From Desulfobacterales bacterium HSG2 (GTDB lineage: Bacteria > Desulfobacterota > Desulfobacteria > Desulfobacterales > 4be13): a stretch of 64,000 nucleotides of DNA. How positions within the stretch are numbered: position 1 is the first letter of the stretch; every line of letters begins with the position of its first letter. The DNA lies in assembly GCA_030378035.1 (NCBI GenBank), contig JAUCGI010000009.1:1-64000 (forward strand), written 5' to 3'. The translations under genes and the position numbers were made by a program. Below, piece after piece: positions 1 through 64,000 of the stretch. A model generated the notes under the pieces. The model was not told the DNA's origin and ran no database searches. It was given only the letters and a program-made list of their open reading frames with translations.

Positions 1-120
1 TGCTGGATGTTTGATGCTGGATGCTGGATGTTTGATGCTGGATGTTTGATGCTGGATGCTGGATGCTGGATGTTTGATGCTGGATGCTGGATGCTGGATG
101 CTGGATGCTGGATGTTTGAT
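1..120. repeat. heptanucleotide tandem array (GCTGGAT/GTTTGAT)
   Basis: The first 120 bases are built from consecutive 7-bp words, mainly GCTGGAT with interspersed GTTTGAT, ending where the sequence turns into GTTTGATCTTTAAATC. The array runs off the left edge of the window. It has an open frame that encodes only a repeat peptide, so it is treated as a non-coding minisatellite. It belongs to the same class of 6-7 bp word arrays seen at 51.7, 62.4 and 63.9 kb. Confidence 0.9.
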
Positions 121-141
121 CTTTAAATCCGAACGGCCATC

Positions 142-162
142 CTCGGATTTGGCAATCCGGCG
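142..162. repeat. GGATTTGGCAATCC hairpin repeat
   Basis: A short dyad, CGGATTTGGCAATCCG, sits 40 bp upstream of the first gene. The same hairpin recurs at 42492-42538 (two tandem forms) and at 57686-57709, so it is a dispersed REP-like palindrome. Confidence 0.55.
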
Positions 163-200
163 GGCGGACACGGGGATGACTGACGAGATGGGGAGAAAAA

Positions 201-419
201 ATGCTTACATCTGTGGAAGCAATTATCGAAAAAAATGGCGAAGTTCGTCTTCGGGAACCGATCCATCTGATGACACGTTGCAGGGCAATACTCACGATTC
301 TTGATGAAAAACCGGGAATTACAACTGAAACGGCTCTGCTGAGTGAAGCAGCTCTTTCAGAAGATTGGAATCGTCCGGAGGAGGAGGAAGCATGGTCACA
401 CCTTCAGAAGGTTCGGTAG
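201..419 (+). CDS. putative antitoxin of a MazEF/PemIK pair
   Basis: This 72-residue acidic protein starts MLTSVEAIIEKNGEVRL, a beta-strand opening typical of AbrB/MazE-like or DUF2281-like antitoxins. It ends in an acidic toxin-binding-like tail, EDWNRPEEEEAWSHLQ. Its last codons overlap the start of a PemK-like toxin at 392, the usual translationally coupled layout with the antitoxin first. The toxin partner is destroyed by a mobile element, so this antitoxin is probably an orphan. The family assignment is by architecture and context; the pairing is the stronger evidence. Confidence 0.65.
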   Translation: MLTSVEAIIEKNGEVRLREPIHLMTRCRAILTILDEKPGITTETALLSEAALSEDWNRPEEEEAWSHLQKVR

Positions 420-655
420 TGCTTGTCAGATTTCCTTTTTCGGATCTTTCATCATTCCTGATTCTAACGCTTTTTGTGGTCCCGGGAAATATGTCAACGG
501 ATCGGAGGATGAAACGGATATCCCTCCCGGTTCGCTGTCGTATTTCCGGTTTGTGCCGGGTCGGTAAAATCCGTTTCATCCTCCGATCTTTTGACATATT
601 TTGGAACCACAAAATTCGTTAGAACCAGCATCATCCAAGCTTAGAAGTGAGTAAA
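392..655 (+). pseudogene. PemK/MazF-type toxin interrupted by a MITE-like element
   Basis: From ATG 392 the frame reads MVTPSEGSVVLVRFPFSDLSS, the classic N-terminus of PemK/MazF endoribonucleases (GDVVLVxFPFSD). After Ser-Ser the coding sequence enters a palindromic element (458-628). Right after that element the sequence TCATCCAAGCTTAGA resumes (S-S-K-L-R, as in FPFSDLSSSKLRP of intact relatives), then hits a stop. Only about 25 residues of toxin remain, so ribonuclease activity should be lost. The remainder of the toxin downstream is also missing, which indicates a further deletion. Confidence 0.75.
458..628. mobile_element. MITE-like element, copy 1 (in pemK)
   Basis: This 171-bp palindromic element has no coding capacity. 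Its left end is CTGATTCTAACG and its right end is CGTTAGAACCAG. The inverted repeats extend about 60 bp, including GATCGGAGGATGAAACGGAT on the left and its complement near 568-588. It is flanked by near-identical 8-bp direct repeats, CATCATTC (450-457) and CATCATCC (629-636), which indicates transposition with an 8-bp target duplication. The termini match six other elements in the window. Confidence 0.85.
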
Positions 656-660
656 TAAGT

Positions 661-676
661 ATAACTAAGGAGGATA
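661..676 (+). promoter_or_regulatory. strong Shine-Dalgarno for the 679 antitoxin
   Basis: TAAGGAGGATATT lies directly upstream of ATG 679 with ideal spacing. It supports that start and independent translation downstream of the wrecked pemK gene. Confidence 0.6.
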
Positions 677-678
677 TT

Positions 679-921
679 ATGACTTTACAAACAGTTCGTG
701 CCATATATAAAGATCAGCGACTGATCTTTGCAGACCGGAACTTAGTCCCTGAAAACGGGGCAGAAGTTGTTGTCACCTTTATCAATAAATTGCAGTCGAA
801 GATAATGCTGAAGGGGGATCCGATTTCAGAGTTGCGAGGACGTGGTAAAGGTGAAAAACTGGTCGAGAGACTATTGCTGTCAAGGAGAGAGGATCAGAAA
901 CGCGATGGATACAACAGATAA
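679..921 (+). CDS. putative antitoxin partner of PIN toxin
   Basis: The 80-residue protein MTLQTVRAIYKDQRLIFADR resembles the small beta-rich antitoxins (DUF104/AF2212- or AbrB-like) that precede PIN toxins. A GGAGG ribosome site precedes the ATG, and the stop overlaps the next coding region, as expected for an antitoxin-toxin operon. The basic C-terminus (LLLSRREDQKRDGYNR) is unremarkable. The downstream PIN protein appears to have lost its first catalytic residue, so this antitoxin may no longer have an active target. Confidence 0.6.
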   Translation: MTLQTVRAIYKDQRLIFADRNLVPENGAEVVVTFINKLQSKIMLKGDPISELRGRGKGEKLVERLLLSRREDQKRDGYNR

Positions 922-1304
922 TGTCCTCTGCATGGCTGACTTTAATTGAAGACGAAGACGGTGCGGATATCGTACAGGAGCTATTGGAAAAATCAAAAAC
1001 AGGTGATGCAGTCATATTGGTTTCGTTTATGAGTTTTATGGAAGTGTATTATATCACACTTCAGGAACGTGATGTAAACGAAGCACAGGCGCGTGTTAAT
1101 TTAATGTCAGTTCTTCCGGTTTCGCGAACAGAGTCTGACACTCATCTGGCAATACTGGCATCTGAATTAAAAGCGGCACATCATCTTTCAGTCGCTGATG
1201 CGTGGATAGCTGCCTTGGCTAAAGCAGAGAATGCCGTTTTGGTTCACAAGGATCCTGAATTTGAGCAAATTGAGGCGGTTATCAAAGTAATGAAACTACC
1301 TTAA
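921..1304 (+). CDS. PIN-domain (VapC-like) toxin lacking its N-terminal catalytic Asp
   Basis: The protein aligns by eye with VapC-type PIN ribonucleases. SSAWLTLIEDEDGADIV corresponds to the region just after the first catalytic Asp (usually LLDSSAxLALIxxE). MSFMEVYY contains the second acidic residue and HHLSVADAWIAALA the third. The natural start appears to be ATG 905 (MDTTDNVL...), overlapping the antitoxin, but that frame closes after 14 codons. The two frames would join if about 11 bp encoding Leu-Asp-Ser were restored between the two TCCTC-like stretches at 915-930. As it stands, the only product begins after the missing Asp and is predicted to be inactive. Confidence 0.65.
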   Translation: MSSAWLTLIEDEDGADIVQELLEKSKTGDAVILVSFMSFMEVYYITLQERDVNEAQARVNLMSVLPVSRTESDTHLAILASELKAAHHLSVADAWIAALAKAENAVLVHKDPEFEQIEAVIKVMKLP

Positions 1305-1315
1305 TCTGGTAACGA

Positions 1316-1663
1316 TTGGACATGACCGCTTTTTTTGGCGGTCAGGAGCCTGAACTGGGAAATCTGACGGATACCATTTGCTCAGACAGTTGCCCTAATG
1401 TTGAAGTGAGAATTCATCAAATGATGGAAGAATGTTTTGAGTTAATTAGCGGTCCGTCTGCTATCGAAATTATTGCTGTTAATTTATCTGTTCGGGAACG
1501 TGATAAATTGAAAAAGCGATTCGGAGGCCGTCGCTGGAGAAAGCTCAAAGGTGTTGGCAGAGTCCGGTTCCCTGACGGAAATATCTATAAAACGGAAGTC
1601 CACTGGTATGAGGCACACGGAGTCGGGCGTCGAAAAATGAAAGTCAAACGTATTTTGGAATGA
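1316..1663 (+). CDS. hypothetical protein with an N-terminus borrowed from a wzy-like gene
   Basis: This 115-residue protein has an unrecognised, basic C-terminal half ending in EVHWYEAHGVGRRKMKVKRI, a pattern seen in small conserved hypothetical proteins. It overlaps the next gene by 4 bp (ATGA), so the two form a cassette. The first ~15 codons are odd: DNA at 1304-1358 is nearly identical to 3690-3742 inside the Wzy/WaaL-like gene, including TCTGGTAACGATTG and CAGGAGCCTGAACTGG. The annotated N-terminus is therefore a transplanted gene fragment. The authentic start is probably later, for example in the stretch before NVEVRIHQMMEECFEL. Function is unknown. Confidence 0.55.
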   Translation: MDMTAFFGGQEPELGNLTDTICSDSCPNVEVRIHQMMEECFELISGPSAIEIIAVNLSVRERDKLKKRFGGRRWRKLKGVGRVRFPDGNIYKTEVHWYEAHGVGRRKMKVKRILE

Positions 1664-1893
1664 GGATGCATATGAAATTTGCTATCTGCATATTGAGTGA
1701 AGGTTGCGATGATCTGGAAAGTCTGAAGGTTTATCGTATTCTTCCCGATGAGAAAGCAGGAAGGGCCGGCTGTCTGCGTGTTATTGACGAATCAGGCGAA
1801 GATTATCTTTATCCCACAGAGAAATTTGTCGTTGTGGAATTTTCAGATGAAACAGAGACAAGACTGATGGAGTCAATCGGTATGGCAGCCTGA
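1660..1893 (+). CDS. small conserved hypothetical protein (LPDE...RVIDESGEDYLYP motif)
   Basis: The 77-residue protein carries SLKVYRILPDEKA followed by RVIDESGEDYLYP. This motif is familiar from a widespread family of ~75-residue hypothetical proteins often found in two-gene cassettes beside other small proteins. Three in-frame ATGs are possible: 1660, 1666 and 1672. The last gives MKFAICILSEG, a natural beta-strand start. The 4-bp overlap with the preceding gene suggests co-translation. A toxin-antitoxin or immunity-like role is possible but not shown. Confidence 0.6.
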   Translation: MRMHMKFAICILSEGCDDLESLKVYRILPDEKAGRAGCLRVIDESGEDYLYPTEKFVVVEFSDETETRLMESIGMAA

Positions 1894-1932
1894 TGCATAA
1901 GCGGCTTCCCTCTGTAAAAAGGATAAAAACAA

Positions 1933-2073
1933 GTGGAACGACAGGCAAACAAAATAGACCGGGAATATGTTTCGTGGCGGATATCTGATTGGAAAAAAAG
2001 ATTGGATCAGCTCTGTTCCGAAATGACGATCTGGGCTGAGAATTTCGGGAAGGTTGAATTCGGAGGATGGTGA
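1933..2073 (+). CDS. possible small protein, 46 residues
   Basis: A GTG-initiated frame encodes a Trp-rich peptide with SWRISDWKKRLDQLCSEM and ends TGA at 2071. It lies between the 1660 cassette and the ATPase and reads like the helical N-terminus of a small accessory protein. A stop codon just upstream in the same frame limits any longer version. I do not recognise the family, and the ribosome site is weak. Confidence 0.35.
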   Translation: MERQANKIDREYVSWRISDWKKRLDQLCSEMTIWAENFGKVEFGGW

Positions 2074-2112
2074 CAAAAAAATGCCGAACATGGCATGGAT
2101 TATGAGGGGAAT

Positions 2113-3297
2113 ATGATCACTTCAATTCAGGTCAGTGGTTTCAAGTCGCTCCGCGACGTCGAAATTGAACTCGGCACCGTCAACGTGTTCATCGGAGCCA
2201 ACGGAAGCGGGAAAAGTAATATTCTGGAAGCCGTCGGTCTGTTGTCTTCCGCAGCTTCCGGCCGTGTGGACGATGAGGCGCTGATCCGTCGCGGCGTTCG
2301 TCCGGGCCTGCCCAGGCTCTATAAGTCATCGTTTAAGCACGGAAGGACCCGGCCGCACATCAGCCTCACGGCCAAAAACAGGAATGTGTCATACAGCGTC
2401 GCTCTGCTAAACCCTCTCAGAGACCCCAGGCCTTCATGGGAGTATAAGGCAGAAGAGTTGGCACTCGGTCAGGATCCGGTCGTCACACGGCGTGGCCGTG
2501 CCAACGGTGCCTACGACCCGACACGGGGGCTTGCCGCAGTGAGGGCGGTGGAACTTGGCCAGGATCACCCGGGTTCCCTGCTGCTGAACACACTCCGGGA
2601 CTATGCGATCTATTCACCCGGCACGAGCTTTCTGCGCGGCGTTGTTTCCGATCCGCAGACCAGGGATCCCGTGGGTCTTTCCGGAGGCGGACTGGCTTCG
2701 GCACTTCTGAAGTTGCAGAAACTGTCCGGGAAGGACGAGCGGATCGGGGCCGCACTGGAAGATGTGCTGTCCGCGTTGGACTGGGCGGAAAATTTTGACA
2801 TCAGTCCCAGCGCGGGCGAGCTGCTGTCGCCTTCCGTGCCGAGGCCCAGACACACTCTCCGGTTCAGGGACCGCCACATGCTGTCGGAGCGCAACACACT
2901 GACGGCTTACGATGCAAGCGAGGGCGCCCTCTATCTGCTGTTTGTGGCCGTTCTTGCGCTGTCACCTGCATCCCCGGCATGTCTGGCGGTCGACAATCTG
3001 GACCAGGCCCTGAACCCCCGTCTGCTGAAAAGACTGGTCGGGCTGCTCTGTGACTGGGTGCTGGAAAACGGGGCCGGACAGGTCCTCTGCACGGTCCACA
3101 ACCCCGCCGCGATTGACGGGTTGCTTCTGAGTGATGACAGGGCGCGCCTTTTTGCGGTGGATCGGAACAATTACGGCTGCACAACGGTCAGGCGGGTTGC
3201 CATGACACCCGAGCTGCTCAGTTTGTGCAAAAAAAAGGACTGGCCCTTGTCCCGCCTTTGGATGATGGGGCATATCGGAGGTGTGCCCAGTGTCTGA
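2113..3297 (+). CDS. AAA (AAA_21/OLD-like) ATPase
   Basis: The protein begins MITSIQVSGFKSLRDVEIEL, the standard SMC/OLD-type N-terminus. Walker A is GANGSGKSN at about residues 28-36. A C-terminal Walker B-like strand reads CLAVDNLDQALNPRL, with Asn after the Asp instead of the usual Glu. TVHNPA then supplies the switch histidine. A longer ATG exists at 2095, but 2113 gives the canonical start. The 3' end overlaps a GTG-initiated frame with a DUF4276/TOPRIM-like N-terminus (3290). ATPase plus TOPRIM-like effector pairs are common in anti-phage modules, but here the partner is broken. The ATPase itself looks intact. Confidence 0.8.
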   Translation: MITSIQVSGFKSLRDVEIELGTVNVFIGANGSGKSNILEAVGLLSSAASGRVDDEALIRRGVRPGLPRLYKSSFKHGRTRPHISLTAKNRNVSYSVALLNPLRDPRPSWEYKAEELALGQDPVVTRRGRANGAYDPTRGLAAVRAVELGQDHPGSLLLNTLRDYAIYSPGTSFLRGVVSDPQTRDPVGLSGGGLASALLKLQKLSGKDERIGAALEDVLSALDWAENFDISPSAGELLSPSVPRPRHTLRFRDRHMLSERNTLTAYDASEGALYLLFVAVLALSPASPACLAVDNLDQALNPRLLKRLVGLLCDWVLENGAGQVLCTVHNPAAIDGLLLSDDRARLFAVDRNNYGCTTVRRVAMTPELLSLCKKKDWPLSRLWMMGHIGGVPSV

Positions 3298-3512
3298 GTT
3301 GGAAATAGGTCTTGTTGTGGAGGGGCCGACAGATGTCCATGTCATACAGGCAAGTCTTGAACATTTGCTGGATACGCCCTTTGTGCTCAGAACCCTGTAG
3401 CCTGAAGTCCCCCTCGGAGAATTCGGCGGCGGCTGAGGCCGGCGTCTTCAGCGAAGCCGTGAACCAGGCTGTTCGTTTCCGACAGACGGGGAAACGATCA
3501 AAAAGGATGTGA
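3290..3512 (+). pseudogene. DUF4276/TOPRIM-like partner of the ATPase, nonsense-truncated
   Basis: The GTG at 3290 overlaps the ATPase stop and starts SELEIGLVVEGPTDVHVIQ, a TOPRIM-like/DUF4276 opening in which the Glu and Asp of VEGPTD would be metal ligands. The frame hits TAG at 3398 in the context RTL*PEVPLGE. A CAG-to-TAG change would explain it, because L-Q-P-E is expected. A second stop follows after GEFGGG, and the remaining ~100 bp show no continuing homology. The effector half of the pair is therefore inactivated. Confidence 0.6.
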
Positions 3513-3543
3513 TGAATGTCGAAAAAAGTATTTTTTAACACCT

Positions 3544-4941
3544 ATGCCAAGTAACCGGGATGTGAACTTCAAATTTAAACCCCCAGCTTACATCTCATAT
3601 ATCACGGCTTGCAGTTTGGCCGCTTTGCTCATCATAACGCCTCTCGTGAAGGGAGCGGTTCAGGAATGGGCCGTGAGCCTGATTCATCTGGTAACGATTG
3701 TGGGTATGACCGCTTTTTTGGCAGACAGGAGCCTGAACTGGAATTGGAAGTGGATCAGAACCCCTGTTGATCAGCCGATTCTTCTGCTGGTCGTTCTGTC
3801 GGTTCTCTCTTCTCTCTTTTCGGTTCATCCTCAGACCAGCCTGTGGGCGACGGTTCTGCTGCTCAACTATGTGCTGCTTTTTTACCTGACGATTCATACA
3901 GTAAAGACCCGTGCCCGGCTCAGGCGTCTGATTCACATTATCATCACCATGGGGGTTTTTCTGTCAGTGGTGGGACTGCTCAAACGATTTGATGCCAATC
4001 CTTTTCCGTGGTGGGAGTATCATAATTCCGGGTATCCCCCTGAATTTCTCTCTTCCACATATATAAACCACAACCATTTTGCAGGGTATGCGGAAATGAG
4101 TATCTCTGTGATGCTCGGATTCTTCCTGACCGGTTTCAGCGGCGGTAAACGGGTTCTGATGATCTATATGACAGGGATCATGGTTGGGGCACTGGTGCTT
4201 TCCCTCTCAAGAGGCGGATGGATTGCATTTGGTCTGATGCTCTCTTTCATGGCGTTTGCATTGCTGACCAATCGTCATTTTGAGCGCAAGAGATTTCTCA
4301 TCTCCCTGGTCGGCGGTCTGGTGTTCGTCATCTTCATCATTATGGGAAGCACCCCGGTGGTGGAGCGGATTCTGACTTTGCCACAAAAAGAGGACGACCC
4401 CAGCTTTAACAGTCGTCTGGAGGTATGGGCGGGGATCAGGAAAATGATACACGACTACCCTCTGCTCGGAACAGGCCCGGGAACATTCGGCACGGCTTTC
4501 ACGAGATATCAGCCTCCGGGACTTCGCAGCCATTTTACCATGGCCCATAATGATTACCTCCATTTTACAGCGGAACTCGGACTGATGCTGATCCCGATTC
4601 TGATCTGGATGATCATCGCCCTTTTCAGAGAGGGGTTCAGGAAGCTTGAAAATCTCAGCCGTCTGGTGCGGGGGACAACCCTGGGGGCCATGTCCGGTGT
4701 CTTCGCCATCCTTGTTCACAGTGCGGCGGATTTCAATCTCCATATTCCGGCCAATGCCCTTCTGTTTACCGTTCTGGCGGCTGTTGTGGCGGCACCGCTT
4801 CCGAAAAGCCGCAAGCGATATGGGAGAAAGGAGAGGTCAGACGATATCAGGAAGACGGAATATGTTCTTCAGGATCGGACAGAGGAATTAAGAGAGCAAC
4901 TGAAAAAAGTGCCGATTCTGACCGGAAAACGACGGGACTGA
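3544..4941 (+). CDS. O-antigen polymerase/ligase family (Wzy/WaaL) membrane protein
   Basis: The 465-residue protein has about 10-12 hydrophobic segments and the Wzy_C signature. One segment is VLSLSRGGWIAFGLML, and it is followed by a large periplasmic loop containing RLEVWAGIRKMIHDYPLLGTGPG and AHNDYLHFTAELG. This loop type is shared by O-antigen ligases and polymerases in the inner membrane. The soluble basic tail (res ~415-465) is rich in Arg/Glu. It is an intact gene set apart from the main glycan locus. Fragments of the same gene are scattered at 1304-1358, 6924-6957 and 9650-9700. Confidence 0.85.
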   Translation: MPSNRDVNFKFKPPAYISYITACSLAALLIITPLVKGAVQEWAVSLIHLVTIVGMTAFLADRSLNWNWKWIRTPVDQPILLLVVLSVLSSLFSVHPQTSLWATVLLLNYVLLFYLTIHTVKTRARLRRLIHIIITMGVFLSVVGLLKRFDANPFPWWEYHNSGYPPEFLSSTYINHNHFAGYAEMSISVMLGFFLTGFSGGKRVLMIYMTGIMVGALVLSLSRGGWIAFGLMLSFMAFALLTNRHFERKRFLISLVGGLVFVIFIIMGSTPVVERILTLPQKEDDPSFNSRLEVWAGIRKMIHDYPLLGTGPGTFGTAFTRYQPPGLRSHFTMAHNDYLHFTAELGLMLIPILIWMIIALFREGFRKLENLSRLVRGTTLGAMSGVFAILVHSAADFNLHIPANALLFTVLAAVVAAPLPKSRKRYGRKERSDDIRKTEYVLQDRTEELREQLKKVPILTGKRRD

Positions 4942-5076
4942 TCAAGGAAGTACCTGGCCATAAATTTTTCTGTTCTCTCTTTGTGTCTTTCTTTGTGCCT
5001 TTGTGTGATATCTGAAATGCTGAAAAACTTATGGCCAGCTACTGATGACATCTGACATAATGAAGGAGGGTATCAC
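4942..5076. other. intergenic stretch with dispersed CTTTGTG repeat
   Basis: TCTCTTTGTGTCTTTCTTTGTGCCTTTGTGTGATATC (4975-5012 region) is an 11-13 bp periodic word. Complementary forms (CACAGAGGCACAAAGGACACAGAG) occur at 13012-13035 and 43544-43572. The left flank repeats GGCCATAAATTTTTC and the right flank GAAAAACTTATGGCC, giving an imperfect inverted repeat around it (4966-5037). A ribosome site, GAAGGAGGG, precedes 5077. Confidence 0.5.
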
Positions 5077-5397
5077 ATGAAAACCCCGGATTTTTCAAAT
5101 TTATCCGCGAGTGACATAAAAAGTCTTGCCAAAGTTCATGAGCAGAGCATATCCGAGCATGAATGGACCCGTGCGGATCAGATTTCGCTCAGTGACATGG
5201 AACAAGTCCGGGTGGATGGCGTTGCATCCCGGCTGATCAACGATGAGACAAGTCTGATGAATGAGGCCACGATATGGGCCAGGGGCATCTATCCCCTGCT
5301 GGCGCTGGCAGAAGAGAAGTCCCTGAGGTTTGCATTGAACAAAAATAAGGGGTTCACAAAAAGGAAAAGGAGTGGCCGCGGATTCCGGTTTTATTAG
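5077..5397 (+). CDS. hypothetical protein, probably C-terminally replaced
   Basis: A 106-residue protein with no recognised domain, starting MKTPDFSNLSASDIKSLAKV after a good AAGGAGGG ribosome site. Residues 1-88 look like a natural helical protein (INDETSLMNEATIWARGIYPLLALAEEK). The final ~18 residues (NKNKGFTKRKRSGRGFRFY) change character abruptly. The DNA coding for them (AATAAGGGGTTCACAAAA) recurs at 8437-8454, next to a toxin remnant. The simplest reading is that the original C-terminus was lost in a rearrangement. Confidence 0.5.
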   Translation: MKTPDFSNLSASDIKSLAKVHEQSISEHEWTRADQISLSDMEQVRVDGVASRLINDETSLMNEATIWARGIYPLLALAEEKSLRFALNKNKGFTKRKRSGRGFRFY

Positions 5398-5609
5398 CCG
5401 CAGACACACACAGACACACGCAGACTCATCAGATTCCGAAATCTTCAGGAAAAAATGTTGATATTTACAAGAAGTTAAAACTTAAAAGCAAAAAAACTCA
5501 GTAAACAGCGGCTCTTATATAAATGAGGATTCATGAATCCCTGCTTAACAGGGGATTACAAATTAGAAAAAAATTCGGGAAACATTTAAGAAATATAACT
5601 TGAGATGTT
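5398..5609. other. AT-rich intergenic region
   Basis: It begins with GCAGACACACACAGACACACGCAGACTC, a dispersed low-complexity word, and continues as an AT-rich leader up to ATG 5610. TTGATATTTACAAG and TATATAAATGAGG could contribute promoter elements, but no convincing sigma-70 pair is visible. No gene is seen. Confidence 0.4.
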
Positions 5610-5996
5610 ATGAAACGATTAACTGAAAAGACACAGATCAGGAAGTTCCTCCGTCCGATTGTCTGGGATTATCAGATTGACCCGTATGAATTGTTTGAGG
5701 TGGCTGCCGGAAAAAAAGAACAGGCAGGTTCTTTCACTCGGTCAAAAGCCCTGATTCGCATGATCGAATATCTGGGGTGGTATGATCTGCTCCGGCTTTT
5801 CGGACGTTCCGAATTGTCGGAACTGCTCACAAGGGATGTCATCTCCGGACTTCGCCCGGCAGAATTACAGGAAAAATATGAGTTTGTACGAAAAATTTTA
5901 CAGGGAGAGACTGTATCCTTTTCAGGATGGAGTCCTGAATATCGTAAAAAAATTGAACATACCCTTTTATCTAACCGGTGGTACAGCTCTCGGTAG
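5610..5996 (+). CDS. AbiEi-like antitoxin candidate preceding AbiEii
   Basis: The 128-residue protein starts MKRLTEKTQIRKFLRPIVWDY. It lies upstream of an AbiEii-type nucleotidyltransferase, which suggests the antitoxin role. It is not the canonical long AbiEi. Its last 39 codons (KYEFVRKILQGETVSFSGWSP and onward to RWYSSR) overlap the toxin start in another reading frame by 119 bp. A mutated second copy of this region is present at 8140-8430. The function is inferred from its place in the operon. Confidence 0.6.
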   Translation: MKRLTEKTQIRKFLRPIVWDYQIDPYELFEVAAGKKEQAGSFTRSKALIRMIEYLGWYDLLRLFGRSELSELLTRDVISGLRPAELQEKYEFVRKILQGETVSFSGWSPEYRKKIEHTLLSNRWYSSR

Positions 5997-6591
5997 GGGA
6001 TATTTTCACCACAGATATTCAGATGATCTGGATTTGTTTGTAAATCAGGATCAGAATTATTCACTTTATGTCCGACAGATATTCGCAGCGTTTGAAGCAG
6101 CCCGGTCAGATGACGGGCTTCAGATTGATTATGATCGGCTACAAAAGTATGAGAATTATACGAGGTTCTTTCTGATAAAGAAATGTGAAGATGATACAAT
6201 TGAATTGAAAATTGAACTGGTCAATGACATTGCCTGCCACTACGGTAAATTTGTTCATGATCCTGTGCTTGGAGTTCTTGACAGTTGGCGAAACATACTG
6301 TCAAACAAGATGTCTGCCATTTTTCGTTATGAAGCAAAAGACATTGTGGATATATGGGTCATCTCCAAACATAAACAGTTCACATGGAGAGAAATTATCC
6401 GAGAAACAAAAACGAAGGAAGCCGGAACAGACCCCATCGTCTTTTTCAACATACTGAAATCTTTTCCGGAAGATTTGCTTCTGACTATAAAATGGGTATC
6501 ACCTATAGATATTGAAACCTTTAAAAAGGAATTGGGCCAGATTGCCGAAGATATTTTAGGGGGAACAGATAACCGTCTGCATCAGGAATGA
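5878..6591 (+). CDS. AbiEii/AbiGii-family nucleotidyltransferase toxin
   Basis: From ATG 5878 the 237-residue protein starts MSLYEKFYRERLYPFQDG. It contains the family core YLTGGTALGRGYFHHRYSDD followed by LDLFV, that is, the GG...HHR.S.DLDLF signature of PF08843, with the two Asp of DLD as metal ligands. ELKIELVNDIACHYG and the RYEAKDIVDIW segment are also typical. An upstream in-frame ATG (5782) would lie inside the antitoxin, so 5878 is preferred. The product would transfer nucleotides to RNA or tRNA when not neutralised. The 3' end and downstream region are duplicated at 9251-9686. Confidence 0.85.
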   Translation: MSLYEKFYRERLYPFQDGVLNIVKKLNIPFYLTGGTALGRGYFHHRYSDDLDLFVNQDQNYSLYVRQIFAAFEAARSDDGLQIDYDRLQKYENYTRFFLIKKCEDDTIELKIELVNDIACHYGKFVHDPVLGVLDSWRNILSNKMSAIFRYEAKDIVDIWVISKHKQFTWREIIRETKTKEAGTDPIVFFNILKSFPEDLLLTIKWVSPIDIETFKKELGQIAEDILGGTDNRLHQE

Positions 6592-6957
6592 AAAGGACAT
6601 AAAAAAAAATATAAAAAAGTCTTGACAACACATTTTTTTTATGTCAGATATGCCGGATATGGCTTGGTAGTAAGGGTTACTGAATCATCCAGAAGCTATA
6701 TGGTTTGGCATGACGGGATGTCTGCAAGTGCAAACTTTTAGGTGTAAACTTTCAAGGGCGAAGGTTTGGCTTGTCCTTGCCAGGGAAGTGTAAACTTATA
6801 GGTGTAAACTTTTGGGGATAAATACTTGGACTTGTTCTGGTCTGCCCTTGTCATAAAAATATAAACTTATAGGTGTAAAATTTTCGGAAAACCAGTTTCC
6901 AATGTAAATCAAAGGGCGGAGCTATGCCCGGCAATCGGAAGGTGAACTTCGGATTTA
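6523..6957 (+). repeat. segmental duplication A, copy 1
   Basis: This 435-bp block is almost identical to 9251-9686. It contains the last 69 bp of the AbiEii gene, a TTGACA-containing stretch (AAAGTCTTGACAACACA), a run of near-identical units containing TAAACTTATAGGTGTAAA, and a fragment resembling the 5' end of the 3544 wzy-like gene (ATGCCCGGCAATCGGAAGG). The block is non-coding apart from these remnants. Confidence 0.9.
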
Positions 6958-6997
6958 TAGTAGGCCGCCTGAAAATGCCGTTTTTAGTCATTATTTC

Positions 6998-7199
6998 TGA
7001 TTATAACGGATTTAGGGGATCCCTTAAACTTGCACTTGCACTTGCACTTAAACTTGCACTTATGCCCAGCCCCCGGACATTCACTAACGGAGCACGTTCA
7101 GGCCGGAGTCTGAGCGCGGTGCGGGTTTTAGTGCAAGTGCAAGTGCAAGTGCAAGGGCAAGGGCAAGGGCAAGGGCCTCCCCTAAATCCGTTACAAGTG
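6998..7199. mobile_element. MITE-like element, copy 2
   Basis: It is bounded by CTGATTATAACGGATTTAGG on the left and CCTAAATCCGTTACAAG on the right. The core is a palindrome of the hexamers ACTTGC (7027-7060) and GCAAGT/GCAAGG (7131-7175). No clear 8-bp direct repeat remains (CATTATTT against ACGAAAAG), unlike most other copies. It sits 17 bp upstream of the PanA-like gene and could affect its expression. Confidence 0.75.
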
Positions 7200-7216
7200 A
7201 CGAAAAGGAGAACGAC

Positions 7217-7660
7217 ATGACAGATGTCTCTGACGTGGCAGCCTTCATTCTCAGGGAATGCGGCCCTGTGCCGGCGATGAAGCTGCACAGACTGGTCTAT
7301 TACTGCCAGGCATGGTCCCTGGTCTGGGACGACATGCCTCTTTTTTCCCAGCCAATCGAAGCATGGGCAAACGGCCCTGTTGTCAGGGAGCTTTACGAGT
7401 CTCATCGCGGAACATACCTGATATCGGAACTGCCAGGGGGATCCCCGGAAGTGCTGAGCGAAGTCCAGCAGGAGACTGTCAGGGCCGTGCTTGACTACTA
7501 CGGAGACAAGCCATCCCAATGGCTGACCGACCTGACGCACATCGAAGATCCGTGGAAGACCGCGAGATCCGGTCTGCCCGACAGGGTCAGAGGCGACAGG
7601 GTCATCGGGTTGGACACCATGGCCGAATATTACGGCAGTCTCCCGGCTGAGGCGGAATGA
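7217..7660 (+). CDS. Panacea-domain antitoxin (DUF4065/SocA-like)
   Basis: The 147-residue protein contains PAMKLHRLVYYCQAWSLVWD, then PIEAWANGPVVRELYESHRG, the hallmark of Panacea/DUF4065 proteins. These are known to act as promiscuous antitoxins for unrelated toxins. AAAAGGAGAACGACATG gives a strong ribosome site. The next gene starts 8 bp after the stop, giving the standard PanA-toxin order. The 3' 200 bp are duplicated at 9735-9950. The regulator role is inferred from family knowledge. Confidence 0.85.
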   Translation: MTDVSDVAAFILRECGPVPAMKLHRLVYYCQAWSLVWDDMPLFSQPIEAWANGPVVRELYESHRGTYLISELPGGSPEVLSEVQQETVRAVLDYYGDKPSQWLTDLTHIEDPWKTARSGLPDRVRGDRVIGLDTMAEYYGSLPAEAE

Positions 7661-7668
7661 GGTGATCA

Positions 7669-8103
7669 GTGGCGAAGAAACCGGGGATAAGAAAATCGCC
7701 GCCCACGAAAAAAAAGGTCAGAGCCGCCCGGCGAATCGTCACCGATGACAGCAGAAAACCCTGCTGGCGCATAAGTTCGGCTGACACAGGCGGTCCGTGG
7801 TCCTGTGCGGAAATGGACCACAACATGTTCTGGACCGGGATATTTCACAGGATCCGGGATTTTGAGACAATGACATGGCATGAAATCCGCAGAACGGGAA
7901 GCCATTCCATACCTGTGTCGGAGATTTGTCATGAGGCCGGAACGCGGTTGGAGGAAATCGGACTCGGTGACACTGACGAGCTGTTCTCGCTCCGGCTTTC
8001 GGGAAAACAGCGATTATGGGGAATCAGAGATCGCGAAACACTCAGAATCCTCTGGTGGGATCCGGAACACCAGATTTGTCCGTCTGCCAAAAAACATACA
8101 TGA
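7669..8103 (+). CDS. PanA-associated toxin candidate
   Basis: A GTG-started 144-residue protein with a Lys/Arg-rich N-terminus (MAKKPGIRKSPPTKKKVRAA). A compact core follows, with SADTGGPWSC, MTWHEIRRTGSHSIPV and a C-terminal RLWGIRDRETLRILWWDPEH. The last segment resembles the end of a RelE-like or small beta-barrel fold, and the pattern is recurrent in genes paired with Panacea proteins. Position immediately after a PanA-type gene makes it the likely toxin. The biochemical activity is unknown. Confidence 0.65.
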   Translation: MAKKPGIRKSPPTKKKVRAARRIVTDDSRKPCWRISSADTGGPWSCAEMDHNMFWTGIFHRIRDFETMTWHEIRRTGSHSIPVSEICHEAGTRLEEIGLGDTDELFSLRLSGKQRLWGIRDRETLRILWWDPEHQICPSAKKHT

Positions 8104-8139
8104 ACACACATCATATAAAGTTATCATAAGTAACCGCAG

Positions 8140-8430
8140 AAGAACGGGCAGGTTCTTTCACTCGGGAAAAAGCCCTGATCCGCATGATCGAATATCCGGG
8201 GTGATATGATCTGCTCCGGCTTTCCGAATTGTCGGAACTGCTTACAAGGGATGTCATCTCCGGACTCCGCCCGGCAGAATTACAGGAAAAAATATGAGTT
8301 TGTACGAAAAATTTTACAGGGAGAGACTGTATCCTTTTCAGGATGGAGTCCTGAATATCGTAAAAAAACTGAACACACCCTTTTATCTAACCGGTGGTAT
8401 AGATCTCGGTAGAGGTTATTTTCACCATTG
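8140..8430 (+). pseudogene. degenerate second copy of the AbiEi-like/AbiEii start region
   Basis: It matches 5716-6014 closely. The antitoxin frame carries TGG-to-TGA (CCGGGGTGATATG), a small deletion in the FGRSELSEL stretch and an extra A in GAAAAAATATGAG. The AbiEii frame is open from ATG 8296 (SLYEKFYRERLYPFQDG) through YLTGGIDLGRGYFHH, then stops. Both partners are truncated. Confidence 0.8.
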
Positions 8431-9012
8431 AACCCAAATAAGGGGTTCACAAAATGTGAAAATAATTATAATCATGTTGGAAGACAAGATAAATTCAAAA
8501 TCGACACCTTCTCCATGTAACCCCCTGACTGTGCCGCCCCGGTGCGGAAATCACCATGCGGCAAAAGAATCGGAAAGGACTCCGTTCGCGTTCATTCGCG
8601 TTCATTCGCGTTCATTCGCGGTTTGCCGATCATGCAAAATGCTTTGATGCTTCGCCCGGATGCCGGAAGCTTGATTCGTGGAAGCGGAGGCTTGCGGAAA
8701 ATTCGTTGGAACCTTCCCGGTGACCCATCTTTATACTGCGGCAGCATTCCGGTTCGGTAATTTGCATCCGTCATGGTAGCGGAATGTGATACAGTGCCTG
8801 CACCACACTTTTCCGAACATCCGGTTCATTGTAGGGGAAGTATAAACTTATAGATGTAAATTTTTGAGGATAAATACCTGAATTTGTCATAGCCTGCCCT
8901 TGTCGGGAAAGTGTAAACTTATAGGTGTAATTATGACTGCTGACACTGGTTAAGGTAATTATGAACTGCTTTGATAACAGGAGAAACAACTATCTGAGAG
9001 GAGAAACACAAA
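8431..9012. other. gene-free region with repeat words
   Basis: It holds AAATAAGGGGTTCACAAAA, shared with 5342-5362. Next comes a triple CGTTCATTCGCG array at 8587-8621, also found inside the element at 47179-47394. Two copies of the TAAACTTATAG-TGTAAA repeat follow (8839-8863, 8912-8933). The region ends with GAGAGGAGAAACACAAA ahead of ATG 9013. No convincing gene is visible on either strand. Confidence 0.5.
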
Positions 9013-9228
9013 ATGGAACATGCATATATATGCGATGCAATATTCCTTGACAGCAGGACCATTCGGCTTTTTGAGGAAAGTTCTGTCTCAGAGAAGGAAA
9101 TACAACTGATTATCATCCCCAAAAAAATTTCGGAACCGAAAAGAAAGGCCGGACTTCTGAAAGGGAAGATAAGAATGTCCGAAGATTTTGATGAACCCTT
9201 GGAAGAAATGAGGGAGTATATGGAATGA
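9013..9228 (+). CDS. putative VapB-type antitoxin
   Basis: The 71-residue protein, MEHAYICDAIFLDSRTIRLF, ends with a disordered acidic tail (KGKIRMSEDFDEPLEEMREY). That is the general build of DUF2281/VapB antitoxins, where KGKIxMSEDFDEPLE is a recurring phrase. ATGA couples it to a truncated PIN gene. A GGAGAAACACAAA sequence precedes the ATG. It is probably an orphan because the toxin is cut to nine codons. Confidence 0.7.
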   Translation: MEHAYICDAIFLDSRTIRLFEESSVSEKEIQLIIIPKKISEPKRKAGLLKGKIRMSEDFDEPLEEMREYME

Positions 9229-9287
9229 GGATTCTTTTGGACACAAATGTAAAAAGGAACTGGGCCAGATTGCCGAAGATATTTTAG
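9225..9287 (+). pseudogene. VapC PIN toxin cut after nine codons
   Basis: ATG 9225 starts MRILLDTNV, the invariant first strand of VapC PIN domains with its catalytic Asp. At 9251 the sequence switches without a break into segmental duplication A, giving a 20-residue fusion ending at TAG 9285-9287. The rest of the PIN domain is absent, so the duplication breakpoint destroyed the toxin. Confidence 0.8.
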
Positions 9288-9686
9288 GGGGAACAGATAA
9301 CCGTCTGCATCAGGAATGAAAAGGACATAAAAGAAAAGATAAAAAAAGTCTTGACAACACATTTTTTTTATGTCAGATATGCCGGATATGGCTTGGCAGT
9401 AAGGGTTACTGAATCATCCAGAAGCTATATGGTTTGGCATGACGGGATGTTTGCAAGTGTAAACTTATAGGTGTAAACTTTCAAGGGCGAAGGTTTGACT
9501 TGTCCTTGCCAGGAAAGTGTAAACTTATAGGTGTAAACTTTTTGGGATAAATACTTGGACTTGTTCTGGTCTGCCCTTGTCATAAAAATATAAACTTATA
9601 GGTGTAAAATTTTCGGAAAACCAGTTTCCAATGTAAATCAAAGGGCGGAGCTATGCCCGGCAATCGGAAGGTGAACTTCGGATTTA
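9251..9686 (+). repeat. segmental duplication A, copy 2
   Basis: Near-identical to 6523-6957. The periodic motif TAAACTTATAGGTGTAAA occurs at 9459, 9519 and 9591, the first two exactly 60 bp apart. A short extension, GATTTAAATCGACAGCTTAC, resembles the wzy-like start at 3565-3590. It is inserted exactly within the vapC remnant. Confidence 0.9.
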
Positions 9687-9734
9687 AATCGACAGCTTAC
9701 GGTTTGGCCGGGAAACCAGTTTTCAATCCTCGAT

Positions 9735-9950
9735 GTCCGGCAGGAGACTGTCAGGGCCGTGCTTGACTACTACGGAGACAAGCCATCCCAATGGCTGACC
9801 GACCTGACGCACATCGAAGACCCGTGGAAGACCGCGAGCTCCGGTCTGCCTGACAGGGTCAGAGGCGACAGGGTCATCGGGTTGGACACCATGGCCGAAT
9901 ATTACGGCAGCCTTCCGGCTGAAGCAGAATGAGGTGATCCGTGGCGAAGA
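9735..9950 (+). pseudogene. 3' fragment of the PanA-like gene plus toxin start
   Basis: It duplicates 7463-7679 with a few substitutions: residues QETVRAVLDYYGDKPSQW to the stop, then GTGGCGAAG of the toxin gene. The 5' half of panA is missing, so nothing functional is encoded. Confidence 0.85.
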
Positions 9951-9977
9951 GACAACTATCCGAGAAGAGAATCCGTT

Positions 9978-11081
9978 ATGCCTGAAAAAGAAGACTTCTT
10001 TGACAGAGAAGCTGAAGAAGAGGCTTTGAGAAAAATCCTTCTTTCAAAACCAAATCTTGTAAATTTTATTTACGGACCGATAAATACGGGCAAAACAACC
10101 CTTTTAACCAGAATACTGGAGGATTTGCCGGATGAATTCAGGGTCTTTTACTTTAACTTCCGAGGAGTTGAGATTCGGAAATATGAGGATTTTGTCCGGG
10201 CCATGTTCAGAGCCGGAAAAGAGACTTTCTGGGACAAGATCAGAAGCAGATCAGATTCCATCGGAGCGACCCTCGACTGGATGGAAAAAGTATGCGGAAA
10301 TTTTAATGAAGGGTTTGTGCTGCCCGCGAATGTAATAAAAACCTTTGTCGGAGAGAAAAAAAACAGTGAAAAAAACAGGCAGGATGTTTTCGATTACCTG
10401 TATAATCTGTTCAAAGGGATAATAAAAAGAGGATGCAAACCTGTTCTGGTTTTGGATGAGTTGCAAATGCTCAGAGAACTGAGGAAAAATGGCATTGCAC
10501 TGCATGATATGTTCAATTTCATGGTCCGGCTGACAAAAGAGACCCATGTTGCCCACTGCCTGGCAGTTACCAGCGACAGTCTGTTTATTGAAGAAATTTA
10601 TGGAAATGCAAGACTTGAAGGAAGAAGCAGAAATTTTCTGATAGATGACCTGGATAAAGAACGCTCTTATGATGTCTATGAAGCTTTTGGTTTTCAGAAC
10701 AAAGAGCTTGTATGGAATTATATTGGCGGAAAACCCGGAGACATGATAAGGTTGAATTCCGAACTCATTCTCGGCAGCACAGAAAAGGAGGGTTTGGAAT
10801 TAATGCTCACGGATGAGAGGAGCAGATTGGAAAATTTGTTGGAGAAAGTTCAGTACCGGCTGTTTTCCGAAGACAAAATTGCCGGAACAGATGTGCGGGA
10901 AATACTCGAAGTGTTATCTGTATGTTCAGATGATGCGCAGATGCACAAAGGGAAGATTAAACCAATGATCAGAAGGCTTCTCATCGAGGAAAACTTTTTG
11001 TTTCTCGATCCTGTCACAGGCACAGTCAGACCACAGGGACAACTCATCAGAAAGGCAATGAAAAGTGCAAAAGTCTATTAA
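9978..11081 (+). CDS. archaeal-type (STAND-like) P-loop ATPase
   Basis: The 367-residue protein starts MPEKEDFFDREAEEEALRKI, the 'F.(D/N)RE.E...L' opening of Arch_ATPase (PF01637) proteins. Walker A is YGPINTGKTTLL (~res 31-42) and Walker B is CKPVLVLDELQML (~res 154-166). A sensor-like AVTSDSLFIEEIYGNARLEGR and a winged-helix-like C-terminus (KIKPMIRRLLIEENFLFLDP) follow. Such ATPases are often stand-alone accessory genes of unknown target, sometimes toxin- or defence-linked. The first codon follows AGAGAATCCGTT, a weak ribosome site. Confidence 0.8.
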   Translation: MPEKEDFFDREAEEEALRKILLSKPNLVNFIYGPINTGKTTLLTRILEDLPDEFRVFYFNFRGVEIRKYEDFVRAMFRAGKETFWDKIRSRSDSIGATLDWMEKVCGNFNEGFVLPANVIKTFVGEKKNSEKNRQDVFDYLYNLFKGIIKRGCKPVLVLDELQMLRELRKNGIALHDMFNFMVRLTKETHVAHCLAVTSDSLFIEEIYGNARLEGRSRNFLIDDLDKERSYDVYEAFGFQNKELVWNYIGGKPGDMIRLNSELILGSTEKEGLELMLTDERSRLENLLEKVQYRLFSEDKIAGTDVREILEVLSVCSDDAQMHKGKIKPMIRRLLIEENFLFLDPVTGTVRPQGQLIRKAMKSAKVY

Positions 11082-11090
11082 TTTCTGATT

Positions 11091-11130
11091 CGTAAAAAAA
11101 CTGAACACACCCTTTTATCTGACCGGTGGT
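11091..11130 (+). pseudogene. 40-bp fragment of the AbiEi/AbiEii overlap
   Basis: CGTAAAAAAACTGAACACAC and the following 20 bp match 8359-8398 with one difference and 5946-5985 with a few. It is a third remnant of the AbiE-like locus, placed at the end of the ATPase gene. Confidence 0.7.
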
Positions 11131-11171
11131 CATTTCATTGCTGGATTTTATTGCAAGGGAGGTTTTCTGAA

Positions 11172-11411
11172 ATGCAAAATATCAATTTGTCTCCTTCTGA
11201 GATAAGAAGATCGGGATGGGAAGCGTTGCGGGCCCAGTTGGGAATAGCCGGAAGTCTGAAATTTATTCTCGAATACAGCGGGAGGGAAGGAAATTACACA
11301 AAAATGCGGAGGGAATATTTCAAGGATCTGACTGTAAAAGATATCCTTCATGATATGCGTTCCGGAGGATTTATTGATAAAGATATTTCAGGGAAGAGAA
11401 GCCCCGATTAG
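11172..11411 (+). CDS. small hypothetical protein
   Basis: From ATG 11172 it encodes 79 residues, MQNINLSPSEIRRSGWEALR, rich in charged helices with EYSGREGNYTKMRREYFKDL and ending in VKDILHDMRSGGFIDKD. It starts behind GGGAGGTTTTCTGAA. It has the size and composition of toxin-antitoxin antitoxins, and it is followed by a truncated phosphoribosyltransferase-like frame, but I do not recognise a family. Confidence 0.5.
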   Translation: MQNINLSPSEIRRSGWEALRAQLGIAGSLKFILEYSGREGNYTKMRREYFKDLTVKDILHDMRSGGFIDKDISGKRSPD

Positions 11412-11465
11412 GACTTTTGCCTGTCATGATTTATGGCGCAGGGAGTGAAAGCAGGACAGGCCGAG

Positions 11466-11600
11466 TTTGACGGGCCTGTAATTTCAGGTGAGCGTTATGT
11501 TTTGGCGGATGATTTTGTCGGTCAGGGCGGAACCCTCGCAAATCTTCGTTCGCATATCATTAAAGACGGCGGCCGGGTTGTCCGAGGCAGGGGAAAAAAT
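11466..11600 (+). pseudogene. phosphoribosyltransferase-like fragment (duplicated)
   Basis: In the frame starting 11433 it reads ISGERYVLADDFVGQGGTLA, followed by NLRSHI. The hydrophobic-DDxxxxGGT pattern is the PRPP-binding loop of type I phosphoribosyltransferases. Neither N- nor C-terminus is present, and the sequence fuses into the leader of a CopG-type gene. An identical fragment lies at 16394-16529. Confidence 0.65.
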
Positions 11601-11601
11601 T

Positions 11602-11862
11602 ATGCAAAAAGATGAAGAACGAGACTCTGTGCCCGATACATTCGATTCTGTTCTCGAAGCAGCGGATTTTTGGGACACCCATGATTCCGCTGACTACGAA
11701 GATATAATGGAAGAAGCTGATTTTGAGGTGAATATTAAACGGAAAATCTGTATGATTCCGGTTGCAGGTGATATTTTGGACGGACTTCGGAAAAAAGCCG
11801 GATACCAGGGATTGTCAACAGAAACATTCGTGAATCTTTTACTTCAGAAACACGCCTTATAA
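11602..11862 (+). CDS. CopG/BrnA-like antitoxin
   Basis: The 86-residue protein has SVLEAADFWDTHDSADYED followed by EVNIKRKICMIPVAGDIL, which matches the 'CopG antitoxin of type II' pattern. The C-terminal GLSTETFVNLLLQKHAL would be the ribbon-helix-helix helix. ATG 11602 follows AGGCAGGGGAAAAAATT. No toxin gene is adjacent. The whole 431-bp block 11466-11896 is repeated at 16394-16824, where this gene carries a nonsense codon. Confidence 0.7.
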   Translation: MQKDEERDSVPDTFDSVLEAADFWDTHDSADYEDIMEEADFEVNIKRKICMIPVAGDILDGLRKKAGYQGLSTETFVNLLLQKHAL

Positions 11863-11896
11863 TTCAGGGATGACGGAATTTCCGGATGCATCCGGG

Positions 11897-12146
11897 TGTC
11901 CCGTGGCTATAAGATGCCGAAGTTACGTCATCCGCCGGATTTGTCTAGTCCGGTGAAAGCAGATACGGAGTTCACCGCGTCAGTCACTGGCTTCTGAAAA
12001 ATGCCACCCGTTAGAACTTGTTTGGTCATGTAGTACAGGGATTTGGTTTGCTAAGGATTTAAAATTGTTATTAAACTCGGCAATATGGCTACGCTCGGAG
12101 AATCATGGCACAGGAACAATGTTTTTCATCACAAAAATCGGAAGCG
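11897..12146. other. intergenic, no gene seen
   Basis: The sequence contains scattered phrases (TGTAGTACAGGGATTTGG, AAACTCGGCAATATGGC) without a coding pattern on either strand. It borders the truncated epimerase. Confidence 0.35.
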
Positions 12147-12584
12147 TGCAGTCTGATCCTTCAGGCAGGCGCAATCGGCGAGGGCGGGGAGATATTCATA
12201 TTGAAAATGGGAATTCCTGTGCGAATTTCCGACATGGCCCGTGATATGATCTCCATGAGCGGTTTCAGACCGGGTGAGGAGATAGAGATCAGATATTCCG
12301 GACTCCGACCGGGTGAGAAACTTTATGAGGAACTGATCACAGAGGGTGAGGAGATACGGAAAACCGGGCATGAGGATATAATGGTGCTGGCTACAGACGG
12401 GCATAGGTCCATGGATGAAATGAACCGCCACTTGGACAGACTGGCAGAACTGGGCAGGGCAGGGGATGGGGCGGGGATCAAGGAATACCTGAGGGTGGTT
12501 GTGCCGGAGTATTGCCCGGAGACTGATTTCAGTACGCCTCATCATCAGAGGTTTCCAAATGACAAACAACGCTTGTCAGGGTGA
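12147..12584 (+). pseudogene. C-terminal third of a CapD/WbpM-type NDP-sugar dehydratase
   Basis: The open frame (from ATG 12105) contains GGEIFILKMGIPVRISDMAR, followed by IEIRYSGLRPGEKLYEELIT. This is the characteristic C-terminus of membrane-anchored CapD/WbpM/FlaA1-type 4,6-dehydratases. The Rossmann and catalytic regions are absent. It is a remnant of polysaccharide biosynthesis stranded inside the toxin-antitoxin region. An N-terminal fragment of a related but different epimerase lies 1.7 kb downstream (14301). Confidence 0.8.
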
Positions 12585-12612
12585 AAAGACTTCGGAAGCA
12601 TCTGGAATTGCT

Positions 12613-12897
12613 ATGAGAAAATTTTCATCTTACGGACCTGTTGACACAGAGCTTCATTATTATGCTCCCCGGACAGAACTGATTGACAAAACATATCATC
12701 AACTGCTCGGCCCCCCTGAGAAAGGAGGGCATTACATCACCGTATGGGTGCCGAGGCAGCCCGACAAGCAAAGCCATGAAAAGCAGCACCTGCTTCACGG
12801 ACTGGCGATTGTCGGGATGAGAAGCGTTCTCGGAGTTGAAAATGTGACCGGTTCGCCGTTCAATGTCCAAGAAATACGAGGCCGATTATCAGAATGA
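12613..12897 (+). pseudogene. N-terminal fragment of an AAA-like ATPase
   Basis: ATG 12613 starts MRKFSSYGPVDTELHYYAPR, then QLLGPPEKGGHYITVWVPRQ. This is the N-terminus of the AAA-like ATPase/PD-(D/E)XK family in which WAPRQTGKT is the Walker A. Here the P-loop Gly-Lys-Thr is replaced by PDKQSHEK and the frame continues in unrelated sequence to 12897. The ATPase cannot be functional. Confidence 0.65.
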
Positions 12898-13223
12898 AAC
12901 ATCACAGACAAAGGTGACACCAATTTTTGTTGAGACAGGAGCAGGATGATTGCTGAGCATGTCATTTATTTGGAGTTCCCTTTGCCGAATTATAAAGGTG
13001 GTGTCTCACACAGAGGCACAAAGGACACAGAGGAAGAGGCGGACGCATTCATGTCCGGCGTCCGGCATGGTCAGGTGGGTTGTCACCGAAAGTATTCAAT
13101 CATGCATGCAAAGAAAATTACAGATTCTCTTTCGGAAGCTATTGGGGATCATGGTAAAATGTCAGTTGCGGAATTATCCGATCAATAGAATTTGAAGAAA
13201 AGACAAGAATGAAAGGATAAAAA
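12898..13223. other. intergenic with dispersed repeat
   Basis: It includes CTCACACAGAGGCACAAAGG (13008-13030), the dispersed 11-12 bp word also seen at 4975 and 43544. A short acidic frame (12946-13188) reads through it and is probably not a gene. GAAAGGATAAAAAATG provides the start of the next cassette. Confidence 0.45.
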
Positions 13224-13433
13224 ATGTCATTAAAATTATGGGTTGATACTTGGAAAAAAGCAGGAGCAGAATTGAATCAAATAAAACAGCGGCAATTGGA
13301 ATCTTATGATTATGAAAAACATCAGAATCTTATTGATCAAATGCTCCAATTCGCTTATGAAAACAGAAAATCCAGACCAACTAGCGGGTTAGTTGAACAG
13401 CAGAAGTGGTTTATGAAGATGGGAGAATCATGA
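13224..13433 (+). CDS. small partner of nucleotidyltransferase (putative antitoxin)
   Basis: The 69-residue protein has KLWVDTWKKAGAELNQIKQR and ends RPTSGLVEQQKWFMKMGES. The RPTSGLVEQQ signature is typical of small proteins encoded directly upstream of a DUF6036-like nucleotidyltransferase. The stop overlaps the next ATG (ATGA), and GAAAGGATAAAAA is the ribosome site. A toxin-antitoxin role is inferred. Confidence 0.7.
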   Translation: MSLKLWVDTWKKAGAELNQIKQRQLESYDYEKHQNLIDQMLQFAYENRKSRPTSGLVEQQKWFMKMGES

Positions 13434-14023
13434 ATCCTCTGATAGAAGCCGGCTTGGAAATTCAGAATTTCATACAGTCAAAAAAATGGCATTTCTGTTT
13501 CATCGGCGGATTGGCGGTTATCCGTTGGGGTGAGATGCGAATGACACAGGACATTGATCTTTGTGTGTTATCAGGATTCAGAGATGAAGAAATATTTGTT
13601 GATAACCTGCTGACAGCATTTACCCCCCGAATACCCGATGCAGCAAATTTTGCTATGATGAACAGAGTTCTGTTGTTATCCTCGTCAAATGGAATTGATA
13701 TTGATCTTTCTCTTGCCGGACTGCCGTTTGAGGAGCAAATGATCAAGCGTTCTTCTTCTTTTGCATACTGTCCGGGTTGCGAACTAATCACCTGTTCTCC
13801 CGAAGACCTGATTGTGCTGAAAACATTTGCAGATCGGATGAAAGACTGGGTTGATGTCGAAGGTATTCTTGTACGACAGAAAAAGCATCTTGATTTTGAT
13901 TATATTGTTGAACAATTAACCCCTATGTGTGAGTTAAAAGAAGATTTGGAGATTATTAATAAACTTCATAAACTAATAAAAGATGTTCATTCGGTTGATG
14001 ATTCTGAGAAAATTCACAGATGA
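13430..14023 (+). CDS. MenT/AbiEii-like nucleotidyltransferase
   Basis: The 197-residue protein from ATG 13430 shows FCFIGGLAVIRWGEMRMTQD then IDLCVL, that is, the GG-(x9-12)-DxD signature of polymerase-beta-type nucleotidyltransferases. GIDIDLSLAGLPFE supplies the third acidic residue, and SPEDLIVLKTFADRMKDWVD is also typical. It overlaps its small partner by 4 bp. The pair appears complete and is one of the few intact toxin-antitoxin-like modules in this area. Confidence 0.8.
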   Translation: MNPLIEAGLEIQNFIQSKKWHFCFIGGLAVIRWGEMRMTQDIDLCVLSGFRDEEIFVDNLLTAFTPRIPDAANFAMMNRVLLLSSSNGIDIDLSLAGLPFEEQMIKRSSSFAYCPGCELITCSPEDLIVLKTFADRMKDWVDVEGILVRQKKHLDFDYIVEQLTPMCELKEDLEIINKLHKLIKDVHSVDDSEKIHR

Positions 14024-14300
14024 AAACACTGGCAGAAAAATTATTAAATAATCTGTCAAAAACAGAGTTCTTTGTTTTGCATGCATACAATCCAATGGTG
14101 AATATCATGCAGATGACGGCTTTTAATAAGTATCCGGCCAAAAGTTTTCCGGATTGCGACCATCTCATGAAATTGGTGAGCGAATCGGTTTTTCGAATTT
14201 TTTTGCCAAAAAATTTATGGCCAAAAAAACACCCTCTCAAGAGGAATTTTCGGGGATGTTATTTATTTTGAGATCCCTAATCAGACAACATCAACAGAAT

Positions 14301-14732
14301 ATGCAGATGAACACGAATAGCTTTTTTTCTAAAAAACGCATCCTTATCACCGGCGCGTGCGGTACGGTGGGCAGGGAGCTTGTGCGCCAGCTTTTAGAAT
14401 ACCACGCGCTTGAACTGGTGGGCGTGGACAATAATGAAAGTGAGTTGTTCTTCCTGGAACAGCAGTTCTCGGAATACAGCAATGCGAAATTCTTTTTGGC
14501 TGATGTGCGGGATGAGGCCAAACTGACACGGATTATGCAGGATATAGATATTGTGTTTCATACGGCCGCTTATAAACATGTGATTCTCTGTGAAAGGTCT
14601 CCTTACGAGGCTGTTCAGACCAATATTCTGGGGGTTCAGAACGTGATTTTGGCGGCGGCCGGGTTGTCCGAGGCAGGGGAATGGGGCGGAAAGTTTGCAG
14701 TGCCGGTGCAGGAGTTGCAGATACTACAGTAA
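14301..14732 (+). pseudogene. N-terminal half of an FlaA1/PseB-type NDP-sugar epimerase/dehydratase
   Basis: It starts MQMNTNSFFSKKRILITGAC with the Rossmann motif GACGTVGRELV. FHTAAYKHVILCERSPYEAV and NILGVQNVILAA then follow, as in polysaccharide-synthesis epimerases (Polysacc_synt_2). Homology stops at ~14655 exactly where GGCCGGGTTGTCCGAGGCAG begins, a 20-bp string also present at 11571-11591 and 16498-16518. The catalytic and C-terminal parts are gone. Confidence 0.8.
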
Positions 14733-14889
14733 GGTATATCCTGATTATAACGCCTTTTGGGGAACTCCGTTTTAAGAGGCTCCAACCCTGTCATTCCGGG
14801 CAAAAATGATAAAAATCGGCAGGATTTTTATCATTTTTGACCCGGAATCCACCTTGTTCCCCCAAAAGGCGTTATAAACAGGGTATATC
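14733..14889. repeat. 8-bp target duplication GGTATATC flanking a MITE
   Basis: GGTATATC occurs at 14733-14740 and again at 14882-14889, immediately outside the element. It is a perfect target-site duplication. Confidence 0.9.
14741..14881. mobile_element. MITE-like element, copy 3
   Basis: 141 bp from CTGATTATAACGCCTTTTGG to CAAAAGGCGTTATAAACAG. Inside is a palindrome of GTCATTCCGGGCAAAAATG and the matching complement ending GACCCGGAATCCACC. The copy at 22934-23073 is the same element in the opposite orientation. It has no coding capacity and needs a transposase in trans. Confidence 0.9.
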
Positions 14890-14971
14890 TTCCTAATGAA
14901 GATATATCATATCATACTCGGCATCGAAGCCTTCATTTTTTATTACAGTATAAATATAAGGGAGAAAAATC

Positions 14972-15247
14972 ATGAAAACAGATTTGTCTGAGGAGATCAG
15001 TGTCAACCATGACAGTCTCGGAAATCTGAATATTTTCATTCCCGAATCATATATCCGGAACATTGAGGAAAAATTGCTCCTGAATTCAGTCAGGCGTGCT
15101 GTCAGAATTTCAGAAAAAAAACATGTTTCAGAGTACGGGGATATAACCGAACAGCTAAACCGGGTTTATGAAGCGGAATCTTCCGAACTTGACCCTGAAC
15201 TCGCAAAAATTCAGGCTGCCTCGGTCTGGGGAGATGAGAATTGGTAA
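14972..15247 (+). CDS. MazE-like antitoxin
   Basis: The 91-residue acidic protein MKTDLSEEISVNHDSLGNLN has a ribbon-like first half and a charged tail, SSELDPELAKIQAASVWGDENW, typical of antitoxins paired with MazF. GGGAGAAAAATC precedes the ATG. It overlaps the downstream toxin by 7 bp. Confidence 0.75.
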   Translation: MKTDLSEEISVNHDSLGNLNIFIPESYIRNIEEKLLLNSVRRAVRISEKKHVSEYGDITEQLNRVYEAESSELDPELAKIQAASVWGDENW

Positions 15248-15585
15248 TTCGGAGAAGCGAAATATGGTGGGCTTCTCTGCCGGAACCTGTAGGGGCGGAA
15301 CCGGGATATCGTCGCCCGATTCTGATTGTTCAGTCCGATGACTTCAACCGCAGCCGTATTTCGACAGTGGTTGCTGTCATTATCACTTCAAATATAAGGC
15401 TGGCTCAGGCCCCCGGCAATATCTTTCTGTCACGAAATCTGACAGGATTGCCCAAGGATTCTGTGGCTAATATTTCGCAGATTGTGACCGTTGACAAAAA
15501 TTTCATTACGGAGCAGGTCGGAGTACTGTCGTCCGATATTATGGAAAAAGTGGAAGAAGGGTTGCGATTGGTACTGCGTCTGTGA
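15241..15585 (+). CDS. MazF/PemK endoribonuclease toxin
   Basis: It starts at a TTG (15241) overlapping the antitoxin. The sequence MVIRRSEIWWASLPEPVGAE then PGYRRPILIVQSDDFN is the MazF/PemK core (RGDIWxxxLPxPxGxEPGxRRPxLIVQ). The later RLAQAPGNIFLSRNLTGLPKDSVANISQI is typical. At 114 residues it is full length. It would cleave single-stranded mRNA when the antitoxin is degraded. It appears intact. Confidence 0.88.
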   Translation: MVIRRSEIWWASLPEPVGAEPGYRRPILIVQSDDFNRSRISTVVAVIITSNIRLAQAPGNIFLSRNLTGLPKDSVANISQIVTVDKNFITEQVGVLSSDIMEKVEEGLRLVLRL

Positions 15586-15709
15586 ACATCCCGTTTATCA
15601 TCCTGATGTTGCAAAGTATCTGAGGGAGAAAATACAATATATGGATGAAAATCTGCTGGTCAAAAAGGGATCGGAAATTCTTCTGAAAGAGCCGAGTCAG
15701 TGTCTTTAA
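15586..15709 (+). other. short coding remnant
   Basis: Directly after the MazF stop, the frame YHPDVAKYLREKIQYMDENL and the following ILLKEPSQCL ends at a TAA at 15707-15709. It looks like the C-terminus of a lost gene, and no start or family can be recognised. Confidence 0.3.
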
Positions 15710-15722
15710 ACGGAGAATAAAA

Positions 15723-15998
15723 ATGTTGCTGGCAAAAACCGTTGAAACAACAGGTATCGTAAATAATCAGCATCAACTGATATTGGATGAGTCGTTGCCC
15801 ATTGCTGAAACTAGCCGGGTCCGTGTCATTGTCATTGTAACAGAAGAAGCGCAGACAAAAGCTGCCTCGAAACGTGACCCCGAAAAAATTGATGCATTAT
15901 GCGGTTCGTTCAGGAACTGCCTTTCAGGCAGTGATGCGTTTGCGAAAAGAAAAAGGGAAGAAATAAGACTTGAGAGAGTAAAATGGCAGAGAAAATAA
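15723..15998 (+). CDS. antitoxin partner of PIN toxin
   Basis: The 91-residue protein, MLLAKTVETTGIVNNQHQLI, has SSP-type spacing, a beta-rich N-terminus (SRVRVIVIVTEE) and a Lys/Arg-rich tail. This is the DUF104/VapB-like form seen beside PIN toxins. It overlaps the toxin by 16 bp. The ribosome site is ACGGAG, 9 bp upstream. Confidence 0.7.
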   Translation: MLLAKTVETTGIVNNQHQLILDESLPIAETSRVRVIVIVTEEAQTKAASKRDPEKIDALCGSFRNCLSGSDAFAKRKREEIRLERVKWQRK

Positions 15999-16390
15999 CC
16001 AGATATGTTACTGATGCCTGTGCTCTGATCGCATTTTTGCAAAATGAAAGCGGAGGTGATGAACTTTTCAAAAAGCCTGAAAATGAATTTTTCATGCATT
16101 CCGTCAATCTGACGGAAGTTTGTTATGATGCGGTATATGTATCCGGAGAAGAGAAAGCGCAGGAACTGTTTGAAAAAGTTGCCGGACTTCCGATAACTGT
16201 TTTATGGGATTTGAATGTCTCCCTCATAAAACTGGTGGGCAAATACAAAACTTCATACCAGATTTCTTTTGCCGACGCTTTTGTCCTGGCACTTGCCGAA
16301 AAGGAAAAAGCAATCGTTGTCTCAACTGATCATCACGAATTTGATGTTATTGAAAGTGCTGGAGAATTGTCATTTTACTGGTTAAGATAA
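15983..16390 (+). CDS. VapC-like PIN-domain ribonuclease
   Basis: The 135-residue protein contains VTDACALIAFLQNE (first Asp), NLTEVCYDAVYV (Glu), ISFADAFVLALAE (Asp) and VVSTDHHEFD (Asp). All four PIN acidic positions are thus present, in contrast to the PIN genes at 921 and 9225. It is likely an active mRNA or tRNA ribonuclease kept in check by the upstream protein. Confidence 0.85.
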   Translation: MAEKITRYVTDACALIAFLQNESGGDELFKKPENEFFMHSVNLTEVCYDAVYVSGEEKAQELFEKVAGLPITVLWDLNVSLIKLVGKYKTSYQISFADAFVLALAEKEKAIVVSTDHHEFDVIESAGELSFYWLR

Positions 16391-16393
16391 TAC

Positions 16394-16824
16394 TTTGACG
16401 GGCCTGTAATTTCAGGTGAGCGTTATGTTTTGGCGGATGATTTTGTCGGTCAGGGCGGAACCCTCGCAAATCTTCGTTCGCATATCATTAAAGACGGCGG
16501 CCGGGTTGTCCGAGGCAGGGGAAAAAATTATGCAAAAAGATGAAGAACGAGACTCTGTGCCCGATACATTCGATTCTGTTCTCGAAGCAGCGGATTTTTG
16601 GGACACCCATGATTCCGCTGACTACGAAGATATAATGGAAGAAGCTGATTTTGAGGTGAATATTAAACGGAAAATCTGTATGATTCCGGTTGCAGGTGAT
16701 ATTTTGGACGGACTTCGGAAAAAAGCCGGATACTAGGGATTGTCAACAGAAACATTCGTGAACCTTTTACTTCAGAAACACGCCTTATAATTCATGGATG
16801 ACGGAATTTCCGGATGCATCCGGG
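16394..16824 (+). repeat. segmental duplication E, copy 2
   Basis: A copy of 11466-11896, starting 4 bp after the PIN toxin stop. The abrupt join at TACTTTGACGGGCC marks the breakpoint. Confidence 0.9.
16530..16788 (+). pseudogene. CopG-type antitoxin with nonsense codon
   Basis: It is identical to the 11602 gene until residue 68. There CAG has become TAG (GGATACTAGGGATTG, 16734-16736), removing the C-terminal helix. Copy 1 is intact, so this copy decayed after duplication. Confidence 0.85.
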
Positions 16825-16962
16825 GGCCTGCCACAAGGCGCTTCTGGAAATGCTGTCAGGATTTGCCGGGAAAAATCCGCAGACTCGCAGACAAGTCTTA
16901 CAAGCTTTGGAATTTGAGGAAATCAGACCTGATATCTGACGGATAAAGAAAGGATTTGAACA

Positions 16963-17682
16963 ATGAGTAATAATACGACCGACGAAATTGAAAAGCAAAG
17001 GCGTTACTACGCCGAAACAGCCAATCTCTACGATGCAATGCATGTAAATGAACAAGACGAACATTTCTTCGCCCTGTTCTTCTTAGTTGCTGCGATAGAT
17101 TACCTGCAAGTACGATCAATTCTTGATATTGGCTCAGGGACGGGCAGAGCGGTTCGCTACATAAAAAAGCGTCTTCCAGAGCTACGGGTAGTCGGAATCG
17201 AGCCGGTAACAGAGCTCCGAGAAGTGGGGTATTCGCAGGGATTGTCGGAAGAGGATATTGTTGATGGCGATGCAACCAATCTACAATTCAATGCACAGGA
17301 ATTCGATTTAGTTTGCGAATTTGGGGTTCTACACCATATAAGAAGACCGGAGCTGGCTGTTTTGGAAATGCTTAGGGTTGCCGATAAAGCCATATTTATC
17401 TCAGACTCGAATAACTTCGGGCAGGGTTCGCATGCAAGCCGCTTGATAAAACAGATGATTAACTTTTTCAGGTTGTGGAAAATAGCTGATCTAATAAAAA
17501 CACGAGGAAAGGGATTCACGATATCAGAAGGCGACGGTCTTGCCTACTCCTATTCTGTGTTCAATAACTACAAGCAGATTCAAGCGCAATGCAAGAGCAT
17601 TCATCTTCTTAACACGAAGGATGGACACATTAATTTCTATAAAACAGCAAGTCATGTTGCACTGTTGGGTGTCAAGAAGTAA
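16963..17682 (+). CDS. class I SAM-dependent methyltransferase
   Basis: The 239-residue protein contains motif I SILDIGSGTGRAVRYIKKRL, a post-I acidic VVGIEPV, and motif III-like EFDLVCEFGVLHHIRRPELA. The C-terminal region is less conserved. Such enzymes in polysaccharide clusters O-methylate sugars, but the substrate is unknown. AAAGAAAGGATTTGAACA precedes the ATG. It marks the left edge of the glycan locus. Confidence 0.8.
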   Translation: MSNNTTDEIEKQRRYYAETANLYDAMHVNEQDEHFFALFFLVAAIDYLQVRSILDIGSGTGRAVRYIKKRLPELRVVGIEPVTELREVGYSQGLSEEDIVDGDATNLQFNAQEFDLVCEFGVLHHIRRPELAVLEMLRVADKAIFISDSNNFGQGSHASRLIKQMINFFRLWKIADLIKTRGKGFTISEGDGLAYSYSVFNNYKQIQAQCKSIHLLNTKDGHINFYKTASHVALLGVKK

Positions 17683-17853
17683 AGCTGTTTAGCAAAGCGG
17701 ATCATGATACTAAACTGTTGGACATCTCAACGAAGGGCAAATTATGGATAAATCACTTCTTGTGAAAATAATAGGCTTCCCCGCCACCCTTATTCACGGG
17801 GATACATTGATTTTGAATCGGTGGCGGTGGCTTAAGACACGTTTACCTATAAC
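17683..17853. other. intergenic, possible vestigial 5' coding
   Basis: AAATTATGGATAAATCACTTC (17741-17761) followed by LLVKIIGFPATLIHGDTLIL in one frame resembles the start of a methyltransferase (FPATLIHGDTLILDRW...) and continues RWRWLKTRLP before the TIR element. It is probably the 5' end of the gene whose middle resumes at 18004. Confidence 0.45.
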
Positions 17854-18015
17854 TAAGTGCTTAGTTCCAGAAATAATGACCGGGTTGCCTTGAAAATATG
17901 TTTGTATATCATATTGTATTTACACATAAATAACACAAATTATTTTTTTATGCACAACATATTGTAGCTCTTTTACCGAATAACCCGGACGTTATTTCTG
18001 GAACTGAGCACTAAG
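17854..18015. mobile_element. palindromic TIR element inserted in a methyltransferase gene
   Basis: Long inverted repeats TTAGTTCCAGAAATAA (17860-17876) and TTATTTCTGGAACTGAG (17992-18009) extend to ~33 bp on each side, enclosing AT-rich non-coding DNA. The termini differ from the CTGATTMTAACG family, so this is a second miniature element type. No target duplication is evident. Confidence 0.6.
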
Positions 18016-18180
18016 GATGAGGAAAAACTGATAGATATCGGATGTGGAACAGGTGCCTTTTCCATTGGTGCAGCTCTCCGCGGCTATGAATCTTTGGGAC
18101 TGAGCTGGGATGAGCGTAATCAGAAGGTTGGTGGTGATAGAGCAAAAATATGCAAGGCAAAGTCTGGTAGCGGACAATGA
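18004..18180 (+). pseudogene. SAM-dependent methyltransferase fragment
   Basis: The frame reads KLIDIGCGTGAFSIGAALRG then YESLGLSWDERNQ, a clear class I motif I plus downstream strand, and ends at TGA 18178-18180. The 5' part probably lies at 17741-17850 and the 3' part is lost. The gene is split by the element at 17854-18015. Confidence 0.65.
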
Positions 18181-18250
18181 GACACACTTTACACGTTTAA
18201 GGGATGTGCTACAAGATGTGGCATGAAAATAATAATCTGTGGTGAAACAT

Positions 18251-19195
18251 ATGGAAATGACAAATAAAAAAATCAATATTATTTACATTGCAAGTAACGG
18301 AAGATCGGGATCGACCCTCTTAGATCTGTTGCTTGGTGCCCATCCTAATATCTGGTCAACGGGTGAATTTCAGAATTTATACTGGGAACTTAAAAATTCA
18401 AAACAGCCCTGTGGCTGTGGCAAACACATAAGCCAATGTGATTTTTGGAAGCCAATTATTTTAGATCATAGTTCTCTCCTTGAAAGTGGCATCATTCATC
18501 ATTTTCGTGAAACAGGTGGAGGGGGAAAAGTTGTTCGCTTTGGTGAATTCCCATATATTATGAGAAAATCTTGGGGAAATCTCAATCGTCAAAAAACCTT
18601 AGAAAACTATGGCAAAAAAAATGCTGAAGTTCTGAACGATGTTCTCCAAAGAGCCAAAGTATATAAAGGAGGTCAAGTCAATTGGCTCGTGGACGCATCC
18701 AAAGACCTTTATCGTCTTCTATGGCTTCGGCAATCAGGCTATTTTAATTTGAAAGTTATCCATCTTATGAAAATACCACAGGCGTTTGTTTTTTCTATGA
18801 CAAAAAATGATAGGGGCTGGCTTCGATTTAAGAGAACTTTTCGCATGACAGGAAGATGGATTGTAGAAAATTTTTTGATACATCAGGCTGTCAGAAATCA
18901 CTTTTCTCCATCAAATGTTATTAAACTTGGTTATGAAGACTTGGCAGATGCACCGCACCAAACTTTAGAACAACTCATGCATTGGCTTGAACTTCCATAC
19001 GATCCGAGTGTAGTGGATCAGTTCAGAAATACACAGCATGGCATTTCAGGTAACGAGATGCGGTACCGAAAGGATCCTGTCAAGCTTGACATAAAGTGGA
19101 GATACCTGCTCCCTCCGTTCTACCAGAAAAGTATCCGAATTATGACAGCCATGGTAGAAAAAAACTGGCATGTTCCGCAAAAAGATAACCGCTGA
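18251..19195 (+). CDS. sulfotransferase family protein
   Basis: The 314-residue protein starts MEMTNKKINIIYIASNGRSG. SNGRSGSTLLDLLLGAHPN is the 5'-phosphosulfate loop that binds PAPS. NWLVDASKDLYRLLWLRQSG and the C-terminal NVIKLGYEDLADAP fit the family. It would transfer sulfate to sugar hydroxyls of the surface glycan. A GTG at 18239 offers a longer start. The stop overlaps the next ATG by one base, indicating translational coupling with the flippase. CGCGKHISQCDFW adds a Cys cluster common in this subfamily. Confidence 0.85.
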   Translation: MEMTNKKINIIYIASNGRSGSTLLDLLLGAHPNIWSTGEFQNLYWELKNSKQPCGCGKHISQCDFWKPIILDHSSLLESGIIHHFRETGGGGKVVRFGEFPYIMRKSWGNLNRQKTLENYGKKNAEVLNDVLQRAKVYKGGQVNWLVDASKDLYRLLWLRQSGYFNLKVIHLMKIPQAFVFSMTKNDRGWLRFKRTFRMTGRWIVENFLIHQAVRNHFSPSNVIKLGYEDLADAPHQTLEQLMHWLELPYDPSVVDQFRNTQHGISGNEMRYRKDPVKLDIKWRYLLPPFYQKSIRIMTAMVEKNWHVPQKDNR

Positions 19196-20601
19196 TGTCA
19201 TTAGCGAGAAAATCTGTCAGTAGCAGCTTATGGATGGCGGGTGTCAGTTATATAAGCTTTACCATCAACTTTTGTGGACAGGTTCTGCTGGCACGTATGC
19301 TGGTTCCGGAGGATTTCGGTACATTTGCGCTTGCCATGTCTATCAGTGAAATCCTTTTTATGATTGGAGGATTTGGGTTGGCCATGGCATGTATTTCTCT
19401 GCAAAATGAACCGGAAATTTTTAATACAGCTATGGTTCTTTCCTGGCTTCTCGGTGTAGTTTTGCTTTTGCTTGGAGTGTGTGTATGCTTTGGGGCCTCA
19501 TTTTTTTATAATAGAAAAATTGTTATCTTCCTTTTTCTTCTCTGCGTGGTAAAGGTGTTGCAGGTTCCAAGTTCTATCTATTCTGCCCAGATGGAAAAAA
19601 ATTTTCTCTTCCGTCGCGTTGCAGTTATAACAGGGATGACCAGAAGTTCAGCAGTAATCATAGCAGTGATGCTAGGTTATGCCAGTTTCGGGCCTTGGAG
19701 CCTGTTGGTTAGAGAGATTTTAAGCATTACCCTTCTTTTTGCAGGGATGCTTTGTTTCTCAAAATATACATTTCGGATTCGATTCGATAAACAGACGGCT
19801 TTAAAAATTTGGCAATATGCCTACAACATGTTTTTTATGCGTATAAGTGAGGTCTGTTTTTCCCGGATGCCTGTATTTTTTTTAGGTACTCTTGGTAGCA
19901 CTAACTTTTTGGGACTTTTTGAGCGTTCGTTTTATATAGCCCAGTTGCCGAATACTATGCTGGCTCCTTTTTCCGCTAAAGTAGGATTCGCCCTTTATTC
20001 AAAATTGAAACAGGAAAACGAAAAAATATCCGAAGGTCTATACTGGAGTCTTCTGATAAGTATGCGAATCCTATTTCCCATAGGATTGTCAGTGTATCTT
20101 TTCCCTGATATGATTTTAAAAATCCTTTTCGGTGAACAATGGGCCGAAGCGGGACCTTTTTTGAGAGGATTTGCCTTGTTTCTTACAACTGCACCGTTGT
20201 GGGCAATTGTAAAGCATGCTTTGTTGGCTAAAGGATACGTCAGAGATGTAACAATAGCTCGTATTATAAGTATTATTATTGTCAGTATGGTGATTGGACT
20301 TGTCTCAGTCAGGGTGGATATCTGGTATTATGTACCTTGGTCAATGAGTGCAGGGATCGCTATATCAACACTGTTTTTGGCTCGAAAATTACATATCATT
20401 GGTATTCGGATCAGGTGGATGCGGATCGCAGGCATTCCGATGATTTTAGGCTGTTGCCTTTCCTGCTTGGGGATATATTTGAAATATCGCCCAATCAATC
20501 CGGTTTTGAATGCCGGGATCATACTTACGATATGGACGATAGCGATTATTTCTTTAGAATATAAAGAGATAATTAGTTTTTATCGGAGAATCACGGTATA
20601 A
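19195..20601 (+). CDS. Wzx-type oligosaccharide flippase (PST family)
   Basis: The 468-residue protein has about 12-14 predicted membrane helices and the Polysacc_synt/MVF opening SSSLWMAGVSYISFTINFCG, then QVLLARMLVPEDFGTFALAM. It would translocate undecaprenyl-linked repeat units across the inner membrane. It starts at ATG 19195 overlapping the sulfotransferase stop. It is AT-rich relative to the flanking accessory genes. It appears intact. Confidence 0.9.
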   Translation: MSLARKSVSSSLWMAGVSYISFTINFCGQVLLARMLVPEDFGTFALAMSISEILFMIGGFGLAMACISLQNEPEIFNTAMVLSWLLGVVLLLLGVCVCFGASFFYNRKIVIFLFLLCVVKVLQVPSSIYSAQMEKNFLFRRVAVITGMTRSSAVIIAVMLGYASFGPWSLLVREILSITLLFAGMLCFSKYTFRIRFDKQTALKIWQYAYNMFFMRISEVCFSRMPVFFLGTLGSTNFLGLFERSFYIAQLPNTMLAPFSAKVGFALYSKLKQENEKISEGLYWSLLISMRILFPIGLSVYLFPDMILKILFGEQWAEAGPFLRGFALFLTTAPLWAIVKHALLAKGYVRDVTIARIISIIIVSMVIGLVSVRVDIWYYVPWSMSAGIAISTLFLARKLHIIGIRIRWMRIAGIPMILGCCLSCLGIYLKYRPINPVLNAGIILTIWTIAIISLEYKEIISFYRRITV

Positions 20602-20732
20602 ACAGATGGGTTATTTTCATATTTCGTTGTGACTGACAGACCATGGCCGTTTAAGTTTAGTCCAATATTATTGTAGATGAGATAATTTTGAGACGGAGGA
20701 GGTTTTTTTGAGTAAAGCCTGATCCCGCACTT

Positions 20733-21346
20733 TTGGATAAGTTTAAGAGAACTCAATTCAGAAAAACCGAAAAAGATTTTTCTGTAAAAATTGCAACTCT
20801 TAAAGAATTGATGCCAAGTGGAACAGTTTTAGACTTTGGTTGTTCATGGGGTTATGCTACTTTGCAGCTCCGAGAGGCAGGCTATGATGCGATAGGTTTT
20901 GAAATATCAAAGCAGCGAGCCGAGTTTGGACGTATTCATTTGGGTGTCACTATCATAGATGAATATAGCAACCTGAATAAATTTCCGCTTTCTTCTTTTG
21001 ATATTATATTCTCATCGCATGTTTTAGAACACTTCGTGGGGTGTTTGAACAATTTAATGATCTGTTGAAGCCAAGCGGTATCCTGCTGCTATTCGTACCG
21101 AATTGTGGCGGAGAAAATGCCAAAAAATATAAGACCAAGTGGGGACCTATGATTTGTGAGAAACATCCGTTGGCGTTAGATGCCAGCTTTTTTGAAACCA
21201 TACTGCCGAAATACGGATTTTGCATTAAAACATTTTCTGAACCATATAATCCAAAAGTGATCAGATCAAGTATATGTGACAAGAACTCTTGGATTAATCC
21301 TTGTGGTGATGAATTATTAGTATATGCGAGAAAGGTGAAAAAGTAA
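20733..21346 (+). pseudogene. class I methyltransferase with a frameshift
   Basis: The first frame (TTG 20733) has SGTVLDFGCSWGYATLQLRE and FDIIFSSHVLEHF. At CACTTCGTGGGGTGTTTG (~21030-21047) the reading frame must shift to give FEQFNDLLKPSGILLLFVPN and then continue to 21346. The two parts are one methyltransferase (motif I, post-I, motif III, 'VPN') split by a single-base change near a run of G. The 5' end also lacks a clear ATG. Unless sequencing error is involved, the gene is inactive. Confidence 0.75.
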
Positions 21347-22642
21347 ATGCTCAAAGATTGTTGTGAAACAGTATTATCAGAAGAAAGGAATTATCCACAT
21401 CCACGGTGCATTGTTTCTCATCCTGGTATGCATCATTCTTACCAAATAGCGTTTAGCCTCCAAGAAGCAGGGCTACTTGAGAAATTTATAACCCGGTTTT
21501 ACTACAAGGACCAAGGCTTTTTTGACAAAATCCTTCGGTTTTTTCCACGCAAATATTCAAAACTCTTGCAGTATGAATTTAAACGGCGCAAACTGGAAGG
21601 TCTTAATGAGAACCTGATTTGTTCATATCCATGCGACGATTTGTTCTTCAAGGTGTTGCGATCAGTCGGGCCAATAAACAGAGTCCTTCCAGACACGACA
21701 TTGTTGACAAATTCATGGCATGACACACGGACTGCCAAGATTGTCAGGTCGTTATGTCCGAATGCTGTATTTTGTTTTGACGGTTCAGCATTATACACTT
21801 TCAATGTAGCAAGAGAAGTTGGGGCTGTATGTATTTTGAGCCAGATGATCGGATATATTAAGGCCGGGCTCAGAATTATGAATGAAGAAGCCTGGCTTCA
21901 TCCGGATTTTGCTGATACCATGTCTCTCAATAATGTCCGGGAGGTGATGATCGAACGTTGCACTGAAGAGATTTTGACTGCTGACTTTGTGCTGGCAGGT
22001 TCTGACTATGTAAAAGAAAGTCTTTATGAAACTGGTGTTTCTGCATCGAGGATTGTAGTCCTTCCTTATGGCGCTGACATTGATCGTTTTCGTCCACGGC
22101 CGAAACACGGTAATCATATTTTTCGCATCCTGTTTGTCGGAAGTATTACCCAGAGGAAGGGAATCAAGTATCTCCTTGAGGCATTCAAACGCCTTGCCCT
22201 GCCTCGGGCTGAACTCGTTTTAGTAGGTGGAATTATCGGCAGTGGTGAAGGTTTGAAACCATATCGGAATATTTTCAGGCATATCCCGCATGTTCCCCAC
22301 TTTGAAGTACATAAGGTTTTTCAAAATTCAGATATATTTGTGTATCCATCTCTGCATGAAGGATCAGCCATAGCTGTTTACGAGGCTTTGGCCAGCGGGT
22401 TGCCTGTGATTACGACTCCTAATTCAGGTTCCGTTGTGTGTGACCGGAAGGAAGGTTATATCGTTCCGATCCGTGATGTGGAAGCATTGATGGAAAAAAT
22501 TTTGTTGCTATATGAAGACCAGTATCTTAGAGATTCAATGAGCCGGAATGCCAGGGAACTGGCAAAATCCTTTACATGGGAGAAGTATCACCAAAGTTTG
22601 AGTGGGATTGTCAGGGGATTCATCCGTGAAAAAAAGGTGTGA
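21347..22642 (+). CDS. GT4-family glycosyltransferase
   Basis: The 431-residue protein has an N-terminal Rossmann-like acceptor domain (RCIVSHPGMHHSYQIAFSLQ). The C-terminal GT-B donor domain includes FRILFVGSITQRKGIKYLLE and the EX7E-type motif SLHEGSAIAVYEALASGLPV. DKFLG-like RADIDRF is also seen. It uses a nucleotide sugar on the cytoplasmic face. It starts immediately after the frameshifted methyltransferase, and its stop overlaps a GTG frame downstream. Confidence 0.9.
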   Translation: MLKDCCETVLSEERNYPHPRCIVSHPGMHHSYQIAFSLQEAGLLEKFITRFYYKDQGFFDKILRFFPRKYSKLLQYEFKRRKLEGLNENLICSYPCDDLFFKVLRSVGPINRVLPDTTLLTNSWHDTRTAKIVRSLCPNAVFCFDGSALYTFNVAREVGAVCILSQMIGYIKAGLRIMNEEAWLHPDFADTMSLNNVREVMIERCTEEILTADFVLAGSDYVKESLYETGVSASRIVVLPYGADIDRFRPRPKHGNHIFRILFVGSITQRKGIKYLLEAFKRLALPRAELVLVGGIIGSGEGLKPYRNIFRHIPHVPHFEVHKVFQNSDIFVYPSLHEGSAIAVYEALASGLPVITTPNSGSVVCDRKEGYIVPIRDVEALMEKILLLYEDQYLRDSMSRNARELAKSFTWEKYHQSLSGIVRGFIREKKV

Positions 22643-22842
22643 TTTTATGTTACCTGTTATTGGTTCCTGCTTATGTCCTGATGAAAATGGATACATCCTT
22701 GAAATGGAGGATATTTGCTAAAGCCACACTGCTTCTTGTTGTCTTGGCATCTTTTCTTACAGGCGCTCGTTCTGCTTATCTTTTTGTTCCAATTTTATTG
22801 AGTTTAATTTATATAATTGATGAAAGAGTGACAGGGGGCTGA
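22639..22842 (+). pseudogene. fragment of an O-antigen ligase/polymerase
   Basis: The 67-residue hydrophobic frame from GTG 22639 includes LASFLTGARSAYLFVPILLS, the TGxRxxxL signature of Wzy/WaaL proteins. It has only two membrane segments and no start region or C-terminus. It is a remnant left beside a complete polymerase gene at 23109. Confidence 0.65.
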
Positions 22843-22933
22843 AATCTACATTGCTTATAAGTTTGCTGGTATTCTTTTGCAGAGAGTCAACCATGGAGAT
22901 TTGGTTTATCTACCTGTAACACTTTCAATTATT

Positions 22934-23073
22934 CTGATTATAACGCCTTTTGGAGAGCAGGGTGGATTCCGGGTCAAAAATGATAAAAATCCTGCCGATT
23001 TTTATCATTTTTGCCCGGAATGACAGGGTTGGAGCCTCTGAAAACGAAGTTCCCCAAAAGGCGTTATAATCAG
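22934..23073. mobile_element. MITE-like element, copy 4
   Basis: 140 bp from CTGATTATAACGCCTTTTGG to CAAAAGGCGTTATAATCAG, the same element as 14741-14881 in reverse orientation. Perfect 8-bp direct repeats CAATTATT lie at 22926-22933 and 23074-23081. The core carries the GGATTCCGGGTC/GCCCGGAATGAC palindrome found in several intergenic repeats here. Confidence 0.92.
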
Positions 23074-23108
23074 CAATTATTTTTCTTCAGAAAGGAAACT
23101 GTTAAGGA

Positions 23109-24557
23109 ATGAGAACTATTGACAGAATCGCAGGTCAACAGAGCATTTGGCTGCTAATTATTTTATATGCCATTACTCATAGCATTCTGGTAAATTTATC
23201 ATCGGTGTACGCTATTGCTTTATTCTTGTTATTCCTTCTTATATTAGTTTCGGTTATATATAAAATCAATCTCTCACTTATTTTTTTTCACATTGGAACA
23301 CTTTTGATTAGTCTTACGACATTCAGGTTAGGAGGTGAATTTTTCAACGGTTCTGACTTATTTTATCTGCTATCAGCACTCTTATTATTTGTTAATGTCC
23401 TTGTGTCTAAGGGTAACTTACATAAACTGTTCATCAGGAGCAATCCGTTACTTATCCCTTTTTTAATCTTTCTTTTCGGATCAGTTCTATCAATGATGGC
23501 TTCTGATGATATTAGAACAGCATTAATTTCAACAGGTAAATACATCTTTCTTTTCGGTATCTGGCTGCCTTGTGGAATTTTTCTTTTCGATAGTGTCAGA
23601 AAAGTCAGATGGATGTTTATTATCCTAGCCATTGCTTCCCTGCTTCCTATCACAACATGCTTGAGCGATTATCTTTTGCATACAAAAATGACAGCTTATT
23701 TAGATCAGTTACTTAACCTGAATATAAAGACAGCATCAGAAAATACCCGATTCGGCGGTGTTATGGGTCATCCGAATAACTTTTCGGTACTCCTTGTAAT
23801 TGTTTTTCCCATAGCGATATCGGTAACATTATCTTCAAAAACCGTGTTTTTAAGAATTTGTGGGGGGATTTATTTCATAAGTGTGCTCACTTGTGCTATG
23901 ATCACCGGATCAAGAGCGGGGATCCTTGCTTTTGCATTGGAATTATTCCTTTCTTATATTTTAATAGTAAAGAGAAAGAATTTTTTTTCTTTTATGATCT
24001 TCCTTTTAATAATTGTATCTGTTGTTCAGGCAACTTTAACTCTGTTTCCGCAGAATCCGTTTGCAAGAATGAAGATCATGCTGAAGACGGATATTGGAAA
24101 ATATAGGCCGGACGTAGAGAGAGTGGAGTCAATGAAGCAAGCCATGAAGTATGCTTGGGAATATCCGATAACCGGGATCGGAGTGGAGCATACAGCAACA
24201 CTTACGTCGAAACTATTCGTCCATAACACTGTGGTTCGATTTTGGGCCAGCATAGGAATTTTTGGTCTGATTTCGTGTCTCTGGTTTTACGGTAAACCAC
24301 TGATAATTTGTTTTAAAAGCATTTACAAAACCTTCAAGAACGATTTTGACAAACGGAGCATGATGATTATCATTTTGTGCGGTTTTAGCGGTTCGTTGCT
24401 TTTTGATATGACCGCTCCGCAATTTCACAACAGAGTGAAATGGATTCTTGTAATCGGCCTGTTTGCATTGTTGAATATTGAAAATAGCAGCAGTGGAAAG
24501 ATCAATAAAGATAAGTCGAACGATAAGATTCCAATCAGTTCTTTGCCAGTTTCTTAG
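23109..24557 (+). CDS. O-antigen polymerase/ligase (Wzy_C family)
   Basis: The 482-residue polytopic protein contains GVMGHPNNFSVLLVIVFPIA and VLTCAMITGSRAGILAFALE, the Wzy_C core. A periplasmic loop, MKYAWEYPITGIGVEHTATL, then has VHNTVVRFWASIGI. It would polymerise or ligate lipid-linked repeat units at the outer face of the inner membrane. AAAGGAAACTGTTAAGGA lies just before the ATG. It has an AT-rich codon pattern. Confidence 0.88.
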   Translation: MRTIDRIAGQQSIWLLIILYAITHSILVNLSSVYAIALFLLFLLILVSVIYKINLSLIFFHIGTLLISLTTFRLGGEFFNGSDLFYLLSALLLFVNVLVSKGNLHKLFIRSNPLLIPFLIFLFGSVLSMMASDDIRTALISTGKYIFLFGIWLPCGIFLFDSVRKVRWMFIILAIASLLPITTCLSDYLLHTKMTAYLDQLLNLNIKTASENTRFGGVMGHPNNFSVLLVIVFPIAISVTLSSKTVFLRICGGIYFISVLTCAMITGSRAGILAFALELFLSYILIVKRKNFFSFMIFLLIIVSVVQATLTLFPQNPFARMKIMLKTDIGKYRPDVERVESMKQAMKYAWEYPITGIGVEHTATLTSKLFVHNTVVRFWASIGIFGLISCLWFYGKPLIICFKSIYKTFKNDFDKRSMMIIILCGFSGSLLFDMTAPQFHNRVKWILVIGLFALLNIENSSSGKINKDKSNDKIPISSLPVS

Positions 24558-24613
24558 AAGGTATTTGTGTAACCCGCTGTTTTCATTGAGTCTAATGATT
24601 TTCAGCCCGAAAA

Positions 24614-24650
24614 CTGAAATCGTCCGATTTCAGCAGGCTGGCTTTTTCAT
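24614..24650 (+). terminator. possible intrinsic terminator after the polymerase gene
   Basis: A perfect 9-bp stem CTGAAATCG / CGATTTCAG with a TC loop (24614-24633) is followed by CAGGCTGGCTTTTTC. The T-run is short and displaced, so termination is uncertain. Confidence 0.4.
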
Positions 24651-24706
24651 TATCCCTGACTTTCAAAAACTGTCCGAAGCATTGAGTAGGAGGCGAAAAA
24701 TAAAAA

Positions 24707-25524
24707 ATGAAGGTTTCAATTATTACTATCTCGTATAATCAAGCTGAGTTTCTTGAGAGAGCGATTAAATCGGTGCTTGAACAAGATTATGAGGATATTG
24801 AATATATTGATCTAGGTTCCACTGACGGAAGCAGGGAAATCATTGAACGCTATAGACCTGAAATTGCAAAAGTGATTTCTGAACCGGACCACAAGGCCCG
24901 GCAGACGGCTTAAACAAAGGCTTTGCCTATGCAACAGGCGATATATTTGGCTATATTAATGCTGATGATGCCTATCTGCCGGGTGCTGTTCGGAAAGCAG
25001 TTAAAGTTTTTCAGAGCGATTCATCTCTGGATGTCGTCTATGGATGGGGATACATAATTGACCCAAACGGCGATATTATTAAAAGATTTCGATCTACTTC
25101 TTTTAATCTTTGGTGCTATGCTTATAAAGGGACATGTATCATGCAACAATCAACATTTTTCAGGCGACAGGCATTTCTTGATGTAGGGGGTTTTAATATC
25201 GAAAACCGAACCTGTTGGGACGCAGAGCTGCTGGTTGATTTTGGTTTATCCTGTAAAAAATTTAAGTTAGTGCGCGATTATTGGTCAGTATTTACAATTC
25301 ATGATTCATCAATTTCCGGATCTCAAAAATTGCAAAAGGAATATCTGCGTGACTGCCACCGCATATTCAAAAAAATTATTGGCAGAGAGCCAAAACGCAT
25401 TGATGTGATCTTCAGGCTGGTTGCACGATTGCAAAAATGGCTTCTTGACCCTGTCGGATTCATTTTTCGTATAAGTGATTGCGTGATTAAAATATTTCGT
25501 AATAAAATTACACACTTAAAATAA
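24707..25524 (+). pseudogene. GT2 glycosyltransferase with frameshift
   Basis: The first frame has MKVSIITISYNQAEFLERAI then SVLEQDYEDIEYIDLGSTDG (GT-A nucleotide-binding start, with a missing residue in the expected IDGGSTDGS). It ends prematurely after EPDHKARQTA. The other frame resumes at 24901 with ADGLNKGFAYATGDIFGYIN and ADDAYLPGA (DxD-like) and runs to 25524. An indel in GACCACAAGGCCCGGC (24888-24903) separates them. GGAGGCGAAAAATAAAAA is a good ribosome site. Confidence 0.8.
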
Positions 25525-25605
25525 ATAATAAATAATGTCGTAAGCAAACTTGAACCTTGAGGTCTGATTTAATGAGCGAATGCATTTGAATTGAAGGTTA
25601 AGCGG

Positions 25606-26655
25606 ATGAAAATTACAATCTTATGGTCATCTTTGGCAAGCTATTCAGTGGCATTTTTTAAGGAACTTGCCATAACGCAAAATTGCCGACTGCAATTGAT
25701 ATACCAAGGTACTAAAAGTGATGCCCCATATAAAAAGTTTGATCTTGCGTTTTGCCATGAAGCATTGCAGGATTCTCGAAACCTGAAGTTAGAGAAGCTG
25801 GTGACTGATTTTTCCCCGGACTGTGTATTGATGTGTTCATGGAGTTTTCCCCATTTTATGAGAATCACAAGGAAACTTCGCCGCCAGGGAGTTTTCGTTG
25901 TTTCAGGAATGGACAACCAATGGCATGGAACGATTAAGCAGCGACTCGGTGTTTTATCAAGCCGCTGGTTTTTAAAACCCAGTATTGATACATTCCTCGT
26001 GGCTGGAGATCGTCAGGCTTACTTTGCGCGTAAGCTTGGTTATGACAATGTTCTTTATGGTTATGCTTCTGCAGAAGTAAACCGATTTATCACGGACTTG
26101 TCTATCAATGAACGTCCAAAAAACTTTCTGTTTGTCGGTCGTTTGATATCTGTCAAAGGCGTAAAAAATTTGACCCTGGCATATCGGAATTATCGAAAGC
26201 AGACTGCGGATCCGTGGGGTCTGCAAATAGTGGGAACTGGCGAATTGCAATATCTGTTGGAAAATGTTCAGGGAGTCAAACTTCTCGGTTTTGTACAACC
26301 TGATCAATTACCTGTGATTATGCAAAATGCAAGTTGTTTTGTGTTGCCAAGTTTTTGGGAGCCATGGGGTGTGGTGATCCATGAGGCCACAGCATCCGGG
26401 CTTCCTGTTATCGCTACATATCCCTGTGGCGCTGTCACTGCTTTTGTTCGTGACGGTGTAAACGGTTATCTTATACCGCCTCGACCGGAACCTTTAGCAG
26501 ACGCTATGCTAAGAATATCCACTTGTGATGACACAGAATTGGAACAAATGTCACAGGCAAGCCTTACATTGGCAAAACTATGGACACCGCAAAAGTTGGC
26601 TGAATACTTTGTTGCGTCAGTAAAAAGACTATTATCCTCACGAAAGACAAGTTAG
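25606..26655 (+). CDS. GT4-family glycosyltransferase
   Basis: From ATG 25606 the protein MKITILWSSLASYSVAFFKE is ~349 residues. Donor-domain features are NFLFVGRLISVKGVKNLTLA and the EX7E motif SFWEPWGVVIHEATASGLPV. A TTG at 25591 would add five residues. The gene is free of lesions and probably adds one residue of the repeat unit. No sugar specificity can be read from the sequence. Confidence 0.88.
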   Translation: MKITILWSSLASYSVAFFKELAITQNCRLQLIYQGTKSDAPYKKFDLAFCHEALQDSRNLKLEKLVTDFSPDCVLMCSWSFPHFMRITRKLRRQGVFVVSGMDNQWHGTIKQRLGVLSSRWFLKPSIDTFLVAGDRQAYFARKLGYDNVLYGYASAEVNRFITDLSINERPKNFLFVGRLISVKGVKNLTLAYRNYRKQTADPWGLQIVGTGELQYLLENVQGVKLLGFVQPDQLPVIMQNASCFVLPSFWEPWGVVIHEATASGLPVIATYPCGAVTAFVRDGVNGYLIPPRPEPLADAMLRISTCDDTELEQMSQASLTLAKLWTPQKLAEYFVASVKRLLSSRKTS

Positions 26656-26691
26656 CTTCTATTCGCAATAAGCATAAATAGCGTTAAAACT

Positions 26692-27858
26692 ATGATTCGA
26701 GTACTAAGTATTATCCATTATCCTGTTTTTGGCGGCCCCCATAATAGAAATATGCAGCTTATCCCTGCGCTAAAAAAGTTAGGTGTTGAAACAATTGTTT
26801 TGATTCCTGAGCAAAAAGGGAATGCGTTTGAGAGACTGCGAAAAAATAATATTGATGTTATGGCCATACCCTTGCATAGAATGCGAAGGACGACAAAAAT
26901 GTCAGAACACTTCAACTTCTTTTCAGGGTTCATACCTGAGGTGCTACATATTCAAAGAATTATTCATGAAAAGAAAACAGATATTGTACAATTAAACGGT
27001 TTGATTAATCCGCATGGTGCGTTAGCGGCAAAACTTGAAGGTGTTAAAGTTATCTGGCAAATTGTTGACACCGGAACGCCCCGATTGTTGCAGTATTTCT
27101 TGTTGCCGTTTGTCCATAGCATGGCAAATAAAGTCATGTGTAACGGTTATGCTGTGGCCAAGGATCATCTGCTGACGCAAAAAACAAGAAATAACATTAT
27201 AAACTATTATCCACCTGTCGATACAAACATTTTTGTCCCTGACCCTGAACTTCGTCTGAAAGCTCGTTCTGAATTGGGACTGAATAGCAAGGATATGATT
27301 ATAGGTAATATACAAAATTTGAATCCGGCAAAGGGACATATTTATTTTGTCGAGTCGGCTGCAAAGTTAAAACAAAAATTCCCGGAAATAAAGTTTGTCA
27401 TACTTGGCACAAAACCAGAAACTCATAAAAAATATATTGAAAATCTGTATAAGCGTATTGATTTCCTCAAGCTTCGTATAGGAGAAGATGTTATCATTAA
27501 GGATCCGAAAGACAGGGTTCCTTTCTTAGCACAGGCATTTGACATTTTCTGGATGACATCAGTTCCTCGAACCGAAGGAAGCGGAACTGTTCAAAGTGAG
27601 GCTATGGCCTTGAAAATACCAGTTGTCGCTACAGATGTAGGTTCCGTTTCCGAGATAGTAATTGACGGGAAGACAGGTTATTTGGTGCCGCCTCTTGATC
27701 CCGATGCAATGGTTCAGGCAACTCTGCCACTTTTGAAGTCAGCTTGCCTTCGGCAAAAAATGGGGGAAAGGGGGCGTCAGTTTGTTGAAACGAATCTCTC
27801 GGTTGAAAAATGTGCGGCTATTTATAAAAGAACGTATGAAGAAACTTTAAATCGTTAG
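26692..27858 (+). CDS. GT4-family glycosyltransferase
   Basis: The 388-residue protein MIRVLSIIHYPVFGGPHNRN has a canonical GT-B layout: a glycine-rich acceptor loop (GGPHNRN), MIIGNIQNLNPAKGHIYFVE in the donor domain, and a TEGSGTVQSEAMALKIPVVA motif (EX7E). It lies 36 bp after the preceding glycosyltransferase and appears intact. Confidence 0.88.
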   Translation: MIRVLSIIHYPVFGGPHNRNMQLIPALKKLGVETIVLIPEQKGNAFERLRKNNIDVMAIPLHRMRRTTKMSEHFNFFSGFIPEVLHIQRIIHEKKTDIVQLNGLINPHGALAAKLEGVKVIWQIVDTGTPRLLQYFLLPFVHSMANKVMCNGYAVAKDHLLTQKTRNNIINYYPPVDTNIFVPDPELRLKARSELGLNSKDMIIGNIQNLNPAKGHIYFVESAAKLKQKFPEIKFVILGTKPETHKKYIENLYKRIDFLKLRIGEDVIIKDPKDRVPFLAQAFDIFWMTSVPRTEGSGTVQSEAMALKIPVVATDVGSVSEIVIDGKTGYLVPPLDPDAMVQATLPLLKSACLRQKMGERGRQFVETNLSVEKCAAIYKRTYEETLNR

Positions 27859-27922
27859 CGCTGCAATTATCGCAGAGAATTATTATGTCTCATTGAATGA
27901 GCCACAGAAAGATAAAAACTAC

Positions 27923-28456
27923 ATGTGGAAAACTATAAATTGTTTTGTGACAATACAATCTCAGTGGGTGACAATTTTTGGAGAAAATATTCTTGATTCA
28001 AACGGTAATCAATTAGAATATTGGAGGATCGAGAAAGATGATTCTGTAATCGTTTTTCCGCTACACAAAAACAGAATCATACTTCCACGCCAGTTTTACA
28101 GGCATGGAATACATGCCGCGACTTTTGATTTTCCCGGCGGACGAAATCCCAAGGAGGCTGAACCGAAAGAGACGGCCTTTGTGATTCTTGAAAGAGAGCT
28201 TCACATTAAACGATCTCTTATACATACAATGCATGCCTTGAATACGGAAGGCTGGCCGATAAACAGTTCCTTCTCCAACCAGAAGCTCTATGGGTTTGTA
28301 GCCGAAATCTCTGAATCGTTTGAATTTCCGGATGAGACGCAAATTCAGAGCTTTCCCACTGATTCAGAGGGTGTCAGAAAGTTGCTTGCGAAAATTTTTT
28401 GTTTGCAATGCAGAACCATTTTATTGGAATGGTTTTTTCAAACAAATCTCCGTTAA
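27923..28456 (+). CDS. Nudix-fold protein with degenerate catalytic box
   Basis: The 177-residue protein from ATG 27923 has the beta-rich start of ADP-ribose pyrophosphatase-like Nudix hydrolases (EYWRIEKDDSVIVFPLHKNR) and a box beginning FDFPGGRNPKE. The expected REUxEExGU is replaced by ILERELHIKRSLIHTM, lacking the EE pair that binds Mg. The hydrolase activity is probably lost or altered, and a binding or regulatory role is possible. A TTG at 27893 would add 10 residues. Confidence 0.65.
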   Translation: MWKTINCFVTIQSQWVTIFGENILDSNGNQLEYWRIEKDDSVIVFPLHKNRIILPRQFYRHGIHAATFDFPGGRNPKEAEPKETAFVILERELHIKRSLIHTMHALNTEGWPINSSFSNQKLYGFVAEISESFEFPDETQIQSFPTDSEGVRKLLAKIFCLQCRTILLEWFFQTNLR

Positions 28457-28512
28457 AGCGAATATATTGTAATCCTTAAAGAAATCTTATAAGGAAAAAG
28501 GAGAGTATATCT

Positions 28513-29721
28513 GTGGATGAGAATATCATAGTTTTGGGGGGCGATGGCTTTTGCGGCTGGCCGACAAGCCTCGGACTTTCTAAAGCCGGGTATGATATAA
28601 CGATTGTTGACAACCTTTCCAGAAGAAAAATTGATATTGACCTGGAATGTGAATCTTTAACGCCTATCACACCTATCAGCACTCGCATCAAAGCTTGGAA
28701 GTCCCTGACCGGGAAGGAAATACAATTCATCCATCTCGATGTTTCCAGCCAATATCACAAACTTTATACTTTGATCAGGGAGTTAAAGCCCATGTCAATC
28801 GTACATTTTGCCGAACAAAGGGCAGCTCCGTATTCAATGAAGTCGCCTTTCCATAAACGATATACTGTTGACAATAACATTAATGCCACACATAATACGC
28901 TTTGCGCCATTACCGAGAGTGAAGAGGATGTCCACCTTGTTCATCTTGGAACCATGGGCGTGTATGGGTACGGAACTGCGGGTATGCCCATTCCCGAAGG
29001 TTATCTCAAAGTTAAAGTCGAGTGTAAGCAAGATTTTAAGGATATCGAGATTCTTTATCCGGCGAATCCGGGCAGCATCTATCACATGACCAAAACTCAG
29101 GATGCCCTGATGTTTTACTACTATAATAAAAACGATGGGACCCGCATTACGGATTTGCACCAGGGCATTGTATGGGGTACCAACACACCGGAAACTATGC
29201 TGGATGAGGCGTTGATAAATCGATTTGATTATGACGGAGATTACGGTACGGTGCTGAATCGTTTTCTTATGCAGGCTGCCATCGGCCATCCTCTGACCGT
29301 TCATGGAACGGGTGGACAGACGCGAGCTTTTATTCATATCAGAGATACTGTGAATTGTATTAAGCTTGCAATTGAAAACCCGCCTGCCAGGGGGGAAAGA
29401 GTGCGGATATTAAATCAGGCAACGGAAACACACACACTTCGCAATTTGGCTGTGATGATTTCGGAAATGACAGGCGCTCAAATACGGTATTATGCAAACC
29501 CCAGGAAGGAAGACTCAGAAAATACCCTGTCCGTGTGCAACGAGAACTTTCTCAATATGGGACTGAATCCCATTACATTGAATGAGGGCCTTCTGACAGA
29601 AGTTATTGATATTGCCGGGAAGTATAAGAACCGTTGTGACACTTCCAAAATTCTATGCACTTCCAAATGGAGACGGGACATCGTTTTGGATACTGAAGGT
29701 TCTTTAGAACCGGCGGGGTAA
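28513..29721 (+). CDS. SQD1-like UDP-sulfoquinovose synthase (extended SDR)
   Basis: The 402-residue extended SDR has the NAD-binding GGDGFCGWPTSLGLSKAGYD. FAEQRAAPYSMKSPFHKRYT, VHLGTMGVYGYG, the catalytic SIYHMTKTQDALMFYYYNKN (YxxxK) and GGQTRAFIHIRDTVNCIKLA follow. The residues line up with plant and cyanobacterial SQD1, which converts UDP-glucose plus sulfite to UDP-sulfoquinovose. NRFDYDGDYGTVLNRFLMQA is also SQD1-like. It starts at GTG 28513 after AAGGAAAAAGGAGAGT. In this locus it would supply a sulfonated sugar for the polysaccharide or a glycolipid. Substrate assignment is by family similarity. Confidence 0.82.
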   Translation: MDENIIVLGGDGFCGWPTSLGLSKAGYDITIVDNLSRRKIDIDLECESLTPITPISTRIKAWKSLTGKEIQFIHLDVSSQYHKLYTLIRELKPMSIVHFAEQRAAPYSMKSPFHKRYTVDNNINATHNTLCAITESEEDVHLVHLGTMGVYGYGTAGMPIPEGYLKVKVECKQDFKDIEILYPANPGSIYHMTKTQDALMFYYYNKNDGTRITDLHQGIVWGTNTPETMLDEALINRFDYDGDYGTVLNRFLMQAAIGHPLTVHGTGGQTRAFIHIRDTVNCIKLAIENPPARGERVRILNQATETHTLRNLAVMISEMTGAQIRYYANPRKEDSENTLSVCNENFLNMGLNPITLNEGLLTEVIDIAGKYKNRCDTSKILCTSKWRRDIVLDTEGSLEPAG

Positions 29722-29763
29722 CCGAATTACATTCCTGATCTCTGAAAAGGTGGGAGATAGCTG

Positions 29764-30711
29764 ATGCTCGAAAAAATCCATAGTTGTCTGTTTTGCAGGA
29801 ACGAACTTTCGATACTTGATGAAGGAATTTTCGATACTCGCTTCGGAGTGGAAGGTTTTTTTAATATCTGTCAGTGCGAATCATGCGGACTGATCCAATT
29901 GTCGCCATGTCCGCCCGCTGATGAACTGAAACAACTTTATGAAACCTATTACAATTTCGGCGGAAGCAAAAAGGGCTTATACACCAAACTCCGCAAAGCA
30001 TTTTTGGAATCCGTATTCTACCGCGTGTGGATGGCAATAGACGGCGATATCTGTTTTCATTCCCGGCGTGGACAAGGGCGATTGCTGGACATCGGATGTA
30101 ATGAGGGCCAGGGACTTCAGATTTATAAGCAGAACGGGTTCACGGCAGAAGGCTTGGAACTCAATGAGCGGGCAGCATCCGAGGCAGGGAAAAGAGGATT
30201 TCGGGTATTCACCGATCCTTTGGAAACATTTCATCCGGAACAATTATACGATGTGGTGGTATTATCTCATGTTTTGGAACATTCTGTGAATCCGAGAGAA
30301 ATGCTTACCCATGCTGCCCGCATTCTCAAGCCGGACGGTCAGATCTGGATCAGTTGCCCGAATATAGAGAGTTGGCAACGAGGTACCTTTGGTCGCTATT
30401 GGATCAACTGGCATGTTCCTTTTCACATTGTTCATTTTTCCCCTGAAGTTCTAATCAAGTTACTGAAAGATGCTGGATTTCACATAATAAATATGAGACA
30501 GGAAACCCCTGCTTTGTGGGTAACGCATACTATGATTTCAGCCTTGTTTGCAAGATATGGCCTACCGACCCGGCAGTTGCGTTCAACATTCATTATTGCA
30601 CCGTGGATGCTGATTGTTCGCTTTTTCTTCTTTCCATTTCTTTTTTTGGGGAACAAGATGGGTAAGGGAGATTGTTTAGTTCTTATTGCTGAAAAATATC
30701 AGGGTAAATAA
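29764..30711 (+). CDS. SAM methyltransferase with N-terminal zinc-binding segment
   Basis: The 315-residue protein starts with a CxxC...CxxC segment (SCLFCRNELSILDEG and NICQCESCGLIQLSP). It then has motif I LLDIGCNEGQGLQIYKQNGF and YDVVVLSHVLEHSVNPREML. A hydrophobic C-terminal stretch (STFIIAPWMLIVRFFFFPFL) suggests membrane association. This Methyltransf_11/13-like arrangement is common in exopolysaccharide clusters. The next gene starts 2 bp later. Confidence 0.85.
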   Translation: MLEKIHSCLFCRNELSILDEGIFDTRFGVEGFFNICQCESCGLIQLSPCPPADELKQLYETYYNFGGSKKGLYTKLRKAFLESVFYRVWMAIDGDICFHSRRGQGRLLDIGCNEGQGLQIYKQNGFTAEGLELNERAASEAGKRGFRVFTDPLETFHPEQLYDVVVLSHVLEHSVNPREMLTHAARILKPDGQIWISCPNIESWQRGTFGRYWINWHVPFHIVHFSPEVLIKLLKDAGFHIINMRQETPALWVTHTMISALFARYGLPTRQLRSTFIIAPWMLIVRFFFFPFLFLGNKMGKGDCLVLIAEKYQGK

Positions 30712-30712
30712 A

Positions 30713-31507
30713 ATGAGTTCTGGAAACCAATTATTTCAAGAGCGTGTGGAAAGAGAACGCGAGGCGCACTCGGAAAGTGATGTACTGGCGGAGAGTTATA
30801 AAATTAAAGAACATTTTTATCATATTAGGTGTTACCCTTCCATAAAGCGTTTATACAATAAAATGGAGGAATACGTCAGCGAGATTGAAGGTAAAAAGAT
30901 ACTTGATCTGGGTTGTGGCTTTGGTGAGCAAAGTCTGACATTTCTGAAGCGTGGTGCCATAGTTTATGGCATTGATATTTCTCCTAATTACATTGATCAT
31001 GCAACCCAACAAGCTCTAACTGCTGGTTTTTTGAAGGATGATTTCTCATTCAAGGTTATGGATGCACATACTCTGGAATTTGAAAATGATACCTTTGATA
31101 TCGTGATCGGCTATGGCATATTGCATCATCTTGATTATAAAATCACATTAGGCGAGGTTCATCGTGTACTCAAACCGGGCGGCCGTGCATTATTTCAAGA
31201 ATGCTTGGCAGATAATCCGCTTTTGAAACTCTTTCGGGTGCTAACACCTGATGCTCGTACAGTTGATGAAAAGCCCTTTTCAAACAAAGATATTCAAATT
31301 ATTGTTGAATCAGGGCTATGGCATGCAGAAATGATGTATTGTGGCTTAGTATGTGCGCCTATTGCAGTGTTTACATCACTCATGCTGCGTCCTTATCCTG
31401 ATAATCCTCTGATTCGATTTGCGGATCATATTGAGAAATGGACTCACACCCGTTCATTATTTTTGAGTTGGAATCAGTATGTACTTTTTAATTTAGTTAA
31501 ATGCTGA
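30713..31507 (+). CDS. class I SAM-dependent methyltransferase
   Basis: The 264-residue protein has KKILDLGCGFGEQSLTFLKR (motif I), YGIDISPNYIDHATQQAL (post-I Asp) and FDIVIGYGILHHLDYKITLG. ATG 30713 begins MSSGNQLFQERVEREREAHS. It is likely to be co-translated with the preceding methyltransferase. The substrate is unknown. Confidence 0.85.
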   Translation: MSSGNQLFQERVEREREAHSESDVLAESYKIKEHFYHIRCYPSIKRLYNKMEEYVSEIEGKKILDLGCGFGEQSLTFLKRGAIVYGIDISPNYIDHATQQALTAGFLKDDFSFKVMDAHTLEFENDTFDIVIGYGILHHLDYKITLGEVHRVLKPGGRALFQECLADNPLLKLFRVLTPDARTVDEKPFSNKDIQIIVESGLWHAEMMYCGLVCAPIAVFTSLMLRPYPDNPLIRFADHIEKWTHTRSLFLSWNQYVLFNLVKC

Positions 31508-31575
31508 TTTTCTTGTTGTCACAAATCTTTCCACCCTGACTGCGGAGGCGGCGCTGCTGTGTTCAGCGACTTATG

Positions 31576-31668
31576 CTATGCGCCTGCTGAATACGGCCTT
31601 GATGATTGTACACTCGGCAGGCATTTCAAGAAGAGCGTCTTGCCAACACCGTTGCCGATGGTATTCTT
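31576..31668 (-). pseudogene. P-loop NTPase fragment on the opposite strand
   Basis: Read on the minus strand, 31668-31579 encodes NTIGNGVGKTLFLKCLPS, a Walker A loop (GNGVGKT) with typical flanks. The frame opens after TAA at 31669-31671 and ends at TAG 31576-31578. Nothing else of the gene remains on either side. Confidence 0.5.
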
Positions 31669-31687
31669 TTAAAACTGAAATCAATCA

Positions 31688-32875
31688 ATGAAAATTCTTA
31701 TCCATGATCACGCAGGGCATCCTTTTGAGATACAACTTAGCCGTGCGCTCGCAAAGCGTGGGCATCAGGTTCTTCACACCTTTTGTTCATCAGTACAGAC
31801 ACCACGCGGCATACTTACAAAAAAAGGCGATGACCCGGACACATTTGATATCCTTCCGATAGGACTATCCGAAGAGTTCAACAAATACGGCCTCTTTTCT
31901 CGCTGGAAGCAGGAAAAGGAACTTGGACAAGCGATTGTCAAGGCCGTTTTACACTATTCACCGGATGTGATCATATCTGCAAACAACCCTCTCAGATCCC
32001 AGGCGTATCTATGCGAAATAAGCCGCAACAAGCGGATCAAGTTTGTCTTTTGGGTACAAGATGCCTTAGGAGTCGGTATTGGCAAGGCCCTCAGAAAAAA
32101 ATTGCCGATTATCGGGGGAGGACTGGGATTCTTTTTCAAGCACTTTGAGCGATCATTATGGAAGAAGAGCGATGAAATTGTGCTGATCACGGAGGATTTT
32201 CTTCCATACATGCCATCAAAACTTGTTAAAGCCAATCGGGTGAGTGTTATTGAAAACTGGGCGCCTCTTGACGAACTGCCCCTGATGCCGAAATCAAATA
32301 CCTGGAGCCGTGAGCATGGTTTGGATGAAAAGTTTTGTCTTTTGTATTCAGGCACTTTGGGAATGAAGCATAATCCGGATCTGCTTTTACGCCTGGCCAT
32401 TCATCTCAGAGAGAGAAAAGACATTCAGATGGTCGTCATATCAGAGGGCCCAGGTGCTGAATTTTTAAAAGAAAAGAAAGCATATCATGGTTTGGACAAT
32501 CTGACTCTGTTGCCGTTTCAGCCATTTGAAATGCTCCCCAGCGTACTTGCATCAGCAGATATTCTGTTAGCCATTCTGGAATCAGATGCAGGCGTTTTTG
32601 CAGTTCCTTCCAAAGTGCTGACATACCTGTGTACTAAAAGAGCCTTGCTTCTGGCTGTTCCCCAGGAGAACCTGGCAGCCCGGATTGTTGAAAGCAACCG
32701 GGCGGGCATAGTTGTCCCTCCGTCAGATTCAACTGTGTATATTAACGCAGCCATGAAGCTGATAAATGATGAACATCTGCGTGTTTCGCTTGCAGAAAAT
32801 GGCTTGGCGTATGCACATAAAACATTTGATATAAATAAAATTACAGACAAGTTTGAAAAGATTATTCAGCGATAA
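31688..32875 (+). CDS. GT4-family glycosyltransferase (WcaI-like)
   Basis: The 395-residue protein MKILIHDHAGHPFEIQLSRA has a donor domain with FCLLYSGTLGMKHNPDLLLR, FQPFEMLPSVLASADILLAI and VPSKVLTYLCTKRALLLAVP, as in colanic-acid-type WcaI/WbuB enzymes. It would act on a lipid-linked intermediate in the cytoplasm. Intact, with a 23-bp gap to the next gene. Confidence 0.88.
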   Translation: MKILIHDHAGHPFEIQLSRALAKRGHQVLHTFCSSVQTPRGILTKKGDDPDTFDILPIGLSEEFNKYGLFSRWKQEKELGQAIVKAVLHYSPDVIISANNPLRSQAYLCEISRNKRIKFVFWVQDALGVGIGKALRKKLPIIGGGLGFFFKHFERSLWKKSDEIVLITEDFLPYMPSKLVKANRVSVIENWAPLDELPLMPKSNTWSREHGLDEKFCLLYSGTLGMKHNPDLLLRLAIHLRERKDIQMVVISEGPGAEFLKEKKAYHGLDNLTLLPFQPFEMLPSVLASADILLAILESDAGVFAVPSKVLTYLCTKRALLLAVPQENLAARIVESNRAGIVVPPSDSTVYINAAMKLINDEHLRVSLAENGLAYAHKTFDINKITDKFEKIIQR

Positions 32876-32898
32876 ACGAGTTTATTTGAGGAGAAATA

Positions 32899-33861
32899 AT
32901 GAAAAAGGCACTTGTGTGCGGGGCTGGCGGATTTATCGGCAGCCATTTGATCAAAAGATTGAAAAATGAGGGATTCTGGGTTCGTGGGGTTGATCTGAAA
33001 TACCCTGAGTTTTCTGAGACTGAAGCGGATGACTTTGTTATCGGTGATCTGCGTGATTCTTATATATGTCGCCATACCGTTGACCAGCGTTTTGATGAAG
33101 TCTATCAGCTTGCAGCGGATATGGGCGGAGCAGGGTTTGTCTTTACCGGCGAAAATGATGCGGACATCATGCACAATTCAGCCATGATTAATCTGAATAT
33201 CCTCGACGCTTGCCAGAAGCGGAATGTGAAGCATATCTTTTATTCCTCCTCCGCATGTGTATATCCGGAATACAATCAGGAAGACCCTGACAATCCCAAA
33301 ACTGCCGAAGATTCAACCTACCCGGCACAGCCGGATAGCGAGTATGGCTGGGAAAAACTGTTCAGCGAGCGTCTGTATCTGGCGTTTTACCGCAACTATG
33401 GCATGAAAGTCCGTGTTGCCCGTTACCACAATGTCTTTGGGCCGGAAGGGAGTTGGAATGATGGGCGTGAGAAAGCTCCGGCCGCGCTTTGCAGGAAAAT
33501 TGCGGAAAAGGAAAACGGTGGGGAGATAGAGGTCTGGGGCGATGGCAGACAGACACGCTCATTTCTTTACATTGACGAATGTCTGGAGGGTACTCTTCGG
33601 TTCATGCGCTCTGACTGGACCGGCCCTGTCAATATCGGTTCGGATGAGATGGTCACGATTGACCAGCTTGCCGAGAAAATTATGGATATTGCAGGTAAAA
33701 AGGTATCCATCAGACACATACCCGGCCCGCTGGGGGTACGCGGCAGATCTTCTGATAACCGTCTGGTCTATAAGATGCTTGGGTGGAAACCGACATGGCC
33801 GCTTATTGAAGGTCTGCGAAAAACCTACCCGTGGATTGAGGAACAAGTGAAACATCTGTGA
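32899..33861 (+). CDS. GDP-mannose 3,5-epimerase-like SDR
   Basis: The 320-residue protein has GAGGFIGSHLIKRLKNEGFW, YQLAADMGGAGFVFTGENDA, a Ser/Tyr/Lys triad (FYSSSACVYPEYNQ and EYGWEKLFSERLYLAFYRNY) and YHNVFGPEGSWNDGREKAPA. ADMGGAGFV and DSEYGWEK are characteristic of GDP-mannose 3,5-epimerases (GDP-L-galactose/gulose formation). AGGAGAAATA precedes the ATG. The stop overlaps a GTG of the Nudix gene. Its 3' 68 bp are in a tandem duplication. Confidence 0.85.
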   Translation: MKKALVCGAGGFIGSHLIKRLKNEGFWVRGVDLKYPEFSETEADDFVIGDLRDSYICRHTVDQRFDEVYQLAADMGGAGFVFTGENDADIMHNSAMINLNILDACQKRNVKHIFYSSSACVYPEYNQEDPDNPKTAEDSTYPAQPDSEYGWEKLFSERLYLAFYRNYGMKVRVARYHNVFGPEGSWNDGREKAPAALCRKIAEKENGGEIEVWGDGRQTRSFLYIDECLEGTLRFMRSDWTGPVNIGSDEMVTIDQLAEKIMDIAGKKVSIRHIPGPLGVRGRSSDNRLVYKMLGWKPTWPLIEGLRKTYPWIEEQVKHL

Positions 33862-34067
33862 ACAAATTTATTCCGCAGAAACTGTATAATCAGATCCTTG
33901 AGAATGTTCCCATTGCCTGTGTGGATGTGGCATGGCCGCTTATTGAAGGTCTGCGAAAAACCTACCCGTGGATTAAGGAACAAGTGAAACATCTGTGAAC
34001 AAATTTATTCCGCAGAAACTGTATAATCAGATCCTTGAGAATGTTCCCATTGCCTGTGTGGATGTGG
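33794..34067 (+). repeat. 137-bp direct tandem duplication
   Basis: 33794-33930 is repeated at 33931-34067 with one difference (GATTGAGG/GATTAAGG). The unit contains the end of the epimerase, the overlapping TGA/GTG, and the first 24 codons of the Nudix gene. In the first copy the Nudix start runs into the epimerase tail and ends at CATCTGTGA. Only the second copy makes the full enzyme. Confidence 0.95.
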
Positions 34068-34453
34068 CGATTGTTGCCCGGGAGTCAGTCCTCCTTGTCA
34101 TGCGAAAAAACCCTCCTGTGAAAGGCAGGTGGTGGCTCCCCGGCGGAAGAGTCCTGAAAGGGGAAAAGATGAAAGAAACGGCCATTCGGAAGGCCAGAGA
34201 GGAAGTCGAAACAGAGGGTTATGTGGGACCGATAATTCACACCTCGGAAACAATCTTCCCTGACGGGCCGGACGGAATTCCGGTGCATACCATCAATAGC
34301 TGTTTCATTATGTATCCCTTTGAAACGGATTGTCCGATCCGCTTGGATGAACACCATCTTGATTACAAATGGGTAAACCACATCCCTGACGGTCTGCATC
34401 CCTATGTGGAAAGATGTCTGATGAGTGCGGGGCTTTTGAGAAAAGGCGGTTGA
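33995..34453 (+). CDS. Nudix hydrolase, GDP-mannose mannosyl hydrolase-like
   Basis: The 152-residue protein (GTG start) MNKFIPQKLYNQILENVPIA resembles GDP-mannose mannosyl hydrolases. The Nudix region GRWWLPGGRVLKGEKMKETA then AREEVETEG is modified in a way typical of that subfamily. It would act on GDP-mannose, fitting the adjacent GDP-mannose epimerase. The gene 3' end overlaps the next ATG (34453) by one base. Confidence 0.8.
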   Translation: MNKFIPQKLYNQILENVPIACVDVAIVARESVLLVMRKNPPVKGRWWLPGGRVLKGEKMKETAIRKAREEVETEGYVGPIIHTSETIFPDGPDGIPVHTINSCFIMYPFETDCPIRLDEHHLDYKWVNHIPDGLHPYVERCLMSAGLLRKGG

Positions 34454-34818
34454 TGCATATCAAACCAATTAAAACAGAAAGTGACTACAATGCGGCCTTA
34501 GCTGAAATTGAACGGTTAATGGGAGCAGAACCTGACACACCTGAAGGAGATAAATTAGATGTGCTGACAACATTGGTTGAGGCTTATGAAAAAAAACACT
34601 ATCCTATTGATCCTCCTGATCCGATTGAAGCAATAATTCACCATATGGAGAGTCAGGGGATTACCCGCAAAGATATGGAGCAATATCTTGGTAACAGGGA
34701 TCGTGTTTCAGAAATACTAAATCGGAAACAATCATTGTCGATCAATATGATAAGAAATCTGCAAAAAGGGCTGGGCATATCTGCCGAAATATTGATAAGA
34801 CCTTACTCTGTAATATAA
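34453..34818 (+). CDS. HigA-family antitoxin/HTH regulator (orphan)
   Basis: The 121-residue protein from ATG 34453 has the HigA/XRE pattern: acidic N-terminus NAALAEIERLMGAEPDTPEG, then PPDPIEAIIHHMESQGITRK with DMEQYLGNRDRVSEILNRKQ as the helix-turn-helix. HigA usually follows a HigB RelE-like toxin, but here it follows a Nudix gene and no toxin is visible. It may be an orphan antitoxin or a regulator. Confidence 0.8.
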   Translation: MHIKPIKTESDYNAALAEIERLMGAEPDTPEGDKLDVLTTLVEAYEKKHYPIDPPDPIEAIIHHMESQGITRKDMEQYLGNRDRVSEILNRKQSLSINMIRNLQKGLGISAEILIRPYSVI

Positions 34819-34828
34819 CATACCCTCG

Positions 34829-35191
34829 GAGAATGAATCAGGATTTGCCCGGGCATTGCATCATGCAGATTTGTTCGTGATCACCGAAAAATATGGCAGC
34901 GGCGGATCGTTTATTCCGAGCAAGTTAATTCCCGGAATCAGATCCGGCACACCTGTTCTTGCGATATGTGATGATACGAGTCCGCTGGGTCAGGAAATGG
35001 AGCAGATAAAACCGGGACCCCGGTTCTCATGGTCGCAGCTTCCGCAGATGACTGATCTTATAAGCAGTCTGCCCGAGAACACGGATTATCCGACATGGCA
35101 GAAGAATGCGGTTGCTCGGAGCGCATTCTATGACCGGGACAATATTATCTCTCAATTTGAGACAATGTTGCGGAATGTTGTTGCGAAATAA
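34829..35191 (+). pseudogene. C-terminal fragment of a GT4 glycosyltransferase
   Basis: The frame from 34829 reads ESGFARALHHADLFVITEKY, FIPSKLIPGIRSGTPVLAIC and LGQEMEQI, the donor-domain end of GT4 enzymes of the WcaI type. The N-terminal 70% is absent, and the 5' end is contiguous with intergenic sequence after higA. It is a truncated remnant. Confidence 0.7.
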
Positions 35192-35207
35192 TAATTTCAC
35201 GCTTTCT

Positions 35208-35387
35208 GTAGAGCAATTTTGCAAATTGCTTCAAAACAAATTGCAAATTTGTCCTACATCTGCAAATTTATACACAGAAACTCCGAAAACCGAAAATTCG
35301 CTGGTGCGGTCTGAGGAGCTTCTGATTCCAGTCGGGATAAATTGTACCGTCACGGAAATCCAGAAATTATTAAATAATGGTTAATAT
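35208..35387. repeat. AATTGCAAATTTG repeat and short coding remnant
   Basis: GAGCAATTTTGCAAATTGC (35210-35228) and AAACAAATTGCAAATTTG belong to the dispersed AT-rich palindrome family. The downstream frame ENSLVRSEELLIPVGINCTV, ending at 35384, is probably the C-terminus of a lost protein. Confidence 0.55.
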
Positions 35388-35888
35388 ATGACAGATGCTA
35401 CACCATTTGAACTTGTTGAAATCCCCTCGCCTTATGGTAAAACAATTCAGTGCGCCAAACAAGGAAATGTCCTTATCTCTGTCACCAAAATCACGATGTT
35501 TGGTCTGGGTCGGATTCAGTTTCCGGAACAGGTTGAACTGTCACAATTACGTCAGGAGCGGCATAGCAATCAGCGTAAATTTTCCAGGGACCAGGAAAAA
35601 TTGAAACGTATGGAACGGTTAGAGCGTTTGGAATATAACTGGCGGCGTTCGCAGGGAAATTTGAAAGCTGTCCGGGATGTGGGACTCAGAGACTCGGAGG
35701 AGCTTGTGAGACAACTTCTTGAGCATCTGTTAATGGTGGGTCAGTCAGTTTCCGAAACCAGCTATAAGTTTAGTGAAATAGATGCCCCGTTAGGCAGGTT
35801 GCACATTCAAAGTTATTGGCAAGTCCTGAACGATGGCCGAAACTATTTGGCAACCGTGATTTTCATGTCTGACAGGTCTGAAAGTTAG
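35388..35888 (+). CDS. hypothetical protein with charged coiled-coil
   Basis: The 166-residue protein has a beta-rich start, MTDATPFELVEIPSPYGKTI. A strongly charged helical stretch (LRQERHSNQRKFSRDQEKLK then MERLERLEYN, ~res 48-78) follows, then an EELVRQLLEHLLMVGQSVSE segment. It has no recognised family. It is followed 10 bp later by a second small gene, so the two may form a cassette. Function unknown. Confidence 0.5.
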   Translation: MTDATPFELVEIPSPYGKTIQCAKQGNVLISVTKITMFGLGRIQFPEQVELSQLRQERHSNQRKFSRDQEKLKRMERLERLEYNWRRSQGNLKAVRDVGLRDSEELVRQLLEHLLMVGQSVSETSYKFSEIDAPLGRLHIQSYWQVLNDGRNYLATVIFMSDRSES

Positions 35889-35897
35889 GAGTAACTC

Positions 35898-36251
35898 ATG
35901 AATGTGGAAGATATAATGATGTTAGACGATCATGATATTAATTATGCTGCCTTGCCAGACGATATCTTAGGCCAATTGGCGCTATGTAATGAACTTTACA
36001 TTGCCACCTCGGCCCTGAATGAGTTGTCTGAGCGTAATCCGACTTTGACTGTGCCAGTCGCATGGCAAATTATCGCCACCGAACATGGGGATTATTATCT
36101 GCAAAAACTGGCTGCGGAATTGTTATTTGAACATGTCGCCAGTTCTGTAACCAAATTTGTTCAGCAAAACAGGTCCGGATTGCAAAACGACAAGTTGGTT
36201 CAATATGCCGATATTATTCAATCAGCTAAGTTGGCAGGACAGCCTCTCTGA
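35898..36251 (+). CDS. hypothetical acidic helical protein
   Basis: The 117-residue protein MNVEDIMMLDDHDINYAALP contains LALCNELYIATSALNELSER and AWQIIATEHGDYYLQKLAAE, resembling HEAT-like helices or immunity-like proteins. It has a plausible AGTTAGGAGTAACTC ribosome site. It is the probable partner of the preceding gene. Function unknown. Confidence 0.5.
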   Translation: MNVEDIMMLDDHDINYAALPDDILGQLALCNELYIATSALNELSERNPTLTVPVAWQIIATEHGDYYLQKLAAELLFEHVASSVTKFVQQNRSGLQNDKLVQYADIIQSAKLAGQPL

Positions 36252-36254
36252 ATT

Positions 36255-36560
36255 GTTCTACAATGTAGAGCAATTTTTCAAATTGCTTACAAACAAATTG
36301 CAAATTTGTTCCACAATGTAGAGCAATTTTTCAAATTGCTTGCGAACAAATTGCAAATTTGTTCTACATTTGCGAATTGCTTACAAACAAATTGCAAATT
36401 TGTTCTACATTTACAAACAAATTGCAAATTTGTTCTACATTTACAAACAAATTGCAAATTTGTTCTACATTTACAAACAAATTGAAAATTTGTTCTACAT
36501 TTACAAACAAATTGAAAATTTGTTCTACATTTACTAACAAATTGAAAATTTGTTCTACAA
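36255..36560. repeat. 30-bp tandem repeat array (AAACAAATTGCAAATTTG)
   Basis: Six direct copies of a 30-bp unit beginning TTACAAACAAATTGCAAATT lie at 36381, 36411, 36441, 36471, 36501 and 36531 (the last with ACTAACAA). Upstream are inverted forms with TGTAGAGCAATTTTTCAAAT. The 30-bp period keeps frames open, so spurious ORFs arise. The unit recurs at 35.2, 41.2-41.4 and 46.3 kb. Confidence 0.9.
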
Positions 36561-36624
36561 TGATTTCATTTTTGCAAATCTGTTGTGGACGAGTTACAGA
36601 TTCGTTCTGCAATTATCGTGACTT

Positions 36625-37989
36625 ATGAAAGAAAAAAGTCATTCAGCAGCAATATTCATAGCTGATCTGCTGTTCATATATGCGTCTTTTCTAAGTGTGC
36701 ATATCCATTATAGCGGGTTTGTCAGCACATCTTTAATGGCTGATATTCTGATGGTGTGTATTGCTTTGGGGTGGTTCTTTATCCATCATAATCTGTCAGT
36801 TGCATATCTGGATATTGAATCCGGGTTGTTCGCCATACTAAGAAACATTCTGCTCGGCTATTCTCTTCTGAGCGCCGGCATTATTTTTGCTGTAAGCGTA
36901 TTCGGCAACTTTGCGCCGAACAACAAGCTGATTTTGTGGTCCCTGCTTTTCTCGTTTCTCCTGTCATCAGGTCTGCGATCTTTTTATTTCATGATTGCCA
37001 AGCACCTTGTCAGATCAGGCTATCAGCAAAAACATATCCTTCTGATCGGCGGCGGCATAGTGGCGGAAAAAACCATGAATCAGATTCTGTCAATGCGTGA
37101 TTCCGGCTACAGGCTGTTCGGCACGCTGGCAGATGACTATCATGACTCGCTTCCCGGAGGATTTTATCTTGGCGGCCTTGAAAGGTTTTCAGAAATTGTC
37201 CGTTCCGGCAATGCGGATGAGGTGATCATCGCCCTGCCGTTACGTGAGGAGAAGGTCATCCGCGAGATGGTTGACAAGTGTGAGCAGGAAGGCATCCGGG
37301 TACGGATCGTCCCCGACTTTTTCCGAATCATACGGAATCGGGCTGTCCTGGAGAACATCGGCGATATCCCCCTGGTTGCCATTCGCACCGAGCCGCTCAG
37401 TGCGCTCAGGAATAGGGTCTTAAAAAGAACTTTTGACATCATCTTTTCTTTAACTGTATTCATTCTGTTCAGTCCGGTTTTTCTCCTCTTGGCGATTATT
37501 ATTAAAATCACCTCTCCGGGTCCCGTTCTTTTCAAACAAAAACGAATCTGCATTAATAATAAGGAATTTGAGATGTATAAATTTAGAACGATGTTTGTTC
37601 AAGATAAAAAAGATTCAGATAGCAAACATACCAGCCCGAATGATCCTCGTATAAGCAAAATTGGAAAATTATTAAGAAAAACCAGCATGGATGAGCTACC
37701 CCAGTTTATGAATGTTCTCATAGGAGATATGAGTGTGGTCGGGCCGAGACCCGAACTTGTATATTTTGTGGAACAGTTCAGAAAAGAGATTCCGCATTAC
37801 AAAGTGCGCCATCTCGTAAAATCCGGCATCACCGGACTGGCCCAGGTGAACGGCTGGCGTGGCGACACCTCCATAGAAAAGCGTGTCGAGTGCGATATTC
37901 ACTATCTTGAGAACTGGAGTTTCTGGCTCGACATGAAAATTATATGGCTCACCGTGTTCGGCAGAAAAGCACACAAAAATGCGTATTAA
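36625..37989 (+). CDS. polyprenyl-phosphate glycosyl-1-phosphate transferase (WcaJ/WbaP type)
   Basis: The 454-residue protein has four to five N-terminal membrane segments, a Rossmann-like CoA-binding-type domain (HILLIGGGIVAEKTMNQILS), a fifth membrane-like helix, and the C-terminal PGT domain. The last has KRTFDIIFSLTVFILFSPVF, GPVLFKQKRICINNKEFEMY, KFRTM, RKTSMDELPQFMNVLIGDMS and VVGPRPE. It initiates glycan assembly on undecaprenyl phosphate at the inner membrane. It probably starts the surface polysaccharide of this locus. Confidence 0.9.
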   Translation: MKEKSHSAAIFIADLLFIYASFLSVHIHYSGFVSTSLMADILMVCIALGWFFIHHNLSVAYLDIESGLFAILRNILLGYSLLSAGIIFAVSVFGNFAPNNKLILWSLLFSFLLSSGLRSFYFMIAKHLVRSGYQQKHILLIGGGIVAEKTMNQILSMRDSGYRLFGTLADDYHDSLPGGFYLGGLERFSEIVRSGNADEVIIALPLREEKVIREMVDKCEQEGIRVRIVPDFFRIIRNRAVLENIGDIPLVAIRTEPLSALRNRVLKRTFDIIFSLTVFILFSPVFLLLAIIIKITSPGPVLFKQKRICINNKEFEMYKFRTMFVQDKKDSDSKHTSPNDPRISKIGKLLRKTSMDELPQFMNVLIGDMSVVGPRPELVYFVEQFRKEIPHYKVRHLVKSGITGLAQVNGWRGDTSIEKRVECDIHYLENWSFWLDMKIIWLTVFGRKAHKNAY

Positions 37990-38069
37990 TGCTGCAAACA
38001 TGCCGCCTGACGGGACTGAAACGAAATCAGACGGAACATAAGAAAGCCCAGCGACAAGAAAGATCACAA

Positions 38070-39464
38070 ATGCTTAAAAGACTATACGCAAACAATTACC
38101 GCTGTCTTGTCAATTTTGAAATCAGTTTCAGCGAGCTGACCCTGCTGCTGGGGCCAAACGGCGGGGGAAAGTCCGCCCTGTTTGATCTGCTTCACGGAAT
38201 TCGCCGTATGACAGTGGATAATGCCAAAGTCGGAGAAGTGTTTCATCGGGATGATCTGACCGCCTGGGTCAGCAGCGCCGAACAGTCCTTCGAACTTGAT
38301 GTGCAGGGAAAGAACGGACTGTTTTCTTACAAGCTGCTTGTATCGCACACCCCTGACATCAGAAAGCAGCGAATCGAACATGAACAGCTTCTCCTGGACA
38401 ACAGACCGCTGTTCGAGTTTACGCAGGGCGATGTGCAGCTTTATCACGATGACCACACAGCCGGGCCGAAATATTCCTTTGACCGGTCAGTCTCGGGGCT
38501 GGCAACCATTGCTGAGAGACAGGATAACAAAAAACTGACAGAGTTCAAAAAACGGATGAAGAGAATCTTTGTCATAAGCCTCCAACCAAAGGCAATGCGC
38601 TCGGAAACCGGAGAGGAATCCGACCGGCTGAACCGGGATGGCAGCAACTTTGCCTCATGGTATCGTTACCTCTCCCAGGAGCATCAGGACAGAATATTTC
38701 AATTGACCAAACAACTGCGAGATATCATTCCGGGTTTTTATGCCTTCAAGCTTGAGCAGGCCGGCAGGCACAGGATACTCAGAGTCGGCTTCCGCGGTGA
38801 AAACAAAAAAAGCTGATTATAACGGATTTAGGGAGCCCGTGAACTTGAACTTATGCCTGACCTGCCTGTAAATGAATGTTCCGGGTTCTGACGGATTTTG
38901 TGGTCCGAATCTGTTTTTTTAACGCGGAGGACGCAGAGGACGCAGAGGGCCGCGGAGTCTCCGCGGTTCTCTGCGTCCTCTGCGTCCTCTGCGTTTTTCT
39001 TACCGTCCGAAATAACACAGAACCCACAAAATCCGTCAGAATCAGGAATGTTCAGGTTCACGGGCAGGTTCACAGAGCTCCCCTAAATCCGTTACAATCA
39101 GAGAAAAAGCGCACCGGTCTATTTTGATTTTGAGAGAATCTCTGACGGAGAGCGCGTGATGATTGTTCTTTACTCCCTTCTGTCAGGCTTGCGGGATCTC
39201 GGACACACTGTTTTTCTTGATGAACCGGAAAACGATGTGGCGCTGCCGGAAATTCAGCCCTGGCTCGTGGAACTCGGCGACATCTGCGGAGATGAGTTAC
39301 CGCAGGCGATACTGATCAGTCATCACCCGGAACTGACAGATTACCTCGGCCCGGAATGCGGCAAATGGATTGAGCGTGATGCTCTCGGGCCGGCACGGGT
39401 AAGAAATATGCCCGCAAAAATTGACAAAGACTTGATTCCAAGGCATTATGGAGAAAAAAAATGA
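38070..39464 (+). pseudogene. AAA_21-type ATPase interrupted by a MITE
   Basis: ATG 38070 starts MLKRLYANNYRCLVNFEISF, then LLLGPNGGGKSALFDLLHG (Walker A). The reading frame ends at 38816 with the first bases of the inserted element. It resumes at 39117 with YFDFERISDGERVMIVLYSL, then TVFLDEPENDVALPEIQPWL (Walker B) and ILISHHPELTDYLGP (H-loop). Removing the 289-bp element plus one 8-bp target repeat restores a continuous protein (…ENKKSAPVYFDFE…). The extreme C-terminus is also altered relative to the duplicate at 42283. Confidence 0.85.
38813..39101. mobile_element. MITE-like element, copy 5 (in ATPase gene)
   Basis: 289 bp from CTGATTATAACGGATTTAGG to CCTAAATCCGTTACAATCAG. The flanks are AAAAAAAG (38805-38812) and AGAAAAAG (39102-39109), a 7/8 target duplication. 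The core has the complementary 9-bp minisatellites ACGCAGAGG and CTCTGCGTC. A sister copy with more CTCTGCGTC units is at 41631-41954. Confidence 0.9.
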
Positions 39465-41203
39465 AACCATCAAAAAGAAAACGGCTGCCTATCGGCTTTT
39501 CGGATTTCAAAGAACTGCGTGAAGATGATTGCTACTATGTTGACAAGTCGGAGTTTATCCGTGAAATTATTGACACCCATGCAAAAGTGATCCTGCTCCC
39601 CCGGCCCCGGCGTTTCGGCAAAACCCTGAATATGAGTATGCTGAGATATTTCCTCGAAAAAACGGACGGAGACCGGAAACACCTGTTCGACGGCCTGGCC
39701 ATCCGTAACGACAAATATTTCAGGATGTATCACGGAAAATATCCGGTGATCTGGCTGACCTTCAAAGACCTCAAGGAAGCCTCCTGGGAACATCTGTACC
39801 AGCATCTCACAAATCTTATCAGAGACGAATTTCTGAGGCATGATTTCCTGCTCGGATCAGAACTGCTACACAGGTCGGAAAAAGCGTATTTCACCTCTGT
39901 CTTGGAGCAGAAAGCCGAAGTTCCGGACTACGAGGCCGCACTCCGCTACCTGAGCGATTATCTGAGCCGTTATCACGGACAGAAAGCGGTCATTCTGATT
40001 GACGAGTATGACACGCCTCTTCACGCGGGATATGCCGGAGGGTATTACGACGACGCAATCCGGTTTGTGAGAAATTTCCTGAGCGGCGGTCTCAAAGACA
40101 ACGTGAATCTGTTCAAAGGTGTGCTTACCGGCATCCTCCGGGTTGCCAGGGAATCGGTGTTCTCCGGTCTGAACAATCCGGGGGTTTACACATTGCTGGA
40201 TGAGGAATTCGACACCTGTTTCGGATTCACAGAGGAGGAGACCGGGGCGCTGCTCGGGGACTTCGGGATCCCGGATCGTCTTGGCGAGGTCTCGCACTGG
40301 TACAACGGCTATCTTTTCGGCCAAAGGGTGATCTACAATCCCTGGTCCGTGCTCAGCTACACGGCAAGCAAATCCAGGAAGGCCCGTCCCTGGTGGGTGA
40401 ACACGGCGGACACGGGACTGATTGACAAGCTGGCGACCCGTAGCGGAAAGGAGCTGCGGGAGGAGCTGGGACAACTGATCGAGGGGAAAAGGCTTGAAAA
40501 ACCGGTGTATGAGAGCATTGTGATGCGGGATCTGGAAACCCGGGACGATCTTCTGTGGAGTCTCCTGGTTTTCAGCGGGTATCTGAAACCTGCGGAACAG
40601 AAAGATGACGAATGCTTTGCCCTGGAAATTCCGAACAACGAGGTGCGCATCATATACCGGGAGATGATCCGGAGATGGTTTGATGAGAAGATCGAGTCGA
40701 ATCAGCTTCGGGAGATGCTGAGATCTCTGGAGACAGGAGATGTGAAACTCTTTGAAAGGATGCTCCGCGTGATTGTCGTGCGGATTATGAGCTACCATGA
40801 CCTGAGCGGCGAACCTGAAAAGGTCTATCATGCGCTGGTTCTGGGGATGCTCGTCTGGATGTCCGGGAAATACGATATCAGATCAAACCGTGAATCAGGC
40901 TACGGAAGATATGACATCATGATGAAGCCGAAGGATCCCCGGGCGCAGGGCATCCTCATCGAATTCAAACGGTTGGATGAAGATGAGGAGGATGAGGATC
41001 AGGATAGTGACAGTAAGAGAAGGAAGAAAAAGAAAAAGACCCCTCAGAAAGCTCTGGAAGAGGCACTGAAACAGATTGAAGAGAGAGGCTATGCCGCGGA
41101 GCTGGAAGCGGCCGGGATACGGGATATCCTGAAACTCGCCGTGGTATTTAAAGGAAAGGAACTCTGGGTGAAACAGGCCGAGATGACCGCAGACACAATG
41201 TAA
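39461..41203 (+). CDS. AAA-ATPase/PD-(D/E)XK nuclease (DUF1703 family)
   Basis: The 580-residue protein MKPSKRKRLPIGFSDFKELR then EDDCYYVDKSEFIREII has PRPRRFGKTLNMSMLRYFLE as Walker A and KAVILIDEYDTPLHAGYAGG as Walker B. The C-terminal nuclease fold shows GYGRYDIMMKPK and GILIEFKRLDE (D...ExK). Between the last strands is an unusual insert of alternating acidic and basic runs (DEDEEDEDQDSDSKRRKKK). Such proteins are abundant accessory ATPase-nucleases of uncertain role. The ATG overlaps the preceding ATPase's end. Confidence 0.88.
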   Translation: MKPSKRKRLPIGFSDFKELREDDCYYVDKSEFIREIIDTHAKVILLPRPRRFGKTLNMSMLRYFLEKTDGDRKHLFDGLAIRNDKYFRMYHGKYPVIWLTFKDLKEASWEHLYQHLTNLIRDEFLRHDFLLGSELLHRSEKAYFTSVLEQKAEVPDYEAALRYLSDYLSRYHGQKAVILIDEYDTPLHAGYAGGYYDDAIRFVRNFLSGGLKDNVNLFKGVLTGILRVARESVFSGLNNPGVYTLLDEEFDTCFGFTEEETGALLGDFGIPDRLGEVSHWYNGYLFGQRVIYNPWSVLSYTASKSRKARPWWVNTADTGLIDKLATRSGKELREELGQLIEGKRLEKPVYESIVMRDLETRDDLLWSLLVFSGYLKPAEQKDDECFALEIPNNEVRIIYREMIRRWFDEKIESNQLREMLRSLETGDVKLFERMLRVIVVRIMSYHDLSGEPEKVYHALVLGMLVWMSGKYDIRSNRESGYGRYDIMMKPKDPRAQGILIEFKRLDEDEEDEDQDSDSKRRKKKKKTPQKALEEALKQIEERGYAAELEAAGIRDILKLAVVFKGKELWVKQAEMTADTM

Positions 41204-41380
41204 AGCAATTTTGCAAATTGCTCACGAACAAATTGCAAATTTGTTCTACAATGTAGAGCAATTTTGCAAATTGCTTCCGAACAATGTAGAGCAATTTTTC
41301 AAATTGCTCACGAACAAATTGCAAATTTGTTCTACAATGTAGAGCAATTTTTCAAATTGCTTATGAACAAATTGCAAAAA
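41200..41380. repeat. AATTGCAAATTTG palindrome array
   Basis: Four ~50-bp dyads, each GTAGAGCAATTTTTCAAATT paired with AACAAATTGCAAATTTGTTC. The array starts just before the ATPase-nuclease stop and ends exactly where the duplicated ATPase fragment begins (41381), which suggests the repeat mediated the rearrangement. Confidence 0.85.
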
Positions 41381-42326
41381 GAATCTTTGTCATAAGCCTC
41401 CAACCAAAGGCAATGCGCTCGGAAACCGGAAAGGAATCCGACTAGCTGAACCGGGATGGCAGCAACTTTGCCTCATGGTATCGTTACCTCTCCCAGGAGC
41501 ATCAGGACAGAATATTTCAATTGACCGAACAACTGCGAGATATCATCCCGGGTTTTTATGCCTTCAAACTTGAGCAGGCCGGCAGACACAGGATACTCAG
41601 AGTCGGCTTCCGCAGTGAAAACAAAAAAAGCTGATTATAACGGATTTAGGGAGCCCGTGAACTTGAACTCATACCTGACTGCCTGTAAATGAATGTTCCG
41701 GGTTCTGACGGATTTTGTGGTCCGAATCTGTTTTTTTAACGCGGAGGACGCAGAGGACGCAGAGGGCTGCGGAGTCTCCGCGGTTCTCTGCGTCCTCTGC
41801 GTCCTCTGCGTCCTCTGCGTCCTCTGCGTCCTCTGCGTCCTCCGCGTTTTTCTTACCGTCTGAAATAACACAGAACCCACAAAATCCGTCAGAATCAGGA
41901 ATGTTCAGGTTCACGGGCAGGTTCACAGAGCTCCCCTAAATCCGTTACAATCAGAGAAAAAGCGCACCGGTCTATTTTGATTTTGAGAGAATCTCTGACG
42001 GAGAGCGCGTGATGATTGTTCTTTACTCCCTTCTGTCAGGCTTGCGGGATCTCGGACACACTGTTTTTCTTGATGAACCGGAAAACGATGTGGCACTGCC
42101 GGAAATTCAGCCCTGGCTCGTGGAACTCGGCGACATCTGCGGAGATGAGTTACCGCAGGCGATACTGATCAGTCATCACCCGGAACTGACAGATTACCTC
42201 GGCCCGGAATGCGGCAAATGGATTGAGCGTGATGCTCTCGGGCCGGCACGGGTAAGAAATATGCCCGCAAAAATTGACAAAGGACTTAGGCTTTCTGAAC
42301 AGATCGCCAGAGGGTGGACGGAATGA
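41381..42326 (+). pseudogene. partial copy of the MITE-interrupted ATPase
   Basis: It matches 38562-39436, including the inserted element, so the copy was made after insertion. It begins RIFVISLQPKAMRSETGKES and has a TAG just after Asp in that stretch. After the element it reads the same C-terminal half and ends KIDKGLRLSEQIARGWTE, which is probably the authentic C-terminus replaced in copy 1. No start region is present. Confidence 0.9.
41631..41954. mobile_element. MITE-like element, copy 6 (in duplicated ATPase fragment)
   Basis: The same termini and target repeats (AAAAAAAG/AGAAAAAG) as copy 5. It is 324 bp because the CTCTGCGTC minisatellite has four extra units (about 36 bp). Confidence 0.9.
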
Positions 42327-42693
42327 AGCCCACGACGCGTAAAAATTGTGCTTCTCTGTGAGGATTCTCAGCATGAAGGCCTTTGTGAGGCGGTTTCTTA
42401 AAGGAATGGGCTGGAACACGAGGGAAATGCGGGTGGGAAAAAGCCCTTCAAAAGAAGGCTCCGCTGAACAATGGGTGCGGGAAAATTTCCCGCCGGATTG
42501 GCAAATCCGGCGGCGGGCTTGGATTTGCCAATCCAAGCCGAGCGAAGCGGCCCAAACAAAGATCATGGCCAACCCAGCCAATGCAACTGCTGATATGTTT
42601 ACATGCTCCGTGTAATTAGAATCAGAGGTAAGGGTTTATAAAAAACATCTGAAATTAACATGTCAATATGATAAATATTACAGGAGACTATTT
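42327..42693. other. intergenic with hairpins
   Basis: Two adjacent hairpins, GCCGGATTGGCAAATCCGGC (42491-42510) and GCTTGGATTTGCCAATCCAAGC (42517-42538, split at the loop), belong to the GGATTTGGCAATCC family. Frames in this stretch look like repeat artefacts. AGGAGACTATTT precedes ATG 42694. Confidence 0.5.
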
Positions 42694-42954
42694 ATGATAA
42701 ATGAAGTTTCAACCATAGAAAATATCGCATTGCCGGAAGTGATAAACCGCCTTCAAAATATTGAAAAACAGATCAGTCAGATAAACATGAAACTGCAACC
42801 CGGACTGCCCGGATTTGAATTTTTCATCAAGGCGGACGGAGAGGAAATTTGGTCGGGACCGGATTTGGATATCCATTATCCGAGAATACTGGAACAATAT
42901 CCTGACAAAAGACTGGTCATCAACTGGCGATCCTTTCCCGTGACACTGATATGA
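42694..42954 (+). CDS. hypothetical partner of retropepsin-like protein
   Basis: The 86-residue protein MINEVSTIENIALPEVINRL has a helical N-terminus. The C-terminal FEFFIKADGEEIWSGPDLDI ends in PVTLI and overlaps the next start by 4 bp. Small genes of this size precede retropepsin-like genes and are suspected antitoxin-like partners. No family is recognised. Confidence 0.5.
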   Translation: MINEVSTIENIALPEVINRLQNIEKQISQINMKLQPGLPGFEFFIKADGEEIWSGPDLDIHYPRILEQYPDKRLVINWRSFPVTLI

Positions 42955-43374
42955 GAAAGCTGACATTTCCCTGTGCTGAAAAAGAGCACCACATCTTCGG
43001 AAAAATAACCAGACCGCTGGTCACACTGGCGTTTTTCTCCGAGCGTTTCGGAAGGTGGCCCGAGGTCGGACGGATTCTGGCTGACACAGGTGCGGACATA
43101 TCTGTCATTCCGTTAAAGCTCGGTCAGATTCTGGTATCCGAATGTCGGGAGCGGTATTCCTATGTATGTGGGCGGTGTCCTGTCTTCGGACATGTCGTTC
43201 AATGCTTTTGTCCATCGGATAAAAGCCCGGGTCGGAGATCACCCTTTTGAAATGCCCGTGGCTATCTCACTTTCATCTGCCATTCCTCCGATATGGGGTC
43301 GCCGGGAAGCGCCTGACCGATTTACAGTGAGCTTTGTCGAGGGCAGGGAACTGGTGCTTGAAATCAAAGAGTGA
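42951..43374 (+). pseudogene. retropepsin-like aspartic protease with frameshift
   Basis: The first frame MRKLTFPCAEKEHHIFGKIT then GRILADTGADISVIPLKLGQ contains the catalytic DTGAD of single-domain aspartyl proteases. It is lost in the wrong frame after ~43140. The second frame (from ~43147) gives GSGIPMYVGGVLSSDMSFNA and FEMPVAISLSSAIPPIWGRR, then ends at 43374. Joining the two frames near TGTCGGGAGCGG would give a ~140-residue protein. In its present form it is truncated. Confidence 0.65.
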
Positions 43375-43578
43375 TATGAGATATTTCTGGATAAAGACGG
43401 TTCGCTTGTTTTCCAGACTGAGGACAAAAAAAGACATTGGATACACTTCGGAAACGGACGAAAGTTAACAATTTCCGGCATCCTTCATAAAAGCCGGAAG
43501 CAGTTTACACTTTTTTCCAGTCAGAGCCGGTGGCATTTCATATCTCACACAAAGGCACAAAGGGCACAGAGGAGCAGA
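43375..43578. other. remnant coding and CACAAAGGCACAAAGG repeat
   Basis: FLDKDGSLVFQTEDKKRHWI (43384-43444) looks like part of a lost protein. CTCACACAAAGGCACAAAGG (43544-43564) is the dispersed word seen at 4975 and 13010. No complete gene. Confidence 0.4.
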
Positions 43579-43975
43579 AAAGTGTTTCATCGGGATGATC
43601 TGACCGCGTGGGTCAGCAGCGCCGAACAGTCCTTCAAACTTGACGTACAGGGAAAGAACGGACTGTTTTCTTACAAGCTGCTTGTATCGCACCACCCTGA
43701 CATCAGAAAGCAGCGAATCGAACATGAACAGCTTCTCCTGGACAACAGACCGCTGTTCGAGTTTACGCAGGGCGATGTGCAGCTTTATCACGATGACCAC
43801 ACAGCCGGGCCGAAATATTCCTTTGACCAGTCAGTTTCGGGGCTGGCAACCATTGTTGAGAGACAGGATAACAAAAAACTGACGGAGTTCAAAAAACGGA
43901 TGAAGAGAATCTTTGTCATAAGCCTCCGACCAAAGGCAATGCGCTCGGAAACCGGAAAGGAATCCGACTAGCTGA
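43579..43975 (+). pseudogene. internal fragment of the AAA ATPase
   Basis: It matches 38237-38635 (FHRDDLTAWVSSAEQSFKLD onwards) and ends at the same TAG after Asp as the 41381 copy, with shared substitutions. No Walker A and no C-terminus are present. This third copy overlaps the second in content, so the two probably derive from one donor. Confidence 0.85.
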
Positions 43976-44044
43976 ACCGGGAAGGCCGTGAACATGCCGT
44001 GCCCAAAACAAGGCTGGCGAACAAACTTGGGACAGGTTTTGACA

Positions 44045-44512
44045 ATGAGAAATCAGATTGGACTCACTAAAGAACAGATTGATCAGTGCAAATTAATCTG
44101 GAAATTTTTGATGGGCGGAGATTCGGATACAGGACATTTTGATGATGCAAAACTTGAAGGAATGAGGATCAGACTTGACACATCCGAAGCCCACGAAGAT
44201 AAATCAAGAACGAGGTTCAATGAAGACAGAAACATTGTCATCTTAGGCGCTGATGCCTTTCCCGGAACTGACATCACTGATCCCAACTCCCAGTTATCAG
44301 AATCAGCGTGTTTGATCCATGAACTTTCTCATGCGCAAAGATATTATCTCGGTTTCAGACGCCCGTGCAGTCCGTCCGCCGATTATCATCCTGATGAGGC
44401 GGAAACAAGCCTGCATGCCTCTTTTCATTCCGTACTGTACCCCAGTGACCGATTATATCTTGTTGAAGATGCTCAGAAACATATCAGATCATGGCTCAGA
44501 GAAAAAGGATGA
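44045..44512 (+). CDS. HELSH-motif metalloprotease-like protein
   Basis: From ATG 44045 the 155-residue protein MRNQIGLTKEQIDQCKLIWK has CLIHELSHAQRYYLGFRRPC (HExxH zinc motif) and HPDEAETSLHASFHS, which could give the third ligand Glu. It has no signal peptide, so it is cytoplasmic. A short zincin of this kind, next to a gene with a nuclease-like core, suggests an accessory cassette. Start choice is supported by the lack of homology in the upstream fusion (NMPCPKQG…). Confidence 0.55.
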   Translation: MRNQIGLTKEQIDQCKLIWKFLMGGDSDTGHFDDAKLEGMRIRLDTSEAHEDKSRTRFNEDRNIVILGADAFPGTDITDPNSQLSESACLIHELSHAQRYYLGFRRPCSPSADYHPDEAETSLHASFHSVLYPSDRLYLVEDAQKHIRSWLREKG

Positions 44513-44520
44513 AGAATGTC

Positions 44521-45399
44521 ATGACTCAGACAGAGAGGAACAGAAAAATGAAAGTGATGCCCACAGGCGTAATTTTTATCGGAATATGCAAAGTTCGTAC
44601 CCCCAGATGTGTTGCCGCGATCGGAGGGCCTGTCACCGCAGTGTGGACGGCCCCGGGCCGTGTTCAGGTGAATGCCTGCAAACCGTGCCTGGAGGAACAG
44701 ATTCGTCAGGGGAGATGGATCGTGGAAGGCGCGAGGGTGAGAGGGATGAGACAGCAGGCTCTTGTTGATATTGCCGTCTATTCTCAGGATAACGAGCTTC
44801 AGCTCATTGCTGAAATCAGAACCCGGTTGGGGATATCTTATGACTGGGCAGAAGAAGCGTATTCCAAAGTCATGGACGCTCCCTTTCTCTCCGAGGCCCC
44901 CTATTTTTTGCTGGCACTGCCGGATTGTTTCCATCTCTGGCAGCGGGAGAGCACACGCGGAAGTCGGGATTCTCCGTATTTCGCTGACGAACAACCCCGA
45001 TATTTTTTGGAACCGTATCTGACAGCACTTTCCCTGAAGTTGGAGGACATCAGTGTTTCAGACCCTTGTGAATTCAGAGACGAACCTTATTCCGTCATGG
45101 AAAAGCATTTTCATTTTCAGCATATCGTCGGAGAATGGCTGGCTGCCGTCATTAACTCGTCTTCCGAAAAGAATTTGCCCGACTTTCTGATCCGGTCCGG
45201 ACTCTATGAGAAAATTGTTCACGGACATGTTGAAGCGGAGGCTGTCATTTCTCCCGAACCAGATGTCGTCGCTGAGGGCGAACGGGCCAGAAAGAAAGGC
45301 AAACTTCTCTCTGAAAACCCATACAATATCAACACAGAACAGCATAAGTATGAGGCTTGGCGTATGGGATGGAAGGATACCAATCAGGTGTTGGAGTAG
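44521..45399 (+). CDS. predicted nuclease-like protein with Rmf/CrpP-like C-terminal tail
   Basis: The ~292-residue protein begins near ATG 44521, 8 bp after the HELSH gene. Residues ~55-80 (VQVNACKPCLEEQIRQGRWI) carry a CxxC, and ~90-115 give QQALVDIAVYSQDNELQLIA then EIRTR, resembling a PD-(D/E)XK core (D...E-x-R). The C-terminus GERARKKGKLLSENPYNINT followed by WRMGWKD matches the ribosome modulation factor/CrpP pattern G...A..G....NPY......WR.GW. I know no named protein with this combination. The role is open. Confidence 0.55.
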   Translation: MTQTERNRKMKVMPTGVIFIGICKVRTPRCVAAIGGPVTAVWTAPGRVQVNACKPCLEEQIRQGRWIVEGARVRGMRQQALVDIAVYSQDNELQLIAEIRTRLGISYDWAEEAYSKVMDAPFLSEAPYFLLALPDCFHLWQRESTRGSRDSPYFADEQPRYFLEPYLTALSLKLEDISVSDPCEFRDEPYSVMEKHFHFQHIVGEWLAAVINSSSEKNLPDFLIRSGLYEKIVHGHVEAEAVISPEPDVVAEGERARKKGKLLSENPYNINTEQHKYEAWRMGWKDTNQVLE

Positions 45400-45439
45400 A
45401 GTGCCACGAACGAAACCGGGTCTCTTCAAACGGCTCATC

Positions 45440-45546
45440 GCTCAGGTTATTTCTCTTTCGGGACAGACTCGAAATCCGTTCCCCGGCGGACTTCCCAACA
45501 CCATCACCCTTGAGAACATGCTGTTCCGGAATCCGAAAAAAGCCTG
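45440..45546 (+). pseudogene. fragment of an AlbA/RecG-like ATP-binding protein
   Basis: SLRLFLFRDRLEIRSP and (in a shifted frame) GGLPNTITLENMLFRNPKK match the C-terminal 'xFxDRxEIxSPGGLP' region of Schlafen/AlbA_2-type ATP-binding proteins. The frames break near CTCGAAATCCGTTCC. Start and end are missing. Confidence 0.6.
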
Positions 45547-45619
45547 ATATCGGGATCATCTACACTTTGGGAATGCACCCGATCAAAACTGAGAGACGGA
45601 CATTTCTGACCTGGCGGCG

Positions 45620-45777
45620 GTGGATTCCGGGTCAACACTGAAAAAATGTCCCATTTTTTCAGTGTTGCCCGGAATGACAGGTGGAAAAAAATGTCCCATT
45701 TTTTCAGTGTTGCCCGGAATGACAGGTGGAAAAAAATGTCCCATTTTTTCAGTGTTGCCCGGAATGACAGGTGGAGA
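45620..45777. repeat. three tandem 45-bp repeats with REP-like palindrome
   Basis: The unit AATGTCCCATTTTTTCAGTG followed by TTGCCCGGAATGACAGGTGG occurs at ~45645, 45690 and 45735 (45-bp period). Upstream, GTGGATTCCGGGTCAACACTG is the complement arm, so the array is a hairpin expanded on one side. The same GGATTCCGGGTC/CCCGGAATGAC ends lie inside MITE copies 3 and 4 and at 46437-46530. Confidence 0.9.
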
Positions 45778-45893
45778 TGGGACACACCCGAAAAATATGA
45801 GATTGATTTCTCTTTTATGCAGGAATATGGGAATCCTGACAATCTTGCCGATTTTCAATCGCTCAATTTAGGTTTTATAAAACGGAGATAACA

Positions 45894-46211
45894 ATGATAC
45901 AGGAAATCACCATATCCGGCAATTCGGAAATTCCGATCAGACCGCTGATCGAATCGGCTATCCGATCCGAATTGCGCACACTGGATGTGGCAATTCACAG
46001 AACAAACCAGCGATTAATTTCTTTTCAGGAAAAATATGATATGAGTTCCGATGAGTTTGAAAATCGTTTTGAAACAGGCGATATAAGTGAATCATTGGAT
46101 TTTATCGAATGGTTGGGAGAAATAAAAACCCTGGCACTTCTGAATGCCCACAGACAGACTCTCAGAGGGGTGAATTTTGCTGATAAAAGAGTATTTTCAG
46201 GAGATTGCTGA
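45894..46211 (+). CDS. antitoxin-like partner of DUF6516-type protein
   Basis: The 105-residue protein MIQEITISGNSEIPIRPLIE then SAIRSELRTLDVAIHRTNQR with a helical coiled region (LISFQEKYDMSSDEFENRFE) has the layout of the small helical proteins that precede DUF6516-type genes. AACGGAGATAACA is the ribosome site. Its end overlaps a TTG-initiated DUF6516-like frame, which is itself disrupted. Confidence 0.65.
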   Translation: MIQEITISGNSEIPIRPLIESAIRSELRTLDVAIHRTNQRLISFQEKYDMSSDEFENRFETGDISESLDFIEWLGEIKTLALLNAHRQTLRGVNFADKRVFSGDC

Positions 46212-46320
46212 CATTGTCGATAATCATCCCGCTGTTCAGTCTGAAGTCTCTGGTTTTCCAATAACTCTGTTCTGCACTTTCGGGAATATGCTGATGTGCA
46301 GAATGATATTGTTCTTTACA
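46177..46320 (+). pseudogene. DUF6516-like toxin, frameshifted and cut by a repeat
   Basis: It starts at TTG 46177, MLIKEYFQEIADIVDNHPAV. The expected strands are lost after an indel near 46245-46265, and another frame gives VLHFREYADVQNDIVLYK up to 46321. There the sequence becomes the 30-bp AAATTGCAAATTTG array in the same frame. The rest of the domain is missing. The pattern matches the toxin half of a two-gene cassette. Confidence 0.6.
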
Positions 46321-46715
46321 AACAAATTGCAAATTTGTTCTACATTTACAAACAAATTGCAAATTTGTTCTACATTTACAAACAGATTGCAAATTTGTTC
46401 TACATTTATGAACAAATTCTGAGTACAGGACAAAAAGTGGATTCCGGGTCGGAAATGCCGGGAATCCCCTTCGACAGGCTCAGGGAACGATTCCCGGCAT
46501 TTCCGCCCGGAATGACAGTGTGTCGGTTTTCAGGCATCCGAAGCTGTACACAGAAACAAATTGCAAATTTGTTCTACATTTATGAACAAATTCTGAGTGC
46601 GGGACAAAAAGTGGATTCCGGGTCGGAAATGCCGGGAATCCCCTTCGACAGGCTCAGGGAACGATTCCCGGCATTTCCGCCCGGAATGACAGTGTGCTGG
46701 TTTTCAGACACCTCA
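46316..46715. repeat. 30-bp array plus 174-bp tandem duplication
   Basis: Three copies of the 30-bp TTACAAACAAATTGC unit start at 46316, 46346 and 46376. From 46411 a 174-bp unit (AACAAATTCTGAGT, then GTGGATTCCGGGTCGGAAAT and a complementary CCGCCCGGAATGACAG) is repeated once at 46585. The unit is itself a hairpin (CGGAAATGCCGGGAAT / ATTCCCGGCATTTCCG). Confidence 0.9.
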
Positions 46716-46994
46716 AATCTGTAAGCTCAAAAGTCTTATCCCTTCCAATTTCCTTTCTCGTAAAGCCGGCCATCTGAATCTGAATTTGGCCGTGCTCCGC
46801 AAATGGTTCACAGAGCTGTTGAATAATATAACCAATAAAATATGATTTGTTAACAGTTTTTATTTGGATTCAAAAAGACTGAATATCATTCAGCGAAATT
46901 CACGCATTGATATCCCCACATTCCCCAATTTAGTGGGGATGAAATGATTCATAATTTTCTTGAAATTTTAAAATATTTCCTCTATTATCACAAC
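46716..46994. other. intergenic, AT-rich
   Basis: No gene is seen. The stretch ends near CTCTATTATCACAACAAATAAGG, before the CTTGAA array. Confidence 0.35.
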
Positions 46995-47178
46995 AAATAA
47001 GGAAGCTTGAACTTGAACTTGAGCTTGAACTTAGTACCTGACCAAATAAGTTTTGTGAGGGGTGCGCTTATTAAGGAGCAACCAGTCAAAACTTATTTGG
47101 TCGGGTATTAGGCTTAAACTTGAACTTGAGCTTGAGCTTGAATTCGAACTTAAGCTTAAGCTTGAACTTAAACTTAAG
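46995..47178. repeat. CTTGAA hexanucleotide array
   Basis: AGCTTGAACTTGAACTTGAG (47003-47022) and a longer second part (47111-47178, AAACTTGAACTTGAGCTTG...) are arrays of the hexamers CTTGAA, CTTGAG and CTTAAG. They are interrupted by a small palindromic element at 47035-47107. Confidence 0.85.
47035..47107. mobile_element. 73-bp miniature element with TTAG duplication
   Basis: Inverted ends TACCTGACCAAATAAGTTTTG and CAAAACTTATTTGGTCGGGTA (21 bp each, split for length) flank a GGGGTGCGCTTATTAAGGAG core. TTAG at 47031-47034 and 47108-47111 is a likely 4-bp target duplication. It sits inside the CTTGAA array. Confidence 0.65.
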
Positions 47179-47394
47179 CTGATTATAACGGATTTAGGGG
47201 AGGCTCCGAACCGCGAATGACGCGAATGAACACGAATCGCACGGATCACAGGGAGGAATCACACCGTTCCCCGGTCGGCGTCCTCCGGATCCGGGGATGC
47301 CCGGCCATCATTCCGGTCACACGGTTCCGTGTCCGTTCGCGTTCATTCGCGTTCATTCGCGGTTCGGAGCCTCCCCGAAAAGCGTTATAATCAG
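47179..47394. mobile_element. MITE-like element, copy 7
   Basis: 216 bp, from CTGATTATAACGGATTTAGG to CCCCGAAAAGCGTTATAATCAG (shown in part). Perfect 8-bp target repeats AACTTAAG lie at 47171-47178 and 47395-47402. The core contains CGAATGACGCGAATG and its complement CGCGTTCATTCGCG, related to the array at 8587-8621. It sits just before the exported peptidase gene. Confidence 0.92.
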
Positions 47395-47433
47395 AACTTA
47401 AGAAATTTTCCTGATAAAATAAGGATTTTCCTG

Positions 47434-48444
47434 ATGTACAATTGCCCTTCGTTCGGATATACAGGCTTATACAGAAACTGGGTTTTTTCAAAAAAATCCG
47501 GTTTTTTTGGGAAATTGATTTTATGGGTTGCCCTGTTTGTATTCTTAGGGCAAAATGCTTCCGCCATTGTGATACAATCGAGGATAGATGCCGGACCTTG
47601 GATGAAAAAGACTGCCATTTATCCGCTCAAGGGCCAGAGAATCGTCCTGAAAGTCAGTGAAATATCCGGAGGAAATATCCGATGGTATCAGATTTTCCCG
47701 GATATCTCAAAGTACTATAAGAATGCCTGGGAAGAAAACCCGTACCAGTGGGTGGGATTTGGCAAAATCGATTATCACAAGGAAGAATTAAGACGATTCC
47801 GCGGGCGATGGAAGATCACCCCTTTTGAAATTCAGAACTCCCGTCATTCGAGATATCATCATACAGACGTGGGGAGCTTCTGGTTTCAGACAGAGGTTGA
47901 AAGGAACGGTAAAACATTCGGAACACCGGGGATTGAAGATTCTGACACGCGGGGACTCTCTCCGAAAGTGTTCCGAGTCTCCACAAGAGACGGTGAAGGG
48001 TATCTGGGATATCTGACCTCTTTCTTTAATGTCCCGGGATTATTCGGGTCCGTGCCCTATCAGAGCAACAATTATATCGGCGCAGATTGCGCTGATATCC
48101 TGATAGCCGCGTATGGCAAATGGAAGGGAGAAATTATAAAGAAGAATTACAACGTCGCCATGCTGGTCACCAAATTTTCCGGTGTTGATGAATTTGATCT
48201 GCGGGACGGAATGCCTGATAAGCAGGTCAGATGGGGAAACAAAATCCGTCCGGGCGATTTTATCGCTGTCAGATATGATGACAGAAGCCAATATCAGCAT
48301 ATCGGCGCGCTTTTCAGGGACGCAAACAAAAACGGCATTCTGGATGGCGATGATATTGTTATCCATGCCGGCCCGTTTCCCCTCAGTTATTCTTATCTGA
48401 AGGAAGGGGGTTTTGATGGTCATGTGAAGATTCTGCGGCCATGA
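47434..48444 (+). CDS. exported cysteine-peptidase-like protein with calcium-loop motif
   Basis: The 336-residue protein (ATG 47434) has a signal-like hydrophobic segment FGKLILWVALFVFLGQNASA. The mature part has FSGVDEFDLRDGMPDK, GADCADILIAAYGKWKGEII (candidate catalytic Cys) and RPGDFIAVRYDDRSQYQHIG, giving His. DANKNGILDGDDIVIHAGP has an EF-hand-like DxNxNGxxDxDD loop. The order Cys...His resembles NlpC/P60-type peptidases. It probably acts in the periplasm or on the cell wall. The upstream TAAAATAAGGATTTTCCTG includes a weak ribosome site. Confidence 0.65.
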   Translation: MYNCPSFGYTGLYRNWVFSKKSGFFGKLILWVALFVFLGQNASAIVIQSRIDAGPWMKKTAIYPLKGQRIVLKVSEISGGNIRWYQIFPDISKYYKNAWEENPYQWVGFGKIDYHKEELRRFRGRWKITPFEIQNSRHSRYHHTDVGSFWFQTEVERNGKTFGTPGIEDSDTRGLSPKVFRVSTRDGEGYLGYLTSFFNVPGLFGSVPYQSNNYIGADCADILIAAYGKWKGEIIKKNYNVAMLVTKFSGVDEFDLRDGMPDKQVRWGNKIRPGDFIAVRYDDRSQYQHIGALFRDANKNGILDGDDIVIHAGPFPLSYSYLKEGGFDGHVKILRP

Positions 48445-48745
48445 TAAAGTTATCCTGAAAACCAGGCTCTTGAAAAATCTGGTTTTTTTAAAGAAAAGAT
48501 TTCGGGCAGAATACTTTCCCCCGAAATACTCTCTCTCCCCTATTGACTTGTTCCTGCTCATGAAATAAGTAACTTGTATCGGTATGAGAGGGGAGTCAGG
48601 TTGTAACGATTTTGTTAAGATTTATATACTCAGCGGTTCACAATTTTGGCGTCAGAGAAAAATAGGCAGGTTTTTTGAAAAAACTGGTTTATTTGGGACA
48701 TTTTGGGACAAATTGTGAAATGCTGACATTTTTACGGAGGTAAAC
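48445..48745. promoter_or_regulatory. intergenic region with candidate promoter
   Basis: TTGACT at 48543-48548 with a 17-bp spacer to TAAGTA is a weak sigma-70-like pair. Inverted TTTTTTGAAAAAACTGG is also visible near 48671. ACGGAGGTAAACATG gives a strong start for the 48746 gene. No gene is in this stretch. Confidence 0.35.
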
Positions 48746-49915
48746 ATGATAAATGATTCTGTGACAACTTTTTTGTCGCGATTCCGCCTCAGACACATAT
48801 TTCTTGTCTTACTGACAATCGTCGTTTCTTCCTCCTGTTCCATGAGGTCAACGACGATTCAGACTGAGATTATTGTCCAAAATGCCGAAAATATTGTAAT
48901 ACCTGAGCCGGATATAACAGACGAGGAACCTGAAATCATTGTCGAATATCCGGGACCTGTGGAAGTCAGTAACCCGGAACCCGAGGAGGTCAGTAATCCG
49001 GGACTCCTGGAAGTCAGTAACCCGGAACCCGAGGAGGTCAGTAATCCGGGACTCCTGGAAGTCAGTAACCCGGAACCCGAGGAGGTCAGTAATCCGGGAC
49101 TCCTGGAAGTCAGTAACCCGGAATCCGAGGAGGTCGGTAATCCGGGACTCCTGGAAGTCAGTAACCCGGAACCCGAGGAAGTCAGTAATCCGGGACCTGT
49201 GGAAGTCAGTAACCCGGAACTCCTGGAAGTCAGTAACCCGGAACTCCTGGAAGTCAGTAACCCGGAACCCGTGGAAGTCAGTAACCCGGAACTCCTGGAA
49301 GTCAGTAATCCTATAAACGCGGCTACTGATAATTCCTCAGTCGCTGACCATCGATTTTATTCGAGATACTCGAAAAAATTGGGCATACGTCTTGACGGCA
49401 CGGAAAATAAGGCATTAATCAGGTCAATTGGCCGATGGTTGCGCGTTCCTTTCAAATGGGGAGGATGCTCAAAGCGCGGGGTTGACTGTTCCTGTTTCGT
49501 CAAACTGGTTTATAAAGATGTCTATGGCATCTCATTAAATCGGACGTCAAGGAATATCGTTCATAAGAATCTGAATTCCGTGGAGAAACGGGAATTACGG
49601 GAAGGAGATATTATCTCTTTTAAAATTGGCGGGGACAGGATTTCACACATCGGCATCTATCTGAAAGATAATAAATTTGCCCATGTCAGCCGCAGCAAAG
49701 GGGTAAGGATCAGCAGTCTCACCCGAAAATATTACAGGGAAAGATTTTTCTCAGCCGGGCGTGTGAAAAGAGGTTTTAAAAGAGTTTATGTAGCCAAAAA
49801 AACATCCAAGCCGCCTGCGCCTGCACCGAATTTAGAACAAACTGTAAAACTGGGTGAATTAACTGTCCATGAAACCATAGACAGCAACGTCATAACGGTT
49901 TCCACCAGTATGTGA
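48746..49915 (+). CDS. NlpC/P60 lipoprotein with a 15-copy EVSNPxx repeat linker
   Basis: The 389-residue protein has a lipoprotein-type signal (FLVLLTIVVSSSCS, Cys ~30). An extended Pro/Glu-rich region follows, with 15 copies of a 7-residue unit (EVSNPEP, EVSNPGL or EVSNPEL). The C-terminal NlpC/P60 domain has VPFKWGGCSKRGVDCSCFVK (catalytic Cys), ISHIGIYLKDNKFAHVSRSK (His residues) and RERFFSAGRV. The 21-bp DNA unit repeats from 48960 to 49311. It would hydrolyse peptidoglycan cross-links from an outer-membrane anchor. Confidence 0.85.
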   Translation: MINDSVTTFLSRFRLRHIFLVLLTIVVSSSCSMRSTTIQTEIIVQNAENIVIPEPDITDEEPEIIVEYPGPVEVSNPEPEEVSNPGLLEVSNPEPEEVSNPGLLEVSNPEPEEVSNPGLLEVSNPESEEVGNPGLLEVSNPEPEEVSNPGPVEVSNPELLEVSNPELLEVSNPEPVEVSNPELLEVSNPINAATDNSSVADHRFYSRYSKKLGIRLDGTENKALIRSIGRWLRVPFKWGGCSKRGVDCSCFVKLVYKDVYGISLNRTSRNIVHKNLNSVEKRELREGDIISFKIGGDRISHIGIYLKDNKFAHVSRSKGVRISSLTRKYYRERFFSAGRVKRGFKRVYVAKKTSKPPAPAPNLEQTVKLGELTVHETIDSNVITVSTSM

Positions 49916-49936
49916 GACGATATTCAGACAGGAAGA

Positions 49937-50012
49937 GGTGAAGCGAAGCGGAACCCGCCATATTTGAACGGCGGGTAGTATAAGCTGCTGGTAAGTTCCG
50001 CTTTGCTTCACC
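49937..50012. terminator. bidirectional terminator candidate between convergent genes
   Basis: GGTGAAGCGAAGCGGAAC (49937-49954) and GTTCCGCTTTGCTTCACC (49995-50012) form an 18-bp stem with one mismatch, with a second hairpin CCCGCC/GGCGGG inside. It lies between two converging coding regions, where a shared terminator is expected, but no T-run is evident. The sequence also belongs to a repeat seen near 55265. Confidence 0.45.
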
Positions 50013-50031
50013 ACACCCTGTCAGACATGCC

Positions 50032-50313
50032 TTAATTCTGATAGATCGCGTATTTGGTCTTTTTGCCGAGCAGAAGGTCTATCTTATCCTGAATTGTAGT
50101 TCTTTCTTTGCTACTGACCCAGTCCTTCCAGTCATCAATACTTTTCCATGTGCTGATAACCAGAACCTCCTCGGGCTTGTCAACTCGTTTTAATGTCTCG
50201 CCGGAAATATATCCTTCCCGAGCCATCGTAAGGGTTCTGAGTTCCATGAGCAGCTCTGTCAGTTCCGTACTGCTCCCCGTCACCTTTCTTTTAATGAAAA
50301 TTTTAACCGCCAC
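50032..50313 (-). CDS. ABM-type (antibiotic biosynthesis monooxygenase fold) protein
   Basis: The GTG start at 50313 is chosen because AAAGGAGG lies just upstream, and a longer frame (to 50352) would put it inside the protein. The protein MAVKIFIKRKVTGSSTELTE has PEEVLVISTWKSIDDWKDWV, a motif typical of small ABM/ferredoxin-fold monooxygenases. Role unknown; it probably binds a small molecule. It is convergent with the NlpC lipoprotein gene. Confidence 0.75.
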   Translation of the reverse strand: MAVKIFIKRKVTGSSTELTELLMELRTLTMAREGYISGETLKRVDKPEEVLVISTWKSIDDWKDWVSSKERTTIQDKIDLLLGKKTKYAIYQN

Positions 50314-50399
50314 ATTTACCTCCTTTTTCTGCGCCTTCGTCAGAAATAACATTTTAACGTCGGCAGGTTTCTATTATGGTGCTGGATATTTGCGCCTGT

Positions 50400-50545
50400 A
50401 AACATAAACGTAAACGTAAACATGAACGTAAACATGAACGAGTATATTCAAGTTCAAGTTCAAGTTCAAGCGTAAAATTTAACGATACTCAAGTTTAAGT
50501 TCAAGTTCAAGTTCAAGTTCAAGTTCAAGTTCAAGCGTAAAATTT
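50400..50545. repeat. hexanucleotide arrays (CGTAAA/AAGTTC)
   Basis: ATAAACGTAAACGTAAACAT (50403-50422) is followed by two blocks of AGTTCAAGTTCAAGTTCAAG. Between them is AGCGTAAAATTTAAC, present twice (50467-50481, 50532-50546). The arrays lie between two minus-strand genes. Confidence 0.9.
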
Positions 50546-50563
50546 AACAATACCCCCCAAGTT

Positions 50564-51664
50564 TTACTCTGACTTGGGTAAAGTAAATTTGAACTCGCTC
50601 CCCTTTCCGACTTCACTTTCAATCCATATTTTTCCCCCGTTTTTCTCTATGAATTCCCTGCATAATATCAGTCCCAGACCGGTCCCCTGTTCGTTTGCCG
50701 TTCCGAGTGTGGAATGGTGAGCATCTATTCTGAAGAGCTTTTTAATATTCTCCGGCTTGATTCCGACACCTGTGTCAGAAATCGTTATTTCCTCATCATC
50801 TCCCTTTGTTTCGGATGTAATCTTAACCTCTCCGCCTTCATTGGTAAACTTTATGGCATTTGAAACCAGATTCCGAACAATCATTGTCACCATATTGGCG
50901 TCCGCGTAAATTATCGTATCCTTGCTGATATCCGAGTGCAGACTGATTTTTTTATTTTCCGCGCCGATTTTCAATAGTGAAACATTTTCAAAGGCATAAG
51001 TATACAGGTCAATCTCGGCAGGTTTCCAATCAATTTTACCTGTCTGTATTCTTGACCAGTCCAGCAGATTTTCCAACAATTTGTATCCCTGTTCGGAAGA
51101 TTGGAAAATACCCTCAATAAAATGTTTTTTTTTATCATCGTCAAATATGTCAAAATTCTGAAGCAATAATTTTGACAACCCGAGCAACGCATTAAAGGGA
51201 TTTTTCAGATCATGCGCGATGATTGAAAAAAATTTGTCTTTTGTGGCATTGGCTTCCCGCAAATTCTTCTGAGCGTCTCTTAATTCCAGATGCGTCCTGA
51301 CCCTTGCCAGCAATTCCTTCTCGTTAAAAGGTTTGGTGACATAATCCACCGCGCCGATATCGAACCCTTTTATCGTACTTTCAGTACCCGTTTTTGCTGT
51401 GAGAAATATAATGGGAATCTCTTTGGTTTCAGGCTTCTGTTTCAGCCGGTCGCAAACTTCGAAGCCGTCCATTTCCGGCATCATAATATCCAACAGAATC
51501 AAATCAAAATCATTGGTCTGGGTAAGATTGAGCGCGGTATTGCCGTTGTTGGCAAAAGAAATATGATATCCCTCTTTTTGCAAAATGCTCCCTGCCAACT
51601 GGATATTTTTGGGAACATCATCGACAATCAGAACCTTGAACTTTCTGTTGCTATCCTTACTCAT
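50564..51664 (-). CDS. response regulator-histidine kinase hybrid
   Basis: The 366-residue protein starts with a REC domain (FKVLIVDDVPKNIQLAGSIL, phosphoacceptor in DLILLDIMMPEMDGFE). HisKA (FFSIIAHDLKNPFNALLGLS, His) and HATPase (NAIKFTNEGGEVKITS and GTGLGLILCREFIEKNGG) follow. This order, with the receiver first, resembles orphan cytoplasmic kinases. It follows the sensor kinase on the same strand and could relay its signal. Confidence 0.9.
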   Translation of the reverse strand: MSKDSNRKFKVLIVDDVPKNIQLAGSILQKEGYHISFANNGNTALNLTQTNDFDLILLDIMMPEMDGFEVCDRLKQKPETKEIPIIFLTAKTGTESTIKGFDIGAVDYVTKPFNEKELLARVRTHLELRDAQKNLREANATKDKFFSIIAHDLKNPFNALLGLSKLLLQNFDIFDDDKKKHFIEGIFQSSEQGYKLLENLLDWSRIQTGKIDWKPAEIDLYTYAFENVSLLKIGAENKKISLHSDISKDTIIYADANMVTMIVRNLVSNAIKFTNEGGEVKITSETKGDDEEITISDTGVGIKPENIKKLFRIDAHHSTLGTANEQGTGLGLILCREFIEKNGGKIWIESEVGKGSEFKFTLPKSE

Positions 51665-51683
51665 AATAACTTTTCCTGTGTCA

Positions 51684-51808
51684 GGGGTATAAGGGTTAAG
51701 TTTTAAGGGTTAAGTTTTAAGGGTTAAGGGTTAAGGGGTGCATGATACTTAAAACTTAGCCTTAACCTTAACCCTTAACCCTTAACCCTTAAACCCTTAA
51801 CCCCCTTA
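51684..51808. repeat. palindromic GGGTTAA/TTAACCC heptanucleotide array
   Basis: GGGTTAAGTTTTAAGGGTTA on one arm and ACCTTAACCCTTAACCCTTA on the other meet near 51735-51765. The right arm encodes the C-terminal residues of the hybrid kinase on the minus strand. It is non-telomeric because it has no species context and is interspersed with GTTTTAA units. Confidence 0.9.
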
Positions 51809-53378
51809 ACTCTTCAATTAATCCCGGATAGGATTCCAATGTGGCTCCTATGTTTTCAATATCAAAAATTCTTACCTGTGAAATCAGGTCGTCTCCGAAT
51901 TTCTGAAACGCTTTCAGTGCATATTCATCACCGAGCGATTTCATTTTATCGCCAAATTCCTGAATATCGGTCATGCTGTTATTGTTGCGGACAGATTCCC
52001 ATAACGGCGTAAATTCGTTTTCCAGCTTGTCAATTATTTCAGGAACCTTTTCCAGCGTCTCAGGGGAGACATCTCCTAACAGTCCTTCCTTTTCCGATAT
52101 TTCAGATCCTTTTTCAAGGGTTTCTTTTTTTGAATGTCTGATAAAGCGTGATAATTCCCGGAACAAGTCTGAGCGTTTGACCGGTTTGATCAGAAATCCG
52201 TCAAACTTGCTGTGCATGATTTTTTCTTTATCCTCTTTCATGCCGGAGGCTGTCAGCGCAATGACCGGGATATCCTTTATATCCTCATCCTCTTTGATCT
52301 GTTTCGTTGCCTCATATCCGTCCATCACAGGCATTCTTATATCCATCAGAACCGCATCCGGCTGATACTGTCTGATAAGGAGGAGGGCTTTTTCACCGCT
52401 TTCAGCTTCAATCGTGCTGATGTTTGTATCCTGAAAGAACGCTTTCACCAAGTCACGATTGGTTTCAATATCATCGACAATCAGAATGACCGACTCTTCA
52501 AATAATATGCTCTCCTCATCAAATATTTCACCTTTTTTGGATTTGGCCTGAGTTGCGGAGACAGCCACATTATGCAGAACAATCTCAAAACGGCTGCCTT
52601 TGCCGATCCCGCTTTCAGCAGAAATTGCCCCGTCCATCATTTCAACCAGCCGTTTTGTGATTGCCAAGCCCAGTCCGGTGCCGCCGTACCGCTTGGTGCT
52701 CTGACAATCCTGCTGTTTGAACGCGTCAAATATGGTTTCCAGAGCTTCGGAAGGGATGCCGATGCCGGTATCCTCAACAAAGAGGCTCAGGTCCAGACTG
52801 CTTTTGTCATTCTCGATATATGTTTTCTGAACGGAAAGTCTGATGTGCCCCCTTTCTGTGAACTTGACAGCATTGCCGAACAAATTAAACAGTATCTGCC
52901 TCAGACGCACCTCATCCAGAAGCAGGCTGTCCGGGATATCCGGGGCAATGTCAACTATGAATTCAAGCCCCTTTTCAGACATTTTCAGGGAAAAAACATG
53001 CCGGATCTCATTAATCATTGAATAAAGATTTACCGGCTCATATTCAAGCTGCATTTTGCCGGCTTCGATTTTGGAGAGATCCAGGATATCATTAATCAAG
53101 GTCAGCAGACTTTTCCCGCTGGATCGGATCGATTCAAGATAATGTCTCTGTTTTCTTTCCGTGACGAGCGCGTAAAGCAGATCGGCAAACCCCAGGACAG
53201 CATTCATTGGGGTACGGATCTCATGGGACATGTTGGCCAGAAACTCGCTTTTGGCCCGATTGGCGCTTTCAGCAGTCTCTTTGGCCCGAAGCAGTTCCGT
53301 ATTGGCCTGTTCGGCAGTCTCTTTGGCCCGAAGCAGTTCCGTATTGGCTTGTCTCAGTTCAGCAACACGGCTGGACAC
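51789..53378 (-). CDS. hybrid histidine kinase (kinase-receiver part)
   Basis: The 529-residue protein from a GTG at 53378 has a coiled-coil repeat ([20 protein letters not shown]). HisKA follows ([20 protein letters not shown]), then HATPase ([36 protein letters not shown]) and REC ([37 protein letters not shown]), with an HPt-less C-terminal region. The same reading frame continues upstream through one in-frame TGA (53388-53390) into the sensor half at 53391-54167. The pair therefore probably was, or still is, one kinase. The coiled coil contains a short internal duplication. Confidence 0.85.
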
Positions 53379-53387
53379 TTCTTTCTT

Positions 53388-54167
53388 TCAGTTATGGAGG
53401 TATTGCTGATGCTGCCTGATTTCATTTTCCCGATGCCGCTTCAGTTGCTCTTCCTGAATCTCAATTTCAGCCAGCATTTCATTGAACCCGTCAATCAGAA
53501 CGCCGATTTCATCCCGGGGGCATTTGCATATTTCCCGGACCGAATAGTCCTTTCTCTTTGAAACGGTTTTCACTGTGTCGGTCAGCTTCAGAATCGGATC
53601 GGAAATGAGACGCTGGAGTGAAGAGGAAAGCTTCAGGGCGACCAGAACGGCAAGGAGCATGATAATGGCAAAGATGAACCCGGCCTCCTTCATTTTGGAA
53701 AGCATCTCTTCCAGATCATACTTGACGAAAACCGTTCCGATAACCTCATTATCCGAAAGAATCGGCTGAAACAGAAACAGATAGTCATCACCTTCAAACT
53801 TTTTGAAATAATGTCCGGATTCCCGGTATTCCAAAAGAGATATGTCGTAGGTGATGTCGTTGCGCACATAAGTGGCAAACACCTTCCCCTCTCTGTCATA
53901 AATACAGGCAGCATAAACATACGGCATGCCCCGCAAAGTCCCCAGATTCTCTTTTGCCGTACACGGATCATTAAAGAGGAGCGTTCCCTCACTGTTCATT
54001 CCGATCATCTGCGTCATGCTGGAAAGCGAGGCGACAAGGGAATGACGGAATATGATGATATCTTTGATCGCAAAAGCGACCGATGCCAGCAGCAGGGTGA
54101 CGCCGCTGGTGAGCATGATGATCAGCACAAGCTTGCGCTGGATAGAAAGATTTTGAAGAAATCGCAT
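53388..54167 (-). CDS. membrane sensor half (CHASE8/HAMP) of hybrid kinase
   Basis: The 259-residue protein has two membrane helices ([20 protein letters not shown] and [20 protein letters not shown]) around a periplasmic CHASE8-like domain ([18 protein letters not shown]). A HAMP ([20 protein letters not shown]) and a coiled coil ending at YLHN then lead to TGA. The kinase core follows in the same frame after KK. It overlaps the YfiR gene by one base-pair junction (TAAATG). It could sense envelope conditions reported by YfiR. Confidence 0.85.
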
Positions 54168-54854
54168 TTATTTGCCCCCCTTTCCGGGTCGATATCTCCT
54201 TCTTGGTTGACGCACATTTCTGGGTCGATGCCCCTTTTCGGATCGATCTTTCCTTCCGATTACCCTTGCTGCCGACTTCAGAAGTTTTGATCGTAATTTC
54301 AGGCCGGACTGTCTGGCGGCATCCAGATTGACCTCATAACGAAGTTTCTTTTTCATTACGGAAAAACCGATGATACCGCCTATTTCAATGAAACCTTCCA
54401 TCTCCCCGACTGTTAATACGCTCTGATTTTTCACACTTTCCAATCTCTTCCGAACGAACTTTCTGTTCGTCGAATTGAAAAAGAGGATATGGCAGGCACC
54501 GCTCTCTTCACAACCGCAATCTTCGACTTTTTTATTTTGTAGCTCGGGGATTATTTTAAATAATATGTTTTTGTCATTCTGGTCTGAGTCCGGACAAAAG
54601 CAATTCGATTCACATTCTTTTACTTCGAGCTTTTTCCCTCTGACAGTTTTGTTATTCAGGGAGAAAAAAACATCGTTATGCTGATCCGAGACAATGCACA
54701 GGGAAATTGAATCGTCGGTCTCCTTAAAAGTGTTTTCAGGCCATGTGACGAACCTTGCAAAATTATAAATAAAGGCCGCTTTCAGCCGATACTCCGTCCA
54801 TGCGGGGGGCTGTGCATAAGCGTCCGTTGCAGTAAGACTCATAATATATAACAT
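54168..54854 (-). CDS. YfiR-family (DUF4154) periplasmic protein
   Basis: The chosen start at 54854 gives MLYIMSLTATDAYAQPPAWT. It has EYRLKAAFIYNFARFVTWPE, NVFFSLNNKTVRGKKLEVKE, HILFFNSTNRKFVRKRLESV and VLTVGEMEGFIEIGGIIGFS, the YfiR pattern. The signal peptide seems to begin in the upstream minisatellite (FRLFLIMLYIMSL). The gene is part of a TonB-receptor/YfiR/kinase module. The C-terminal ~30 residues are basic (RPRNVRQPRRRYRPGKGG), unusual for the family and probably repeat-derived. Confidence 0.8.
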   Translation of the reverse strand: MLYIMSLTATDAYAQPPAWTEYRLKAAFIYNFARFVTWPENTFKETDDSISLCIVSDQHNDVFFSLNNKTVRGKKLEVKECESNCFCPDSDQNDKNILFKIIPELQNKKVEDCGCEESGACHILFFNSTNRKFVRKRLESVKNQSVLTVGEMEGFIEIGGIIGFSVMKKKLRYEVNLDAARQSGLKLRSKLLKSAARVIGRKDRSEKGHRPRNVRQPRRRYRPGKGGK

Positions 54855-54861
54855 TATCAGA

Positions 54862-55090
54862 AAGAGTCGGAATTTGAAACTTGAAATTTGAAACTTGAAA
54901 TTTGAAACTTGAAATTTGGAACTTGGGACTTGGAACTTGGGATTTGAAACCTGAAATTTGAAACTCGGACTGAAACCTGAAATTTGAAACTTTGGGGTTT
55001 GGTTTGGAACTTGGAACTTGGAGTCTGAAAGCCGGAATTTGGGCGTTGAAATTTGGGCGTTGAAATTTGGGCGTTCTTCCGGGAAAGTAT
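54862..55090. repeat. AAACTTGAAATTTG array upstream of YfiR gene
   Basis: Direct units of GAAACTTGAAATTTG, CTTGGAACTTGG and GCGTTGAAATTTGG are arranged with a ~14-bp period. They create a long minus-strand frame that is joined to the YfiR protein. It is treated as non-coding except possibly the signal-peptide start. Confidence 0.85.
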
Positions 55091-55314
55091 CATTTACTTT
55101 CAGAAGAGTATTATAAAGGATGCCGGAATTTGAAACCCGATGTCCGGGATTTGAATTTCGACTTCTGGCTTTCAGTCGATGCAATTCAGGTTTCAAGTTT
55201 CCGATTTTCGTTTTTTCTTTCATCCTGTATTCCTTAAAATGTGTCATGAAAACGAGGATAGTCATGTAGGGTGGGTAGCATAGCGGAACCCACCATTTAT
55301 ATTTTGGAGTCCCC
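55091..55314. other. intergenic, repeat fragments
   Basis: It contains more degenerate TTTGAA units and GTAGGGTGGGTAGCATAGC with GGAACCCACC (55268-55297), a hairpin related to the one at 49937. No gene is seen. Confidence 0.45.
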
Positions 55315-57441
55315 TTAAAATCGCCAATCAGCCTTGAAGTAAACTTCCCGTTCAATCTCAAAAGAGGAAAATTCCTGATGCCGTTCTTCAAGGATATCCT
55401 GCCCCACAACTGACAATTCAAGATTTTCAAGCGGCTTCCAAGACAGCCGGGCATCCAGTGTGATATAGCTGTCAACATCGTTTTCTGAAAGACTGTCAAC
55501 ATAGCGCAGCCACAGATCAAAACTGAGCTGTTTCGTAATATCCATAAAAGAGCGCGTGGAAAACTGATTGTTGGGGTTGCTTCCCTCTGGTTCAAAGTCT
55601 TTGCCTGTGACACTCCCGTACTGCTTGGCCTTCAGATAACTGTATGAAGCCCGCAGTCGCCACCAGGGGACGGCCTGCCAATCTGCCGCTATCTCGACTC
55701 CGTAAGCTTCACCCTTCATATTATTTTTAAAATAATAGGGAATCACATAATGTGGGGATGGTTCTGTTTTTGTGTGTGGTTCCCCCTGCCTGTACCCGAT
55801 CAGTTCATCATAATCGTAATAAAATGCCGTGGTATCCAGCCACAGACTGGCTGACGGTTTCAGACGATAGCCAAATTCATAAGCCATAAGCGTTTCAGAA
55901 TTCAAATCCTCATTTCCCGAAACATTGACAGAGCCGGCCTTACCAGGAAACAGCTTTTCTAAAATCGGATGGTCGGGGGTCACAATGCCGGAAGTCTCCT
56001 TTATATTGCGTTCATATCGGGAGGGAGTCCTGACCGCCCGGGAGACCGCTCCCCATATCGTATGTCGGTCTTTGGGAGTCCAGAGAAAACGGATGCTCGG
56101 CTGTATTTCAAATCCGGTGTAATCATTATGTTCGATCTTCGATCCGATAGTCAGGATCAGACGGTCCGGGATCAGTCGGATTTCATCCTGAAGGAACGCG
56201 CTATAGAGAGACTGGTCAAGAGTAATCGGCGTCATACCGACCTGGATCATGTCCTCATCTTTACAAAAAAATTTATCTGTAATAAAGCGATATCCTAATC
56301 CCCAGACAATTTCATGTCGGGAAAACGCACTGAAACGGTTCCGGAATTCAAGATCATAAGTGTCAACCCAGCCGTTTGCCGAGGCACTGTCATAGTCTTT
56401 GTCCGCATGATCATAATAAAATTGCAACACGGTCTCGGATGTTTCAGAGCAGGCATGACGCCATCGGCCCAGCAAGTGTCCTCCCACAGCATCGGATGCA
56501 TGGCTTATTTGCACGACATAAGGCGAAGAGAGTAGGAAGCGATCATATTGGGTATCATAACGATTGATATAAGCTTCCCCTTGGATGGTGAATGAATTTC
56601 GTTCATCCCCGGTTTCCGGTGTCCGATCCATCCGGAAGCCGCCTCTTAGTGATCGCCAATTATCGCTTGACGATTCTTCATCATCATCGATATCATCGAT
56701 ATCATCGGCATCAGCATCATCGGTACCTTCCCGGTTGAAATACTTCACATAAGCCCGATAAAAGGTTTCCTTTCCAATAGTGCCGCCATAGCGCACACTT
56801 CCGCTCCCCTCCTTGGCACCGCCCAGCGCGGTGACTTGGCCGCCCCGGGTCTCTTTCGCGCTTTTGGTGATGATATTGATGACCCCGTTGACCGCGTTTG
56901 CTCCCCATACTGTCGCGCCGGGGCCCCGAATCACCTCAATTCGCTCGATATCAGCCAGGACCGTATCCTGGACATCCCAGTAAACGCCGGAAAAAACAGG
57001 CGAATAAACACTGCGCCCGTCAATCAGCACAAGGAGATTGTTGGAAAAGTCCTTGTTAAAACCGCGTACGATGACCTCCCAGTCTGTCAGATCATCTCTG
57101 GCAACCTGAACACCGGGGGCCAGGCGCAACGCGTCCGGGATGCTGGTCGCTCCGGAGCGGCGGATATCTTCCTGAGTGATCACAAATACCGCAGCCGACA
57201 CACCTGAAAGTTTTTCCGGCTTTTTCGATACCGATATGATTTCGATATCCTTCAGTTCCTCAAGACTGAACTCGGTAAAATCGATTGAAGTGTCCTGGTC
57301 CGGATCGTTGTCAGCCCGGCAGTTCTGCACTGGCGGAAGCAACATCAGCATTATCACAGCAACCAGAAAAGTCAAGCATGACTGCCGGCTTTGCAGACGG
57401 ATATGAATAAAGTCATAAGTTTGAAGGTCGCGCTCTCTCAT
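55315..57441 (-). CDS. TonB-dependent outer-membrane receptor
   Basis: The 708-residue protein has a signal-like hydrophobic segment (CLTFLVAVIMLMLLPPVQNC). FTEFSLEELKDIEIISVSKK precedes the plug (AAVFVITQEDIRRSGATSIP, APGVQVARDDLTDWEVIVRG). A 22-strand-type barrel follows, ending VYFKADWRF. It is the start of a minus-strand module with YfiR and hybrid kinases. Substrate could be a siderophore or other ligand; no specific binding motif is seen. An Asp-rich loop (DDADADDIDDIDDDEESSSD) lies in an early barrel loop. Confidence 0.9.
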   Translation of the reverse strand: MRERDLQTYDFIHIRLQSRQSCLTFLVAVIMLMLLPPVQNCRADNDPDQDTSIDFTEFSLEELKDIEIISVSKKPEKLSGVSAAVFVITQEDIRRSGATSIPDALRLAPGVQVARDDLTDWEVIVRGFNKDFSNNLLVLIDGRSVYSPVFSGVYWDVQDTVLADIERIEVIRGPGATVWGANAVNGVINIITKSAKETRGGQVTALGGAKEGSGSVRYGGTIGKETFYRAYVKYFNREGTDDADADDIDDIDDDEESSSDNWRSLRGGFRMDRTPETGDERNSFTIQGEAYINRYDTQYDRFLLSSPYVVQISHASDAVGGHLLGRWRHACSETSETVLQFYYDHADKDYDSASANGWVDTYDLEFRNRFSAFSRHEIVWGLGYRFITDKFFCKDEDMIQVGMTPITLDQSLYSAFLQDEIRLIPDRLILTIGSKIEHNDYTGFEIQPSIRFLWTPKDRHTIWGAVSRAVRTPSRYERNIKETSGIVTPDHPILEKLFPGKAGSVNVSGNEDLNSETLMAYEFGYRLKPSASLWLDTTAFYYDYDELIGYRQGEPHTKTEPSPHYVIPYYFKNNMKGEAYGVEIAADWQAVPWWRLRASYSYLKAKQYGSVTGKDFEPEGSNPNNQFSTRSFMDITKQLSFDLWLRYVDSLSENDVDSYITLDARLSWKPLENLELSVVGQDILEERHQEFSSFEIEREVYFKADWRF

Positions 57442-57720
57442 CCGGCATTATCCTTATAATTAGGTTTCAAGAAAACGGATTTATGAGTTGATGTGCTGAT
57501 TTTTCAAAACGAATAACTTTATATTACATTTTCTCCAATAATGCAAACGATATATTTTTATAAAGAATTGTCTGCCAAAATTTCGCCTAGCGGCTCATTT
57601 CGGCACGGCGATAACGAAATTCGGTTGCTGCCCTATTCACAGTCTGCCAAAATTTCGCCTTGTAAGTTCGCCTGGCAAATCCGAGCCGCCGGATTTGGCA
57701 ATCCGGCGGGAGCATGAAGG
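57442..57720. other. intergenic with hairpin
   Basis: AGTCTGCCAAAATTTCGCCT (57641-57660) and TGTCTGCCAAAATTTCGCCT (57568-57587) are near copies 73 bp apart. GCCGGATTTGGCAATCCGGC (57688-57707) is the dispersed hairpin. No gene is visible. Confidence 0.5.
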
Positions 57721-57749
57721 GGTACGAACTTAAAAAGGTGGTGTACTGC

Positions 57750-58490
57750 CAACCTGTCATTCCCGCTCATTCAAACCAAGCAGACCAACCCCAGCCTGTC
57801 ATTCCCGCTCATTCAAACGGTTTCAACTGGTTGACTTCAGAAACTTCAAACGGTCTCAACTGGTTGACCTCGAAAGCGGGAATCCACTTTTCTCTACCTT
57901 CGATCAATTGCCCAAGCAGTCTGTCATTCCAGCTCATTTGAACGGTTTCGACTGGAATCGCTCAGTCAGAGAACAAGCCGCCCGGGTGTTTTTGTAATCA
58001 GACAGTGGATTCCCGCTTTTGAAGTCAACCAGTTGAGCCCGCTCGAAGTTTTTGAAGTCAACCAGTCGAAACCGTCCGGTGGTGCGGGAATGACATCGTT
58101 TTGATGACATCGTTTTGGTTTGAATCAAAAAAAGTGGATTCCCGCTTCTGAAGTCAACCAGTTGAGCCCGCTCGAAGTTTTTGAAGTCAACCAGTCGAAA
58201 CCGTTCGGTGGTGCGGGAATGACATCGTTTTGATGACATCGTTTTGGTTTGAATCAAAAAAAGTGGATTCCCGCTTTTGAAGTCAACCAGTTGAGCCCGC
58301 TCGAAGTTTTTGAAGTCAACCAGTCGAAACCGTTCGGTGATGCGGGAATGACATCGTTTTGATGACATCGTTTTGGTTTGAATCAAAAAAAGTGGATTCC
58401 CGCTTTTGAAGTCAACCAGTTGAGCCCGCTCGAAGTTTTTGAAGTCAACCAGTCGGAACCGTTCGGTGGAGCGGGAATGACATCGGTTTA
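57750..58490. repeat. 129-bp tandem repeat block
   Basis: Units beginning GTGGATTCCCGCTTTTGAAG start at 58005, 58134, 58263 and 58392 (129-bp period, the last cut by the next gene's end). Each ends in GCGGGAATGACATCGTTTTG. Earlier degenerate copies with CCTGTCATTCCCGCTCATTC occur from 57750. As 129 is a multiple of three, a minus-strand frame of 43-residue repeats (57934-58386) exists but is judged non-coding. Confidence 0.92.
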
Positions 58491-59327
58491 TTTCGGTGGA
58501 ACGGCACTCCGGAGTTCGATTTCAAAAAGTTTGGGCCACAGCTTGCCTGTCACAAACAGACGGTCATTTTCCGTGTCATACGCGATGCCGTTAAGCACGT
58601 CAACCCGGTATCCCCCGGTGTCCTCGGGACTCAGAAGCCCCTCCAAGTCGATCCGTCCGGTCACCTGTCCGGTTCCGGGATCGATTCTGACAATGTGATC
58701 TGTCTGCCAGACATTGGCGTAAATCTCCCCCCGGACATATTCCAGCTCGTTGATCCGGGTCACGGGCCCCCGGTCGTCATACACGCCGATTTTCCCTGTC
58801 ACCCCGAAATCTCCGGGATCCAGAAAGTACAGCGAGGATGTGCCGTCGCTCATAATCAGCCGGGTGCCGTCATGGGTGAGGCCCCATCCCTCGGTGGGAT
58901 ATTTGAAAGTGCCGACCAGGGCAAAGCTGCTCTTGTCATAAACAAACCCGGTGCCGGACTGCCAAGTCAGTTGAATGAGTCTGTTGCCGCAGACAGCCAA
59001 GCCCTCGCCGAAAAACTGGGAAGGCAGTTTGCAGCATCGGAAGAGTTTTCCAGTTTCCAGTTCCACTTTCCGCAACGTGGAACGTCCCCTGAGGCCCGTG
59101 CTCTCATATAAAACGCCGTCTTCAAAGACGAGTCCCTGGGTGAAGGCATTTCGGTCGTGGGGATAGGTGTTAACAATTTTATAGGTATAAACCGGAACAT
59201 CTCCGGAAGTTGGGGAAGCAGCCGAGCTGCCGGGAGATGTTCCACAATAGGAAATTAAAAACAGACATCCTAAGATATAAAGGGTCATTAAAAATATGGT
59301 AAAAAAACGATCCGTTGAAGGTAGCAT
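58488..59327 (-). CDS. glutaminyl-peptide cyclotransferase (glutamine cyclotransferase family)
   Basis: The 279-residue protein has a hydrophobic N-terminal segment (FLMTLYILGCLFLISYCG), a probable secretion signal. The five-bladed propeller motif follows, with YPHDRNAFTQGLVFEDGVLY, GLRGRSTLRKVELETGKLFR, GEGLAVCGNRLIQLTWQSGT, EGWGLTHDGTRLIMSDGTSS, INELEYVRGEIYANVWQTDH and LNGIAYDTENDRLFVTGKLW. It converts N-terminal Gln of peptides to pyroglutamate, most likely in the periplasm. Its last codons enter the 129-bp repeat block. Confidence 0.85.
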   Translation of the reverse strand: MLPSTDRFFTIFLMTLYILGCLFLISYCGTSPGSSAASPTSGDVPVYTYKIVNTYPHDRNAFTQGLVFEDGVLYESTGLRGRSTLRKVELETGKLFRCCKLPSQFFGEGLAVCGNRLIQLTWQSGTGFVYDKSSFALVGTFKYPTEGWGLTHDGTRLIMSDGTSSLYFLDPGDFGVTGKIGVYDDRGPVTRINELEYVRGEIYANVWQTDHIVRIDPGTGQVTGRIDLEGLLSPEDTGGYRVDVLNGIAYDTENDRLFVTGKLWPKLFEIELRSAVPPK

Positions 59328-59373
59328 ATCAAGCCTCCTGAAAATATGTCACATCATTTTTTCAATATCCCGC

Positions 59374-59493
59374 CCATGAATGTGCCCGTGAACGTGAACG
59401 TGCCCGTGAACGTGAACGTGCCCGTGAACGTGAACGTGCCCGTGAACGTGAACGTGAACGTGCCCGTAAACGTGAACGTAAACGTAAACGAAA
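59374..59493. repeat. CGTGAACGTGCC/CGTAAACG hexanucleotide array
   Basis: CCCGTGAACGTGAACGTGCC units repeat from 59376 to 59466 and change to CGTAAACGTGAACGTAAACG. The array lies between glutaminyl cyclotransferase and the cyclase gene, and its frames give meaningless HVHGHVHV or RARSRSR repeats. Confidence 0.9.
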
Positions 59494-59601
59494 CAGGTAA
59501 AAATGGAAAGGGACGCCTCTGACTTCTCTCGGAATGAACCTGCCCCATATGGGGAATTCAATTCCGGGAGGTTCTTCATACAATCTGCATCAGGATATGT
59601 T

Positions 59602-60648
59602 CTAGGACAATTTTAATCTGTAAAGTTTTATGGGGATAATTTTCCCTTTTAACAGAAGCTCCTTTGCAAATTCAAACTCCCCGGGATTATCAAGCCGGGC
59701 CAGGGCGCTTTCTGTTATCATAAAACTTCCCGGTTCAGCCTCCCCTTCCACGCGGGAAGCGGTGTTGACCACATCACCTATGACCGTCATGTCCTTGCGG
59801 TCATCCGAACCGATATCTCCCTGAACCAGTTTGCCGCTGTTAATGCCGATGCGCACATTAATCTGGGGCAGGCCCTTTGATTTCAGAAGGGTGTTCAGTC
59901 TGGGCAGCCCCTCTGAAATCATCTCCTTCGCCATGTTGACCGCGTCCTGCGCGTCAATAAAAATGGCCATGGAACAGTCGCCGACAAACTTATCGATATC
60001 TCCGGTGTGCTTTTGTATGATGTGGGAAGAAAAGGAAAAAAGGGAATTGAGAACTTCGACAATCTTCTTTGGCGGATGCATCTCGGAAAGGGTGGTAAAA
60101 CCGACAATGTCCATAAAGAGAATTGTCAGGTCTCTGGTGGCCGCCTTAACGGAATCATCAGCCTCCACCGCGCTGCTGACAGAGTCGTATGTTGCACCGG
60201 AAACATATTGTTTGATCAGTTTCCTGAATTTGCGTTCCTGGCTGAGAAGTTTCTCCTGGGCAGAGATGTCCCGGAAGACCTCTATGCCGCCGATGATTTT
60301 TCCATCCTTGTTTCTTATGGGGCCGACATGGGTGGAAACCGGATATCTGCGGCCGGACTTGTGTAAAGGATAGACTTTCATCTCTGTGTTCTGCCCCGAT
60401 TTAATCGCCCTGGTGAGCGGGCACTCTGCCACACACATCAGATTGCCGTTCTCATCAATATGGTTCAGGATATTATCCTTACAGCATTTTCCCATCACCT
60501 CCTCTGCTGTATAGCCGGTAATCTCCTGCGCGCCCTTGTTCCAGAAATGGATACGTCTTCTTGTATCAACAATATACACCCCGTCGAATATAAAATTGAG
60601 CAAATCTCTGCTTTCCTTTGTAAGGAACGCCTGAATTTCTTTATTCAT
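59602..60648 (-). CDS. PAS-domain class III adenylate/guanylate cyclase
   Basis: The 348-residue protein has an N-terminal PAS (LLNFIFDGVYIVDTRRRIHF, ITGYTAEEVMGK). A C-terminal cyclase catalytic domain follows, with DLTILFMDIVGFTTLSEMHP (metal Asp), GDIDKFVGDCSMAIFIDAQD (second Asp) and VRIGINSGKLVQGDIGSDDR then KDMTVIGDVVNTASRVEG. It is a soluble cyclase without membrane segments, regulated perhaps through the PAS domain. The transcript would be minus strand. Confidence 0.88.
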   Translation of the reverse strand: MNKEIQAFLTKESRDLLNFIFDGVYIVDTRRRIHFWNKGAQEITGYTAEEVMGKCCKDNILNHIDENGNLMCVAECPLTRAIKSGQNTEMKVYPLHKSGRRYPVSTHVGPIRNKDGKIIGGIEVFRDISAQEKLLSQERKFRKLIKQYVSGATYDSVSSAVEADDSVKAATRDLTILFMDIVGFTTLSEMHPPKKIVEVLNSLFSFSSHIIQKHTGDIDKFVGDCSMAIFIDAQDAVNMAKEMISEGLPRLNTLLKSKGLPQINVRIGINSGKLVQGDIGSDDRKDMTVIGDVVNTASRVEGEAEPGSFMITESALARLDNPGEFEFAKELLLKGKIIPIKLYRLKLS

Positions 60649-60760
60649 ATAAACATTTCCTTAAACCATTTCTTCCGCAGATGCGGATTCATCCGTAAGG
60701 CAACATTGGCTGAAGCCATTCGGAGATGCCTGTCAGCGCGGCCTTTGGCATGAAGACGCA

Positions 60761-60955
60761 TCATGCGGAGAGTGGAATATTCTGTCGGACTGCATGTCCC
60801 ATGGTGTGGGGCGGCATGTATTGGTTAATCGCCTCTCCCAATCGACGCAAATTAACCTCTCTTGATTTGCAGTTAATGACATCGCTGAATCCGTTTTTTA
60901 AACACCACTGTTTAAAAGTGTCATAAGGGTCTGCGTTTTTTCTGGAAAACAACAT
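60761..60955 (-). CDS. small hypothetical protein with good ribosome site
   Basis: From ATG 60955 the 64-residue protein is MLFSRKNADPYDTFKQWCLK, then NGFSDVINCKSREVNLRRLG and a short tail. AAAGGAGATTTGTAACC precedes it, supporting translation. The upstream minisatellite only adds a nonsense extension (IKIKSKSKSK...). Function unknown; it resembles a small helical DNA-binding-like protein but has no diagnostic motif. Confidence 0.5.
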   Translation of the reverse strand: MLFSRKNADPYDTFKQWCLKNGFSDVINCKSREVNLRRLGEAINQYMPPHTMGHAVRQNIPLSA

Positions 60956-60968
60956 GGTTACAAATCTC

Positions 60969-61121
60969 CTTTTCTTGCTCTTAATCTTGCTCTTAATCTT
61001 GCTCTTAATCTTGCTCTTGCTCTTGCTCTTGCTCTTTATCTTTATCTTTATCTTTATCTTGCTCAAGATAAAGATAAAGAGCAAGATTAAGAGCAAGAGC
61101 AAGAGCAAGAGCAAGAGCAAA
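60969..61121. repeat. perfectly palindromic hexanucleotide array (GCTCTT/AAGAGC)
   Basis: One arm repeats CTTGCTCTTAATCTTGCTC and the other CAAGATTAAGAGCAAGAGC, meeting at CTTGCTCAAGATAAAG near 61063. The two arms can pair over ~70 bp, forming a long hairpin. Confidence 0.92.
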
Positions 61122-61287
61122 CGAAGCTCATAAAGATGGACTCTTTGCTATAGAATTTATTCAAAATAAAAAAATAAGTCAATGGAGTGAAAAGGGTATT
61201 CCATTATGGGAAATACCCTACTTGCAGGGTAGGAAAATTCCTAATCCCCCAATTCTCAATTCCAAAATTCCTAATTCCTAAGAATTC
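61122..61287. other. intergenic, tandem AATTCC/CTAATTCC words
   Basis: The stretch contains TTCCTAATCCCCCAATTCTC and a similar TTCCAAAATTCCTAATTCC (61229-61278). No gene is seen. Confidence 0.4.
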
Positions 61288-62199
61288 CTATAATTCTTCA
61301 GGCGTAAACGCCGCGACATCATCAATCTTTGCCGAATCCGCAAAAAGCATAACGAGTCTGTCAATACCGAGCGCGTTTCCTGAGGCACTGGGCATAAATT
61401 CCAGGGATTCCAAAAATTTTTCCGGCATCGGATAGGGCTGCTTTCCTGATGTGTTGCGGTAGTCCTGTTCTTTTTCAAACCGCTTTCTCTGCTCCTCCGG
61501 GTCTGTCAGTTCAGTAAAGGCGTTGCAGAGTTCAAGTCCGTTTATATAAAGCTCAAATCGCTCGGCAAGCAGAGGATTATCCGGCTTCAGTCTTGCCAGC
61601 GCGCCGTGGACTGCGGGGTAATCATAAAGAAAAAGCGGTTTTTTCTGTCCGATACGGGGTTCTATCTCACAAGCGATCACCTCATCAAACCGGTCCTGCA
61701 AAAGCGCGGTCTTCATCGGAAGGGAAGCATACCTGTCGAACGCCTCGGGCACGGACATTCTGGACCAGGGCTTTTTCAGATCAACGCTTTCCCCCTGCCA
61801 GACGATGACATCTCCGAAACCGGAATGATGAGCCGCAAAGCGTATCATATCTTCACACTGCTCCATCATCTCAAAATAACCGATACCTGTGCAGTACCAT
61901 TCAAGCATGGTGAATTCGGGAAGATGCCTGGCACCCCTTTCCTGACCCCGGAAACATCTGCAAATCTGAAATATGCGGGGGTATCCCGCGGCAAGCAGTC
62001 TTTTCATGCAGAGCTCCGGGGATGTGTGTAAAAACCAGTCCCCCGAGGGAACAGCATCAATATGGCTCTCCGGAGCAGGCGCGGGAATCCGGCAGGGCGT
62101 CTCGACCTCGAGATAATCATTATCAACAAAAAACCTGCGGATTGCCTGAATGATCTCTGCTCTCAACCGCAGGTTCTGTCTTATGGAAAGTTGTCGCAT
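61288..62199 (-). CDS. epmA: elongation factor P--(R)-beta-lysine ligase EpmA
   Basis: The 303-residue protein is a class II lysyl-tRNA synthetase-like enzyme of the EpmA (PoxA/GenX) family, lacking the anticodon domain. Motif 1 region VDNDYLEVETPCRIPAPAPE, motif 2 FQICRCFRGQERGARHLPEF and the HTSPELCMKRLLAAGYPRIF loop are all clear. Motif 3 is SGNALGIDRLVMLFA. It attaches beta-lysine to elongation factor P. Size is normal. Both ends abut repeats. Confidence 0.92.
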   Translation of the reverse strand: MRQLSIRQNLRLRAEIIQAIRRFFVDNDYLEVETPCRIPAPAPESHIDAVPSGDWFLHTSPELCMKRLLAAGYPRIFQICRCFRGQERGARHLPEFTMLEWYCTGIGYFEMMEQCEDMIRFAAHHSGFGDVIVWQGESVDLKKPWSRMSVPEAFDRYASLPMKTALLQDRFDEVIACEIEPRIGQKKPLFLYDYPAVHGALARLKPDNPLLAERFELYINGLELCNAFTELTDPEEQRKRFEKEQDYRNTSGKQPYPMPEKFLESLEFMPSASGNALGIDRLVMLFADSAKIDDVAAFTPEEL

Positions 62200-62202
62200 A
62201 AA

Positions 62203-62590
62203 AGGGTTAAGGGTTAAGGTTAAGGGGTTAGGGTTAAGGGGTTAGGGTTAAGGAGTTAAGGGTTAAGTTTTAAGGGTTAAGTTTTAAGGGTTAAGTTTTA
62301 AGGGTTAAGTTTTAAGGGTTAAGTTTTAAGGGTTAAGTTTTAAGGGTTAAGTTTTAAGGGTTAAGTTTTAAGGGTTAAGGGTCAAGTTTTGAGGTTAGGC
62401 TATATGCGGGAAATCCTTAACCTTAACCTTAACCCTTAACCCTTAACTCCTTAACCCTTAACTCCTTAACTCCTCAACTCCTTAACTCCTCAACTCCTCA
62501 ACTCCTTAACTCCTTAACTCCTTAAACTCCTTAAACTCCTCAACTCCCCAACTCCCCAACTCCTCAACTCCTCAACTCCTTAACCCTTAA
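62203..62590. repeat. palindromic TTAAGGG/CCCTTAA heptanucleotide minisatellite
   Basis: Units of GGGTTAAG, GTTTTAAG and GGGTTAAGGAGTTAAG run from 62206 to ~62395. A complementary arm (CCTTAACCTTAACCCTTAAC then AACTCCTCAACTCCTTAACT) runs to ~62590. The right end forms the C-terminal codons of the HDAC-like gene on the minus strand (VLRVKELRS). The same type occurs at 51684 and at 63890. Confidence 0.92.
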
Positions 62591-63886
62591 AACATCTTCA
62601 GGCCGATCCTGAAGAAGAACCGTTTCAAAGTTCTCTGTATTTGCCGAATCATACCATTCATGGCCGACTTCCCTGCACGCTTTGCAGGCTTTTATGGGAA
62701 TATGAATGGCAAGAACGCGGCCGCGGCGGTCTGATGATGAATCGATCCGCAACGCGCCCCCGCAGTCAGAGCAGATACGGATGGTCTCATTTTGTCTTTC
62801 AGTGATGCCGTCGGTATCGTAATAAATTCTGCGGGGCCGCTCATCAAACTTCTTTTTTCCCTGACGCTCCGCTTTTATCTCTTCCCTCTGCTGCCAGACT
62901 TCCATGACATCCTCCCCCACATCTTCGATGTAGCTGGAGACCTCCGAACTCTGGCGGATACGGTCCGGATCATAATCGGGCTCTTTCACATTGCTGTAGT
63001 CAATGCCTGCCATGGCAAGAATGATTCCCACATTCACATAAGGAAGCGCGCCCTCAATGGAATAGCCCCCTTCAAGCACGGCAATATCGGCTTTTAACAG
63101 CGAAGTCAGTTCCGCATAACCCTGCGCGGAAAAATTCATATTGGTAATGGGATCCGAATAATGGTTATCCTGTCCGGCTGAATTGATAATGAGGTCCGGT
63201 TTGAAATCGTCAAGAATTGGCAGAACCATATTTCTGATGGTATATAGAAAGCCCTCCTCAGAGGTGCTCGGCGGAAGGGGGATGTTGATCGTCGTTCCCG
63301 CGGCATTGGGGCCTCCCAGTTCATTGATAAATCCTGATCCGGGATAGAGGGTGCGACCGTCCTGATGGATGGATATGAACAGGGTATCCGGATCATGCCA
63401 GTAAATATCCTGGGTTCCGTCTCCGTGATGGCAGTCCGTGTCAACAATGGCAACCCTGTCAACGCCGTAAGCCGCGCGAAGAAATTCAATCATGACAGCC
63501 TCAATATTGATATTGCAGAAGCCCCTTGCGCCATGAACCATGCGCATGGCATGGTGTCCCGGGGGCCGCACAAGAGCAAAGCCCTTTTCCACCTGTTTGT
63601 CAAGTACGGCCATACCGACCGTTTTCGCGCCCCCTGCGCTGATGAAATGAGACTCAGTTGTCACTTCCCACACATCCGGGATACAGAAATGAACGCGCTC
63701 CACATCCTGAGCTCTGGCAAAATCGGCTTTCAGTTCCGTAATGCCTTCGATGTCGAAAAGTCCCTCCTCAAATACCTGGTCCCGGGTATAAAGAAGACGC
63801 TCTTCCCGCTCAGGATGAGTGGGACTGATGGCCCAATCAAACGCGGGGAAAAAAACAAGTCCGGTTTTATTTTTGGCGGTTAGCAT
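62564..63886 (-). CDS. histone-deacetylase-family hydrolase with C-terminal zinc ribbon
   Basis: The 440-residue protein has an arginase/HDAC catalytic region. The key motifs are FALVRPPGHHAMRMVHGARG, AIVDTDCHHGDGTQDIYWHD (zinc ligands), LIINSAGQDNHYSDPITNMN and the VLEGGYSIEGALPY loop with the Tyr. It probably deacetylates acetyl-lysine or polyamines. The C-terminal ~100 residues contain a Cys-rich segment (RICSDCGGALRIDSSSDRRG, KACKACREVGHEWY), unusual for bacterial acetoin-utilisation proteins. The last codons are in the minisatellite. Confidence 0.85.
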   Translation of the reverse strand: MLTAKNKTGLVFFPAFDWAISPTHPEREERLLYTRDQVFEEGLFDIEGITELKADFARAQDVERVHFCIPDVWEVTTESHFISAGGAKTVGMAVLDKQVEKGFALVRPPGHHAMRMVHGARGFCNINIEAVMIEFLRAAYGVDRVAIVDTDCHHGDGTQDIYWHDPDTLFISIHQDGRTLYPGSGFINELGGPNAAGTTINIPLPPSTSEEGFLYTIRNMVLPILDDFKPDLIINSAGQDNHYSDPITNMNFSAQGYAELTSLLKADIAVLEGGYSIEGALPYVNVGIILAMAGIDYSNVKEPDYDPDRIRQSSEVSSYIEDVGEDVMEVWQQREEIKAERQGKKKFDERPRRIYYDTDGITERQNETIRICSDCGGALRIDSSSDRRGRVLAIHIPIKACKACREVGHEWYDSANTENFETVLLQDRPEDVLRVKELRS

Positions 63887-63887
63887 A

Positions 63888-64000
63888 GTTTTAAGTTTTA
63901 AGGGTTAAGGGTTAAGGGTTAAGTTTTAAGGGTTAAGTTTTAAGGGTTAAGGGTTAAGTTTTAAGGGTTAAGGGTTAAGGGTTAAGGGTTAAGGGTTAAG
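63888..64000. repeat. GGGTTAAG/GTTTTAAG array at right edge
   Basis: TTAAGTTTTAAGGGTTAAGG and repeats continue to the window end, immediately before the HDAC-like gene on the minus strand (its 5' end lies at 63886). It is the same word set as at 62203. Confidence 0.9.

Follow-up and report, generated by a model that had tools for sequence, protein, structure and literature searches.

A small HELSH zincin gene and its ribbon/PD-(D/E)XK-like partner gene: a patchily distributed two-gene unit in Desulfobacterales bacterium HSG2, related genomes and a viral contig

Two adjoining genes of Desulfobacterales bacterium HSG2 raise the question of whether a small metalloprotease-like protein and its nuclease-like neighbor form a single system, and of what kind. 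They lie in the window analyzed here, a 64,000 nt stretch (contig JAUCGI010000009.1, positions 1–64,000). A preliminary description had proposed a two-component accessory system, with an Rmf-like tail on the second protein as part of it. Features are listed in Table 1.

Table 1. Features of the gene pair and of related loci. Positions are those of the window unless another contig or locus is named.
Feature	Position	Strand	Remark
HELSH zincin gene, 155 aa	44045..44512	+	ATG start; frame open from GTG 43988
HExxH motif H92-ELS-H96, putative zinc ligands and catalytic Glu	44318..44332	+	residues invariant in homologs
D117-E-A-E120, candidate third zinc ligand 3' of HExxH, gluzincin-like spacing	44393..44404	+	conservation
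Gene for ribbon, PD-(D/E)XK-like core and Rmf-like tail	44548..45399	+	likeliest start; ORF open from ATG 44491
Four-Cys ribbon-like N-terminal domain, C23, C30, C53, C56	44548..44745	+	alignments A3, A6
PD-(D/E)XK-like core, D83 (44767), E98 (44812), R100 (44818) at lysine position	44761..45255	+	tblastn, A1, A7
Rmf/CrpP-like tail, NPY...W..GW	45271..45378	+	weak profile matches; present in C207, absent from other homologs
C207 ribbon-nuclease paralog, Rmf-like tail and further 150-aa unknown C-terminal domain	G000:C207:25325-27120 (L002 518-2313)	minus	
Core + PIN_12 pairs	L008 2974-4049, L038 2498-3558, L039 1293-2365, L040 2471-3537, L049 2249-3315, L050 2400-3457		

Searches that start from either gene return the same pair, in that the zincin search found genomes G105 and G183 and the ribbon search found viral contig L020. 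Among 291 genomes of the class, intact zincin copies are present elsewhere in 2 of 290, which are G105 and G183, members of other families of the same order. L020 (IMGVR_UViG_3300007102_000160) is the one matching contig in a ribbon search of viral contigs, and further searches of viral contigs gave this same contig alone. In G105, a 254-aa protein with ribbon and PD-(D/E)XK core is encoded 4 bp downstream of the zincin. In G183, the zincin is followed with a 17 nt overlap by a 137-aa protein that has the same ribbon and a truncated or degenerate core. In L020, the gene of a HELSHAERF zincin overlaps the gene of a 226-aa ribbon and core protein by 25 nt. The order zincin, then ribbon protein, is found at all four intact loci of the close zincin family (window, G105, G183 and L020), with gaps of 4–35 bp or overlaps of 17–25 nt, and the nuclease core is found at three of them. 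The HELSH-type neighbor looked for beside homologs is thus present in G105, G183 and L020, and an adjoining zincin is kept at four of five intact ribbon-protein loci (the exception is C207, a paralog in the window genome), as the proposed two-gene accessory unit predicts. The zincin and the ribbon protein are a real, patchily distributed two-gene unit.

The unit is rare. A zincin profile search found four examples in 389 other genomes of the order, two of them decayed, and none in 394 other genomes of the phylum. Genomes G001 and G003, from the same family as the window genome, have broken remnants of one or the other gene. Single-protein searches of wider genome contigs, in which bacteria outside the phylum are poorly sampled, gave no match, and a phage collection has no match to the pair. 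Pfam, NCBIfam, PADLOC and PHROGs contain no significant match to either gene, and nothing meaningful came out of PDB sequence searches, whether by single protein or by profile. Because the distribution is rare and patchy with decayed remnants, it suggests a mobile accessory module that moves among distantly related bacteria and a virus. The upstream neighbors differ from locus to locus, so that no fixed sensor gene is evident. Both genes show an excess of third-codon-position changes in comparisons between genomes, a pattern of purifying selection. The zincin is 50–61% identical to homologs elsewhere (G105 61%, viral contig 51%, G183 50%) and the second protein 29–56%; on these alignments both genes and their similarities are real and not a matter of chance.

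The HELSH metalloprotease-like gene of the preliminary description is confirmed as an open reading frame that begins at the point where the homologs align. H92, E93 and H96 are invariant across five homologs, including a distant protein from Sinorhizobium; the HExxH motif in G183 reads HEFAH. The segment DEAE-x-SLHAS is invariant in the four close homologs and DEA is kept in the fifth, and one of the residues D117-E-A-E120 presumably serves as a metal ligand. A comparison of the zincin with Pfam, including Peptidase_M78 (ImmA/IrrE), gives no family at E ≤ 10. The AlphaFold2 model, built from a two-sequence alignment, has a pLDDT of 40.9 and is too poor for use.

The reading frame of the second gene has ATG codons at 44491, 44509, 44521 and 44548. 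ATG 44548 is the likelier start because the purine tract AGAGAGGAAC is just upstream and because the G105 homolog starts (MQVMPTG) at the same residue. Residues are numbered here from ATG 44521, the start taken earlier (292 aa), so that ATG 44548 is M10. The two genes are adjacent with any of these starts, but the 8-bp spacing first reported holds only from ATG 44521, and from the likelier start it is 35 bp. The N-terminal domain has the CxxC that had been pointed out (C53 and C56), but this is not alone: C23 and C30 are also invariant in homologs, which makes a four-Cys ribbon. All four Cys together with P14, G21, T27, T39, E59 and W66 are conserved in every row of alignments A3 and A6. The ribbon head is the part of the second protein that is always linked to a zincin.

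The middle part of the second protein is supported as PD-(D/E)XK-like by comparison with related sequences. Residues 83–242 match 155–156 aa proteins of cyanobacterial plasmids, with E values down to 4e-10 (tblastn; alignment A1), that carry WDLSV...VVEVKxK...WA...APYFLM..PDxFYLW. A profile made from the cyanobacterial cores and G105 (A7) finds the window core at E 1.9e-31 and also picks up additional standalone cores from this order. The nuclease-like D...E-x-R core proposed previously is present as D83 and E98-x-R100. Homologs in G105, the viral contig and cyanobacteria have the canonical D...ExK (EVKNK, EVKRR, EVKTK), and two homologs have weak Pfam matches at the motif that are under the cutoff, P0004 to HSDR_N_2 (E 0.0067) and P0014 to DUF234 (E 0.049). 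The lysine is replaced in both tailed paralogs, with EIR (ExR) in the window and EIT (ExT) in C207, and the K to R change probably impairs the core of the window copy. A similarity to Sp-DndD (E 0.009) was dropped; it covers little sequence, at the PD-(D/E)XK motif, and no Dnd genes are seen adjoining the pair. The AlphaFold2 model of the second protein (pLDDT 36.1, two-sequence alignment) is likewise too poor for use, and the secondary structure order b-b-a-b-b is only suggestive.

The C-terminus of the second protein has the pattern G...A..G...NPY...Y..W..GW. The window tail matches Pfam RMF with E=0.01 and 16.4 bits vs a cutoff of 27.9, and NCBIfam CrpP_rel with E=6.5e-4 and 19.6 bits vs a cutoff of 35. 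The C207 paralog (P0007, 420 aa), the one other copy of the second gene in the window genome, has no adjoining zincin; its tail gives E 0.008 with RMF and E 8e-4 with Rmf_CrpP. When the whole genome is scanned in six frames with RMF, the C207 tail ranks first and the window tail second. The G, A, G, NPY, Y, W and GW of the tail are kept between the paralogs at an overall identity of 41–44%. The Rmf/CrpP-like C-terminus thus stands as a motif and as the two best RMF matches in the genome, but its scores are under all curated cutoffs; the resemblance is supported weakly but specifically. The tail may perhaps direct the second protein to RNA or the ribosome. None of the other three homologs of the pair (G105, G183 and the viral contig) has it, so that it is a lineage-specific add-on and lies outside the zincin-ribbon system proper. 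Its proposed role as a defining component is not upheld, as it is limited to the two paralogs of this genome, one of them without a zincin. This uncharacterized pair is better described as zincin plus ribbon-(PD-(D/E)XK) protein than as zincin plus Rmf-tailed nuclease.

The window and C207 paralogs show fast yet constrained evolution, with a dN/dS of 0.54 (bootstrap 95% 0.38–0.76). Positive selection between them was suggested by low third-position divergence and was rejected, as the whole-protein bootstrap interval stays below 1. The gene that overlaps and follows C207 weakly matches HEPN (HEPN_Toprim_N, E 7e-4), with RxxxxH present as RDWYAH.

The surroundings of the pair are rich in repeats and gene fragments (window approximately 41.6–46.7 kb). 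The first coding unit after the pair, at 45894–46211, is a TumA-like antitoxin gene (NCBIfam E 1.5e-7). On visual inspection, the TumE toxin frame that follows (from 46177) appears to be cut off by a repeat array. Short tandem repeat arrays are seen at 45640–45790, 41635–41939, 46296–46430 and 48900–49300, and an NlpC/P60 gene at 48746–49915 contains in-frame repeats (EVSNPxLLEVSNPEP). Upstream, 42009–42326 and 43582–43971 appear to be parts of a single broken AAA_21-type ATPase, in which the C-terminal part precedes the middle part; only 42009–42326 has a Pfam match, and it is weak. The ATPase was rejected as a partner, being present as fragments only and absent beside the other intact loci read. 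In G001 an Hsp70-like gene lies upstream of the broken zincin; seen at one locus only, it was likewise set aside as a functional partner. On the viral contig there is a terminase large subunit gene (phrog_15, E 1.9e-73) and, near it, directly upstream of the pair and on the same strand, a gene at 1411–4326 for a 971-aa protein with HD-CE, NB-ARC and TPR domains, which is the STAND sensor architecture. On pSymA of Sinorhizobium meliloti (L007 1249–3309, NZ_CP021805), a DndB-like gene (PF14072, E 7e-15) is directly followed by a HELSH zincin; the record has no annotation at this locus.

The core is also found as a standalone gene. Wherever such a gene has intact flanks, an overlapping PIN_12 gene comes next. 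These loci are in Tolypothrix, Nostoc, Gloeothece, Hymenobacter, G211 and G215; the PIN_12 assignment comes from Pfam for the four on plasmids and from clear sequence likeness for G211 and G215. The core of Chroococcidiopsis and that of G000:C108 are followed by a truncated PIN gene, and none follows the standalone core of G183:C155 or, in the window, position 45399. The decayed pair of G000:C108 (L051 1665–2615) has a RelB/RelE-like toxin-antitoxin pair inserted in its PIN gene. Core and PIN_12 make up a toxin-antitoxin-like pair, apparently unnamed, with the nuclease-fold partner in the antitoxin position. The core thus recurs as one member of two-gene cassettes, the other being a PIN, HEPN-like or zincin gene; a limited literature search found no description of it in this role.

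The observed adjacency, co-inheritance, patchy distribution, mobility, domain make-up and conserved putative active-site residues can be brought together in one model. The zincin and its ribbon/PD-(D/E)XK partner may be a small mobile module in which a protease controls a nuclease, with a role in conflict and defense or in addiction. An active zincin would be docked by the four-Cys ribbon and would cleave either its partner or a shared inhibitor; the processing of a partner is plausible. Cleavage would switch on an active nuclease under stress or phage attack, and the module would then work like known protease-activated nucleases. This reading is tentative, at somewhat less than an even chance. 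It is favored by the zincin-ribbon adjacency at four of four loci, the patchiness, the remnants, the mobile and conflict context, the PIN_12 and HEPN-like cassettes, the constrained evolution and the precedent of protease-gated nucleases. Counting against it are the truncated core of G183, C207 without a zincin, the Arg at the lysine position in the window, the lack of a PADLOC family and the varying upstream neighbors. A more specific form is improbable: an undescribed class of mobile conflict module in which a PD-(D/E)XK nuclease, tethered by the ribbon, is gated by the small standalone zincin and has here been re-aimed at the ribosome by the Rmf-like tail, with loss of the catalytic lysine.

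Other explanations draw on much of the same evidence. The pair is two-gene, tightly packed, mobile and often decayed, which would also fit a toxin and its antidote, an addiction module whose toxin would be the nuclease-like protein, kept in check by a zincin that degrades or clips it. The toxin-antitoxin-like overlapping pairs of the core with PIN_12 point in the same direction, and Zn peptidases of COG2856 are known from TA-like loci (PMC2701414). However, in the PIN pairs the core occupies the usual position of the antitoxin and not that of the toxin, and the C207 paralog is intact although it has no zincin; this explanation is considered unlikely. The lysine could be viewed differently. It is missing from both Rmf-tailed paralogs while the untailed homologs keep ExK, as expected if the core here is a dead nuclease and the protein an adaptor, whose ribbon would recruit the zincin and whose tail would carry the complex to RNA or the ribosome, the site of action of the zincin or of a further partner. 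The rank of the tails in the RMF scan and the retention of their motif residues despite the low identity agree with an adaptor. The cutoffs they miss, the C207 tail with no zincin beside it, and the status of Rmf-like tails in fusions as unproven ribosome binders do not, and an adaptor is distinctly unlikely.

The lack of an HTH match in either protein, and of any Pfam match of the zincin at E ≤ 10, Peptidase_M78 included, weighs against a regulatory role, in which the zincin would act as an ImmA/IrrE-like protease to inactivate a regulator, its substrate being a DNA-binding ribbon protein. This role is highly improbable, even with the HExxH and downstream acidic EAE-type motif of the zincin, the mobile-element context and the COG2856 precedent (PMC2701414) in its favor. 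The most improbable explanation is that two unrelated cargo genes travel together by chance and are decaying. The remnants in G001 and G003 and the repeats and fragments around the window pair are what it would predict, but the genes adjoin at four loci, across different families and a virus, and the flanks change from one to the next; the codon-position pattern is one of purifying selection. The protease-controlled module is retained as the preferred reading.

In comparison with known systems, the PD-(D/E)XK + PIN_12 pairs have a homologous core in a two-gene cassette that is often plasmid-borne, but they are without ribbon and Rmf tail and have a PIN partner in place of the zincin. Rmf is a small standalone protein. 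The window protein has the C-terminal G..A..G...NPY...W..GW of Rmf/CrpP (PF04957; NF041886, NF041856), whereas the tail here is on a protein of 283–292 aa, is under all cutoffs and is not conserved in its family. The zincin resembles ImmA/IrrE (COG2856, Peptidase_M78) as a small HExxH metallopeptidase in mobile two-gene settings, but it has no detectable sequence similarity to that family and no HTH partner. The pSymA zincin is a distant homolog with HELSH (34% identity); its partner, however, is the DndB-like protein and not a ribbon-nuclease. The ribbon domain and the zincin are absent from the protein-family libraries searched, and naming them would make the system findable. It is compact, with two genes in approximately 1.4 kb, and the active site is intact in the G105 and viral-contig homologs.

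The closest parallel in logic is with bacterial immunity, in Hachiman (HamMAB), AVAST (Avs1b) and the caspase-nuclease system (canu), where pro-nucleases are gated by a partner protease; the nuclease has a metallo-beta-lactamase (MBL) fold and the protease is trypsin-like or a caspase (PMC12799240). The likeness is in the adjacent protease and nuclease genes, patchily acquired and repeatedly co-inherited, and in the proteolytic switching proposed here. The pair differs in that its PD-(D/E)XK-like core bears a ribbon head, its zincin is small and standalone, and it has no known sensor gene; Pfam searches matched no MBL nuclease, trypsin-like or caspase family. It would therefore be analogous to the protease-gated nucleases in its working, neither homologous to them nor a member of their group. 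If a metalloprotease is indeed paired here with a different nuclease fold, this would suggest that the logic of protease gating arose more than once.

Follow-up and report, generated by a model that had tools for sequence, protein, structure and literature searches.

In the genome of Desulfobacterales bacterium HSG2, a single in-frame TGA stands between the sensor half and the kinase half of a histidine kinase gene. Does this triplet end one protein just ahead of another, mark a damaged or misread gene, or encode an amino acid? We addressed this question in the window, i.e., the whole 64,000-nt stretch of contig JAUCGI010000009.1 that was analyzed, and in related genomes.

A TGA conserved between the sensor and kinase halves

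The TGA is located at 53390-53388 on the minus strand (the plus strand reads tca at 53388-53390). It terminates a 259-aa sensor-half ORF (54167-53388, minus strand), and a 529-aa ORF runs in the same frame from a GTG at 53378 to 51789. The sensor half (54167-53391) and the kinase half (53387-51789) thus share one frame, with this single TGA between them. Decoded across it, the gene (51789-54167, minus strand, stop codon at 51791-51789) encodes 792 residues with the TGA as codon 260, followed directly by KKEV, the V being the GTG codon. Pfam searches placed a CHASE8 periplasmic sensor domain (residues 41-148, 53724-54047; PF17152, E 2e-15) and a HAMP domain (residues 186-236, 53460-53612; PF00672, 26.5 bits versus a cutoff of 25) upstream of the TGA. 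The set that defines a hybrid histidine kinase, i.e., HisKA (53058-53255; PF00512), HATPase_c (52572-52916; PF02518), and a receiver (Response_reg, 52158-52487; PF00072), lies in one chain entirely after it. The earlier note had described a TGA parting the two halves within one frame, and domains, coordinates, and the KK after the TGA all agree with that description.

The kinase gene is flanked by minus-strand genes in the order TonB-dependent receptor, YfiR-like (DUF4154) protein, kinase, and receiver-kinase protein, an order also found in Desulfonema magnum (locus L069), the one relative compared in this respect. The receptor (55315-57441), identified by Pfam, belongs to the TOL_0244 family (NCBIfam NF053590, 648.1 bits versus a cutoff of 645), and the downstream neighbor (50564-51664), also assigned with Pfam, combines receiver, HisKA, and HATPase domains. 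The upstream neighbor occupies a long ORF (54168-55613) with DUF4154 at 54270-54791 (PF13689, E 2e-35); this protein scored below the cutoff of the NCBIfam TOL_0243 family (105.9 versus 125 bits). Arrays of heptamers and 14-mers (TTGAAAC, AATTTGGGCGTTGA) sit inside this ORF at 54871-55075, which suggests that the true start of the YfiR-like protein is downstream of them; it probably lies well inside the ORF. This neighborhood matches that of the NCBIfam family HK_near_YfiR_like (NF053592), whose members adjoin a YfiR-like protein and a TonB receptor of the TOL_0244 type. The sensor part of the window's kinase scored 208.8 bits against the NF053592 model, above the cutoff of 194, and its counterparts in D. 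magnum, Desulfococcaceae bacterium HSG8, and the Desulfobacteraceae MAG bin_101 reached 212.3, 207.7, and 215.8 bits, respectively.

In the window and six relatives, representing six genera and two families, the TGA falls in a single column of the alignment, and conservation of an in-frame TGA among orthologues is a hallmark of selenoprotein genes. A search of 58 relatives returned D. magnum 4be13 (G002, a complete chromosome), HSG8 (G003), and bin_101 (G014) among the closest matches, with one TGA inside each, as well as G001 and G004, which matched in two segments with the TGA in the second. When 389 genomes of the order were searched, 30 matched at E 1e-45 or better, and G079 joined the TGA forms. 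The triplet is present throughout the window's family (five of five genomes) and in a second family (two of two), and a tree built from 29 sensor sequences accounts for it with a single change (support 77/85). The TGA forms make up one clade, and these counts are therefore not independent. The closest homologue lacking the TGA, that of G035, is 58 to 61% identical. A class-wide search matched 41 of 389 genomes (E 1e-50 or better), and among the matches listed the TGA occurred only in the same clade. At the level of the phylum, 3 of 395 genomes matched at E 1e-75 or better, with the TGA only in the window's genome; these matches did not include the other TGA genomes. A plasmid search returned general kinase matches only, covering at most 19% of the query among the 20 matches listed.

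A single stop in an otherwise intact gene is what a pseudogene, a recent nonsense mutation, or a sequencing error would produce, and the earlier note had named the latter two. Both are excluded by the recurrence of the same TGA in seven genomes of six genera, one of them a complete chromosome. Moreover, none of the seven aligned genes contains a further in-frame stop, and kinase residues downstream of the TGA are conserved. We therefore rejected decay and error alike, the probability of which we regard as negligible.

A conserved hairpin downstream of the TGA

The earlier note had proposed a search for a SECIS-like hairpin downstream of the TGA, and such a hairpin is present and conserved. In the window it spans 53360-53373 (minus strand), with a CAGC/GCTG stem and a CGTGTT loop (53369-53364) that starts 18 nt past the TGA. 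Counted from the TGA, nucleotides 15 to 18 pair with nucleotides 25 to 28 through four Watson-Crick pairs in all seven TGA forms but in none of the 21 alignable non-TGA homologues (24 loci were given, and 3 that did not fit the search expression were dropped). The loop reads CGTGTT in six TGA forms and CGGGTG in G001. In G004, G014, and G079 the third stem pair has changed on both sides from G-C to A-T (A-U in the transcript), a compensatory change that counts as one event because these three form one clade; their hairpins extend to a perfect 7-bp stem.

To what extent could the encoded protein account for this stem? Synonymous resampling that kept each gene's own protein and the codon use of the family yielded such a stem in 0.6 to 2.0% of cases per gene, figures that were not multiplied into a probability because the genes are related. 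Codons 5, 6, and 9 contribute third bases to the stem, and all seven TGA forms agree in these bases; codon 5 always ends in C though it specifies four different amino acids. As a background, an invariant third base was seen in 2 of 60 columns where at least four amino acids occur and in 18 of 170 columns where two occur. The hairpin codons showed only moderately low synonymous change (0.30 versus 0.45 to 0.46 elsewhere), and at least 15 of 638 windows were lower still.

The rules for bacterial SECIS elements given in PMC13188914 specify a loop of 3 to 9 nt, a stem of 4 to 16 bp, a distance of 16 to 37 nt from the UGA, and a G as the first or second nucleotide of the loop. All seven hairpins conform to this geometry, with a 6-nt loop, a 4- to 7-bp stem, G as the second loop nucleotide, and a spacing of 18 nt. 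The same source sets an energy limit of -7.5 kcal/mol or lower for its SECIS model. In 34-nt stretches, this limit was reached by four of the seven (G001, G004, G014, and G079), whereas the window (-6.2), HSG8 (-7.3), and D. magnum (-4.9) remained above it. In D. magnum the hairpin competes with another fold, at a pair probability of 0.15, and a 50-nt fold of the window was no better than shuffles (z -0.38). Rfam had no match at the gathering score in the window and, at E values up to 10 over 301 bases, just two unrelated weak matches.

Shared hairpin letters, selenocysteine machinery, and decoding of the UGA

The hairpin letters are not confined to the kinase. Among the order's 389 genomes, 26 contain the pattern TGA-N14-CARCCGTGTTGYTG, with 27 matches in total, and a control search with the pattern reversed matched none of them. 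Of 20 pattern loci that were fetched, 4 correspond to the kinase, 15 to a rhodanese gene that has a TGA in frame (L136 to L146 and L148 to L151, 14 labeled by script and L143 by eye), and 1 to neither; the 7 further matches comprise 2 kinases by position (G014 and G079), 4 rhodanese-like by their letters, and G188. One rhodanese gene decoded across its TGA specifies a Rhodanese and a Rubrerythrin domain (Pfam). A gene of a different kind thus shares the kinase hairpin letters, with identical spacing from its own TGA. Both genes encode SRVA at positions +6 to +9. The rhodanese TGA sits within VYUAxGGRSRVAAQM, in the rhodanese-domain loop VYUAxGGRS that carries the active cysteine of rhodaneses, whereas the kinase has its TGA in a coiled coil for which no active site is known. 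FdhA genes with a TGA in related genomes likewise place a loop at the 18-nt offset.

The window's genome, 72.6% complete, contains selB with a score over the cutoff, and its selD (L112) itself has one in-frame TGA (GAG*ASK) followed by a hairpin. FdhA matches in this genome were below the cutoff and without a TGA. tRNA-Sec scored over the cutoff in 9 of 12 genomes searched, including 4 of the 7 TGA genomes, and not in the window's incomplete assembly, G003, or G079.

Given a conserved TGA, would a standard tRNA suffice to read through it in a programmed manner, with no selenocysteine involved? Readthrough was among the options that the earlier note had raised. Conservation of the coding sequence on both sides of the triplet is equally expected of such a gene. 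However, the host needs UGA as a selenocysteine codon for its own selD, and the hairpin is located as are the SECIS elements of the FdhA and rhodanese genes of its relatives. We consider ordinary read-through very improbable.

Alternatively, the TGA may be a true stop just after which the kinase half restarts, so that one mRNA would yield two products, a sensor in the membrane and a hybrid kinase in soluble form. Each half does hold a complete domain set, three of the genes have a hairpin that is weak when taken by itself, and the fourth codon past the TGA is GTG both in the window and in D. magnum. The GTG that the earlier note had assigned as start of the second half is thus present in the window, but its conservation is partial: codon 4 is GTG in five of the seven TGA forms and GTC, which is no start codon, in the other two. 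The next in-frame start comes at codon 16 in G003 and at codon 8 in G001, and yet the residues ahead of these starts (V and RV.EL) are conserved. Two separate proteins would also leave unexplained both the hairpin and its absence from 21 of 21 alignable non-TGA homologues. Reinitiation after the TGA was accordingly rejected for want of a conserved start codon, and production of two proteins appears improbable. The earlier note had held that homologues consistently split at this point would speak against its reading. Relatives do share the TGA, but because the hairpin is conserved and a restart codon is not, recoding is favored over two split genes.

Hence, the UGA at codon 260 is very probably read as selenocysteine, resulting in one 792-residue hybrid sensor kinase. 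What the genomes themselves display is the conserved TGA, the hairpin, coding sequence on both sides, and a host with selB and a TGA-bearing selD; from these we infer actual insertion at residue 260. SelB and tRNA-Sec, guided by the hairpin that starts 14 nt past the UGA, would insert the residue into a product ordered as CHASE8, HAMP, a coiled coil with Sec260, HisKA, HATPase, and receiver. Selenocysteine had been ranked as a less likely option in the earlier note, an order that the conserved TGA and conserved hairpin reverse. The locus would then represent a new selenocysteine-coding form of a known kinase family, HK_near_YfiR_like. Ordinary gene calling cuts the gene in two, and such kinases are consequently missed or called broken.

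The linker and possible roles of residue 260

Comparison with the non-TGA homologues in HK_near_YfiR_like indicated that the window and its six relatives differ by the in-frame TGA and a linker that is longer by about 11 residues (7 in G004). Non-TGA linkers read HR.HLE..V..RT.EL, whereas those of the TGA forms read HREN(E/K-rich)YLHR-U-KKEV.SRV.EL. The G004 kinase is devoid of the four residues just before the TGA, with the spacing from TGA to loop unchanged. Counting by eye from the conserved V, the TGA aligns with the Leu of HLE. Nearly all selenoproteins have Cys homologues according to PMC13188914; here, Cys was found at the TGA position in none of the 29 non-TGA linkers and farther downstream in 2 of them. 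If recoding occurs as predicted, a selenocysteine codon can arise with a linker insertion instead of replacing a cysteine. Separately, a 42-nt tandem repeat at 53259-53357 duplicates 14 linker residues downstream of the TGA, and among the seven aligned genes it is present only in that of the window.

What might selenocysteine do at this place? By analogy with redox-switched kinases, we tentatively propose that Sec260 is positioned at or next to the interface through which the signaling helix dimerizes and acts as a fast redox switch, which would couple or uncouple the kinase and a sensor linked to YfiR and the TonB receptor, e.g., via an interchain diselenide between the two Sec260 residues of a kinase dimer. 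The structure prediction was poor (mean pLDDT of 53); it modeled residue 260 in one long helix (220-311) with a local pLDDT of ∼65. A register assigned manually arranges the conserved residues V264, V268, L271, and N275 in a 3-4 pattern, which would place Sec260 in the core if an 11-residue repeat is assumed upstream and beside the core with heptads alone. Two Sec260 residues in a kinase dimer might come close to one another. ArcB, RegB, and EvgS likewise have the reactive residue in the cytosol between membrane and kinase. These proteins use cysteines rather than selenocysteine, and the likeness is an analogy that implies no correspondence of positions. Specifically, two cysteines of ArcB form intermolecular disulfides (PMC3364231, PMC8174306), and in RegB the cysteine is Cys265 (PMC9147068).

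The codon could instead serve as a selenium gate, with the whole kinase made when selenium is available and the membrane sensor half alone when it is not. The TGA falls exactly between the sensor and kinase modules, such that truncation would leave a membrane sensor that lacks the kinase, and the TonB-dependent receptor and YfiR-like genes adjoin in the window and in D. magnum. Truncation at UGA under selenium shortage is nevertheless a general trait of selenoprotein genes, and we regard this kind of gating as unlikely. It seems just as unlikely that signaling would, as such a gate entails, report selenium supply rather than redox state.

In broader terms, it is possible, if somewhat doubtful, that this clade of sensor kinases from sulfate reducers uses selenocysteine as a signaling rather than a catalytic residue, a linker insertion having brought in the UGA and SECIS with no Cys ancestor in sight and the kinase being redox gated, selenium gated, or both. 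Should this be true, placing selenocysteine between a sensor and its kinase would bring selenium into two-component signaling, an unusual use of the element, which would serve in signaling instead of in an enzyme. The reviews of selenoproteins that were searched list mainly oxidoreductases. The passages on kinases, sensors, two-component systems, signal transduction, and chemotaxis of the 2026 review (PMC13188914) name no kinase selenoprotein, and Table 3 of PMC12013277 lists a TonB-dependent receptor and no kinase. A possible precedent in the literature is a brief entry from 2021, "a histidine kinase" among the putative new selenoproteins of the MAG Deltaproteobacteria-bbl-31 (PMC8318568). 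It is likewise a histidine kinase with a UGA and a predicted SECIS from a marine deltaproteobacterium, a likeness at the level of that description.

The window also contains repeats outside the kinase gene. Telomere-like TTAAGGG/CCCTTAA arrays occur at 51685-51803, 62202-62590, and 63898-64000, the first being an inverted pair located between the kinase gene and the one that follows. A 24/48-nt repeat at 48948-49308 encodes EVSNPELL-type repeats in a 389-aa ORF (48746-49915).
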